45,508 nucleotides of DNA, from NCBI GenBank assembly GCA_027622655.1, contig JAQBYI010000027.1, positions 1-45,508 on the forward strand, written 5' to 3'. Source of the stretch: Gemmatimonadota bacterium (lineage in GTDB: Bacteria; Gemmatimonadota; Gemmatimonadetes; Gemmatimonadales; Gemmatimonadaceae). The notes beneath the pieces were generated by a model that saw only the letters and a list, made by a program, of their open reading frames with translations, was not told where the DNA came from and did no database searches. Shown here one piece after another: positions 1 to 45,508 of the stretch. The number at the start of each line of letters is the position of its first letter. The first letter of the stretch is position 1. The translations under genes were made by a program, and so were the position numbers.

Positions 1-70
1 TTGGCGGGATTCACGCTCTAGTATCGAGACACCACCTGATGTTTTTCAACTAGATCTGGGACTTACCCGG

Positions 71-1334
71 ATGCTCAACGCAACACCGATAGAGGACTTC
101 GCCTTGCTCCGAGTGCTCGTGATCGATGATCAAGAGCACGTACGGAAATGGGTGCGTCGCGTCCTCAAGTCACTCGGTATTACGACAGTGTCCGACGCAG
201 ATGACGGCCAAGCGGCGCTCGCGGCCGTTACAGCACCTGGTGCGGCATTCGACCTCGTGCTGTGTGATCTCAAGATGCCGAACACAGACGGCGTCGAACT
301 CATTCGTGCGTTCTCCTCGATGGGGCTCGAAACAGCGGTAGTTCTCCTGAGCATGGAGCCCGAGCGAGTCCTCGAAACGTCACTGTTGCTCGCAGAGGAA
401 CAGGGCCTTCGGGTCCTTGGCGCGCTTGCGAAGCCGCTGACGGCCGAGAAGCTCGAGCCGCTTTTACGGTCCTGTGTTTTGCCTTCGGGAGCAAGCGCAA
501 GTCCGGCCCATCCGATTGCGCCGGAAACACTCCGCAACGCTCTACGCGACGGTGTCCTGAGCATGGCTTACCAGCCGAAGATTGCGATGTCGACCGGTCA
601 ATTCTCAGGCGTTGAGGCGCTGGCACGGTGGAAACACGGTGGAAACACGGTGGAAACACCCGGAGCACGGACAGGTGGCGCCAGATGTGTTTGTGGCCAT
701 CTGTGAAGATTCAGTCGAACTCGGGGAATGGCTGCTGGAGTTTACCGTGCGCGAGTCGCTCGCCTTTGCTTCGCGCGCGCGCGAAGCCGGCCTCGACATC
801 GACGTTGCCGTGAACGTCCACGCGAAAGCGTTCGACGACCTGGCGCTCCCCGAATGGATTGAGGCAATCGCAGCGGAATCCGGAACGCCGACGAACAAGG
901 TGACGCTCGAGATCACGGGGCGGTCCGTCGCGCAGAACGCCGTGCGCATGCTCGACGTCGCTACGCGCCTCCGCCTCAAGGGGTTCAATCTCGCGATCGA
1001 CGATTTCGGGACGGGCCATTCCGGCCTCTCACAACTCCGCCGGCTTCCGTTCAATCAGCTCAAGATCGATCGGCAGTTCGTCCACGGGTCTGCCGACTCG
1101 ACGTCATCGCGGTCGGTGGTTGAGGCAAGTATCGCGCTTGCGCGCAACCTGCAGATGACATCGGTAGCGGAGGGCGTTCAACGGCGCGGCGATTGGGATC
1201 TGCTCCAGTCACTCGGCTGCGAGGAAATGCAGGGCTTTTTCACGGCGCGCCCGATGACCGAGGATGGCCTCTCGGCTTGGTCGGCCCAGTGGAACCTCCA
1301 CGCGGGCAGCAATCGGAGGCTCGTCAGCCAGTGA
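71..1334 (+). pseudogene. receiver-EAL response regulator (c-di-GMP phosphodiesterase type), interrupted by an 11-bp tandem repeat
   Basis: The N-terminal receiver domain (about residues 12-130) has the acidic pair D19-D20, the phospho-acceptor D66 in CDLKMP and a conserved Lys in LAKP. An EAL domain follows, beginning MAYQPK and reaching GVEALARWKH. There the frame is lost: the reading frame from 71 stops at 706, while the rest of the EAL domain lies in another frame and ends at 1334. The downstream part keeps LEITGR, AIDDFGTG, LKIDRQF, VAEGV and the late Gln in MQGFF, so the residues for Mg binding and c-di-GMP hydrolysis are still encoded. Removing two of three 11-bp units at 627-659 restores one 413-aa protein of RocR/VieA-like layout. 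The family hydrolyses c-di-GMP under phosphorylation control. Here the product is either a truncated receiver with a 26-aa nonsense tail or, in cells with another copy number, a full enzyme. The start ATG at 71 has no clear ribosome binding site. Confidence 0.85.
627..659. repeat. 11-bp tandem repeat, three perfect copies, inside the EAL coding region
   Basis: The unit is GGTGGAAACAC at 627-637, 638-648 and 649-659, with a 3-base partial copy (CAC) just before it. One copy encodes the expected EAL-domain residues RWKH and leads straight into PEHGQVAPD. Two extra copies add 22 bases, which shifts the frame by one. Copy numbers of 1, 4 or 7 keep the frame open; 2 or 3 close it. Confidence 0.95.
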
Positions 1335-1365
1335 TCATCCGCACCCCCCCCACCCGGATCCTCCG

Positions 1366-1749
1366 ATGACCGCGCACTCGCATCACCGGAAAATAATTCT
1401 CGTCATCGACGACGAGCCAAGCATCAGAAAAATCATCGACCGCCTCCTCAAGCAGTTCGGCTACGAAACCTTGCTCGCGGCCAACGGGGCTGACGGCATC
1501 CGCTTGTTCGACGCGAACGCCCCGGATATCGCGCTCGTGCTCCTCGACTGGCATCTTCCGGCGATGTCCGGTGGCGCGATCCTCGCGGCATTACTGGAAC
1601 GTCGGCCGGACCTCCGCGTCATCGTCGTTACCGGCGGCTCCGAGGCAACCACCGACGAGCAAGCAACATCCGACTCGGTGTCGATTCTGCTCAAGCCTTT
1701 CACGCCTACCGAACTGATGATGACGGTCAGGACCGTCCTCGGGGCCTGA
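1366..1749 (+). CDS. stand-alone receiver domain protein (CheY-like)
   Basis: This 127-aa protein is a single response-regulator receiver domain with no output domain. Visible marks are the acidic pair in LVIDDEP (D15-D16), the phospho-acceptor D61 in LLDWHLP, the Thr-like switch position in VVTGGS and the conserved Lys in LLKPF. I chose the ATG at 1366 because it lies directly before the first beta strand; a longer reading frame upstream overlaps the EAL gene and adds no domain. It follows the receiver-EAL gene by 31 bases, so the two probably share a transcript and perhaps a sensor kinase, which is not in the window. It converges with zapA, leaving only three bases between the stops. Confidence 0.9.
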   Translation: MTAHSHHRKIILVIDDEPSIRKIIDRLLKQFGYETLLAANGADGIRLFDANAPDIALVLLDWHLPAMSGGAILAALLERRPDLRVIVVTGGSEATTDEQATSDSVSILLKPFTPTELMMTVRTVLGA

Positions 1750-1752
1750 TCG

Positions 1753-2055
1753 TCAGCTGCTCTCGCCCCGCTTTCCGGGTGGGAGCCAGCGCCGCAGTTC
1801 GCTCGACAGCGAGTCCATCGAGCCCGCGAGCGACTCGCGCCCCGAGCGCTCACGAAACAAGTCGTCCGTGATTGAGAGCGCGGCGAGAATCGCCGCCTTG
1901 TGCGACTCAACCACCGACGCGTTGCCCATCACCTCGCGAATAGCCTTGTCCACGTGCGCCGCGACGGCGCGGGTATGATCGGGGGACGCATCAGTGCGGA
2001 TCGTATACTCTTCGCCGCAGATCGTCACGCGCGTCGAGTGCTTGGAAGCGGTCAC
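1753..2055 (-). CDS. zapA: cell division protein ZapA
   Basis: A 100-aa ZapA homologue, a cytoplasmic protein that bundles FtsZ filaments at the division ring. The N-terminal part (VTICGEEYTIRTD) is the compact beta-strand head typical of the family, followed by helices with the AAHVDKAIREVM and AILAALSITDDLF stretches that form the coiled-coil dimer. The start is GTG at 2055 and overlaps the upstream stop codon as GTGA, which indicates translational coupling to the coiled-coil gene. In many bacteria zapA lies just downstream of pheT, as here. Confidence 0.9.
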   Translation of the reverse strand: MTASKHSTRVTICGEEYTIRTDASPDHTRAVAAHVDKAIREVMGNASVVESHKAAILAALSITDDLFRERSGRESLAGSMDSLSSELRRWLPPGKRGESS

Positions 2056-2342
2056 TTTCCGCCCTCTTCGTGCTGCTGGCGAAGGAATCGCACCCGATCA
2101 AGCACCTTGCCGGTGCGCTCCGACGCGCCCGCGAGCCGTGAGCGCAGTTTCGCGTTCTCGGCTTCCAACTGCGCGACGCGTTCTTCAGCGGCCGCGTCGC
2201 CGCCTCCGCCCTTCGTCGCGATCGCCTGCAGTCGCGCCTCGGCGGCATGCGCGCGTTTCCGAAACCCCGAGAGCTCCTCACCGAGATTTCGCACGAGCTT
2301 CTCAAGTGCGGTGAATGCGCGTGTATCAGGCGGTTCTTGCAC
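2052..2342 (-). CDS. small coiled-coil protein between pheT and zapA (ZapB-like candidate)
   Basis: A protein of about 96 aa, nearly all helical and charged, with leucine heptads in RVAQLEAENAKLRSRL that predict a coiled coil. No enzyme motif is present. The GTG at 2342 is preferred because a GGAG lies 10 bases before it; a TTG at 2351 is also possible but sits directly on that GGAG. It overlaps the 3' end of pheT by 17 bases and overlaps zapA by 4. Position and coiled-coil form suggest a division-ring partner of ZapA, but that is inference from context only. Confidence 0.7.
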   Translation of the reverse strand: MQEPPDTRAFTALEKLVRNLGEELSGFRKRAHAAEARLQAIATKGGGGDAAAEERVAQLEAENAKLRSRLAGASERTGKVLDRVRFLRQQHEEGGK

Positions 2343-4782
2343 GGACTCCAATCTCCTTATCGAGCGTCTTGAGAAGCTGCGACCGGCGCCCGTCGATTTC
2401 CTTGTCCCGTAGAGTGCGGTCCGGGTGCCGGAACGTCAATCGCCACGCAAGCGAGCGCGTGCCCGCCGGAATACCGTCACCACGAAACTCATCGAACAAC
2501 AATACCGCCTCGAGTAGTTCGCCGGCGGACCCTCGAATCGTCTGCTCGACTTGAGCAGCGGACACGGCGTCCGGCACAATCAGCGCCAGATCGAACACGG
2601 CGGCGGGCGTCACCGCGAGCCGTGCGTAGCGCACCGGCTGCGGGCGCGGCGCAGCATCACTGGCCCTGGAATAGTCGTGTGCGCCGCGGGCGGCGACGGC
2701 AGCGGCCGGCATCTTGCCCAGCGTCAACTCGACGCCGAACGCCGGCGCCGCCCAAACCGGCGCGTCCAGCGTGATCTCGCGAACGTGTCCGCGCACCGTT
2801 CCTTCCACTGACAAGGACCAGAGCGCTCCCGTTTCTCCCGCACGCGCCTCGGCGCTCAGCTCGGCGCTCAGCTCGGCGCGCGCGCCCGGCCACGCCGTGC
2901 GCACAACCAACTCAGCAAGCTCCTTCGCGTCCCACGCATCGAACGCCGGCGGGTCCGGCTCCGTGAAATGCCGCGGGCGCCGCGCGCCCATAACAAGCGC
3001 GCCAACCCGGATCTCTTCGCTCAACGCGCCGTTCGCCTCGGCAACGAACGCCGTGCCTATTTCGAACATCCGCACGTCGCCCTGCATGCGCGACAGATTG
3101 TATTCGGCGCGACCGGCAAGCGTGGTCAGGATCGAATCGCGGAGAAATGGCTCATCGTCGCCAAGCGGATTGCGCACGCGAACGAGCGCCGCCGCAGCGT
3201 CGGTCGACGCGGTGAACGGAAGCGGCCGCACTTCGAATAGTCCGTGCGCCACCAGCGCGTCGCGCACACGCCGCCCAACGACGTGCATCGGGTGGTCAGG
3301 TACGCTGCTGGGCCGCGATCCGGTGATGACGTCCGGCAGGCGGTCGTAACCGCGGAGGCGCGCCACTTCCTCGATGAGGTCCACGTCAAGCGTCACATCG
3401 TGCCGCCACGACGGTGCGGTGACCTGAAACGCGTCGCCCGACTTGTGCACCGCGAAGCCAATGGACGTCAGCAATCGCGCGGTCTCGTCGGCCGACACCT
3501 CGTCCCCAAGCAGGCGCGACACGCGCTCCGGCCTGAGTGAGATCGGATCGTGCGCCGGCGGTTCGACGCCGACGTTCACCGCCTCTTCAATCGTGCCTCC
3601 GGCGACCATGGCGATCAACCCGGCTGCGATGGGAGCTACCCGCGGCACCGACTTGTCGTTGATACCGCGTTCGAAGCGATAGCTCGCGTCGGTCGCGATT
3701 CCGAGGTGACGCCGACCAGCGCGAACCTGCTTGGGCGAGAATGTCGCGACTTCGAGCAGAATGTCGGTCGTGCCCTCCGTCACTTCACTTGCCTGCCCGC
3801 CCATAATCCCTGCAAGTGCCGTCGGACGTTCTGCATCGGCGATCACGAGTACGTCGTTGCTGAGCACACGCGCCGTTCCGTCGAGCGTGGTCAGCGTCTC
3901 GCCGCTCCGCGCACGACGAACGACGATCGATGAACCGCCAATCTTGGCGAGGTCAAACGCGTGCACCGGTTGGCCAAAGCCGTGGAGGATGTAGTTCGTG
4001 GCATCGACAACATTGTTGATCGACCGCGCGCCCACTGACTCAATGCGTCGCTTGAGCCAATCCGGGCTCGGCCCGACGGTAACCCCTCGAATCACGATCG
4101 CGCAGTAATGTGGGCAATCGGCCGTGCTTTCGAGCCGCACGGACACGCCGCGGCCCGCGGCCTCCGATTCGCCCTCTGCCGGCTTGGGCGTCGCCGGAAG
4201 GTCAGCAAGCTCGGGCGGCATCTGCTTGGCCACCCCGGTCAGAGCCGTCAGCTCATAGGCGAAGCCCTGATGCGACAGCAAGTCGGGCCGGTTCGGCAAC
4301 ACGTCCACAACGAGCCGCGCATCGGACAGGTCGAGCACGTCGAGCAAGCGCGTGCCGGTTGCCGCGTCCGTGGTGAGCTCAAGAATCCCGTCGTGATCGT
4401 CACCAAGCCCGAGTTCACTCGGCGAGCAGAGCATGCCGTTCGACACGAACCCACGGATCTTTCGTTTCTCAATGAGCAATCCGCCGGGCATCGTCGTGCC
4501 GCTGCGTGCAAACGGGTACTTCGCACCCACGGTCACGTTTGGCGCGCCGCAGACCACCTCGATCAGTTCGCCGCTGCCGTCGTCCACCTTGTTGAACGAC
4601 AACCGCGTATCGGGAATCTTTTCGCTCTCCACGACCCGTGCCACGACGAACGACTCAAGCTCGGCGCCGACGGCTTCGAATCCTTCCACGGTCGCGACGT
4701 GCGCAGTCAGCAATTCGCGCACCGCGGCGGCATCGAGCGCGTGCGGGACGAACGCCTTCAGCCACTCATGCGAAATGTTCAT
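2326..4782 (-). CDS. pheT: phenylalanine--tRNA ligase beta subunit
   Basis: The 818-aa beta subunit of the (alpha-beta)2 phenylalanyl-tRNA synthetase. It begins MNISHEWLKAFV, as is standard for PheT. An OB-fold tRNA-binding domain follows (about residues 40-150, with VVCGAPNV), then the B3/B4 editing domain, the B5 domain, a catalytic-like core and a C-terminal FDX-ACB anticodon-binding domain (from about residue 720, with VPDAVSAAQVEQ and TFRHPDRTLRDKEI). Length is normal. Near residues 640-655 a 12-bp duplication gives AELSAELSAEA, one of several short tandem repeats in this window. The gene starts seven bases after pheS, so the two subunits are co-translated from one message. Confidence 0.97.
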   Translation of the reverse strand: MNISHEWLKAFVPHALDAAAVRELLTAHVATVEGFEAVGAELESFVVARVVESEKIPDTRLSFNKVDDGSGELIEVVCGAPNVTVGAKYPFARSGTTMPGGLLIEKRKIRGFVSNGMLCSPSELGLGDDHDGILELTTDAATGTRLLDVLDLSDARLVVDVLPNRPDLLSHQGFAYELTALTGVAKQMPPELADLPATPKPAEGESEAAGRGVSVRLESTADCPHYCAIVIRGVTVGPSPDWLKRRIESVGARSINNVVDATNYILHGFGQPVHAFDLAKIGGSSIVVRRARSGETLTTLDGTARVLSNDVLVIADAERPTALAGIMGGQASEVTEGTTDILLEVATFSPKQVRAGRRHLGIATDASYRFERGINDKSVPRVAPIAAGLIAMVAGGTIEEAVNVGVEPPAHDPISLRPERVSRLLGDEVSADETARLLTSIGFAVHKSGDAFQVTAPSWRHDVTLDVDLIEEVARLRGYDRLPDVITGSRPSSVPDHPMHVVGRRVRDALVAHGLFEVRPLPFTASTDAAAALVRVRNPLGDDEPFLRDSILTTLAGRAEYNLSRMQGDVRMFEIGTAFVAEANGALSEEIRVGALVMGARRPRHFTEPDPPAFDAWDAKELAELVVRTAWPGARAELSAELSAEARAGETGALWSLSVEGTVRGHVREITLDAPVWAAPAFGVELTLGKMPAAAVAARGAHDYSRASDAAPRPQPVRYARLAVTPAAVFDLALIVPDAVSAAQVEQTIRGSAGELLEAVLLFDEFRGDGIPAGTRSLAWRLTFRHPDRTLRDKEIDGRRSQLLKTLDKEIGVRARTA

Positions 4783-4789
4783 GCGCGCC

Positions 4790-5833
4790 TCATCGAGCGA
4801 ACTGGCTCAGGAAGCGAACGTCGGAGTCGTACAGGATGCGAATGTCGGGAATGCCGTGGCGCGCCATGGCCGTGCGCCCGGGTCCCATGCCGAACGCCCA
4901 TCCCGTGTATTTCTCGCTGTCAACGCCAGCCGATTCGAGCACGGACGGATGAACCAGCCCACTGCCAAGGATCTCGATCCACCCCGACTGCTTGCAGACG
5001 CCGCAGCCCGAGCCATCGCAGACGCCGCAGAGCACGTCCATTTCGGCGCTGGGCTCCGTGAACGGAAAGTATGAGGGGCGGAACCGCGTCTTGGTCGCGC
5101 CAAAGAACCGTTTGGCGAAATGCGTCAGCGTAGCCTTGAGGTCGGCGAATGTGATGCCTTCGTCAACCACGAGCCCTTCGACTTGTGCGAACGTCGGAGC
5201 GTGCGAGGCATCGAACGGATCGCGCCGGTGCACGTTTCCCGGGATCAGTACACGAATGGGTGGCGCCCATGCCTGCAGCGTACGCACCTGAACGGGCGAC
5301 GTGTGTGTGCGCAACACGGCGTCGTCGCTGATGTACAGCGTGTCGTGCAGATCCATCGCCGGGTGATCTGGCGGAAAGTTCAGCGCGCCAAAATTGTACC
5401 ACGGCGTTTCAACTTCCGGCCCCAGAGCGATCGTGAATCCGAGTTCGCGAAAGATCTCGATCATCTCGTCGAGCACCTGCGACACGGGGTGCACCGCTCC
5501 CACCCAGGAGCGGCGAGCCGGCATTGACGGGTCCGCGAGGGTGCCGGCCTCGCGCCGGGGACTCAGCTCAGTGCGTCGTGCCTCGAGAGCCGCTTCAACC
5601 CGCAATCGCACTTCGTTGAACGCCTTCCCGGCGGCGCCACGGTCGGCCTTTTCGAGCTGACCAAGTTTCGCGGAGAGGTCCTTCAGCCATCCGTGCGCTC
5701 GCCCCAGGTAAGTCGCGCGCACGGCATCCAGCGCGTCGGCGGAGGCGGCTCCAGTCATTGCCGGCGCGGCCTCGGCCTCAAACGACGCGAGGAGAGCAGT
5801 GAAATCGTGAAGTGTGAGATTCGCGTCGGTCAC
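4790..5833 (-). CDS. pheS: phenylalanine--tRNA ligase alpha subunit
   Basis: The 347-aa catalytic subunit that charges tRNA-Phe. The N-terminal coiled coil (about 1-100) is followed by the class II core with HPVSQVLDEMIEIF (motif 1 region), RTHTSPVQVRTL (motif 2) and AFGMGPGRTAMARHGI (motif 3). A Cys-rich insert, CGVCDGSGCGVC, before the motif-3 region looks like a small zinc knuckle; comparable inserts occur in PheS of several phyla. The start is GTG at 5833, with no good Shine-Dalgarno sequence in the 25 bases before it. A 244-base gap with a strong hairpin separates pheS from rplT, so pheST may have its own promoter. Confidence 0.97.
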   Translation of the reverse strand: MTDANLTLHDFTALLASFEAEAAPAMTGAASADALDAVRATYLGRAHGWLKDLSAKLGQLEKADRGAAGKAFNEVRLRVEAALEARRTELSPRREAGTLADPSMPARRSWVGAVHPVSQVLDEMIEIFRELGFTIALGPEVETPWYNFGALNFPPDHPAMDLHDTLYISDDAVLRTHTSPVQVRTLQAWAPPIRVLIPGNVHRRDPFDASHAPTFAQVEGLVVDEGITFADLKATLTHFAKRFFGATKTRFRPSYFPFTEPSAEMDVLCGVCDGSGCGVCKQSGWIEILGSGLVHPSVLESAGVDSEKYTGWAFGMGPGRTAMARHGIPDIRILYDSDVRFLSQFAR

Positions 5834-5961
5834 GGCGAGCGGGAGAGGGCGGGAGACACACCAAAGCTACCAGTGCGGCGCGGTAGACCGTAGTGGTAAC
5901 GACAACGGCGGGGATACGGCAGACGGTTTACGGCCTGCGGTAACGGTAACTGCAACAAAGC

Positions 5962-5997
5962 GCGGGGCCGGCGATCGTCTCCGAGCGCCGGCCCCGC
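5962..5997 (-). terminator. perfect 12-bp GC hairpin after rplT, likely terminator
   Basis: The arms GCGGGGCCGGCG (5962-5973) and CGCCGGCCCCGC (5986-5997) pair perfectly around a 12-base loop. Read leftward it is followed by CTTTGTT, only a weak U tract. It lies 80 bases past the rplT stop and 129 bases before the pheS start, so it probably ends or attenuates the infC-rpmI-rplT transcript. The rest of the 5834-6077 gap is rich in short GTAGACCGT and GGTAAC-type repeats and holds no gene I can support. Confidence 0.65.
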
Positions 5998-6077
5998 AGT
6001 CAGTCTATTTGCTACCGTCGGCTGTCTACAGTGCACCGTAGACCGTCGACCGCAGTCCTACCAGCCGAAAGTTCGCT

Positions 6078-6443
6078 CTACGCGGCTTTGCTGAGCGCCT
6101 TTTTTGCGGCTTCGGCAAGCACCGTGAACGCTGCCGGATCTCTGATGGCGAGATCGGACAGAATCTTCCGATCCACCTCGATCCCGGCAATCCTGAGCCC
6201 GTTCATGAACGCGTTGTAGTTCATGTCGTTCTGGTGCGCACCCGCGTTGATGCGGATGATCCAGAGCTTGCGGAACTCCCGCTTCTTGTTCTTGCGATCG
6301 CGGTAGGCATATACCCACCCGCGCTCGACGGTCTCCTTGGCGGCTTTCCAGAGCTTGCTCCGGCCGCCGAAGGCGCCGCGAGCGGCCTTCATCACCTGCT
6401 TTTTGCGCTTGTGTCGCGCGACGTTGGACTTGACGCGTGGCAT
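6078..6443 (-). CDS. rplT: 50S ribosomal protein L20
   Basis: A 121-aa L20. It begins [15 protein letters not shown], the very basic N-terminal extension that threads into 23S rRNA, and continues with [20 protein letters not shown] and the compact C-terminal domain ([14 protein letters not shown]). A GGAG lies 7 bases before the ATG. In Gram-positive bacteria and enterobacteria L20 also represses its own operon by binding the mRNA leader, which is relevant to the hairpin before infC. Confidence 0.97.
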
Positions 6444-6454
6444 GTGGTCTCCGG

Positions 6455-6652
6455 TTAGGCCTGAATGAGGCGCTTAACTCGCTTCGCATCACCTGCCGGC
6501 GTGACCATTGCCGGGCGGCGAAGGTTGCGCTTCCGCTTGGACGTCTTCTTGGTGAGGATATGGCTCTTGAACGCCTTGAACCGGCGCACCTTGCCCTTCG
6601 CTGTGACAGAAAAGCGCTTCTTGGCGCCTTTGTGCGTTTTCATTTTCGGCAT
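6455..6652 (-). CDS. rpmI: 50S ribosomal protein L35
   Basis: A 65-aa L35 with the usual [14 protein letters not shown] start and the conserved [16 protein letters not shown] stretch. GGAG sits 8 bases upstream of the ATG. It is the middle gene of infC-rpmI-rplT, 11 bases before rplT and 16 after infC. Confidence 0.97.
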
Positions 6653-6668
6653 CTGAACTTCTCCAGCC

Positions 6669-7187
6669 CTATTTGGGCGTCAGTATCATCGTGAGCGCCT
6701 TCCCTTCAAGGCGCGCATCCGTTTCGATTTTGGCAACGTCGGCCAGGGTCGTAGCCACCCGCGCGACCACCGCTCGCCCGATTTCCGGGTGCGCGATCTG
6801 CCGTCCGCGGAACATCAGCGTGACCTTCACCTTGTTGCCCTCACCGAGGAAACGGCGCGCATGATTCGTCTTCGTGTCGAAATCATGCTTTTCGATTCCC
6901 GGGCGGTACTTCACTTCCTTGATCTGAATTACGTGCTGCTTTTTCTTGGCGATTCGGGCCTGCTTCGCCATTTCGAACTTGTACTTGCCGAAGTCCATGA
7001 TTCGGACAACGGGGGGCCGCGCGAGCGGAGCGACTTCGACGAGGTCGAACCCCTGCTCTACCGCTGAGGCCAGCGCCGCATCGACTTCCATGATCCCCAT
7101 CTGGGAACCATCGGCCCCAATGACGCGGACCGGACTGATGCGGATCTGCCGGTTGACGCGCGGCGGCCGCTTGGTTGTATCCTGAAT
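6669..7187 (-). CDS. infC: translation initiation factor IF-3, ATT start
   Basis: A 172-aa IF-3, which binds the 30S subunit and checks the start codon. The N-terminal domain runs through [20 protein letters not shown] and GFDLVEVAP to [11 protein letters not shown], and the C-terminal domain carries [16 protein letters not shown] and [11 protein letters not shown]. The first ATG in frame (7100) would remove the first 29 residues of the N-terminal domain. The only well-placed start is ATT at 7187, nine bases after a GGAGG. IF-3 genes in Escherichia coli and others use ATT or ATC as a self-regulating start that IF-3 itself rejects, so the same autoregulation is likely here. Confidence 0.9.
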
Positions 7188-7211
7188 GTCTGCAATCCTC
7201 CGAAACGCGAG

Positions 7212-7249
7212 AAAAAAAAATCGCGGACCCCTGTTTACAGGGCCCGCGA
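7212..7249 (-). terminator. intrinsic terminator or attenuator just before infC
   Basis: Read leftward, a GC-rich stem (arms at 7236-7249 and 7221-7234, with a G-U pair and one bulged G) closes a short loop and is followed by nine consecutive U residues at 7212-7220. It ends 24 bases before the infC start. It lies 177 bases past the stop of the upstream hydrolase gene, so it could end that transcript. It could also be a leader attenuator of the infC-rpmI-rplT operon, as in Bacillus subtilis, where L20 promotes premature termination. Confidence 0.8.
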
Positions 7250-7426
7250 ATCAGGATCTGCGTCGCGCGAACGAATCGGCGCGGCGCTCTCCCTGCGGAC
7301 ACCTGCAGCACGACGCTCGATGATCAAAGCGAAAGCCAGAGGGTGGGTGCGGCGGCGAGGCCGTACCACTTGTGTTGCGATGTGCCGTAAAGCTATGCCG
7401 CGCGGGCGGTTGAGGCAAGGTGAGGA

Positions 7427-8320
7427 CTACGTCTCGAGCACGTACGCCTTTCCGTCGTGCCTGGCCGTGCCCCACGCAACCGTGGCATCGTGCTCGAAGA
7501 TCAGCAGCCATCGTTCGTCCACGGCCCGGGCCAGCAGGCGTCGCTTGCTTTCGAGCGTCACGAGCGGCTCCACGTCGTATCCCATGATCCACGGCAGAGG
7601 CAGATGGGCGGCTGTGGGGCAGACGTCGCCGAGAAAGCAGGCAATGCCCTCGCCGCCATCGATGAGCACGCTCTGGTGAAACGGCACGTGTCCCGGCGTC
7701 AGAACGACGCTGATTCCGGGAACGATCTCCCGTTCCCCATCGATCAGATCGAATCGGCCCGCCGCGAATATCGAATCCCAGTTCCGCGCGAAGTAGCTCG
7801 CGGCCGTACGCTCATTCGTGTGCGTCGCCCACTCGTGCTCGCCGCGCTGGACCACGAAACGGGCATTCGGAAAACTCGGCGCCACGGCCCCCGACGCGTC
7901 TACAAACGTGTTTCCGCCCGCGTGGTCGAAGTGGAGGTGCGTGTTGATCACGAGCGCAACGTCGCCTGGGTCGAACCCGGCAGCGCGAATCCCCGATTCG
8001 AGCGCTGTTCGTCGCGTGCCGTCGGCCTCGACGCTCTCGGCATCGTTCTCGATCCCGTATATGCCCTTGAACTTGGCGTCTTCCTTGTTGCCCGCTCCGG
8101 AGTCGATCAACACGAGCCCGTCGTCGTGTTCAACGAGCAGGCAGCGCATTCCGAGCGGGATGCGGTTGCGATCGTCGGGCGCTATGCGGCGCTGCCAGAG
8201 CGTCTTGGGAACGACGCCGAACATCGCGCCGCCGTCGAGCATTTGTCGCCCCGCCTGAATGGCGTGCACCTGGAAACGCCCGATTCGGCGTGACTGGACC
8301 AGCGGCGACTCGTTCGTCAT
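7427..8320 (-). CDS. metallo-beta-lactamase-fold hydrolase
   Basis: A 297-aa member of the metallo-beta-lactamase superfamily, of the size and layout of N-acyl-homoserine-lactonase-like and similar hydrolases. The zinc motif HxHxDH is present as THLHFDHAGG, with further ligands in the PGHVPFHQSV stretch, the Asp in FLGDVCPTA and a late His in IFEHDA. The ATG at 8320 is used because it follows the exonuclease stop (8349) by 28 bases; the open frame upstream only shadows that gene. No signal peptide is visible, so it is probably cytoplasmic. The substrate cannot be told from sequence. The family also includes alkylsulfatases and glyoxalase-II-like enzymes. Confidence 0.85.
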   Translation of the reverse strand: MTNESPLVQSRRIGRFQVHAIQAGRQMLDGGAMFGVVPKTLWQRRIAPDDRNRIPLGMRCLLVEHDDGLVLIDSGAGNKEDAKFKGIYGIENDAESVEADGTRRTALESGIRAAGFDPGDVALVINTHLHFDHAGGNTFVDASGAVAPSFPNARFVVQRGEHEWATHTNERTAASYFARNWDSIFAAGRFDLIDGEREIVPGISVVLTPGHVPFHQSVLIDGGEGIACFLGDVCPTAAHLPLPWIMGYDVEPLVTLESKRRLLARAVDERWLLIFEHDATVAWGTARHDGKAYVLET

Positions 8321-8348
8321 TCGGGAAAGATACGCGCTCAGACGCTGC

Positions 8349-9029
8349 TCAGGCGCCTTCACCGCCGTCACTCCACGTGGGCATCGACGTCCGTTTCCGG
8401 CGCCGACGTTGGCGCCCGTACTTGAGCAGCGTTTCGAGCGACCAGACGCCGGCACGCTCTGCCTCACCAATGAGCCGCACGAGTACCTGCGCCGTGGCAA
8501 ACGCGTCGCCCGCCGCGCGGTGCCGGCTGTCGTTGGAGATTCCATAGTAGGCACACACGGCGTCGAGGTTGCGACGCGGCAGCTGTTTCAGATATAGGCG
8601 CGCCAGTCGCACTGTGCACAGTTGCACCGGAACGAGCGACTCGATTCCGCCCGAGGCCACGCGCGCGAACTCGGTGTTGAGGAACCCCCAGTCGAAGGCT
8701 GCGTTGTGGGCCACAAACACGCGCCCAGCAAGGTGCGCGGCAAGTTCGCCGGCGATCTCCCGAAAGGATGGAGCGTTGCGCACCATTGCGTTGTCGATGC
8801 CCGTCAGTGCCGTGATGACATACGGAATCGGCTGACCCGGATTGACGAGTGAGTCGAAGATCGGCTCGATCGTGCGTCCCAGAACGCGCACCGCCGCGAC
8901 TTCGGTCACCCGGTCGCCACGGCGGGCGCCCGTCCCGGTCGTTTCGACGTCGACCACTACGAATTCGGTCGTACCGAGCGGCGTCCCCTCTTCGTCGCCA
9001 GCTGGCAGGCTATCGCGCGCGGGTGTCAT
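8349..9029 (-). CDS. DEDDh 3'-5' exonuclease (DnaQ / Pol III epsilon-like)
   Basis: A 226-aa exonuclease domain of the DnaQ family. ExoI is VVVDVETTG, ExoII is FVAHNAAFDWGFL and ExoIII is HRAAGDAFAT, giving the four acidic residues and the final His of the DEDDh class. It acts as a 3'-5' nuclease, either as the proofreading subunit of a polymerase or as a stand-alone trimming enzyme; there is no polymerase gene next to it. The ATG at 9029 begins just before the domain. The frame stays open to a TTG at 9113, which would add 28 residues with no family resemblance. It is divergent from rex, so the Rex operator at 9136 lies in a shared upstream region. Confidence 0.88.
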   Translation of the reverse strand: MTPARDSLPAGDEEGTPLGTTEFVVVDVETTGTGARRGDRVTEVAAVRVLGRTIEPIFDSLVNPGQPIPYVITALTGIDNAMVRNAPSFREIAGELAAHLAGRVFVAHNAAFDWGFLNTEFARVASGGIESLVPVQLCTVRLARLYLKQLPRRNLDAVCAYYGISNDSRHRAAGDAFATAQVLVRLIGEAERAGVWSLETLLKYGRQRRRRKRTSMPTWSDGGEGA

Positions 9030-9135
9030 CAACCCGCAATCTGTGCGCTGGCGCCGCTGCGGGTAGCGACACCGCCGCGCAACCAGAAACAACTGGTTAG
9101 TGGTGGCTTCCAAGATTCTGCGCAGCGTGTATATC

Positions 9136-9153
9136 TTGTGAAATCATTCACAA
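9136..9153. promoter_or_regulatory. Rex operator upstream of rex
   Basis: TTGTGAAATCATTCACAA has two perfect 7-bp inverted arms (TTGTGAA / TTCACAA) around four bases, an exact match to the known Rex consensus. It ends 15 bases before the rex GTG start and overlaps a -10-like TATATC at 9130-9135. Binding here would block rex transcription when NADH is low. It could also touch the divergent exonuclease gene. Confidence 0.92.
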
Positions 9154-9168
9154 GCATCCACGCCACTA

Positions 9169-9795
9169 GTGAAGCACATCGCTGAGTCGACCGTTCGACG
9201 CATGTCGCTCTACCTCCGGTTCCTCGAGGATCACCGGCGGCGGGGAAAAGAAACGATTTCCAGTGGCGACCTCGCGGCGCTTGGCGGAACTACGTCCGCT
9301 CAGGTTCGTAAGGATCTCTCGTTCTTCGGATCGTTCGGAACGCGAGGCCTGGGCTATTCGGTGGCCGCACTGTCGCATCGCATTCGCGAGATCCTCGGAC
9401 TCGAGCGCGAGTGGCGTGTGATCATAATAGGCGCCGGGAAGATCGGCGCCGCGCTCGCACAGTACCGCGGATTCGCGGAACGCGGCTTCCACGTCATAGG
9501 CGTTTACGACGTCGATCGAGCACAGATCGGCAAGTCGTTGAACGGCTTGGTGATTCAGGATGAGAGCGCAATGGACGCCGACATTGCGCGTCTCAAGCCG
9601 GACATAGCGCTGATCGCCGTGCCTGCCGAAGCGGCCCAGGCGCTCCTGGACCGAGTTGCCAAGGCAGGCGTTCGCGGCGTTCTCAACTTCGCTCCTACGC
9701 CTCTTCACGCGCCCGAAGGCGTGAAACTGCGTTCGGTGGATATGGCGCTCGAGCTCGAGATCCTCACGTACGCGCTGGTGGGTTCGCAGCACTAG
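9169..9795 (+). CDS. rex: redox-sensing transcriptional repressor Rex
   Basis: A 208-aa Rex protein. The N-terminal winged helix (about 1-80) shows STVRRMSLYLRFLE, LGGTTSAQVRKDLSFFGSFG and the wing G-Y-V-like segment RGLGYSV. A Rossmann domain follows with IIIGAGKIGAAL and an NADH-responsive core (VYDVDRAQIG), then the domain-swap helix at the C terminus. Rex senses the NADH/NAD+ ratio and represses respiratory and fermentative genes when NADH is low. The GTG at 9169 keeps the full first helix. No Shine-Dalgarno is visible, so the transcript may be short-leadered. Autoregulation is indicated by the perfect operator immediately upstream. Confidence 0.96.
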   Translation: MKHIAESTVRRMSLYLRFLEDHRRRGKETISSGDLAALGGTTSAQVRKDLSFFGSFGTRGLGYSVAALSHRIREILGLEREWRVIIIGAGKIGAALAQYRGFAERGFHVIGVYDVDRAQIGKSLNGLVIQDESAMDADIARLKPDIALIAVPAEAAQALLDRVAKAGVRGVLNFAPTPLHAPEGVKLRSVDMALELEILTYALVGSQH

Positions 9796-9818
9796 CGCAG
9801 CACTAGCGCAGCACTAGG
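9786..9818. repeat. 11-bp tandem repeat across the rex stop codon
   Basis: Three copies of GCAGCACTAGC (the last ends in G) at 9786-9796, 9797-9807 and 9808-9818. The rex stop codon TAG is inside the first unit, so the extra copies only lengthen the 3' untranslated gap toward the convergent ksgA. Confidence 0.95.
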
Positions 9819-9824
9819 TGCCTG

Positions 9825-10652
9825 CTACGCGCGAAGCGCTTCGAGCAGTCGCGCGAAATCCGCCGGCGTGAGCACTTCGGGCCGATCGGTCGCCCGAATG
9901 CCGGCACGCTCGAGCACCGCCGCCGCCGTCGTCGCATCGAGCGAACACGCAGCACGCACCGCGCGCAGCATCTGCTTGCGCCTGTACGAAAAGAGCCCCT
10001 GCACCAGCGACCGGTACGCCGCCTGACGTTCGGGTGTGACGTCCGGCGTTTCGCGCGGAACGACCCGAATGACAGCGCTCTCGACTTTGGGCGGCGGTGA
10101 AAATGAACCGGCGGAGACACGAAAAAGCACCTCGATATTCGCCACCGCCTGCGCATTCGCCGAAAGCGCGCCGTACTCCTTGCTCCCCGGGGGCGCGCCG
10201 AGTCGGTCGGCCACTTCACGCTGCACGAGGAAAACCATTCGACGCGCGCGCGGCGGCTCGAGCGCCTTGAACAGGATGGGCGTCGTGATGTTGTACGGAA
10301 TGTTTCCCACCAGCAGGAATGGCGGCGTCACGGTCGCGGCTACGTCGAGATCGAGCACGTCGCCTTCAACGAGCCGAAACTCGTGTCGACCGGCGTGGCG
10401 CGCGCGCAGACCGGCGGCGAGTTCGCGGTCCACTTCCACCGCGATGAGCATTCCCGCTGAACCGACGCGTGCGAGGAGTTGTTCGGTGAGTGCGCCGCGC
10501 CCCGGTCCGATCTCGAGCACCGTGTCGCCGGCTTCAATTCCAGCTGCGGCGGCAATCCGCGCGAGGATTCGCGGATCCGTCAGGAAGTGCTGCCCGTAGC
10601 GCCTGCGCGGCTGCGCCGCCTGTTGCTCGCCCGGGGCGTCCCTCCTTACCAC
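9825..10652 (-). CDS. rsmA: 16S rRNA (adenine1518/1519-N6)-dimethyltransferase
   Basis: A 275-aa KsgA/RsmA enzyme that dimethylates two adjacent adenines near the 3' end of 16S rRNA during 30S assembly. The characteristic RYGQHFLTD comes first, then the SAM site LEIGPGRGALTE, the acidic VEGDVLDLD and the catalytic motif NIPYNITTP. The C-terminal helical domain has the FSYRRKQML signature. The start is uncertain: GTG at 10652 lies 8 bases after the stop of the upstream phosphatase gene and is the last start codon before the conserved block. It is the final gene of the leftward row and converges with rex. Confidence 0.93.
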   Translation of the reverse strand: MVRRDAPGEQQAAQPRRRYGQHFLTDPRILARIAAAAGIEAGDTVLEIGPGRGALTEQLLARVGSAGMLIAVEVDRELAAGLRARHAGRHEFRLVEGDVLDLDVAATVTPPFLLVGNIPYNITTPILFKALEPPRARRMVFLVQREVADRLGAPPGSKEYGALSANAQAVANIEVLFRVSAGSFSPPPKVESAVIRVVPRETPDVTPERQAAYRSLVQGLFSYRRKQMLRAVRAACSLDATTAAAVLERAGIRATDRPEVLTPADFARLLEALRA

Positions 10653-10662
10653 GCGGACGCCG

Positions 10663-11958
10663 TCAGGTTCGCAACACGAGCAGCGCCTGATCGTCGGGCG
10701 CTGGCATCCCGCCCATGTGCCCCTCGAGCAGAGCGAACACTCCGTCAACCACACGCTCCGGCGTTTCCGCACGCCGCGCGGACACAACCTCAAGCACGCG
10801 AGCCTCGCCCAGCGTGTGGCCCTCGGCGTCGCGCGCGTCGCACACTCCGTCTGTGAAAAGCACGAGCGTGTCGCTGCCGGCCGCCCATGGGCGCACCGAT
10901 TCGTGCGGAGCGCCCGACGACATGCCGAGAGGCGGGTCGGTCGCCGCGAGGCGTTCGAGTTCGCCGTCGGCCGTGAGCACGAACGCGTGTGGCTGGCCCG
11001 CATTGACCCACCGAACTTCAGCTGCGGCGGGATCGATCACGGCGTAGCACAGCGCGAGAAACATCTCAGTGTCGTGCAACTCGTCGGCAATGGTTGCCAG
11101 GAGCGCCGCGACCGTCGCGGACGGGCTCTGGCCGCGCTGCGCATGAATCACCATGGCGCTCATCGTGAGCGCCATGATCAACGCCGCCTGATACCCGTGA
11201 CTCGACACATCGCCCATCAGCACGCCCACGCGGCCGTTGCCGAGCCGGAACAGGTGGTAGAAATCGCCGCCGACGCTGCGCGCAGGTTCCACGCGCGCAG
11301 CGCAAGTCGCGTCGGGGGCAACCACGGACGGAGCCGGCAGCAGGCGCATCTGCAGGTCGTGGGCGAGCTGCATTTCATGCTCGAGTCGCTCCTGAGCAAC
11401 CGACGCGCGAACCAGTTTCGTAATCCGGATCGCCGATCCGATCTGCGAGGCGATCGCGGCCGTCAGTTTCTGATCGCCCGCCGTGAACACCTTGTCGTAG
11501 CGCGGCGCTGAAAGCGTCACGACTCCGAGCCCGACGGGTCCGTTGGGTGCGGTCCAGGTGATGGGCACCCCAAGGGCAGCGCCGCGGCGCACGGGAACTT
11601 CGTGCGGAGAAATCCCCTCCTTGTCGGCAAAGAGGCGCGGCGTAGCGTCGCGAAAGACCTGGGCCGCAACCGACTCGGTATCGTCGATCCCGATCCCCTG
11701 AATGTCCTGGGGCGCGGCTCCCCGGGCGGCGATGGGCACGAGCAGACCGCGGTTCGCGTCGTGCAAATAGATCGCTCCGAGATCGGCCCCGACGGTGTCG
11801 GAAATCTCGGTGAGAATCGTCGCCGCGGCATCTTCGAGATTGACCGTTCGGCCAAGAATCTCGCCAATCGAGTAGAGGAGATTTATCTCTTCCCAGCTCT
11901 CGCTCAGCGCCTTCGACGCGAGACGGATTTCGGTGCGGGCGCGTTCGAGTTCGTCCAT
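10663..11958 (-). CDS. GAF-domain PP2C/SpoIIE phosphatase (RsbU-like)
   Basis: A 431-aa protein with a GAF sensory domain (about 40-190) followed by a PP2C-type SpoIIE phosphatase domain (about 215-431). Metal-binding acidic residues can be seen in SVGGDFYHLF, LMGDVSSHG, LFTDGVCDARD and DDQALLVL. Proteins of this type dephosphorylate a STAS-domain antagonist such as the one encoded two genes upstream, so that it captures the anti-sigma kinase. A short coiled stretch precedes the GAF domain; no membrane segment is present, so the signal is cytoplasmic. The ATG at 11958 is five bases after the rsbW-like stop; the longer open frame upstream is a shadow of that gene. Confidence 0.9.
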   Translation of the reverse strand: MDELERARTEIRLASKALSESWEEINLLYSIGEILGRTVNLEDAAATILTEISDTVGADLGAIYLHDANRGLLVPIAARGAAPQDIQGIGIDDTESVAAQVFRDATPRLFADKEGISPHEVPVRRGAALGVPITWTAPNGPVGLGVVTLSAPRYDKVFTAGDQKLTAAIASQIGSAIRITKLVRASVAQERLEHEMQLAHDLQMRLLPAPSVVAPDATCAARVEPARSVGGDFYHLFRLGNGRVGVLMGDVSSHGYQAALIMALTMSAMVIHAQRGQSPSATVAALLATIADELHDTEMFLALCYAVIDPAAAEVRWVNAGQPHAFVLTADGELERLAATDPPLGMSSGAPHESVRPWAAGSDTLVLFTDGVCDARDAEGHTLGEARVLEVVSARRAETPERVVDGVFALLEGHMGGMPAPDDQALLVLRT

Positions 11959-11963
11959 GGCGG

Positions 11964-12383
11964 CTAGGCCCTGATCAGCACCAGGCGCACAACGTTGCCA
12001 CCATCCGTGAAGCGCTCGACTCGATCCATGAGTTTGTCCATCAGAAAAAGGCCGCGCCCATCTTCGCGTCCCAGGTTCTCCGGGAGCGTGGCGTCTTCCG
12101 TGCATCTCGCGAGATCGAATCCGTCACCCTCATCGCGAACCTCGGCCACGAGCTGCGTGTCGTCAATCTGAATGCGGAGCGTTACCGCGCGCGTGCGAAC
12201 ATCGCCGTTGCCGCGCAGAATCGCATTCGAGAGTGCCTCGGTCAGCGCCACCGGCAAGTTCAGCGCCAGGTGACGCCGCGAGAACGCGCGTTCCTGACAA
12301 CGCTGCACGACCTGCCCCACGATTCCTTCGATGTATTGGACGTCGCTCGGGATGCGAAAGTCCAGCGACTCCCCGAGGGCCAT
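11964..12383 (-). CDS. anti-sigma factor serine kinase (RsbW-like)
   Basis: A 139-aa HATPase of the RsbW/SpoIIAB class. The N box is ALTEALSNAILRGN, the G1 box DEGDGFD and the G2 box GRGLFLM. Such kinases bind a sigma factor or phosphorylate a STAS antagonist on serine. The ATG directly abuts the stop of the STAS gene upstream, and the phosphatase gene follows, giving the usual antagonist-kinase-phosphatase order. The sigma factor it controls is not encoded in this window. Confidence 0.92.
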   Translation of the reverse strand: MALGESLDFRIPSDVQYIEGIVGQVVQRCQERAFSRRHLALNLPVALTEALSNAILRGNGDVRTRAVTLRIQIDDTQLVAEVRDEGDGFDLARCTEDATLPENLGREDGRGLFLMDKLMDRVERFTDGGNVVRLVLIRA

Positions 12384-12716
12384 TCAGAAACTCTCGAGGG
12401 CCGTTTCTCTCGTCTTGGAAATCTGGAAGAGCGTGTCGAGCTTTGTGAGCTCGAACAGGGTCTGCAGTTCATCGTGCAGGTTCGCGAGTCGCAACTCTCC
12501 GCCGGAGTCGCGAATCCGCTTCGACAGCGAGACGAGCACGCCGAGACCGGAACTATCGATATATCCCGTGCGCGCAAAGTCGATCAGGATCTTCTTCGCA
12601 CCCTTCTCCACCTCGTCAAGGACTTTCTGCTTGAGGTCCTGGCGGTTGCCGACGATGAGCTGGCCTTCAACCTCGACGACGGTGACATCGGCCTGTTTCG
12701 AGACGGTGAAGCTCAT
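12384..12716 (-). CDS. STAS-domain anti-sigma factor antagonist (RsbV-like)
   Basis: A 110-aa STAS domain beginning MSFTVSKQADVTVVEVEG. The phospho-acceptor serine sits in the DSSGLGVLV loop. When unphosphorylated it binds the RsbW-like kinase and frees the sigma factor. The ATG at 12716 is preferred, with a GGAG 11 bases upstream; the longer frame has no family resemblance. Sixty bases separate it from coaD, enough for an extra promoter. Confidence 0.92.
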   Translation of the reverse strand: MSFTVSKQADVTVVEVEGQLIVGNRQDLKQKVLDEVEKGAKKILIDFARTGYIDSSGLGVLVSLSKRIRDSGGELRLANLHDELQTLFELTKLDTLFQISKTRETALESF

Positions 12717-12775
12717 GGGGGGTTCGGCTCCGTGACAGTGGTTCGGGAAGAATACTACAACAGCGAGTGTACAGT

Positions 12776-13261
12776 TCACCCGGTTTTGTACTTGCCCTTC
12801 AGCGCGGCGTCCACCGCCGGGTGCACCAGACTGGTGACGTCTCCCCCGTGGCGCGCGACCTCCCGCACGAGGCTCGAACTTACGTGCGTCGTGTCGAGCG
12901 ACGGAATCATGAATACCGTTTCGATTTCCGCACCGAGATGTCGGTTCATCAGTGCCATCTGGTACTCATACTCAAAGTCGCTCACGGCACGGAGGCCCCG
13001 GATAATCATGCGAATGCCGGCGCCCCGAGCGAAGTCCACCAACAGACCGTCGAAACTCCGCACCTCGACGCGAGACTCGCTCTCCATCGCGCTCTTGATC
13101 AGATCGACCCGCTCCTCCAAGGTGAAAAGCGGCGCCTTTCCCGAGTTCGTCGCCACGGCAACCACGAGATGGTCCACGAACCCCAGGCTCCGCCTGATGA
13201 GGTCGGTGTGCCCGTTGGTGATCGGGTCGAAGCTTCCGGCGTAGAGTGCAAGCGTGGGCAT
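12776..13261 (-). CDS. coaD: phosphopantetheine adenylyltransferase
   Basis: A 161-aa CoaD, which transfers AMP to 4'-phosphopantetheine in coenzyme A synthesis. The nucleotidyltransferase motif is GSFDPITNGHTD (T/HxGH form), with IIRGLRAVSDFEYE and the ISSSLVRE-like VSSSLVRE near the C terminus. Length is standard. The ATG at 13261 lies 17 bases after the rsmD stop; the common rsmD-coaD pairing is kept. Confidence 0.96.
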   Translation of the reverse strand: MPTLALYAGSFDPITNGHTDLIRRSLGFVDHLVVAVATNSGKAPLFTLEERVDLIKSAMESESRVEVRSFDGLLVDFARGAGIRMIIRGLRAVSDFEYEYQMALMNRHLGAEIETVFMIPSLDTTHVSSSLVREVARHGGDVTSLVHPAVDAALKGKYKTG

Positions 13262-13278
13262 GTGACGGAATCCGTGGG

Positions 13279-13842
13279 TTACGACCGATAGAACGTAACG
13301 GCGGTGTCGCCGTAGCGACGCACGTCGTGGCTGCTGGGCAACGTAAGCGTGGCTTCGTGCTCGATCCCCAAGATCGTCGCGAACGGCGCCTCCAGCCACT
13401 CGCGCGCCACTGCGATCGCGAGGTCGGTGTGGTACGGAGGGTCGGCGAATGCGACGTCGTAGGGCCGCCCGGGCGCAGTGAGATCGGCTGTTTGGCCCAG
13501 GCCCGCCGATGTTGCCCGCCCCACGCGCCCTGCAAACAGCACCGCGTCGTCGCGATGAACGGCGCATCGGTCTCCGGCGCCGAGCGCTGCGATATTCGCG
13601 TCGAGCGTTCGGATCGTGCTCGGAGATTGTTCCACGAAGTCCACGAAATCGGCCCCACGCGACAGGGCCTCCAGTCCGAGCGCTCCGGTGCCGGCGAACA
13701 GATCGAGAACGCGGGCCCCTGCCAGCACGGGATGGACGATGCTCATCCACGCCTCACGCGCACGGTCGGTCGTGGGACGCACTGCCCTGCCTTTGGGTGC
13801 CGCGATGCGGCGTCCGCCCCACTCACCGGCGATGATTCGCAT
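13279..13842 (-). CDS. rsmD: 16S rRNA (guanine966-N2)-methyltransferase
   Basis: A 187-aa RsmD. It begins MRIIAGEWGGRRI, then VRPTTDRAREAWMSI, the SAM motif VLDLFAGTGALGLEAL, and the catalytic DPPY in FADPPYHTD. It modifies G966 of 16S rRNA in the assembled 30S head. It is 50 bases from recJ and 17 from coaD in the same leftward row. Confidence 0.95.
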   Translation of the reverse strand: MRIIAGEWGGRRIAAPKGRAVRPTTDRAREAWMSIVHPVLAGARVLDLFAGTGALGLEALSRGADFVDFVEQSPSTIRTLDANIAALGAGDRCAVHRDDAVLFAGRVGRATSAGLGQTADLTAPGRPYDVAFADPPYHTDLAIAVAREWLEAPFATILGIEHEATLTLPSSHDVRRYGDTAVTFYRS

Positions 13843-13892
13843 CTCGCGCTCAGGCCGAGTGGCGTTGACTGACGGAGGTCATCGGCACTGCG

Positions 13893-15611
13893 TCAGGCCG
13901 CCGGCCTAAAGTCCACGATGCCGAGCTGCAGACGGTCGGCCCCGCGAAACGTGTTGCGTTCGAGCTTGTAGGCGAGATCCACGGTTGCGCCGGCGCGCAG
14001 CACGCTCGCCCTTGGCGCCAGGCCCCAGCCAACAGCTTCGATCGGGCCACCCGGCGCGTCCACCATGCATTTCACCCCGTCGGCCCCGATTCGCGTGGCC
14101 GAGGTCGCCAGCCGAACGCCGCGCGCCGAGAACGTGGGTCCAGGATTGCCCACTCCGAACGGCTCGAAATGCCGCAACGCGCGCTCCATCTCAACCGTGG
14201 CATTGGCGAGCGGGAGCTCGAGGTCCACGCGCACGACACGCATCAAATCATCAGCCGTGAGCCGTTCGCGGGCCACTTCATTGAACCGTTCGGCGAATTC
14301 GTCCATTCGGGACGGCTCGATCGTCAGGCCCGCGGCAGCGCGATGCCCACCGTACTTCACGAGCAGTTCGGCGCAACTCGTGAGCGCAGCGTGTAGATCG
14401 AACGCAGGAATCGAGCGTCCCGAGCCCTTGCCCACGCCGTCGTTTACAGCAACGAGGAACGCGGGGCGCCCCGTCTGTTCCACCACGCGCGACGCAACAA
14501 TCCCGATGACACCCGGATGCCACGACGTGTCGGCAAGTGCAATGCCCCACGTCGAGTCGGCGTCGAGCGCGTCCACGCGTCGCAGCACACCGTCGAGTAT
14601 GGTGCGGTCGAGTTCCTGGCGTTCACGGTTTCGTTCTTCGCAGTGACGGGCAATCGACAGCGCCTCGTCGTCGCGCTCGGTAAGCAGCAGGTCCACGCCC
14701 AGCAGGGCGCTGTCGATGCGCCCAAGAGCGTTGAGGCGCGGCGCGAGAATGAATCCCACGCGCCCGACGGTGATTTCCTTGCCGTCGAGTCCGGACGAGC
14801 GAATAAGCGCGCGCAGTCCGAGATTTTTGGTTTCGCGCATCAACGCCAGGCCTCGCCGCACGAAGACGCGATTCTCGCCTCGCAACGGCGCAACATCGGC
14901 GACGGTCGCGAGCGCCACGAGGTCGAGCTGGTTGAGCACGACGTTCTGGTTGCCGCCCAGTGCGGTCGTCAGAGCCGTAGCGAGCTTGAAGGCGACGCCC
15001 ACGGCAGCGAGATCCTTGTCGGGCGATGTGTCATCAACCCGCCGAGGATTGAGTATGGCCACTGCCTGCGGGAGTTCCGGGCCGGGGAGGTGATGGTCTG
15101 AGATAATCAGGTCGATCCCCGCCGCTGCGAGATCGCGGCCGGCCTGCACTGCCGTTGTTCCACAATCACACGTGAGTACCAGACCCGCCCCCACGCTGCG
15201 AGCTGCCTCGACACCGGCTGGGCCGAGATCGTATCCGTCCCGCGTGCGGTCAGGAATGAACGGTGTCACCCGCGCGCCGAGCCCACGCAGCGTTCGCGTC
15301 AGCAGCGCCGTGGAGCACATGCCGTCCACATCGTAGTCTCCATGGACCACGATCATTTCACCGTCGCGGACGGCGCGCGAAAGACGATCAACCGCGTCAG
15401 CCATCCCGGCCATCAGCCCCGGCTCGTGCAGCTGGTCGAGGTCCGGCCGCAGGAATCGCTTTGCGCCGGCCTCCGCCCCGTGCCCGCGTGCCACGAGTAA
15501 CTGGGCGAGCGTTGGCGGAATCGAGAGCGCCGACGCCAACGCTTCCGCCGCGGCTGCATCAGGTGGCGCTGACGCTTCCCAGCGTGCGTCCGGCCTTCGT
15601 CGCAGCGTCAC
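13893..15611 (-). CDS. recJ: single-stranded-DNA-specific exonuclease RecJ
   Basis: A 572-aa RecJ, the 5'-3' single-strand exonuclease of recombination and mismatch repair. The DHH-family motifs are VVHGDYDVDGMCS (motif I), CDCGTT (motif II) and IISDHHLPG (motif III). The DHHA1 domain carries VKYGGHRAAAGLTI, and an OB fold closes the protein. The GTG at 15611 overlaps the stop of the upstream zinc-ribbon gene as GTGA, which decides the start over a longer ATG frame. Other repair genes (mutS2, dnaG) lie upstream in the same row. Confidence 0.95.
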   Translation of the reverse strand: MTLRRRPDARWEASAPPDAAAAEALASALSIPPTLAQLLVARGHGAEAGAKRFLRPDLDQLHEPGLMAGMADAVDRLSRAVRDGEMIVVHGDYDVDGMCSTALLTRTLRGLGARVTPFIPDRTRDGYDLGPAGVEAARSVGAGLVLTCDCGTTAVQAGRDLAAAGIDLIISDHHLPGPELPQAVAILNPRRVDDTSPDKDLAAVGVAFKLATALTTALGGNQNVVLNQLDLVALATVADVAPLRGENRVFVRRGLALMRETKNLGLRALIRSSGLDGKEITVGRVGFILAPRLNALGRIDSALLGVDLLLTERDDEALSIARHCEERNRERQELDRTILDGVLRRVDALDADSTWGIALADTSWHPGVIGIVASRVVEQTGRPAFLVAVNDGVGKGSGRSIPAFDLHAALTSCAELLVKYGGHRAAAGLTIEPSRMDEFAERFNEVARERLTADDLMRVVRVDLELPLANATVEMERALRHFEPFGVGNPGPTFSARGVRLATSATRIGADGVKCMVDAPGGPIEAVGWGLAPRASVLRAGATVDLAYKLERNTFRGADRLQLGIVDFRPAA

Positions 15612-16315
15612 GCGGGCGTGAAGTACATCAGCACGCCGCAGCCCTCGCACAACTCAATCGCCGCAGTGGTGCTCATCGTGTGCCGGCGTTGCATGGGAAT
15701 CGCAGTGTCGCAGTTGCCACACGACATGCCGCGCATCGCGAACACGGCTTCGACGCGTTTGCGTCCGCGAATCCGGTCGTATCGCGACCGTAGCTCGGCG
15801 GGCACCACATCTGCCTTCGCCGCGCGACTCTGGCGCGCCTTGGCGAGATCAACGTCAATCGTTCCGCGCTGTTCGGCCACTTCGTTCCGCGCAACTTCCT
15901 GTTCGGCCTCGATCGTCGCGAGCTCGGCGCGCTGACCCGCGAGGGCGGCCCGCAGTTCTTCGAGGCGCCGGTTCACTGCGAGCAGGTCGCTCTCTTCACT
16001 CGACACGATTCGCTTGGCCTGCTCCATCTGCGCTGCGGCGGCCGTAGCCTGCTTGAGCGTCTTGACCGCGTCCATCGCGGTCTGGTTGTGCTCAATGAGC
16101 AGCCTGTGCTCGGCAATCTTGTCGCGGAGGAAGGCCTGTTTTTCCTCTTCGGCCACAACGCCAGCCTCCGCTCGCCCGATGGCCTGATTGAGCCGTTCGC
16201 AGCGCGCGTCGAGTTCGCGCATGCGGGGTTCGAGCGCTGCGAGTTGCGCCTCATACCCATGTATCACCACGTCGTCCTCCTGCAACGACAACAACGCCTG
16301 CAGTTGCGTCAACAC
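15608..16315 (-). CDS. coiled-coil protein with C4 zinc ribbon
   Basis: A 235-aa protein with a long antiparallel coiled coil (about 1-170) and a C-terminal zinc ribbon, CGNC near residue 195 and CEGC near residue 225. This is the layout of the widespread C4-type zinc-ribbon family (zf-RING_7). Its molecular role is not established; a nucleic-acid or ribosome-linked function is often supposed. The GTG at 16315 lies five bases after a GGAGG; a TTG three bases on is an alternative. It is coupled to recJ by a four-base overlap and begins 35 bases after dnaG. Confidence 0.88.
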   Translation of the reverse strand: MLTQLQALLSLQEDDVVIHGYEAQLAALEPRMRELDARCERLNQAIGRAEAGVVAEEEKQAFLRDKIAEHRLLIEHNQTAMDAVKTLKQATAAAAQMEQAKRIVSSEESDLLAVNRRLEELRAALAGQRAELATIEAEQEVARNEVAEQRGTIDVDLAKARQSRAAKADVVPAELRSRYDRIRGRKRVEAVFAMRGMSCGNCDTAIPMQRRHTMSTTAAIELCEGCGVLMYFTPA

Positions 16316-16350
16316 TACTCCCTCCGGGAATGGATGTTCATTTCGTACCT

Positions 16351-18255
16351 TCAATCCTGACGGCGAACACTGCGCCACTCGCGGCCGCCCACCGCCGCCA
16401 GTTCCTTCCGCAGCGCGATCTCGCGCCGCAACAAGTCCTGTTTGTCCTCTTCAGTCGCCAACGGCAGCATGCGTGCGTGCTCATCAATCCGCTCGCGCAA
16501 CGCGCGCGCACGAAGCATCCGCACGGCGTCTACGATCGTGCGGCCGGGATCGACAATCGCGCCCGGTTCCGACCGAAGCGCTTCAACAACGTGGTTTTCG
16601 AGTTCACCAAGTTGATCGCCGAGCAACTCGGGAGTCGCTTCCGGCGAGGCCGCCAACGCCGCGAAAATCTGGGCGTAGACCGGGTCGCGGAATACGTGGG
16701 CCGTAGCCGTAGCGTCAGCGCCATCTACTCCAGGATCGCCTGATTCGTCGGTTTCGATGCGCGCAACGTCTTCGACAATTCGTTCGACCGTGTCGGGATG
16801 CAGCAGCATCACGCGAATCAGTTCTCGCTCTGCGGAACTCTCGGGTGCCGTCTCCACGTGTTCCAAAACGTGCGCGCGGAGCGGATCTGGTTCCGATCTG
16901 CGAATATGGCCCCGGTCGTCCGATTGCCCTCGACCTGCCGGAGAACCCGGCGCTGCAGTCCGTACACCACGGCGCCTGGGGACCATCTCGAGTTCACGCG
17001 CGAGCACGCTCCGTTCGATTCCGGCCGCCTCGGCCGTGCGCGCGAGATAGAGGTCGCGCGTGATCGGATCGGTTGTCGCACGTATGGTCGGCAGTAGCCG
17101 GTCCAGGGCCCGGCGCTTTCGCTGCAGGTCGCCGAACCATCCACCCCGTTCGAGGAGTTGCACCTTGCGATCGAATACGTCGAGCGCCTCTTCAAGGAGT
17201 TTTTCCATTGCCGCGCGTCCGTTGCGCGACACGAACGTATCGGGATCCTCGCCGTCGGGCAGCGTGACCATCCGCACCGACAGCCCGCGCGCCAGCAGTA
17301 CGTCGGCCGCCCGGAAACTCGCCTTCTGTCCAGGTGTGTCGCTGTCGTACAGCAGGAACACTGAGGTCGTGCTCCGCGCCAGCAGGTCGGCCTGATCGTC
17401 GGTGAGTGCCGTTCCCATCGGCGCGACGACCTCTTCGAGCCCCGCCTCGACCAACCGTACGACGTCGAAGTACCCCTCGACAAGCACGACACGTTCGGCG
17501 CGCCGAATCGCGTGCCGCGCACCCGAGTAGTTGTAAAGCAGGCGCCCTTTCGAAAAAACGCTGCTCTCCGCGGAGTTGACGTACTTCGGTTCGCCGGGGC
17601 CGAGCAGACGCCCGCCGAATCCCACCGCGTGGGCCGAGGCGTCGAGGATCGGAAAAATCAGCCGGTCGCGGAACCGCGGGCGCGGCTCTTCATGCTCCTC
17701 GCGGCGAGAAAGCAGTCCCACGTCGAGTTGCCGCGCGTCGTCAAAGCCGAGACCGCTCAGGTAGGCACGCATCGATCCGATTTCAGGAGGTGCGAACCCG
17801 ATTCCGAACTTCTCGGCCGTCGGCCGTGAAATATTGCGCCGCTCGAGATAGTCGCGCGCGCCTTTCCCCGCAGGGTTCTCCCACAGCATGGTCGAGAACC
17901 ACGCCGCAGCAGTGGCAATCAGTTCCCAGAGCGGTTCACGCGGGTCGGGCCCCTCGCGCTTGCGCTGCACCTCGCGAACTTCGATTCCCGACTTCTCACC
18001 GACAAACTTCACCGCCTCCGGGAAACTCATCCCGAGCCGTTTCTGCACGAAGGTGAAGACTGACCCCTTCTCGTGGCAGACGAAGCAGTGATAGCCGCCT
18101 TTCGGCATCACCGAGAAATTCGGATTCGTGCCCTGATGAAACGGACACGGCCCACGAAAGACGGACCCGACCTTCTTGAGGCGCACGTGTTCGCCGATGA
18201 TCGCGACGATGTCGGCGCCGGCCTGGACCTGGTCGACTACTTCTTCGGGGATCAC
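16351..18255 (-). CDS. dnaG: DNA primase
   Basis: A 634-aa DnaG that makes RNA primers at the replication fork. The N-terminal zinc domain has CPFH and CFVC ligands (about residues 37-62). The catalytic core follows with the GIGFAPPE region and a Toprim domain (LVEGYFDVVRL, then LLYDSDTPGQKA). The C-terminal region that binds the DnaB helicase starts at about residue 470. The start GTG overlaps the mutS2 stop as GTGA. Its place after rpsU recalls the rpsU-dnaG-rpoD operon, but mutS2 is inserted and rpoD is absent. Confidence 0.96.
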   Translation of the reverse strand: MIPEEVVDQVQAGADIVAIIGEHVRLKKVGSVFRGPCPFHQGTNPNFSVMPKGGYHCFVCHEKGSVFTFVQKRLGMSFPEAVKFVGEKSGIEVREVQRKREGPDPREPLWELIATAAAWFSTMLWENPAGKGARDYLERRNISRPTAEKFGIGFAPPEIGSMRAYLSGLGFDDARQLDVGLLSRREEHEEPRPRFRDRLIFPILDASAHAVGFGGRLLGPGEPKYVNSAESSVFSKGRLLYNYSGARHAIRRAERVVLVEGYFDVVRLVEAGLEEVVAPMGTALTDDQADLLARSTTSVFLLYDSDTPGQKASFRAADVLLARGLSVRMVTLPDGEDPDTFVSRNGRAAMEKLLEEALDVFDRKVQLLERGGWFGDLQRKRRALDRLLPTIRATTDPITRDLYLARTAEAAGIERSVLARELEMVPRRRGVRTAAPGSPAGRGQSDDRGHIRRSEPDPLRAHVLEHVETAPESSAERELIRVMLLHPDTVERIVEDVARIETDESGDPGVDGADATATAHVFRDPVYAQIFAALAASPEATPELLGDQLGELENHVVEALRSEPGAIVDPGRTIVDAVRMLRARALRERIDEHARMLPLATEEDKQDLLRREIALRKELAAVGGREWRSVRRQD

Positions 18256-20804
18256 CTGAACTCCGCCATGGTGACACCGGCGCCACCCTCGTTCCAGGCG
18301 CCAAGCCTGAACGAGGTCACGCGACTGTCGTCGCGGAGCAACTCGCCCACGCGCTCGCGCAAAGCCCCGGTGCCCTTTCCGTGGATGATGCGCAGTCCGG
18401 GCAGATCGGAGAGAATCGCCGCATCAACCGCGGCCTGCACCGCCCCGTCAATCTCGGAAATCCGCATTCCGCGAACGTCTACCTCGTGTTTTGCTTCGAT
18501 GTCAGGAACCGAAGCGCCAGCGGAGCTCGCGACGCCCGATTCCCGCGACTCACTGCGCGGCGCAGCGATTCGACGCGCCGTCACAGCCGGCACGGTCGCC
18601 CGCACCGAACCGAGGGCGACAACGAGATTATCACCGCGCACTTCGATCACCCGAGCCGGCCGCGCACCGAACGCCGGAACGGCCACGTGGTCACCGACGC
18701 CAAGTGCGCCGATGTCTGCGACCGGCGCCGCGACGTCGTCCGTATCGGCGGAATCGAGTGCGGCCAGGGCTTCACGATCGGCGCCAAGCCGATGCTCCGC
18801 CGTGCGACGCGCTGCAGCGATCGCTTCGTCCACCGACGCGAACTCAGACGAAACGCCGCCTGAGAGCGGCACGCCCGTCCTGGCAGCCGCAGCGCGAACA
18901 GCGGCAACTGCGGCCTCGATTTCCTTCCGCGCGTCGAGCACGTACTTGCGGCTCGCTTCACGTGCCTCGCGCTCCAGTTCGCGTTCGCGGATGCGGGCCT
19001 CTCGTTCGCGCTCAGTGACACGCTCCGCGCGCGCTGCGTAGCTCGCCTCGCGATCCAATGCGTCGCGCTCGCGCTCATCCAGGTCGCGCTGGCGACGTTC
19101 GAGGTCCTCGATCAACGCGGCCGCATTTCGTTCCGCCTCGGGCACGCGCTGTTCAGCCCGCGCGAGGATGTCAGCCGGCATATGCAGTCGCCGCGCAATG
19201 CTGAGTCCGTACGACCGCCCGGGGATCCCCTTCTGCAACCGGTACGTTGGCGCAAGCGCAGCTTCGTCGAAGTGGAGCGAAGCGTTCACAACTCCGGTCG
19301 TCTCATGCGCGAGTTCCTTGAGCGCACCCAGATGCGTCGTGGCCACGGTAATCGTGCCGCGCGCCGTCAGCGCTTCGAGAATAGCCGCACCGAGCGCCGC
19401 GCCCTCGTTGGGGTCCGTGCCGGATCCCAGTTCATCGGCGAGCACGAGCGAATACGGCGTCGCATGTTCGATGATCTCAATGAGGTTGCGCACGTGACCA
19501 CTGAACGTCGAGAGCGATGCCTCAATTGACTGTTCATCTCCGATGTCGGCGAAGACGCGATCGTAGAGCGGAAGCCTCGAGCCGGCCGCAACCGTGGGCG
19601 GCACGCCAGCCTGCGCCATCAGCGACAATAGCGCGACTGCCTTGAGCAGGACCGTCTTGCCACCGGTGTTTGGACCGCTCACGAGAAGCGTACGCTCGCC
19701 GGAGTCGAGCGAGAGCGTGAACGGAACCACCGCCTCGGGGTTCTGCACGACGAGAAGCGGATGGCGCCCGTCGATGACCGACATCCCGTCGTCCGGGCTC
19801 CCGAAGCTGGCCGCCGCGCAGCGGTTCCGTTGGGCGAACCGAGCACGCGCGACAAGGGAATCAAGATCAATGAGCGCGTCGAAGGACGCGCTGATCGCCT
19901 CGACGTCCGGACGCAACTGATCGGTTGCATCGCGCAACACGCGCTCCACTTCGCGCGATTCATCAATCTCAAGCTCACGAATCCGGTTTCCGAATTCGAC
20001 GGCAGCGGGCGGCTCCACGAACACCGTCGCACCGGTAGCCGAGGTGTCGTGCACGATGCCGCCAACCACGACACGTCCCTCTCGCCGAACAGGGATCACC
20101 CAGCGTCCGTTCCGCATGGTGACGGAACCGTCATCAACCCGGTGATGCGGCTCGAGTCGAGCAATCTGTTTTTCGAGGAGTCGAATGAGCTCGGCTTCGG
20201 CGCCGCGGAGGTGGCGGCGCAACTTGCGAAGCTCTGGCGACGCCGAGTCGCGAACGACGCCATCTTCGTCCACTACCCGATCGAGTGCACTTTCCCGATC
20301 CGCATCTGAAATGAGCGCCCCACGGTGGCGAGACAGGGCCGACACGTCGGTACCGCGATTCGCTGCTGAGTCGAGTGCGCCACCCTGAATGCGCGACGCT
20401 GCGAGCAGGGTGATCGCATCCCTGAGGTCCGGTGCGTTCCACACACTTCCGGGGACGGCCAGTCGTGAGATCGCGGCGGACATCGGCGGGATCGGCTGTG
20501 ACGGCCACGGCTCCTCACCGCCAATCACAGCGCGCATTTCGTTCACCCGAGCGTGCTCGGCTTCGATCGCTGCGCGCGCGTCAACGTCGCCGGGATGCAC
20601 TGCTCGTGGCGTGAGCGACCGCGCGCGGTCGGCACCCAACGAAGTGGACGCATGCCCCGCTACTGCGTCGAGCACCGAGGCGAATCCCAGTGCGGCCAGC
20701 GTTCGCAAGTCGGCCGCTTCGTGCCCCCTCTCATGCAAAAACCCGACCGGGCGATCTGAATCGCTCGTTCGGGTCTCTGGGTCCTGAGTTACTACCGGGC
20801 TCAC
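18252..20804 (-). CDS. mutS2: endonuclease MutS2
   Basis: An 850-aa MutS2. It has the MutS-like lever and clamp helices, an ABC ATPase with Walker A GPNTGGKT and Walker B LVLADELGSGTDPNEG, a long charged coiled coil (about residues 550-650, many R/E repeats), a KOW-like segment and a C-terminal Smr nuclease domain (VDVRGMRISEID, IIHGKGTGALRE). MutS2 lacks the mismatch-binding domain and acts in recombination suppression or, in Bacillus, in rescue of collided ribosomes. The start is GTG at 20804, 37 bases past rpsU, so it probably shares the rpsU transcript. Confidence 0.96.
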   Translation of the reverse strand: MSPVVTQDPETRTSDSDRPVGFLHERGHEAADLRTLAALGFASVLDAVAGHASTSLGADRARSLTPRAVHPGDVDARAAIEAEHARVNEMRAVIGGEEPWPSQPIPPMSAAISRLAVPGSVWNAPDLRDAITLLAASRIQGGALDSAANRGTDVSALSRHRGALISDADRESALDRVVDEDGVVRDSASPELRKLRRHLRGAEAELIRLLEKQIARLEPHHRVDDGSVTMRNGRWVIPVRREGRVVVGGIVHDTSATGATVFVEPPAAVEFGNRIRELEIDESREVERVLRDATDQLRPDVEAISASFDALIDLDSLVARARFAQRNRCAAASFGSPDDGMSVIDGRHPLLVVQNPEAVVPFTLSLDSGERTLLVSGPNTGGKTVLLKAVALLSLMAQAGVPPTVAAGSRLPLYDRVFADIGDEQSIEASLSTFSGHVRNLIEIIEHATPYSLVLADELGSGTDPNEGAALGAAILEALTARGTITVATTHLGALKELAHETTGVVNASLHFDEAALAPTYRLQKGIPGRSYGLSIARRLHMPADILARAEQRVPEAERNAAALIEDLERRQRDLDERERDALDREASYAARAERVTEREREARIRERELEREAREASRKYVLDARKEIEAAVAAVRAAAARTGVPLSGGVSSEFASVDEAIAAARRTAEHRLGADREALAALDSADTDDVAAPVADIGALGVGDHVAVPAFGARPARVIEVRGDNLVVALGSVRATVPAVTARRIAAPRSESRESGVASSAGASVPDIEAKHEVDVRGMRISEIDGAVQAAVDAAILSDLPGLRIIHGKGTGALRERVGELLRDDSRVTSFRLGAWNEGGAGVTMAEFR

Positions 20805-20841
20805 GCTTCCGATCCCAGCTCCGTTCGGGGTGCAGCCGTCA

Positions 20842-21030
20842 CTAGGTGGACCGTGTACGGCGATTCTTCCGCATCGCGGCGTTCAATTTCCGCTTACGGC
20901 GTTCGCTTGGCTTCTCGTAATGACGATTCTTCCTGAGGTCCGAAAGAATTCCCGCCTTCTCACACTTCTTCTTGAAGCGCTTGAGTGCGCGTTCGAAGTT
21001 TTCGTCCTCGTGAATGATGACTTCCGACAA
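20842..21030 (-). CDS. rpsU: 30S ribosomal protein S21, TTG start
   Basis: A 62-aa S21 with the conserved [18 protein letters not shown] and the basic tail [15 protein letters not shown]. The start codon is TTG at 21030, eight bases after an AGGGGGA. It heads an eleven-gene leftward row down to ksgA. S21 helps early mRNA pairing during initiation. Confidence 0.95.
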
Positions 21031-21080
21031 ACTGGTATTCCCCCTTGGGTGGCGCTATCCGCGCTGGCTGAGAGCCACGA

Positions 21081-21110
21081 AAGATAGACTATTGAGCGCA
21101 GGGATATCAA
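21081..21110 (-). promoter_or_regulatory. sigma-70-type promoter for rpsU
   Basis: Read leftward: TTGATA at 21110-21105 (five of six to the -35 consensus), an 18-base spacer, then TATCTT at 21086-21081 (four of six to -10). Transcription would begin about 44 bases before the rpsU TTG. The left end of the repeat element at 21119 lies just upstream of the -35. Confidence 0.5.
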
Positions 21111-21118
21111 GGCGTATG

Positions 21119-21458
21119 TAGTGAGGAGGTTGAGTGAAGGGTGAGGAGGAGGTCAGGGGTGAGGCCACGCACCCTAACTCCTCACCCCCCAGCGCCATGA
21201 CATCCGCCCGGACCAACTCCGCGACATACGCCGCGTGCCGGTAGGCCGCGTGCCGGTAGGCCGCGTGCCGGTAGGCCGCGTGCCGGTAGGGCCGGTACGC
21301 CGCCAATCGCCAGATCGGATCCCCTGTCAGCTCCACCGGCTGACTTTCGCTCCATCGCGTGAGATCGGGGTCATCGCCGAAATATTGCTCACGTTACCGT
21401 TTTCTCCTCCCTCCTCACTCATCACGTACACCTCACGCATCACTCCCCCACCTCACTA
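21119..21458. repeat. 340-bp repeat element with TA-flanked inverted ends, between rpsU and sdhC
   Basis: Left end TAGTGAGGAGG and right end CCCCCACCTCACTA form an 8-bp perfect terminal inverted repeat (TAGTGAGG / CCTCACTA). The same two ends bound a 113-bp element at 42682-42794, and the right-end string CTCCCCCACCTCACTA is nearly identical (one base differs). Both ends hold runs of GTGAGGAG or CTCCTCAC. The interior carries four 15-bp repeats and no convincing gene. This explains most of the 438-base gap at 21031-21468. Confidence 0.6.
21231..21290. repeat. 15-bp tandem repeat, four perfect copies
   Basis: CCGCGTGCCGGTAGG repeats four times without a mismatch at 21231-21245, 21246-21260, 21261-21275 and 21276-21290; a degenerate piece (GCCGGTACGCCGCC) follows. 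Leftward it could encode YRHAA repeats in a 93-codon frame, but that frame lacks other signs of a gene. Confidence 0.95.
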
Positions 21459-21461
21459 ATA
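21456..21461 (+). promoter_or_regulatory. -10 element placed for a leaderless sdhC transcript
   Basis: TAATAT lies exactly six bases before the sdhC ATG, so transcription would start at the A of the ATG. There is no Shine-Dalgarno in this gap. The hexamer overlaps the end of the repeat element. No good -35 is visible. Confidence 0.45.
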
Positions 21462-21468
21462 TTCTCCC

Positions 21469-22266
21469 ATGACCCATCAACCGCTCCCCATCCAGCGCGG
21501 TTTCGGTGAGACGCTACGCCGCGACCTCTGGTGGGTGTCCCCACTAATCGTCTTTCTCTCGTTCAGCGCGTTTCTGGTGTATGGCACCTGGGCCGCGTTT
21601 CAGAACGCGTACTACACGTACGGGCCGTACCTCTCACCCTTTTATTCGCCTGAGATCTGGGGCGATTCGCACTGGGCGCTTCTCGGCCCGAAGCCGGGGT
21701 GGTGGCCGACCTACGTTCCGTTCTCGCCGGCCCTGCTGATCCTGCCAATTCCCGGCCTCTTCCGCTTCACCTGCTACTACTATCGGGGCGCATACTACAA
21801 GGGTTTCTGGGCCGATCCGGCCAACTGCGCAGTCGGTGAAGCACGCAAAGTGTACCGCGGCGAAAAGCCGATGCCCAATGCGCTGCAGAACCTGCACCGC
21901 TATTCGATGTACTTGGTGCTGGTCGTCATGGCGTTTCTCGCGTACGACGCGTGGGAGGCCTTCTGGTGGCTCGACATGGGCGGCAACGTGCACTTCGGCG
22001 CCGGCCTCGGCACCGTGATCATGTGGGCGAACCTCGTTCTGCTTTCCGGATACACATTCGGATGTCACTCGGTCCGTCACATCGTCGGCGGATTCAAGGA
22101 CCGCTTGAGCGGGCAACCGATCCGTGCCGCCTGCTACTCGGGATGCTCGAGGCTCAACGCGAAACACGGTAGTTGGGCTCGATGGTCCATGTTCAGCGTC
22201 GGATTCACCGACATCTACATCCGCCTTTGCGCGATGGGATACATCACCGACTGGAGAATCTTCTAA
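21469..22266 (+). CDS. sdhC: succinate dehydrogenase membrane anchor / cytochrome b subunit
   Basis: A 265-aa integral membrane protein with about five hydrophobic segments (near 22-45, 83-105, 143-165, 172-205 and a weaker one near 235). Aromatic-rich loops and several conserved His residues (HRYSMYLVLV, HFGAGLG, CHSVRHIVGG) could bind haem and quinone. The family is the single large anchor seen in actinobacterial and related respiratory complexes rather than the short SdhC/SdhD pair. It lies directly upstream of sdhA with no gap (stop TAA, then ATG). Electrons from succinate would pass through it to menaquinone. The start lacks a Shine-Dalgarno and may be leaderless. Confidence 0.85.
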   Translation: MTHQPLPIQRGFGETLRRDLWWVSPLIVFLSFSAFLVYGTWAAFQNAYYTYGPYLSPFYSPEIWGDSHWALLGPKPGWWPTYVPFSPALLILPIPGLFRFTCYYYRGAYYKGFWADPANCAVGEARKVYRGEKPMPNALQNLHRYSMYLVLVVMAFLAYDAWEAFWWLDMGGNVHFGAGLGTVIMWANLVLLSGYTFGCHSVRHIVGGFKDRLSGQPIRAACYSGCSRLNAKHGSWARWSMFSVGFTDIYIRLCAMGYITDWRIF

Positions 22267-24084
22267 ATGACCGGTGAGTATGAAACCGTCGAGCACGACG
22301 TCCTCGTCATTGGCGCGGGTGGCGCAGGATTGCGCGCAGCAATCGAAGCCGCGTCAACGGGTGTCCGAGTCGGACTCGTGTGCAAGTCGCTGCTCGGCAA
22401 GGCGCATACGGTAATGGCCGAAGGCGGCGTGGCGGCCGCTATGGGCAACGTCGACGACCGTGACGACTGGAAGGTGCATTTCGCCGATACCATGCGCGGC
22501 GGCCAATACATCAACAACTGGCGCATGGCCGAACTGCACGCCAGGGAAGCGGGCGCGCGCGTCAACGAACTCGAGGCGTGGGGCGCACTGTTCGACCGCA
22601 CCCCCGACGGCCGGATTCTTCAGCGCAACTTTGGCGGCCACAAGTATCCGCGCCTCGCGCACGTCGGCGACCGGACCGGACTCGAGATGATCCGCACGCT
22701 GCAGGATCATGGAATCCATCAGGGCATCGACATCCATATGGAAGTCACGATCGTCGCGCTGCTCACCGACGGTGGCCGCGTGTGCGGCGCGTTCGGCTAC
22801 GACCGTGAGCGCGGCCGCTTTCACGTGTACAAGGCCGCTGCGGTCGTGATGGCAACAGGCGGAATCGGCCGCGCATTCAAGATCACGTCGAACTCGTGGG
22901 AGTACACAGGCGATGGTCACGCGCTGGCGTACGACGCCGGGGCCGCGCTGCAGGACATGGAGTTCGTCCAGTTCCACCCAACCGGAATGATCTGGCCGCC
23001 GTCGGTGCGCGGCATCCTCGTCACCGAAGGCGTTCGCGGCGAAGGCGGCATCCTCAAGAACAATCAGGGCAAGCGGTTCATGTTCGACAACATCCCCGAC
23101 AACTACAAGTCGTCCACGGCGGACAATCTCGAAGAGGGATGGAAATACGTTACCGGCGACAAGAACTCGCGCCGTCCTCCCGAACTCCTGACGCGTGATC
23201 ACGTAGCGCGAATGATCATGCGCGAAGTGAAGGAAGGCCGCGGCTCACCGCATGGTGGCGTTTTTCTCGACATCGCGTGGATCAAGGAACACATCCCGAA
23301 CGCGGCGGAGCACATCAAGCGCAAGCTGCCGTCCATGTACCACCAGTTCATGCAGCTGGCGGGCATTGATATCACGAAGGAAGCGATGGAGATCGGGCCG
23401 ACCACGCACTACGTGATGGGCGGGATTCGCGTGGACGGCGACACGCAGATGTCGACGGTCCCGGGGCTGTTCGCTTGCGGCGAGGTGGCGGCGGGACTCC
23501 ACGGGGCCAACCGACTCGGCGGCAACTCGCTCTCCGATCTCATCGTGTTTGGCCAGCGGGCGGGTGAACACGCGGCGAAGTTCGCAAAGGCCAACAAGAA
23601 GTACACGATCGATCCTGCACAGGCCGACAACGCCGCGCGCGCTGCGCTGGCACCGTTCGATCGCACGACCACAGCCGACGGACCGTTCCAGGTGCAGGAA
23701 GCGCTGCAGGAAACGATGCACGCCAACGTCGGGATCGTACGCAACGACGCCGACTTGCGATCGGCGCTCGCTACGATCAACACCCTGCGGGAAAAGGCGG
23801 CGAACGTCGCCGTTCGCGGCAACCGCAACTACAACCCGGGTTGGAACACCGCACTCGACCTGCCGAGCCTTCTCACCGTTTCTGAAGCGTTGACGCGCGC
23901 CGCCATCGCGCGCGAGGAAAGTCGCGGCGGACATTTCCGTGAAGACAAGCCCGACAAGGATCCCGCGTTCGGCACGTTCAACTTCGTCATCACCAAGGGC
24001 GCCGACGGTGAGATGCAGCTGAAGCGTGAACAGATTCCGGAGATGCCTGCCAACCTGAAGGCGATCATCGAGGAGAACAAGTAA
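22267..24084 (+). CDS. sdhA: succinate dehydrogenase flavoprotein subunit
   Basis: A 605-aa flavoprotein. The dinucleotide fold is VLVIGAGGAGLRAAIEAA (about 12-29), and His47 in AHTVMAEGG is the expected covalent FAD site. The active-site region shows QFHPTGM and TEGVRGEGG, and the capping region the MGGIRVD and GLHGANRLGGNSL motifs, then the C-terminal helical domain. It oxidises succinate to fumarate, or works in reverse. It is adjacent to sdhC and overlaps sdhB by one base (TAATG). The length suits the short SdhA class. Confidence 0.96.
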   Translation: MTGEYETVEHDVLVIGAGGAGLRAAIEAASTGVRVGLVCKSLLGKAHTVMAEGGVAAAMGNVDDRDDWKVHFADTMRGGQYINNWRMAELHAREAGARVNELEAWGALFDRTPDGRILQRNFGGHKYPRLAHVGDRTGLEMIRTLQDHGIHQGIDIHMEVTIVALLTDGGRVCGAFGYDRERGRFHVYKAAAVVMATGGIGRAFKITSNSWEYTGDGHALAYDAGAALQDMEFVQFHPTGMIWPPSVRGILVTEGVRGEGGILKNNQGKRFMFDNIPDNYKSSTADNLEEGWKYVTGDKNSRRPPELLTRDHVARMIMREVKEGRGSPHGGVFLDIAWIKEHIPNAAEHIKRKLPSMYHQFMQLAGIDITKEAMEIGPTTHYVMGGIRVDGDTQMSTVPGLFACGEVAAGLHGANRLGGNSLSDLIVFGQRAGEHAAKFAKANKKYTIDPAQADNAARAALAPFDRTTTADGPFQVQEALQETMHANVGIVRNDADLRSALATINTLREKAANVAVRGNRNYNPGWNTALDLPSLLTVSEALTRAAIAREESRGGHFREDKPDKDPAFGTFNFVITKGADGEMQLKREQIPEMPANLKAIIEENK

Positions 24085-24872
24085 TGGACGCCAGTTCTGC
24101 GCTCCCGACCGAAAACACCCGCGAACAGACTTTCCGTTTGTGGCGTGGCGAGCGCGACGAAGGCGAGTTCCAGGATTTCAAGGCGACGGTTACGGATGGA
24201 ATGGTCGTGCTCGACGTCGTGCTGCAGATCCAGGCCGAGCAGGCCAATGACCTGGCGTGCCGCTGGAACTGCAAGGCCGGCAAGTGCGGCTCTTGCTCGG
24301 CCGAGGTCAACGGCAAGCCGAAACTGATGTGCATGACGCGCCTCGACCAGCTCCCCGCCAACGAGCCAGTCACTGTGGAACCGATGCGTGCGTTTCCGCA
24401 CGTGAAGGACCTCGTCACCGACGTGTCGTGGAACTTCGAACAGAAGATGAAGGTCGCCAAGTTCCAGCCCCGCGCGCCCGACGCGCCGGATGGCACGTGG
24501 CGCATGCAGCAGGCCGACGTCGACCGAGTGCAGGAATTCCGGAAATGCATCGAGTGCTTCCTCTGCCAGGACGTGTGCCACGTCCTGCGCGATCACCACA
24601 AGCACGACGAATTCATCGGACCGCGGTTCATCACGTATGTCGCAGCGCTCGAAATGCACCCGCTCGACACCGCCGATCGCATCCCGGCTCTGAAGGAAGA
24701 GCACGGCGTCGGCTTCTGCAACATCACCAAGTGTTGTACTGAGGTGTGCCCGGAACACATCCAGATAACCGACAACGCGATCATTCCGCTCAAGGAGCGG
24801 GTGGTTGATCAGTTTTACGACCCGGTCGGCAAGCTCGTGAAGATTTTCAGCCGCCGTTCAACGAACACATAG
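24084..24872 (+). CDS. sdhB: succinate dehydrogenase iron-sulfur subunit
   Basis: A 262-aa iron-sulfur protein. The N-terminal ferredoxin domain binds a [2Fe-2S] cluster through CRWNCKAGKCGSC and a later Cys in KLMC. The C-terminal domain has CIECFLCQDVC for [4Fe-4S] and CNITKCCTEVCP for the [3Fe-4S] and remaining ligands. It passes electrons from SdhA to the membrane subunit. Order sdhC-sdhA-sdhB completes the operon. Confidence 0.96.
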   Translation: MDASSALPTENTREQTFRLWRGERDEGEFQDFKATVTDGMVVLDVVLQIQAEQANDLACRWNCKAGKCGSCSAEVNGKPKLMCMTRLDQLPANEPVTVEPMRAFPHVKDLVTDVSWNFEQKMKVAKFQPRAPDAPDGTWRMQQADVDRVQEFRKCIECFLCQDVCHVLRDHHKHDEFIGPRFITYVAALEMHPLDTADRIPALKEEHGVGFCNITKCCTEVCPEHIQITDNAIIPLKERVVDQFYDPVGKLVKIFSRRSTNT

Positions 24873-24891
24873 CATTCGGAGGAGATTCGAC

Positions 24892-25428
24892 GTGTTGAGG
24901 CGCTTTGCTCTCATCCCCCTATTGACCTTCGCCGTCACCGCCTGTTCGTCGGGGTCCGACGCGGCCAATGCGTCGAACGGCGCGGCCAACGCCGTCGATA
25001 CCACTGCTGCACTGCGTGCCGTCGCGCGCGCGGGCGGGCGGGTCTCCCTCGACTCGGCGACTACGTTCGAGGCGCAGACTCGCGATCCCGTGTTGTCGTC
25101 GGTGGTCAAGCCCGGCGACATTATCGAGGGCGCCGTGACGGTCCCGGTGTTTACGGCGGAGGGAAACATCGTGATAGACGCACTGTCGCCGTTGAAGCTG
25201 CGCGTGGTGCGCATTGAGCGCCGCTCCGACCCGGCCGCTACGTCCGGACGTGTGGAGTTCGCAGTCGATTCGCTCGTGATGCGCGACCGAACGATTGCGC
25301 TGAGCGCGACGGTTGGCCCTGTTGCCAGTGTGGTCATGGCGAACGGTATCGTTCTGGTTGACCGCGGCACGAGATTCACCGTCACGCTCACGAAGCGCCT
25401 CTCGATAGTGCAGCCAAAGTACGACTGA
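24892..25428 (+). CDS. putative lipoprotein of unknown function
   Basis: A 178-aa protein with a short signal peptide ending in the lipobox FAVTAC (Cys18), then a Ser/Ala/Asn-rich linker and a beta-rich domain of about 120 residues (DIIEGAVTVPVF, LRVVRIERR, GTRFTVTLTKRL). I do not recognise the family; the pattern resembles small periplasmic domains that set a default range for a property. The start is GTG at 24892, 7 bases after GGAGGAG. It follows sdhB by 19 bases and may be co-transcribed. A 13-bp tandem repeat begins at its stop codon. Confidence 0.8.
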   Translation: MLRRFALIPLLTFAVTACSSGSDAANASNGAANAVDTTAALRAVARAGGRVSLDSATTFEAQTRDPVLSSVVKPGDIIEGAVTVPVFTAEGNIVIDALSPLKLRVVRIERRSDPAATSGRVEFAVDSLVMRDRTIALSATVGPVASVVMANGIVLVDRGTRFTVTLTKRLSIVQPKYD

Positions 25429-25454
25429 AACGTACGACTGAAACGTACGACTGA
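25419..25454. repeat. 13-bp tandem repeat at the lipoprotein stop codon
   Basis: GTACGACTGAAAC at 25419-25431 and 25432-25444, then a partial copy GTACGACTGA at 25445-25454. The first unit contains the last codons and the stop TGA. Confidence 0.95.
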
Positions 25455-25461
25455 TCTGCTG

Positions 25462-25803
25462 CTATCCGGGTGGCCACGTCATCTTGCGCCCGCCGAGCAG
25501 GTGCAAGTGCAGGTGGAACACCGTCTGGTTGCCGTCGGCGTTGGTGTTGATCGCCACGCGATAGCCGCTCGCCGCCACCCCCTCCTGCTCCGCCACCTCG
25601 CGCGTCATCGCGAACAGCGCCGCGGCGATCGCCGGGTCGTCGAGTTGATTCAGCGATTCTACGTGTTTGCGGGGAATGATCAGTACGTGCGTCGGCGCAT
25701 GGGGACCGATGTCCCGAAAGGCCAGGCAATGTTCCGACTCAGCAACGATCGCCGCAGGGATCTCGCCGGCCACGATCTTGCAGAAAAGACACGACGAAGT
25801 CAT
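25462..25803 (-). CDS. HIT-family (histidine triad) nucleotide-binding protein
   Basis: A 113-aa HINT-type protein. It has the N-terminal CLFCKIVAGEIPA with the zinc-like CxxC, the THVLIIPRKHV strand, and the histidine triad HLHLHLLGG near the C terminus. HINT proteins hydrolyse purine nucleoside phosphoramidates. The start ATG overlaps the rsmE stop as ATGA. Length is typical. It converges with the lipoprotein gene. Confidence 0.95.
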   Translation of the reverse strand: MTSSCLFCKIVAGEIPAAIVAESEHCLAFRDIGPHAPTHVLIIPRKHVESLNQLDDPAIAAALFAMTREVAEQEGVAASGYRVAINTNADGNQTVFHLHLHLLGGRKMTWPPG

Positions 25804-26573
25804 TCGGGTACTCCGGCGATAAGAGACTTGACGATTCCGAGCGCCGCGACGGCAGCCGTTTCAAAACGAAGAACACTCTTCCCTATTGACGCCGACTTGA
25901 ATCCCGCGGCGACAAACGCATCGAGTTCGTCCTGTTCGATTCCCCCCTCCGGTCCCACGACGATTACGACCGGATGCATCGCGAACGCATCGTCGTTTTC
26001 GGTCGGCGCGTAACCTCCACCAACTGTCGCGCGCAGATCCATCGTAGCCAGCGGCGTTCCCCCGCCGTCGAGCACGATACGCACTCCGTCGGGCGCGGCC
26101 GCGATGGCCCGCTCGACCGTGGCCTCCGGGAAGATTGTCGGGCGCCACGTACTTCCTGACTGTTCGATCGCCCCCGTCATCCGCGCCGCGACTTTCTGCG
26201 TGAACATCGGGCCCTCGCCGCGCGATGCCACGCTTCGCGAACGCCGGAACTGCACCGGGCGCCAGCTCGCCGCGCCCAGTTCGGCCGTTTTCTCCGCCAG
26301 CCAAAGCATTCGCTCCTTGTCTGCAACCGGCAGGATCAGATGCACCGGCCTCGGCGCAGCTTCTGTCAACGCAGACGCCACATCGACTGTCGCGTTCCGT
26401 TTTGCCAGTCGAATCAGGACGCCTTCACCCCGCGTCCCCTGACCGTCGAGCAGAGCAACGGGAGTGCCAACAGTCAGCCGGCGAACCCGCATGTGGTGCG
26501 CGGCATCTTCGCCGAGCGTGACCTGCTGCCCGGCCGCGAATGGCTCAGCACTGAAAAATGTTGGCCTACTCAC
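25800..26573 (-). CDS. rsmE: 16S rRNA (uracil1498-N3)-methyltransferase
   Basis: A 257-aa RsmE, a SPOUT-class methyltransferase. The N-terminal PUA-like domain (HHMRVRRLTVG) is followed by the knot with VVGPEGGIEQDEL and SIGKSVLRFETAAVAAL, which give the SAM loop. It modifies U1498 of 16S rRNA. The start is GTG at 26573, overlapping the prmA stop as GTGA, inside the last unit of an 18-bp repeat. Confidence 0.95.
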   Translation of the reverse strand: MSRPTFFSAEPFAAGQQVTLGEDAAHHMRVRRLTVGTPVALLDGQGTRGEGVLIRLAKRNATVDVASALTEAAPRPVHLILPVADKERMLWLAEKTAELGAASWRPVQFRRSRSVASRGEGPMFTQKVAARMTGAIEQSGSTWRPTIFPEATVERAIAAAPDGVRIVLDGGGTPLATMDLRATVGGGYAPTENDDAFAMHPVVIVVGPEGGIEQDELDAFVAAGFKSASIGKSVLRFETAAVAALGIVKSLIAGVPE

Positions 26574-26641
26574 ACCTCACTCCTCACGTCCCCCTCACTC
26601 TTCACATCCCCACCACTCTTCACGTCTTCCTCACTCTTCAC
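26570..26641 (-). repeat. 18-bp in-frame tandem repeat, four units, at the prmA C terminus
   Basis: Read leftward, units begin GTGAAGAGTG, GTGAAGAGTG, GTGAAGAGTG and GTGAGGAGTG at 26641, 26623, 26605 and 26587. The 18-bp period keeps frame and gives six-residue units. The last unit supplies the prmA stop and the rsmE start. The sequence belongs to the dispersed GTGAGGAG-type family. Confidence 0.9.
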
Positions 26642-27487
26642 CCGCGCTCCTCGCTCGAGCGCACAACTCCACCACTCCCCTTCAGAACACTCGCCGCGCA
26701 CACCCCACCCGCGTGTCGTGAATTCGTCGAGCATTGCTTCGCGTTCACTCGTCAGCATGCCGCTGAAGATGGCGACTCCGTTCGGTGCGAGCGAGTCTTC
26801 GATGGTCGGCAGCAGTTGCCGGATCACTGACGACACAATGTTCGCGAAAACGACGCGCACCGGCGCACGCAGCGCCACGAGTGGCAGCAGCAGCACAGCA
26901 TCGCCCTCAATGACGGTAACGATCGCTCCTGCACCGTTCGCGGCAACGTTCTCTTCGGCATTCCCGATCGCGTCCGGATCGCTCTCGATCGCAATGACGC
27001 GCGCAGCGCCGAGCGTGGCGGCGGCAATGGCCAGCACGGCGCTTCCCGCCCCGAGATCGGCGACTGTATCGCCGGGGCGAATCACGTCCTGCATGAGCAG
27101 CAGCACGCCCCGTGTCGTCGCGTGGTCGCCGGTACCAAATGCCATTGCCGGTTCGATCACGATGCGCCGTTCTGGAAGAAAGGCATCGGCGAGCCACGGC
27201 GGCGTAACCGTGAGCAGTCCAACCGTGTGTGCGCGAATCTGTGAGCGCCACGCCGTGGACCAGTCCACAACTCTCGCTTCGCTCGTCGCTACGACCGCAC
27301 CGGGATCGGCAGCCAACGCGGCGGCCGCCAGTGCGTTCGCGGCGTCGGTGTTGGCGACGTGCGTGAGCAACTCACCTGCGGATTCTTCGAGCGCCTCGGC
27401 GCCCGCGGCGAAAAGCGCCGCCGCTACGGCGTCCGATCGTCCGGCGCCGGGCCGAATGCTGACGCGCACGCTGGCTGGGACCGTCAT
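26570..27487 (-). CDS. prmA: ribosomal protein L11 methyltransferase with a repeat-derived tail
   Basis: A 305-aa PrmA. An N-terminal substrate-recognition domain (about 1-85) precedes a class I methyltransferase with AFGTGDHATTRGVL, the SAM motif ADLGAGSAVLAIAAA and the catalytic-type motif FANIVSSVI. It trimethylates L11. The family normally ends soon after the last strand (WWSCALE). Here about 28 more residues follow, ending in VKSEED-VKSGGD-VKSEGD-VRSEV, encoded by four 18-bp repeats. Between dnaJ and rsmE, this is the common dnaJ-prmA-rsmE order. Confidence 0.92.
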   Translation of the reverse strand: MTVPASVRVSIRPGAGRSDAVAAALFAAGAEALEESAGELLTHVANTDAANALAAAALAADPGAVVATSEARVVDWSTAWRSQIRAHTVGLLTVTPPWLADAFLPERRIVIEPAMAFGTGDHATTRGVLLLMQDVIRPGDTVADLGAGSAVLAIAAATLGAARVIAIESDPDAIGNAEENVAANGAGAIVTVIEGDAVLLLPLVALRAPVRVVFANIVSSVIRQLLPTIEDSLAPNGVAIFSGMLTSEREAMLDEFTTRGWGVRGECSEGEWWSCALERGARVKSEEDVKSGGDVKSEGDVRSEV

Positions 27488-27629
27488 CGGCTAGCCAAGG
27501 TCGCGTTCGAGCGGGGGCGCGTTCAAGCCAGGGTCTCGGCCCTATCGGGGAATCGGATGAACGCGAATGGAATGGATCCGGCGGATTCACTCGGTGCCGG
27601 AACAGGCAACGGAGGGGAGCCGAAAGCGA

Positions 27630-27700
27630 GCGTTCCCTGCGCGTAGCGAGCGACCCGCAGCAGTACCGCGGGGCGCGAAGCGTGTAAGCGCGAGGAACGC
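27630..27700. repeat. imperfect palindrome in the dnaJ-prmA gap
   Basis: Left arm GCGTTCCCTGCGCG (27630-27643) and right arm CGCGAGGAACGC (27689-27700) can pair with small bulges around a 45-base GC-rich interior rich in GCGAGCG words. The 298-base gap 27488-27785 otherwise holds no gene I can support. It could be a REP-like element or an RNA processing site between dnaJ and prmA. Confidence 0.55.
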
Positions 27701-27785
27701 GAGCGGCCGGACTCCCCGACGGAGCCAACGTACGCAGCTGAATTCGAGGTGCCCGACACGCCGAGCGAGCCAGCGAACGGACGCG

Positions 27786-28925
27786 TCACGCGCCCAGCGC
27801 TTCCTTCATTGACTGCCAAAACCCTTTCTCGCGCTTCTCCGGCGGCGGCGCGAGCACGCGCGCCAATTCTTCAACCGCGGCTTGCTCGTCTTTCGACAGT
27901 TCTTTTGGAATCCACACCTGGACGCGCACGTGCAGGTCACCTGTGCCACCGGCATTCACGCGAGGGAGGCCGCGGCCGCGCAACTGGAATAACTGTCCGC
28001 TTTGTGTACCAGGCGGCACGCGCAGCGACATCGGCCCGAGTACTCCCGGAACTTCAACGTCGGCGCCCTTCACAGCCTGAGGAAACGAGACCAGAACCTC
28101 CGTGAACAGATCTTCGCCATCGCGCTCGAACCGGTCGTCCTCACCCACGTCGAACATCACGAGGACATCGCCGCGCGGACCGCCCCGCACTCCGGCATTT
28201 CCTACGCCGCGCAAGTGCATGTACTGGCCCGTCGCTACGCCCGCCGGTACTTCAATAGGAAGCGAATGCTCGCCGCGCTGACGTCCTTCTCCGCGGCACG
28301 ACTTGCAAGGCGACGAAATCATCACGCCCTCTCCGCTGCACGTCGGGCACGGCGCAACGCTCACGAACTGTCCGAAGAACGAACGCTGAGCGCGCCGAAC
28401 TTCGCCGGCGCCCGCGCACGTTGTGCACCGCTTTGGCCGGGTGCCGCTCTCTGCTCCAGAACCCCCGCAGCGGTCGCACGGATCCAGCAGCTTGATCTTC
28501 ACCGTCTTCGACACACCCGTCGCCACTTCGGCGAGCGAGAGCATCAGATCAACCTTTACGTCGGCGCCGCCACGTGGGCCCGCAGGCTGGCGTCCGCCGC
28601 CACCCGCTTGTCCGAACAGGTCGCCGAGCCCGAAGTCGCGCATGAAAATGTTGAGCGCCTCGGACAAATCCACGTGATGGAAGCCGCCAGCTCCGCCGGC
28701 GGCGCCTCGCAGCCCGGCCTCGCCGTACCGATCGTACGCGGCGCGCTTCTGCGGATTGCGCAGCACGTCGTACGCTTCAGTGAGCGCCTTGAACTTGTCT
28801 TCGGATTCCTTCGAGCCGTTGTTCTTGTCGGGATGATGCTGCATCGCCAGGCGGCGATACGACTGTTTGATATCATCATCCGACGCCGTTCGGGGGATAG
28901 CCAGCGTCGTGTAGTAATCAGCCAT
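27786..28925 (-). CDS. dnaJ: molecular chaperone DnaJ
   Basis: A 379-aa type I DnaJ. The J domain has the HPD triad (HHPDKNN, about residue 32). A Gly-rich segment follows, then four zinc repeats CDRCGGSG, CTTCAGAG, CPTCSGEG and CKSCRGEG, and the C-terminal client-binding domain. It stimulates DnaK, which is not in this window. The ATG at 28925 overlaps the end of hrcA by eight bases. Confidence 0.97.
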   Translation of the reverse strand: MADYYTTLAIPRTASDDDIKQSYRRLAMQHHPDKNNGSKESEDKFKALTEAYDVLRNPQKRAAYDRYGEAGLRGAAGGAGGFHHVDLSEALNIFMRDFGLGDLFGQAGGGGRQPAGPRGGADVKVDLMLSLAEVATGVSKTVKIKLLDPCDRCGGSGAESGTRPKRCTTCAGAGEVRRAQRSFFGQFVSVAPCPTCSGEGVMISSPCKSCRGEGRQRGEHSLPIEVPAGVATGQYMHLRGVGNAGVRGGPRGDVLVMFDVGEDDRFERDGEDLFTEVLVSFPQAVKGADVEVPGVLGPMSLRVPPGTQSGQLFQLRGRGLPRVNAGGTGDLHVRVQVWIPKELSKDEQAAVEELARVLAPPPEKREKGFWQSMKEALGA

Positions 28926-29965
28926 CGAGGAGATCCGTCACCAGCGAAGAAGTGTGGGAAACGAGCGAGATCACCTTTTCGTACGGCATCCGCGTTGGTC
29001 CAATCACGCCGATGACCCCGGTGAGGCCTCCCGCAGTGTATTCGGCGGTCACAACTGTGAGTCCGCCGGGGAGCGACGCTCCGTTCTCAGCGCCGATCGT
29101 GATCTGCACGCCACCGGCCGCAGGCCGCGCGCGCAGCAACTGCGCGAGTTCGGTGCGCGTTTCGGTCAACTCCAGAAGCCGTCGCATGCGATCGGCATTA
29201 CTGAACTCGGGCTGATCGGCAAGCACAGAGGCTTGCCCCAGGACGACCGCTTCGCCGTCGGACGCTGTCGGCACGTCGAACAACGCCTCCCCTTCCTGCA
29301 GGAAGATGTTCAAGAGATCGCGCGACCCTGTTGTCTTGGCCGAATCGCGGAGCCGCGAACTGAGCGATGTGCGAATTTCCGCGAGCGTCAGTCCTGCCAG
29401 GCGGTCGTTCAGCACCGATTTGACCTCAGCGAGCGCATCGTCGCCGATCCGGCCGTTGACTTCTAATGAAGATCGTGCGCACCGCTCCGCCGAGCAGAGA
29501 CAGCACCACCATCAGGCGCTCAGCAGAAAGCCGCACGAGTTCGAGGCGCGCGAGAACTGACTCGTCGAGCCGCGGGCCGAGCGCCACGCCGAGCTCCTGA
29601 GCGAGCACGCCGAGACTCTGCGCGGCGCGGCGGAGAATGCTCTCGATGGTCGCAGTGCCCTGCCCGATTTCCACCTTGAGCCGGTCGCGCTCAGACGCGT
29701 TGAGCGGCGTGACCGCCATGAGCTGATCGACGTACACCCGGTACGCCTTCTCCGTCGGGATTCGCCCGGCAGACGTATGCGGGTGAAACAGAAATCCCTT
29801 TTCCTCCAGGTCGCTCATCGTGTTCCGCACGGTCGCCGCCGACACGCCGAGCGCAAACCGTCGCGAAACAGTGCGCGAGCCGGCAGGCTCAGCCGTTTCG
29901 ACGTACGAGCGGATGACGGCTGCGAGGACCTGTCGCTCGCGGGTGTTGAGTTCAACCGGTGGCAT
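28918..29965 (-). pseudogene. hrcA: heat-inducible transcription repressor HrcA, single-base frameshift
   Basis: The first frame (29965 to 29426) encodes the winged-helix N terminus (ELNTRERQVLAAVI, VSAATVRNTMSDLEEKG, HTSAGRIPTEKAYRVYVD) and reads into the core until AVRTIFI, then goes out of frame. The second frame resumes with EVNGRIGDDALAEVKSVL and runs to the end (RLAGLTLAEIRTSL, GPTRMPYEKVISLVS). Dropping the A at 29464 (leftward reading ATT-A-GAA) joins them into one 348-aa HrcA of normal length. HrcA represses groE/dnaK genes through CIRCE operators; no CIRCE element is visible here. No slippery run is present, so this is a true null allele or an assembly/sequencing error. The gene overlaps dnaJ. 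Confidence 0.88.
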
Positions 29966-29972
29966 TGGGCGA

Positions 29973-29978
29973 ATTCTA
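29973..29978 (-). promoter_or_regulatory. -10 element placed for a near-leaderless hrcA transcript
   Basis: Read leftward, TAGAAT (five of six to consensus) ends seven bases before the hrcA ATG, so the start point would fall at or one base before the ATG. No Shine-Dalgarno lies in the gap. The arrangement mirrors that of sdhC. Confidence 0.45.
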
Positions 29979-29982
29979 ACTA

Positions 29983-30042
29983 TGCGAGAGGGGCGTGTGA
30001 CGAGTGAGGTGGAAGCGAAGTGTGAGGAGTGAGGAGAGTACC
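29983..30042. repeat. GTGAGGAG-type dispersed repeat between hemW and hrcA
   Basis: A purine-rich run with GTGACGAGTGAGG, GTGTGAGGAGTGAGGAG and similar words fills the gap of 87 bases. It matches the repeats at 21119-21187, 26570-26641, 33771-33857 and 42682-42794. Confidence 0.7.
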
Positions 30043-30052
30043 GCGCCTGCTG

Positions 30053-31216
30053 CTACTCAGGATCGAGTGAGGCAACCAACGCATCCAGGCGCAGCCATCC
30101 TTCCGCAGTAAGGCGCGTACGCGTGCCGCTGTGCGTGCCGCTGTGCGTGCCGCTGTGCGTGCCGCTGCGCGCTGCCCAGCCCTCGGCTACCCACCGGGCG
30201 GTCCGCGCCGCATTCGCCGGCAACGCGAGCTCGGCGCCAATGTCCGTCCGAAGCCCCAGATACAGCGACTCGGCGGCGTGCTGACCGGCGTCGAGGTCTT
30301 CGGTACCTCCGGCTCCATCGGATCCAGCCCCAAGCGCGGCTTCCCACAGCGCGTAGGCCGCCACGTTCCACCTTCGCGACGAGCCGTCAAACGAGTGAGC
30401 CGACGGCCCCAGGCCGATGTACGGCACCCGCTTCCAGTACGCCGAGTTGTGGCGGCTTCGTTTGCCAGGGCGGGCGTAGCTCGAAACCTCGTAATGCTCG
30501 AAACCGGCCCCAGTGAGCGTCGCGTGGGCCGCGAGAAACTCCTCGGCCGCGTTTTCGTCGGTTTGGGGCACTTCCGTGCCGCGAGCGGTCCATCTCCCAA
30601 GCGGCGTTCGTGGCTCCACCGTGAGTCCATAGACCGAGATGTGGTCGGGCTCGAGTTCGATGGCTCTCTGGAGGTCCGCCGCCCAATCGCGGCCGAGCCG
30701 GGCCGGGAGAGCGTAGATCAAATCGACCGATATATCGGCAAATCCGGCGGCTCGGGCGGTTCGAAACGCCTCAGAGGACGCCGCTGCCGTGTGGGTCCGG
30801 TGCATCCACGCTAACGCAGCATCGGAAAAGGACTGGACCCCCATCGAAAGCCGGTTTACCCCAGCTTCGCGCCACGAGTCCGCTGCTGCCGCCGTCACGT
30901 CCTCCGGGTTGACCTCGAGAGTGACTTCGGCCCCCTTGGCCAACCTGAGCCCGGCTTCGGTGAGCGTGCTGATCAGTCCCTTTACACCAGCCGGTCCGAG
31001 CTTGCTGGGAGTCCCGCCTCCGAAATACAGGGTTTCCACATCGGTCAGACCAGCCGACCGTGTCCGTCTGCCAAACTCAGTGCCAACGGATGCAGCGAAC
31101 CGCTCCGATGGGACGTCGCGGCGGACGGCAATCGAGAAGTCGCAGTAGCTGCAGCGCCTGCTGCAGAACGGGACGTGGACATAAGCGTGGCGATACAGAG
31201 CAGCGTGGCCAGTCAT
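30053..31216 (-). CDS. hemW: radical SAM protein HemW (haem chaperone, formerly coproporphyrinogen-III-oxidase-like)
   Basis: A 387-aa radical SAM protein. The cluster motif is CSRRCSYCDF (Cx3Cx2CxF), followed by LYFGGGTPS and EVNPEDVT, and the C-terminal HemW-type domain (HYEVSSYARPG, YIGLGPSAHSF). HemW hands haem to respiratory enzymes rather than acting as an oxidase. Near the C terminus four copies of a 12-bp unit give SGTH-SGTH-SGTH-SGTR, an insertion not expected in the family. The ATG overlaps the dprA stop as ATGA. Confidence 0.93.
   Translation of the reverse strand: MTGHAALYRHAYVHVPFCSRRCSYCDFSIAVRRDVPSERFAASVGTEFGRRTRSAGLTDVETLYFGGGTPSKLGPAGVKGLISTLTEAGLRLAKGAEVTLEVNPEDVTAAAADSWREAGVNRLSMGVQSFSDAALAWMHRTHTAAASSEAFRTARAAGFADISVDLIYALPARLGRDWAADLQRAIELEPDHISVYGLTVEPRTPLGRWTARGTEVPQTDENAAEEFLAAHATLTGAGFEHYEVSSYARPGKRSRHNSAYWKRVPYIGLGPSAHSFDGSSRRWNVAAYALWEAALGAGSDGAGGTEDLDAGQHAAESLYLGLRTDIGAELALPANAARTARWVAEGWAARSGTHSGTHSGTHSGTRTRLTAEGWLRLDALVASLDPE
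30121..30168. repeat. 12-bp in-frame tandem repeat inside hemW
   Basis: GCGTGCCGCTGT occurs at 30121-30132, 30133-30144 and 30145-30156, with a fourth copy (one mismatch) at 30157-30168. The period is four codons, so copy changes alter protein length without breaking the frame. Confidence 0.95.
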
Positions 31217-32322
31217 CGGCTACTCGGCCGGCTCTCTCGTGGCTGGAAAAGGGCAGATTCGGCAGTTGAGAATGCATTAAAGTAGATTCTCAAACGCTTA
31301 TGCCACAGTGCGATACGAGATGTCTCTAGAATATACATTATCGCTGCAGTGTACTTGATATTGCGACCGGAAAGCCAGCCGTTCACGGACGGCTTGGGCC
31401 TCCCCCAGGCCGATTTACCGTAACCACCAGGGCCGGCTTGGTCGAACGATATCCGCCCCACGTCGCCCGATGCGGCAACCGCCACCAGGCCAAGTAGCTC
31501 AAGCTTGGCGACCGACCCCAGGACATCGCGAATGGCTACGCCGGTTACTGCCGATATGGCGTCCACCGACATCGCCCCGCCCTGCAAAGCATCCCAGACC
31601 TCGGCTTCCGCTGCGCCCAGCTCCGGCCTCGCTGCGGGCGCTTTTGACACGCCAAAGAGGGCAAGGGCGTCGTCCACCGATGCGATAACGTGGGCTCCGT
31701 CCCGCAGGAGCGTGTTGGATCCCGCCGCCCTCGGGGCATCGATTGGACCCGGAACAGCAGCCACCAGCCGGCCCAACTCGAGCGCCTGGGAAGCGGTATT
31801 GAGGGCCCCTGATTTATGCCCGGCCTCAACCACAATTGTGAGCCGGGCGAGAGCCGCAATGATCCGATTTCGGCGGGGGAAACACCCCTTGAATGCCCTT
31901 CGGCCCGGCTCGCTCTCCGACAGCACGAGCCCGGACGCAGCCACCGCCCGGTGAAGCGCACTGTTGGCGGCGGGATACGGGACGTCCACGCCTGTCCCGA
32001 GCACCGCGATCGTCTCCCCGCTAGCCGCCAGAGCCCCCTGATGAGCCGCAGTGTCGATTCCCCGTGCCATTCCCGACACTACCACCGCACCGGCCTGACT
32101 GAACGCCTTTCCGAGGGCGAGGGCCACCCGGATGCCGTACGACGAGGCCTCCCGGGTCCCCACGATGGCCACTATCCCGTTGGTTGAGCGGGCCAGGAGG
32201 TCAGGATCCCCCATTCCGTACAGCTGGGCCGGCGGAGAATCGAGGTCATTGAGGGAGCCGGGATAGCAACGCGCCGTGCGCGATACCCGAAACCCCTTCG
32301 CGCCGCCCGCGCTGCGCGTCAC
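31213..32322 (-). CDS. dprA: DNA processing protein DprA with an unusual C-terminal tail
   Basis: A 369-aa DprA/Smf. The Rossmann-like core shows CYPGSLNDLDSPPAQLYGMG, IVGTREASSYG, VVSGMARGIDTAAHQGAL, FPRRNRIIAALA and VVEAGHKSGALNTA. It loads RecA on incoming single strands during transformation. A winged-helix domain follows (about 230-295). The last 65 or so residues do not resemble the family, and their DNA (31213-31420) is clearly richer in A+T than the flanks. The GTG start overlaps obgE as GTGA and the stop overlaps hemW as ATGA, so the whole frame appears to be translated. Confidence 0.92.
   Translation of the reverse strand: MTRSAGGAKGFRVSRTARCYPGSLNDLDSPPAQLYGMGDPDLLARSTNGIVAIVGTREASSYGIRVALALGKAFSQAGAVVVSGMARGIDTAAHQGALAASGETIAVLGTGVDVPYPAANSALHRAVAASGLVLSESEPGRRAFKGCFPRRNRIIAALARLTIVVEAGHKSGALNTASQALELGRLVAAVPGPIDAPRAAGSNTLLRDGAHVIASVDDALALFGVSKAPAARPELGAAEAEVWDALQGGAMSVDAISAVTGVAIRDVLGSVAKLELLGLVAVAASGDVGRISFDQAGPGGYGKSAWGRPKPSVNGWLSGRNIKYTAAIMYILETSRIALWHKRLRIYFNAFSTAESALFQPRESRPSSR
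31266..31293. repeat. 8-bp inverted repeat in the A+T-rich tail of dprA
   Basis: TTGAGAAT (31266-31273) and ATTCTCAA (31286-31293) pair perfectly around 12 bases. It lies 50 bases before the hemW start within the region of lowest GC in the window. It could be an operator or hairpin for hemW, or a relic of inserted DNA. Confidence 0.6.
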
Positions 32323-33311
32323 CCACCCGCCTTCTTGAGCTCGAGGAGGCGTGTCCAGATGGTGGCGTTGAGCGTGTCGAGGCCCAGCCGCCCAGCCGCC
32401 GATATCGAGAAGACGGCGAACGCCCCCTCGGTCTCGATTTCCGGCGTGTAGTCCTCTCCCATGAGGTCGAGCTTGGTGAAAACGACGCAGTGCGGCCGTA
32501 ACGCCAGCTCGGGCGAGTAAAGCCGTATCTCTTCGCGCAGCTTGGCATACTCGTCCTGCCAGTCCATCGCGTCGATCGGGATGAGGAACGCGAGCAGGCG
32601 CGTGCGCTCGATGTGCCTCAGAAACTTGAGGCCGAGTCCCTTCCCCTCGTGCGCGCCTTCAATGATGCCCGGAATGTCGGCAACGACGAACGTGCGCGAA
32701 TCGGAGAGCTTCACCACGCCGAGGTTTGGCGCGAGCGTGGTGAACGGATAGTCGGCGATCTTCGGGCGGGCCGCGCTGATGACGGAGAGCAGCGTGCTCT
32801 TCCCCGCGTTCGGCTGGCCGACGAGGCCGACGTCCGCGATGAGCTTGAGTTCGAGCTCGACGTTTCGCACCTGGCCTTCTTCGCCCGGCTGCCACTCACG
32901 CGGCGCCTGATGCGTGGCTGTAACGAAGAACGAGTTTCCCTTTCCGCCGCGGCCGCCCTTGGCCACGACGATCTCTTCGCCGTTCTCGACCAGTTCACCG
33001 ATGATCTCGCCGGTGTCGGCGTCCTTGATGACCGTTCCGGGCGGCACCGGGAGCGTGATTGACCCACCCGAACGGCCGCTCTTGTTCGACCCCATCCCGT
33101 GCTCGCCACGCTCGGCTTCCCACTTTTCGCGATACGTGTAATCGAGGAGCGTCGAGAGATTGTTGTCGGCGCGGATCATGATATCGCCGCCCCGCCCGCC
33201 TTCGCCCCCATCGGGCCCGCCGAGTGGCGTGCGCCATTCGCGGCGGAATGACGTGCAGCCTGAACCGCCGGTGCCGGCCGCAAGCTGGACTTTCACGAGA
33301 TCGATAAACAT
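32319..33311 (-). CDS. obgE: GTPase Obg
   Basis: A 330-aa Obg GTPase. The glycine-rich Obg fold (1-157, FIDLVKVQLAAGTGGSGC, GGPDGGEGGRGGDI) is followed by the G domain with G1 GQPNAGKST, G3 ADIPGIIEGAHEGKGLG and the NKxD-like TKLDLMG. The optional C-terminal OCT domain is absent, as in many short Obg proteins. It works on the 50S subunit and in stress signalling. Two 20-bp repeats lie upstream. Confidence 0.96.
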   Translation of the reverse strand: MFIDLVKVQLAAGTGGSGCTSFRREWRTPLGGPDGGEGGRGGDIMIRADNNLSTLLDYTYREKWEAERGEHGMGSNKSGRSGGSITLPVPPGTVIKDADTGEIIGELVENGEEIVVAKGGRGGKGNSFFVTATHQAPREWQPGEEGQVRNVELELKLIADVGLVGQPNAGKSTLLSVISAARPKIADYPFTTLAPNLGVVKLSDSRTFVVADIPGIIEGAHEGKGLGLKFLRHIERTRLLAFLIPIDAMDWQDEYAKLREEIRLYSPELALRPHCVVFTKLDLMGEDYTPEIETEGAFAVFSISAAGRLGLDTLNATIWTRLLELKKAGG

Positions 33312-33326
33312 CAGTAACTCACCCCG

Positions 33327-33373
33327 CTCACGCGGTTCCGAAGATTCAGAAGATTCACACGGTTCCGAAGATT
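33327..33373. repeat. two 20-bp direct repeats before obgE
   Basis: CACGCGGTTCCGAAGATTCA at 33327-33346 and the same with one change (CACACGG...) at 33354-33373, period 27 bases, in the 70-base gap between the obgE start and the next gene's stop. Confidence 0.9.
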
Positions 33374-33381
33374 CACGCTGC

Positions 33382-34101
33382 TCACTTTCCCTTAACCCGC
33401 TCCCAGAGCAGGCGCGCCCGCGTCATTGCGTCGTCGGGCACCAGGTCCCTCAGCACGCCAAGCGCCGCGCCGATCACGTCGTCGGCCACGCCAGCGTTCC
33501 GCGCGCCGATGAGGTGTGACTGAAGTTGCCGGTCCTGGGCCGCGGCCGCGCACGCCGCCACAATGCAGAGTTCGCGCCGCGCCAAGTCCAATCCCGGACG
33601 TGAAAGGACCTTGCCGTACCCCTCCACGATCATCCACTCGTCGAGCAGCGGATGTAGCCGCCGGATGTTTCCACGAAGCTTATCGTAGGATGCACCATAA
33701 ACCACCTCGCACGTCTCCGCGCCCCGCATCCTCCACTCAAAGGAGTGCGCGTATGTCTCTTCCTCGGCCGCCTCACCCCTCACTCCTCGCCGTTCCTCCT
33801 CACCCCTCACTCCTCGCTTCCTCCTCACTCCTGGCTCACCCACCTCACTCAGCCTCCTCCATTCCCGTGCCGCGTTGAGCGCCCGCGGAAACCCTGCAAA
33901 GAGATACGACTGCAACACCAGCTCCTCTATCCACTGGTCCGCGACCCCTGCATCGGCGCACTCCGCCAGCCCCTCGCGAACCGACTCCTCCGACCCCGCA
34001 GTTATCCGTGCCGACAGGCGCACAAGCGCCGCAGTCGCCGCGTCGAACGTGACTGGCGGCACGCTGTCGATTCTACCGGCTTCGTCGTGCTCTGGCGGCA
34101 T
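33382..34101 (-). CDS. carboxymuconolactone-decarboxylase-family protein with a repeat-derived insert
   Basis: A 239-aa, probably two-module member of the carboxymuconolactone decarboxylase/AhpD fold. The first half (RLSARITAGSEESVREGL, LQSYLFAGFPRALNAA) and the second half (RRELCIVAACAAAAQDRQLQ, GARNAGVADDVIGAALGVL) each resemble the family helices. The CxxC of AhpD peroxidases is missing, so redox activity is unlikely; the function is unknown. Residues about 90-120 (RGVRGEEER, RGVRGEAAE) are encoded by the dispersed GTGAGGAG-type repeat and look like an insertion between the two modules. It lies 70 bases before obgE. Confidence 0.8.
   Translation of the reverse strand: MPPEHDEAGRIDSVPPVTFDAATAALVRLSARITAGSEESVREGLAECADAGVADQWIEELVLQSYLFAGFPRALNAAREWRRLSEVGEPGVRRKRGVRGEEERRGVRGEAAEEETYAHSFEWRMRGAETCEVVYGASYDKLRGNIRRLHPLLDEWMIVEGYGKVLSRPGLDLARRELCIVAACAAAAQDRQLQSHLIGARNAGVADDVIGAALGVLRDLVPDDAMTRARLLWERVKGK
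33771..33857. repeat. 27-bp-period repeat of the GTGAGGAG type inside a coding region
   Basis: CCTCACCCCTCACTCCTCGC occurs identically at 33771-33790 and 33798-33817, followed by further CCTCACTCC words to 33857. The period is nine codons, so the frame of the surrounding gene is kept. Confidence 0.85.
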
Positions 34102-34157
34102 CGAAACCTTTCGTATGGGTACGGTTTATTGCTTGAAGGGAGCGCAGCCGTCACGCC

Positions 34158-34188
34158 TTGAACGGCCCGCGCTGCACTACGCTAAATT
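34158..34188 (+). promoter_or_regulatory. possible promoter for the lipoprotein gene at 34225
   Basis: TTGAAC at 34158-34163 and TAAATT at 34183-34188 are spaced by 19 bases, a little long. The region lies between divergent genes, so a promoter is expected. Confidence 0.35.
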
Positions 34189-34224
34189 ATCGCTCTTGTT
34201 GAGCAACGTCCTATTGAGGAGCAT

Positions 34225-34722
34225 ATGTACAAGCGCGCCCTGACCCTGATTCTTGCCTTCAGCATTGTCGCCTGTGGCGGCGATTCGCCTCAGCCCGCCA
34301 ATACCGCCGCAGGTCCCTCGGCCTCGCTATCACCGGATGAGTACCGAAAAGCTCAGCTGGCGTTCGCCGATTCCGTGCTCAACGCGAGCACGTCTACGGG
34401 AGACGTCGTGAAGCGGATGGGCAAGGAATTCGAAGTGGGCTCGGTACAGCTCCGCGACTCGCTCGGCGTGCTGGCCGGCAAAACCGGCTGCTACCTGAAG
34501 GGACGCGAAAGCGACCCGTACCTCGCCGGCACCGTGAGCTTTTACGTCTTCATGAGCGTGGTGGGAACGAACATCATTCGCGTTCAGGAGGACGCCACCA
34601 CGTGGACGTCCGCCGCGGGGAACCTGGTGAACTCCTGCATTAACGTCGCGGCCAGGGAGTGGAGCTTTGAAGTGTCGTTCGGGAAGCCCGCTCAGTACAT
34701 CACGCAGGTGCAGTTCAAGTAG
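34225..34722 (+). CDS. putative lipoprotein of unknown function
   Basis: A 165-aa protein with a signal peptide and lipobox SIVAC (Cys17), a Ser/Pro/Ala-rich linker, then a domain with two central Cys residues (KTGCYLKG, VNSCINVA) that may form a disulfide. The family is not recognised. GAGGAG lies 3 bases before the ATG. It stands alone on the + strand and converges with asparaginase. Confidence 0.8.
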   Translation: MYKRALTLILAFSIVACGGDSPQPANTAAGPSASLSPDEYRKAQLAFADSVLNASTSTGDVVKRMGKEFEVGSVQLRDSLGVLAGKTGCYLKGRESDPYLAGTVSFYVFMSVVGTNIIRVQEDATTWTSAAGNLVNSCINVAAREWSFEVSFGKPAQYITQVQFK

Positions 34723-34732
34723 ATCGCGCCGG

Positions 34733-35725
34733 TCAGCTAACGCGCCCGACCTCCTCGCCGCGCGTGTTTCGAATCAGCGTCGAGGCCCATTCGGCGAGCC
34801 GCGGCGGAAGATCCGGCGGCAGCGCGCCAACGCGTTGCAGCGCCTCGAGCAACGCCACGTGCTGCGCGCGACTGGCGCCGTCCTCCACCTTGATCGCGAC
34901 GCCGAGTCCCATCTCCGGCACGGCTGCGCAATGCACGCCCTCGGCGCCGACCTTCGAGATGATGCGTCCCTTCGTTTCCTCGATCATCGTTGTGTCGAAC
35001 CGATCGGTACCGCCAAGGAGATGCGGCTGTGCGCGAATCGCAGCCGCAGTGCGAGCCGGCCACTCGTCGCCAGCCGCAACGGCGAATCCCCATCGCGCGT
35101 AGGCACGCGCCATCCGATCGAGAGGAAGCGCCATTACGGTCACGCCGCAGCCGTCCACGCCGAGCGGCATGTCATCGATGGAGACGCCGGTCCACGACGC
35201 TATTTCGGCAAGGCACGAACGCTGCACGGCGTGATCGGAGCGCTCGTATCCTGCGAACGACCAACCTGCAGTGAACGCGCGGGCGAGCATGGCGGCGTGC
35301 TTGCCGGAGCAGTTGTTGTGGAGCCGCGAGTATGCGATTCCCAACGTGCGCGCCTGCTTCACGCCACGCACCGAAAACGGCTCGTGAGGCCCGCACGCGA
35401 GGTCGCCTTCTTCGAGTCCAATCGAGTCCAGCATCTTCGCGGCGACGGCCACGTGCTCGGGCTCGCCCCCGTGCGATGCGCACGCCAGCGCCAATTGCTC
35501 GTCGCCCCAGCCAAGCTGATCGAAGCCGCCGCTCGATAGAAAAGGCAGCACCTGAAACGGCTTGGCGCAGGAACGCCACATGGTGACACGCGATGAATCG
35601 CGGGCCCTGACCACGATGCTGCCGTCGGACGTAACGACGGCTGCGTGAACACGGTGGCGCGATTCGGTCGCGTCGCCACGCGTGACCTCCACGTCGAGCG
35701 AAAGCTCCAACGGAGTGACGCTCAC
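34733..35725 (-). CDS. L-asparaginase II (Rhizobium-type)
   Basis: A 330-aa asparaginase of the Rhizobium etli class, unrelated to the bacterial type I/II enzymes. Family marks are RSCAKPFQVLPF (Ser-x-x-Lys), CASHGGEPEHV, HNNCSGKHAAML and LGVDGCGVTV. It hydrolyses asparagine to aspartate and ammonia in the cytoplasm. The GTG start is two bases after the kinase stop, so the two genes are one unit, though their roles do not obviously connect. Confidence 0.92.
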   Translation of the reverse strand: MSVTPLELSLDVEVTRGDATESRHRVHAAVVTSDGSIVVRARDSSRVTMWRSCAKPFQVLPFLSSGGFDQLGWGDEQLALACASHGGEPEHVAVAAKMLDSIGLEEGDLACGPHEPFSVRGVKQARTLGIAYSRLHNNCSGKHAAMLARAFTAGWSFAGYERSDHAVQRSCLAEIASWTGVSIDDMPLGVDGCGVTVMALPLDRMARAYARWGFAVAAGDEWPARTAAAIRAQPHLLGGTDRFDTTMIEETKGRIISKVGAEGVHCAAVPEMGLGVAIKVEDGASRAQHVALLEALQRVGALPPDLPPRLAEWASTLIRNTRGEEVGRVS

Positions 35726-35727
35726 AG

Positions 35728-36765
35728 TCAGCGCTTTTCGGTGTGGCGATCGAATGCGGCGATGACTTCGGCCGGGGCCACCGTGGCGGCGCCGCTCTTT
35801 CCGACTTCCACCCCAGCCGCAAAGTTTGCGATGACCGCTGCCTCAAGAAGCGCTGCGGTGCGCACGGCAAGAGTGCCCGTTTGTGTCCAATCGCCGGCGG
35901 CGAGTATTGCCGCCAGGTACGCAGTGACCGTGTCACCGGCGCCAACTACGTCGTAGACCTCGCGCGCCGTCGTCGGAATGCGATGCGTCACTTGCTCACC
36001 GCGCACCGCGATCGCCATTCCGCGTTCGCCGAGCGTGAGCAGAAGCGCATCGACCTCGAGCCCATCAACCTGCGCGAGCAGCGCCGCGTCATCGTCGACA
36101 TTCGCCGAAGGCCCAAGCGCCGATTCGAGTTCACGGCGATTCGGCTTGAACACTGTCGCGCGCCCAAAGGCAAAAAAGCTGCGGTACTTCGGGTCAACGA
36201 CGATGGGAATCCCGCGCTTGTGGGCGGCGTCAATCGCACGCTCAATGACGAGCGGCGCGAGCACGCCTTTGTTGTAGTCCTCGAGTATGAGCGCGTCGGC
36301 AGTGGCAATGGCTGCTACCGCTGCTTTGGCAAGGCGCTTCACTTCGGCGCCGACGATTTCGTGATCGACCTCTTCGTCAAACCGGAGGAGCTGCTGCGCC
36401 CGCGCAACGACGCGGGTCTTGCGCGTCGTCGGCCGATCGACCTCCACCAGGCCGTCGGATGTAGCGCCGATGGCACGCAACGCTGCCCGGAGCTCCGTGG
36501 CAGCCTCATCGCGGCCGACGGCGGATACGAGTGTGGGCCTGGCACCGAGCGCGACAACGTTTTGCGCGACGTTGGCTGCGCCGCCGAGTGCCATTCGCCG
36601 ATCGGTGACCCGGACGACAGGCACGGGCGCTTCGGGCGACACGCGATCCACTTCGCCGCGGAGATACACGTCGAGCATGGCGTCACCAATGACGACGATA
36701 TGCTTTCCGCTCGCGGCGTTGAGCAACGCGGCGAGGCGGTCGCGGGAGATCAGTTCGCTCGGCAT
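35728..36765 (-). CDS. D-glycero-beta-D-manno-heptose-7-phosphate kinase-like PfkB protein
   Basis: A 345-aa PfkB-family sugar kinase close to the kinase half of HldE/RfaE. It shows IVVIGDAMLDVYLRGEVDRVSPEAPVPV, GGAANVAQNVVALGA, ILEDYNKGVL, the KPNRRE motif and the catalytic VVGAGDTVTAYLA. It would phosphorylate heptose 7-phosphate for lipopolysaccharide core. The adenylyltransferase half is not fused. TAGCTT nine bases before the ATG may be a -10 element. Confidence 0.88.
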   Translation of the reverse strand: MPSELISRDRLAALLNAASGKHIVVIGDAMLDVYLRGEVDRVSPEAPVPVVRVTDRRMALGGAANVAQNVVALGARPTLVSAVGRDEAATELRAALRAIGATSDGLVEVDRPTTRKTRVVARAQQLLRFDEEVDHEIVGAEVKRLAKAAVAAIATADALILEDYNKGVLAPLVIERAIDAAHKRGIPIVVDPKYRSFFAFGRATVFKPNRRELESALGPSANVDDDAALLAQVDGLEVDALLLTLGERGMAIAVRGEQVTHRIPTTAREVYDVVGAGDTVTAYLAAILAAGDWTQTGTLAVRTAALLEAAVIANFAAGVEVGKSGAATVAPAEVIAAFDRHTEKR

Positions 36766-36789
36766 TCGCCGTTCAAGCTAGCGACAGCA

Positions 36790-36821
36790 CCAGCCCCCGG
36801 ACGAACAGGGGCCGGCGCTGG
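36790..36821 (-). terminator. hairpin after the outer-membrane protein gene
   Basis: Leftward, CCAGC-GCCGG-CCCC pairs with GGGG-GCTGG with a bulge, 35 bases after the stop at 36856. No U tract follows, so it may only protect the mRNA end. Confidence 0.35.
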
Positions 36822-36855
36822 AAGTCGCCTGAATCTTGTGCGTGCGACAGTTGCC

Positions 36856-37713
36856 CTAGAAGTGAATCCCCATGCCGACGCCGACCACGAGCCGCGCCGT
36901 TCCGGTAGCCGTCTGCGTGACGTCCGCGATCATCGGGGTAATGGCAAATCCGTAGTTCCTGAACGGCACCACGCTGAACCCGAGGTTGAGGTCCTGGCCA
37001 GTGTAGTCCGCGAGTAACGAAAGCTGGTCGTGAACCAGCACCGCCAGCGAGCTGAACACGTTGGCCGTGGACTTGTCGGAATTCGCGTCGTTGATCTGCC
37101 GGAACCGTCCGCCACCCACGCCGACCGAACCCGTCACGGCCTTGAGCCACGGGGCGCCTTCCCACGGCGACTGAAAAACTTTCGAGACGACCCCGTAAAA
37201 CGACTCGGAACCGCTGCTGCCGCCCCCGACAATCGCATTCTCGACGCCGACGGCGATTACGGTCGTTTCATTGATGTTGCGGAACGCCTGCAGCGAGACG
37301 GTGTTTGTCTTGCCCGCCCCCGGCCGGAATGGCGAAAGGCCGGTTACAACCGTCGTGAGGCCGATGCCGTTGACCGCATCGCCCAGGCCGAAGCCGATTG
37401 ATATGGAGGCGTTGTCTGTGCCGTTGGCGGTGAACGTATTGGGGGCGACTTTTGCGCCCCGCGTCTCATTCTGCCAGGTGCTGCCGATGAATACGTCGCC
37501 CATCGCGGCGCCGAATGCCATCGGCGAGCTGCTGCCCGTGCCCGGAGAGCCGCGGAACAGATCAGCGAGTCCGGCGCCAGACTGCGCAGTGGGCACCTGC
37601 AGGAGGAACTTGCCGGGCGTCGTGGCGCCCTGAGCACGGCTCTGCTCGGCCGTTCCGATGAACAGAGCAGCGGCCAGACCGACCGTAACGAGCTTTGACG
37701 ACGAGCGGATCAT
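36856..37713 (-). CDS. secreted protein, probable outer-membrane beta-barrel
   Basis: A 285-aa protein with a classical signal peptide (cleavage near AQSRAQ-GA, about residue 28). The mature part is Gly-rich, with alternating strands (SISIGFGLGDAV, VSLQAFRNINETTVIAVGVE, LSLLADYTGQDLNLGFSV) and ends in GMGIHF with a terminal Phe, as in barrel proteins recognised by BamA. CAGGAG lies 7 bases before the ATG. The function is unknown. Confidence 0.75.
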   Translation of the reverse strand: MIRSSSKLVTVGLAAALFIGTAEQSRAQGATTPGKFLLQVPTAQSGAGLADLFRGSPGTGSSSPMAFGAAMGDVFIGSTWQNETRGAKVAPNTFTANGTDNASISIGFGLGDAVNGIGLTTVVTGLSPFRPGAGKTNTVSLQAFRNINETTVIAVGVENAIVGGGSSGSESFYGVVSKVFQSPWEGAPWLKAVTGSVGVGGGRFRQINDANSDKSTANVFSSLAVLVHDQLSLLADYTGQDLNLGFSVVPFRNYGFAITPMIADVTQTATGTARLVVGVGMGIHF

Positions 37714-37768
37714 TCGTTGAACTCCTGAGCGGGATTCGGGTTGACTGTCGGTAACTGGACGCTCTAGG

Positions 37769-38203
37769 TCACAAACGCGCGCTTGCCTGGTCCGTGCCGG
37801 TCATCGCGATCCACATTGATCCGTACTCAGGCTTCACGCGGGTCCCGTCCGCCTCGGCGTCGTTCAACATCTTTGCGCGGGCCTCTCTATCGGTGACTGC
37901 TTCAAACTTTCGGTTCTGCGCCACACGCGGCAGGTTCGCGATGCTGGTGCACTGCGCAGAAAACGGCTGCTCACCGGGCTGGCCGGACTGGTCATAACAC
38001 ACGAGTCGGCTGGTTCCCGCTTTCACCGTTTCATACGTGAAGTCAGCGTTCCATTTGACGACCGTAGCGGCTTCGCGCGCTGCGGCCGGCAACGGTGCCA
38101 AGGCCCGCTCGACGCTTTGCTCCGAGAGTTGGGCAAAGGCATTCGGCGCCAGAAGCAACACCGGAACGAGTACGCCGACGACTGTAACGATGATTCTCTT
38201 CAT
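37769..38203 (-). CDS. small secreted protein of unknown function
   Basis: A 144-aa protein with a signal peptide (MKRIIVTVVGVLVPVLLLAP, cleavage after NAFA) and a mature domain with two Cys (LVCYDQSG, SAQCTSIAN) that could form a disulfide. The family is not recognised. The ATG at 38203 is chosen for its signal peptide and a GGAG 10 bases upstream; the longer frame has none. It precedes the barrel protein gene by 55 bases and may be co-transcribed with it. Confidence 0.75.
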   Translation of the reverse strand: MKRIIVTVVGVLVPVLLLAPNAFAQLSEQSVERALAPLPAAAREAATVVKWNADFTYETVKAGTSRLVCYDQSGQPGEQPFSAQCTSIANLPRVAQNRKFEAVTDREARAKMLNDAEADGTRVKPEYGSMWIAMTGTDQASARL

Positions 38204-38426
38204 TAGTGGTGATCTCCGGGGTCGATCGGTTCGGGATACGGTTCCAATCGAGGACGCGATAAGTATGAAGCGCCCGGGATTGGAAATCCAATCGAGTTGG
38301 TGCATCCCCAGGTCGATAGCTTTCCGACGACACCCCCACCCATATAGAGGAACGCGCGCGAGGCGGAGCCATTACGCGGGCCTCCCGCTGCTAGTGGGCG
38401 AGGCAGCACCATTCGCGGAGGCGTTC

Positions 38427-39423
38427 GTGAAACGACTGATCGCAGGCTTTGCCCTGCTCGCGGCCTTGCTCGCGGCCTTGCTCGCACCTCGCGACGCTGC
38501 AGCGCATCCGGGGGCGGGAATCGTCGTCGGCGCCAACGGCGCGGTCTACTTCGTCCTTCCGGGGCGAAGCGTGATCATGCGGATCGATGCCGGGGGCCGG
38601 CTGCAGGTGCTCGTCGACGACGAGAGGCTCGGGCTGCCGCACCACCTGGTCATAGATCGCGCCGGGAACCTCTACACCATGTCGGACAGCGACGGCACAG
38701 TCTGGCGCATCTCGCCGGATGGCCAGCTCACGGTCGTGATGCGTGCGGCGATCGGCGCGTGGGGCGAAGGCGCGGTTCGGCAACCTCCACTTCGCCGCGA
38801 TCCTCCTTGGCGTCGACGGGACCTTGTACGTGTCTGACCGCACGCGCTTGCGACTGATCGGCGCCGACGGAACCGTTTCCACGGTGCCAACGCCCGGCGT
38901 GGAACTGGACATGGCGGTGGGCCTCGCGCGCGATGGAGCCGACGTGCTGGTCGCCGACTATGGCGCACGTCGCGTGATACGCGTCGGGCCCGGCGGCGCT
39001 GCTGTCGTACCGGGCTCAGACGGGCTGTGGGCCAATGGCGTGGCGTCGGGCCCCAACGGCGTGGTGTACGTGCTGGACAACCCGCCGTTGGCTACGTGCG
39101 TCTGGACGGTTGCCGTGGGCGAAAAATCGAAGCGCGCCTGTGTCCGCCCGCAACAAAGCGCGGTGCTGTTCGGGCTGTTCTCACTCGTCGGGATCCTGGC
39201 GCTCGCGATCGCTCTCCGCCCACCGCAGCGCGCCTTCACGTGGGTGCTCGGGGTGATCATCGTCGGCCTGATGACGGCGCTTAGCCTGTCGGTCGCCGCA
39301 AACTCCCGGCTCGAGGGGCTCCGGCCGCTGATGGCCGGGCTGTTCGCGGCGGCCGTCGTGATCCCGCTGTGGGAGCGCTTCGTGGCGGCGCGTGCGCGGC
39401 GCACGGTCACTGCGTCGAAGTAG
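38427..39423 (+). pseudogene. beta-propeller (NHL-type) protein with C-terminal membrane segments, frameshifted
   Basis: From GTG at 38427 (GGAGG five bases upstream) a signal peptide rich in Leu/Ala precedes propeller blades (GIVVGANGAVYFVLPG, HLVIDRAGNLYTMSDSDG). The frame is lost near 38760-38790 and ends at 38837. In the next frame blades continue (GVDGTLYVSD, GLARDGADVLVADYGARRV, GPNGVVYVLDNP) and three hydrophobic segments follow (about 39160-39360). Removing one base, for instance from the GGGG at 38761-38764, gives a 331-aa product. The signal peptide includes a 12-bp near-repeat (38452-38485). Function unknown. Confidence 0.75.
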
Positions 39424-39440
39424 CAGGCGAGGCCCCCCTG

Positions 39441-41866
39441 TTGAACGACCTGCGGTACGGCCTGCGAATGATCGCCAAGCATCCGGGTCTCGCGGCGGTC
39501 TCAATCATCGCTCTCGGCCTCGGTCTCGGCCTGACGACCACGATGTGGAGCATCGTCTATGGTGTGCTCCTGCGCCCGCTGCCGTTCGAAGACGCCGGCC
39601 GCATCGTGGCTGTCCAGCGCGCCAATCCGGCGAAGCCCCACGAACGCGGGCACGTGGACATCCGGGATCTCGACGCGTGGCGATCCGCGGAAACCGCGTT
39701 CGAAGACCTCGGCGCCTTCTCCGGCGCGCTGCTCACGCTCAGTGGTGAAGGCCGGCCCGAACGATACCGCGGCTCCTACCTCACACCGAACACCCTGCGC
39801 CTGTTGCGCGTGCCGCGTGTCCACCTCGGTCGGTTCTTCACCGAAGACGACGACGCGCCGGGCTCGGCGCCAGTCCTGATCATCGGCTACGACGTGTGGC
39901 AGACGCGGTTCAGCGGAGACTCGGGTATCATCGGGCGGACACTCCGCGTCAACGGCAATGCGGCGGAGGTGATTGGTGTGATGCCGACAGGCTTCGGCTT
40001 CCCCGACTACGACGTGATGTGGATGCCGCTCATCATCGACCGCGGTCATATCGATCCAGACAATGCGCCGCGAGTGGAAGTGTTCGGCCGCCTGAAAGCC
40101 GGCGTCACTATCGCGCGCGCGCGCGCGAGGACCTCCAGTCTGTCGACCGGCGCCTCGCGTCCGACCCGGCTACCCGGGACGGTCAACTCCTTCCGGTCGT
40201 CGAGCCGTACGTGAAAAAGGTGATGGGGCGCGAGCCCCACACCGTGCTGCTGACAATGCTCGGCGCCGTGCTGGGCGTGCTTCTGATCGCATGCTCGAAT
40301 GTTGCGAACCTGTTGCTGGCACGCGTCGCGGCGCGCTCGAAGGAGATCGCCGTGCGACGGGCGCTTGGCGCGAGCCGTTGGCGCATCGCGTCGCAGCTGC
40401 TCGCAGAGTCGCTGGTGCTCAGCGTGGCAGGTGCGCTCGCCGGACTCGGCATCGCCGTCGTAGGAGTCCGCATCTTCAACGACGGCCTTTTCAATCACGT
40501 GCGCGACGTGCCGTTCTTCGTTCGGATCGAGGTCGACGTGCCGGTGCTGGCCGGCGTCGCAGTACTGACCCTGCTGTCGAGCGTCGTGGCTGGCGCTCTC
40601 CCGGCTCTTCAGGCAAGTGGCGCGGCGTTCACCGATGTGCTGAAGGACGAGGGTCGCGGAGCGACATCGCTGCGGCTTGGCCGGTTCTCTCGCGGACTCG
40701 TGATCGCCGAGATCGCGCTGACGTGCGGGCTCCTGATCGGTACGGGGTTCATGATCCAAAGCGTCGTCCAGCGGAGCCGGCTCAACCACGGCGTGCCCGC
40801 CAGCAATGTCTTCACCGCACGACTCGCGATGTTCGAGACGGGCTAGGTCGGGCCGATACGTCGCCGGCAGGCGTGGGAGGAGCTGCTCCGGCATCTCGAA
40901 GCGCTCCCCGGGCAGCACGGAGTTGGGCTGATGTCCACGCTTCCCGGAATGGGGGCCGGCGTCACGCTGTTCGAGGTTGAGGGGAGGCACTATGAACTGG
41001 ATAGCGACCGGCCGCGCGCCCGGCTCGTCGCGGTCTCGCCGGGGTTCTTCCGCGCGTTCGCACTGAGTCCTCTGGCGGGACGCGCATTCGGCGCCGCCGA
41101 CGTCATCGGGGGCCCACCGGTCGCGGTCGTGACGGCGACATTCGCGGCACGGCACTTCCCGGGCGCGTCAGCGGTCGGTTCACAAGTGCGCCAGGGCAAC
41201 GGGAGGTTTCCAATCCCATGGCGCACAATCGTGGGCGTCGTTCCCGACGTCTGGTACCAGGGCAATTCGGACGACGGGGTGTCGGAGGTCCTGCTCATTC
41301 CCCTTTTCCAGTCCGGCATGCAACAGCCGTTCAGCGTTGCAGTGGCGGGCGACGGCGGGGACCCGCTCCGGTTCACCGATCCGGTTCGCCGCGCGGTCGC
41401 CGAGCTGGATCCCGACCAGGCGGTGTTCGAGGTGCGTTCGCTGGAGAAGGCTATCGACGACGAAGGCTGGTTCTTCTACATCTTCGGCGCGCTGTTTGCC
41501 GCATTCGGGGCAGCCGCGCTGTTCCTCGCGGCCATCGGCGTGTACGGCGTCATGGCTTTCTCGGTCACGCGACGCACGCAGGAGATCGGAGTGCGCATGG
41601 CGCTGGGAGCCAATGGGCCGGACGTGCTGCGACTGTTCGTGTGGCAGGGCGGCCGCCAGGTCGGGATCGGGCTCGCGATTGGTGTTGCGCTGGCGATCCC
41701 GCTCACGCGCGGGCTCGAGTTCATCCTGTTCCGCGTGAACACGAAGGATCCCGCGATGTTCGTGTTGGTCGTCGTATTGCTCGCGGTGACGGGCCTGGTT
41801 GCAACGTTCATTCCGGCGCGGCGCGCGGCTCGCGTCGATCCGATGGTGGCGATGCGGCACGACTAG
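39441..41866 (+). pseudogene. FtsX-type ABC permease of the ADOP kind, one frameshift and one nonsense codon
   Basis: The product matches acidobacterial-type duplicated orphan permeases: LLNDLRYGLRMIAKHPG and a first membrane helix, a periplasmic MacB-like domain, a first FtsX core (GVLLIACSNVANLLLARVA, EIAVRRALGASRWRI), a second MacB-like domain and a second FtsX core (GVYGVMAFSVTRRTQEIGVRMALGA). Two lesions are present. A (CG)8 run at 40112-40127 shifts the frame; with seven repeats RAREDLQSVD would read through. An in-frame TAG at 40844-40846 follows FETG. With both repaired the protein would be 807 aa, the family length. The start is TTG at 39441 after GCGAGG. No ATPase gene is adjacent. 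Confidence 0.85.
40112..40127. repeat. (CG)8 dinucleotide run at the permease frameshift
   Basis: Eight CG dinucleotides follow the codon position of Thr-Ile. Seven would keep the permease frame open (IARAREDLQ). Dinucleotide runs are prone to slippage in replication and in sequencing. Confidence 0.95.
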
Positions 41867-42050
41867 CAGAACCCATCTCTCAAACCACGCCCTGATGCCG
41901 ATGCGACGCCCGCCCCGTAGCCTCAAGGCATGGCGACTCTTCCCGATATGCCCGGATCACCCTATGGCGTTCCCGACTGGAAGCAGTAGCTTCGCATGCG
42001 AAAGTCAGCAGCCAACCCGTTCGGAGCGGTCTCAACGCTCGGAGGCAAAG

Positions 42051-42707
42051 GTGAGGCGCACAGGAAGGTCAATCCGGTCAAGGCTATCGGCTCTTGTATC
42101 GCTGGGAATCGTCTTCGGTTTCGCGGCGTGCGACGTTGCCGGCCTGACCGACGGCGACAGCGGCGGAATCAGCAGTGCCGACGCCGCGGTCATCGCGAAA
42201 CAGTTTGCCGAGGGGATGTCGAACGGCGTGTCAAACCTTCAGCCGGGCCTCGCGGCGTCGGCGCTGCGTGAAAACGGGCCGGGGCGCGTTTCCAACCTGC
42301 TCGTGAACGTGCCCATTTCTCAGCGCACGAATTGCACGGCTGGTGGCAACATCAACGTCTCAGGGAGCATGACCGGCAGCATCAGCGACGAGGGAACAGG
42401 CGCGCTGCTTCTCGGGATGACGGAGACGATCACCGATTGGGCGTGCGTGGGCGGATACGTGTTCAATGGCGATCCGTATCTCTCGGCGGCGGGCACGTTC
42501 TCGTTCCTGAGTGGGGTGCTTTCGTCACCCGCGTCGATCAGCATGGGCGGTGCCATCAAGTGGACGGGGAATGGAGGCGGGAGTTGCACCATGCAACTCA
42601 CAACGCTCGTCTACTCGAACGGGACCGGTCGTACCAGCGGCCACGTCTGCGGCCAGTCGGTGGATGTGAGTTTACTGGGCTTAGTGAGGAGGGTGAGTGA
42701 TGAGTAA
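42051..42707 (+). CDS. putative lipoprotein of unknown function
   Basis: A 218-aa protein with a signal sequence and lipobox GFAAC (Cys27), a Gly/Ser-rich region and a beta-rich domain (NVPISQRTNCTAGGNINVSG, ISMGGAIKWTG) with several Cys. The family is not recognised. The GTG at 42051 is chosen for GGAGG five bases upstream; the longer frame is out of context. The last eight residues (VRRVSDE after SLLGL) and the stop lie inside a repeat element that starts at 42682, so the native C terminus may have been replaced. Confidence 0.78.
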   Translation: MRRTGRSIRSRLSALVSLGIVFGFAACDVAGLTDGDSGGISSADAAVIAKQFAEGMSNGVSNLQPGLAASALRENGPGRVSNLLVNVPISQRTNCTAGGNINVSGSMTGSISDEGTGALLLGMTETITDWACVGGYVFNGDPYLSAAGTFSFLSGVLSSPASISMGGAIKWTGNGGGSCTMQLTTLVYSNGTGRTSGHVCGQSVDVSLLGLVRRVSDE

Positions 42708-42794
42708 AGTGAACGTGATGGGTCAGAGTGAGGAGTTACACCTCGCCCCTGACCTTTTCACATACTCCTCACCCCTTGCTCCCCCACCTCACTA
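42682..42794. repeat. 113-bp repeat element with TA-flanked inverted ends
   Basis: Begins TAGTGAGGAGGGTGAG and ends CCCCCACCTCACTA. The 8-bp ends are inverted and begin and end with TA, as in the 340-bp element at 21119-21458. Internal GTGAGGAG and CTCCTCACC words can pair, so the RNA would fold into a long hairpin. It may act as terminator for the lipoprotein gene. Confidence 0.6.
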
Positions 42795-42805
42795 TTTTCC
42801 CTGCG

Positions 42806-42847
42806 GGGCCCTTAGCTCAGTGGTTAGAGCAGCGGACTCATAATCCG
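42806..42847 (+). tRNA. 5' half of tRNA-Met (CAT anticodon), truncated
   Basis: GGGCCCT acceptor strand, TA, D stem GCTC/GAGC with loop AGTGGTTA, and an anticodon arm GCGGA-CTCATAA-TCCG are complete. The sequence then departs: no variable loop, no T arm and no 3' acceptor strand follow. The loop CTCATAA is that of elongator tRNA-Met. It cannot give a working tRNA as read. Confidence 0.8.
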
Positions 42848-42908
42848 AACCAGACGCCCGCGACGTTGCACGATGTTCGACGGTAGTCTCGCGTACAGAG
42901 GGAAACAG

Positions 42909-42941
42909 AGGGTCGGCCGTCATGGTCGGCCCTTTGTCTTT
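42909..42941 (+). terminator. intrinsic terminator downstream of the tRNA fragment
   Basis: AGGGTCGGCC (42909-42918) pairs with GGTCGGCCCT (42924-42933) over ten positions with two G-U pairs and a five-base loop, then TTGTCTTTG. It lies 61 bases after the tRNA fragment. The 42708-43108 gap holds only this, the repeat element and the tRNA piece. Confidence 0.65.
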
Positions 42942-43108
42942 GTCGATGCTTCGCACCTGTTCGGGCACAGAACGGGCACAGCGAGAACGCCGGGGCGGTG
43001 GCACAATCTGCCGCAGCGATCGCAGGGTGTCGGGGTCGCCAGTCCGCAGCCGCACCGCAAGGATGTGCTTGCAGAGCCCTCCACGCACGCCGTAGCTTCT
43101 GCCCTCCA

Positions 43109-45361
<2,253 letters not shown>

Positions 45362-45508
45362 GTGATCCGCAACCCGCGCGCCTCCACGTTCGCCAAGCTC
45401 ACCGGTTGTGTGCATAATTGAGAGTCCGCGACTCGGGCTTCCCTCTCTGCCAATATGAGTGAGACACCGATCCTCCCGGAGTTTAGTGTACGAGGGTGAT
45501 CGAGGATG

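Follow-up and report, generated by a model that had tools for sequence, protein, structure and literature searches.

A short tandem expansion interrupts a receiver-EAL gene, probably a young pseudogene, in an array-rich Gemmatimonadota genome

Phosphodiesterases of the RocR type, whose solved relatives include RocR (3sy8) and the MorA and MucR EAL structures, carry a receiver domain followed by an EAL domain. The Gemmatimonadota gene described here has the same layout; in contrast to the RocR type, however, its frame is interrupted behind the EAL motif and glycine stands in place of the loop-6 glutamate. A switch at such a locus would vary c-di-GMP turnover between cells, as does the phase-variable c-di-GMP phosphodiesterase PdcB of Clostridioides difficile. 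PdcB is switched by DNA inversion, a site-specific recombination that turns its promoter around, and both of its states have been observed (PMC9286219), whereas a single state is seen here. In pneumococcal cap3A, cap8E and tts, a tandem duplication within the coding frame inactivates the gene and can be lost exactly, as is possible in principle here; both phases have been observed in those genes (cited in PMC4243769), in contrast to the one sequence, with three units and a second substitution, found at the present locus. Simple-sequence contingency loci, for example the tetranucleotide repeats of Haemophilus influenzae (PMC2651432), likewise set the reading frame by unit number; unlike the array here, their arrays are built of more numerous and shorter units and differ from strain to strain. 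Promoter tandem repeats of Mycobacterium tuberculosis vary within populations, with more than one state present in the reads (PMC12817950), whereas this locus offers one state. The literature terms that we used returned no report of an 11-bp or other tandem-repeat switch of an EAL gene. According to a survey of frame transitions, a break confined to a single species is mostly an indel mutation or an error, and a repeat at the break point marks phase variation (PMC3711429). The present gene carries both marks, and its relatives, together with a second lesion, tilt the choice toward indel mutation or error.

The window, that is, the whole stretch of DNA analysed, is an entire contig of 45,508 bases (C31) from a 3.14 Mb genome assembled in 115 contigs with a contamination estimate of 4.2%; comparison with Rfam gave no match in the window. 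Immediately 3' of the EAL signature, three perfect units of GGTGGAAACAC stand in tandem, a pattern that arose in none of 100 dinucleotide-preserving shuffles and that TRF reports with a period of 11 and a match of 100% (Table 1). A two-unit GGTGGAAACAC pattern has no second site in the 3.14 Mb genome. The array contains no stop codon in any forward frame; its 22 surplus bases shift the frame, and the upstream frame then closes at a TGA some way downstream. The product of the upstream frame consists of the receiver and an EAL stub, the remainder of the EAL domain following in another frame. The two halves jointly cover positions 3-236 of the EAL profile (PF00563), and the EAL signature residues (EAL, N, ExxE, DDFG, K, E and Q) are spread over both frames, with G in place of the second E of ExxE. 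As in contingency genes, the frame contains a tandem array whose unit length (11 bp, three times) is not divisible by 3.

Table 1. Features at and around the interrupted receiver-EAL gene (coordinates in the window)
Feature	Position	Strand	Remarks
Upstream open frame	71-706	+	Response_reg 3.7e-17; EAL 5.9e-8, profile 3-47; includes GVEALARW; TGA at 704-706
11-bp perfect tandem array	624-659	+	3.3 copies: leading CAC and three whole GGTGGAAACAC units (627-659)
Downstream open frame	582-1334	+	EAL profile 35-236; lacks the glutamate of the EAL motif
Loop-6 substitution	918-920	+	GGG (Gly) for the conserved second Glu of LExTE; second lesion
RR2, intact stand-alone receiver protein	1366-1749	+	also 3' of the receiver-EAL gene in G010 and G001
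ZapA (1753-2055), pheT (2326-4782), pheS (4790-5833)	1753-5833	-	synteny with the intact genes in G010 and G001

These observations bear out the core of the original prediction, namely three perfect units exactly where the frame is lost (confirmed by both the shuffles and TRF) and a frame broken by tandem expansion, which is supported. The 413-residue receiver-EAL protein proposed for a single unit agrees with the codon count, since (1334-71+1-22)/3 gives 414 codons, or 413 amino acids and a stop. The further proposal that one, four or seven copies would turn the gene on is correct as frame arithmetic and extends no further than arithmetic, four copies placing 11 additional residues behind the EAL motif. 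Two compositional features of this end of the contig may be recorded separately. The receiver half (71-634) has a low coding score under the hexamer model, although its receiver domain is conserved, and the G+C of positions 1-400 is 0.57 against a genome sample average of 0.64.

Homologues were sought in 61 genomes with the downstream part as the query. Those from the same genus share 53-76% identity over the EAL part, and most have open frames of about 400-535 codons. Judged by this gene, the closest relative in the sets searched is G010, which has about 77% identity over the EAL part and is also the best of the GTDB r220 matches (JARIET010000087), among which there is no same-species record. 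In both G010 and G001 the receiver-EAL gene is followed by RR2, zapA, pheT and pheS, as in this genome, and this shared synteny identifies their genes as positional orthologues; G010 additionally encodes a PAS-histidine kinase divergently, upstream of its receiver-EAL gene. Two of the 17 congeners lack a close homologue (G003 gave no match and G008 only weak EAL matches), which argues that the gene can be lost.

The motif DNA was read at 11 places in 10 same-genus loci (L004-L008, L011-L013, L015 twice and L016). At each of them the motif is single, for example ALARWRHP or ALVRWKHP, and the array is absent; an insertion behind the EAL motif occurs in no relative read. It follows that the array arose on the branch leading to this genome. 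The comparison with sister genomes, which had been recommended as a check on reversible slipped-strand switching, speaks against that claim, because every same-genus relative whose motif was read has a single motif, an open frame at the site and no array. With positional orthologues intact in relatives and at least one disabling lesion here, the gene looks as a pseudogene is expected to look.

A second departure lies further downstream. The second glutamate of LExTE is Glu in 67 of 67 aligned related EAL domains and Gly in this gene, whose other residues agree with the consensus at all remaining positions of 21 near-invariant columns. The downstream catalytic residues had been described as intact, a description that fails at this position and holds for the others; decay elsewhere in the gene, which the original prediction had named as evidence against itself, is to that extent present. 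Mutation at the corresponding position of RocR reportedly impairs the protein. Two paralogues encoded on another contig of the same genome (C50) have Asp and Glu, respectively, at the loop-6 site, and the one with Asp indicates that the site is not absolutely fixed. The Asp-bearing one, L216 (G000:C50:25896-26543), is a second receiver-EAL protein in this genome; it reads LEISD, with Asp at the loop-6 glutamate, and its signature is otherwise largely complete. The residue is known as the loop-6 stabilising glutamate (PMC12900916), and in an M. tuberculosis protein E484, which we infer to occupy the column of the present glycine, bonds two glycines of loop 6 (PMC2994820). The single exchange may impair this protein. 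Array and loop-6 glycine aside, the gene is in good order, and a switch caught in its off state would look alike.

How long ago the frame was lost can be approached through relative-rate counts. With G010 or G001 as the comparison, amino-acid changes special to this genome stand at 13:12, 11:14 and 17:26 in the upstream half and at 17:13, 10:17 and 16:17 in the downstream half, counts that allow a coarse statement only, synonymous sites being near saturation. Neither half has an excess of amino-acid change in this genome by these counts, and the gene has no further stop or frame loss, which together argue that the break is young; at this coarse level the gene would have changed as a functional gene does over most of the branch. 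Its age is poorly bounded, since even the nearest relative has diverged as far as stated above. Of the suggestion that the break is recent or reversible, the first part stands on these grounds, and reversible switching is not supported.

The array belongs to a genome that is rich in such structures. Perfect arrays with a period of 5-40 and at least 2.5 copies were counted in a sample of 1.395 Mb of the 3.14 Mb genome, where there are 130 of them (93 per Mb), mainly with periods of 9-15; a third-order Markov control of equal length yielded none. The density is about 2-6 times that of congeners, in which it amounts to 17 per Mb in G014 (300 kb), 28 in G010 (70 kb, two arrays), 43 in G001 (253 kb) and 25 in G004 (40 kb, one array), while mixed bacteria have 12 arrays per Mb (848 kb). 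When genes were called with a hexamer gene finder, the period proved divisible by 3 in 59 of the 60 arrays inside called genes versus 24 of the 47 between genes (Fisher P 2e-9), and the single exception inside a called gene lies in a weak ORF without a Pfam match. This triplet bias indicates that frame-breaking arrays are normally removed from genes by selection. All non-triplet arrays were checked for coding sequence on either side, and within the 1.395 Mb sample no conserved domain other than that of the receiver-EAL gene was found to be split by an array. Five other candidates for frame-splitting arrays were rejected, each being located between separate genes: L157 (MoeA and a methyltransferase), L165 (a lyase and an unknown), L143 (a GHMP kinase and a nucleotidyl transferase), L163 (EF-Tu and S10) and L141 (the end of ftsH).

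Loss of mismatch repair was considered as a cause of the array excess and discarded, mutS and mutL being full length; recJ is full length as well, so that the excess is not explained by loss of any of the three. Near contig ends, at a distance of no more than about 70 bases, there are seven to eight arrays (L041, L043, L046, L047, L051, L052, L056 and L143), above the density expectation, which suggests that longer or variable arrays broke the assembly there. Three more arrays were noted in the window itself. At 9785-9817, three perfect units of CGCAGCACTAG overlap the stop codon of a rex-like gene (9169-9795), and because each CGCAGCACTAG unit contains TAG, the number of units would hardly alter the end of the rex-like protein. 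At 21230-21290, a perfect array of 4.1 copies of GCCGCGTGCCGGTAG is intergenic, upstream of a gene at 21469, and at 25419-25454 an array of 2.8 copies of a 13-bp unit overlaps the 3' end of an ORF (24922-25428).

We consider that the locus is probably a young receiver-EAL pseudogene produced when a tandem array expanded in a genome rich in such arrays; on the best reading, slippage recently cost a dispensable gene its function, a loss that could potentially be reversed. A CAC flanks the unit on both sides and forms a 3-bp direct repeat at a distance of 11 bp, which could have seeded the first slippage and led from one unit to two and then to three. The 22 added bases bring the TGA into frame, so that the cell would produce no more than a receiver and an EAL stub; the remaining EAL part, devoid of the EAL glutamate, would be unable to act alone. 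The exchange of the loop-6 glutamate may have come before or after the break. Such a break would be tolerated if the gene is dispensable, as the congeners without a close copy and the retention of other EAL proteins suggest. The genome has five GGDEF matches, three EAL genes (two besides this one) and one PilZ; the two other EAL proteins are those encoded at C50, one of which has all signature motifs. Retention of GGDEF, other EAL and PilZ proteins indicates that c-di-GMP signalling persists. Reversal by the loss of two units is physically possible, and the open-frame product would then keep the loop-6 glycine.

A phase-variable switch, in which slipped-strand mispairing changes how many 11-bp units are present, the phosphodiesterase is made with one (or four, or seven) units and c-di-GMP varies between cells, appears unlikely. 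In its favour, the three units are identical and placed exactly at the frame break, the break is young, the genome has many tandem arrays and c-di-GMP machinery, and PdcB provides a precedent for a phase-variable enzyme of this activity. Three tandem units can moreover be mutation hot spots, as are the 4-bp triplet of lacI and the 6-bp triplet of Salmonella mutL. The switch is nevertheless weakened by the relatives, none of which has the array where read, by the presence of three units only, by the glycine that the open-frame product would retain and by the commonness of short arrays in this genome, whose general mutational tendency accounts for this one. Turning on by gain would insert 11 residues behind the EAL motif, and turning on by loss would take the removal of two units.

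Still less probable, in our judgement, is an artefact of assembly or consensus, whereby most of the population has one unit and the three-unit path was chosen or created during metagenome assembly. The assembly is in 115 contigs with a contamination estimate of 4.2%, the gene begins at position 71 of its contig, and the arrays near contig ends show that repeats disturb this assembly. Yet a 36-bp array is far below the usual short-read length and is normally assembled correctly, the usual error is collapse rather than expansion, and the many other arrays of the genome respect gene frames, as real DNA would. That both halves are used, through programmed frameshifting or separate translation, is very improbable: neither frame has other stops and TTG (582) or GTG (675) could start the downstream one, but a +1 shift would be required, the array contains no shift-prone site recognised by eye, relatives have one continuous frame where read, and the downstream part without the EAL glutamate cannot alone be a normal phosphodiesterase.

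A wider idea, which we regard as a long shot, is that in this free-living freshwater Gemmatimonadota lineage the excess of arrays, mostly with 9-15 bp units, is a general source of reversible variation, the receiver-EAL gene being one such locus, where each cell's c-di-GMP turnover depends on its number of units. As it stands, the locus adds one example to the genes that short tandem expansions have inactivated. If several unit numbers were to occur in one population, it would become a case of slippage-driven c-di-GMP switching in an uncultured lineage, away from the pathogens on which most work on phase variation centres. Of greater interest is a by-product of the analysis, the array-rich genome, which poses a testable question about mutation in an organism in which mutS, mutL and recJ are all present.
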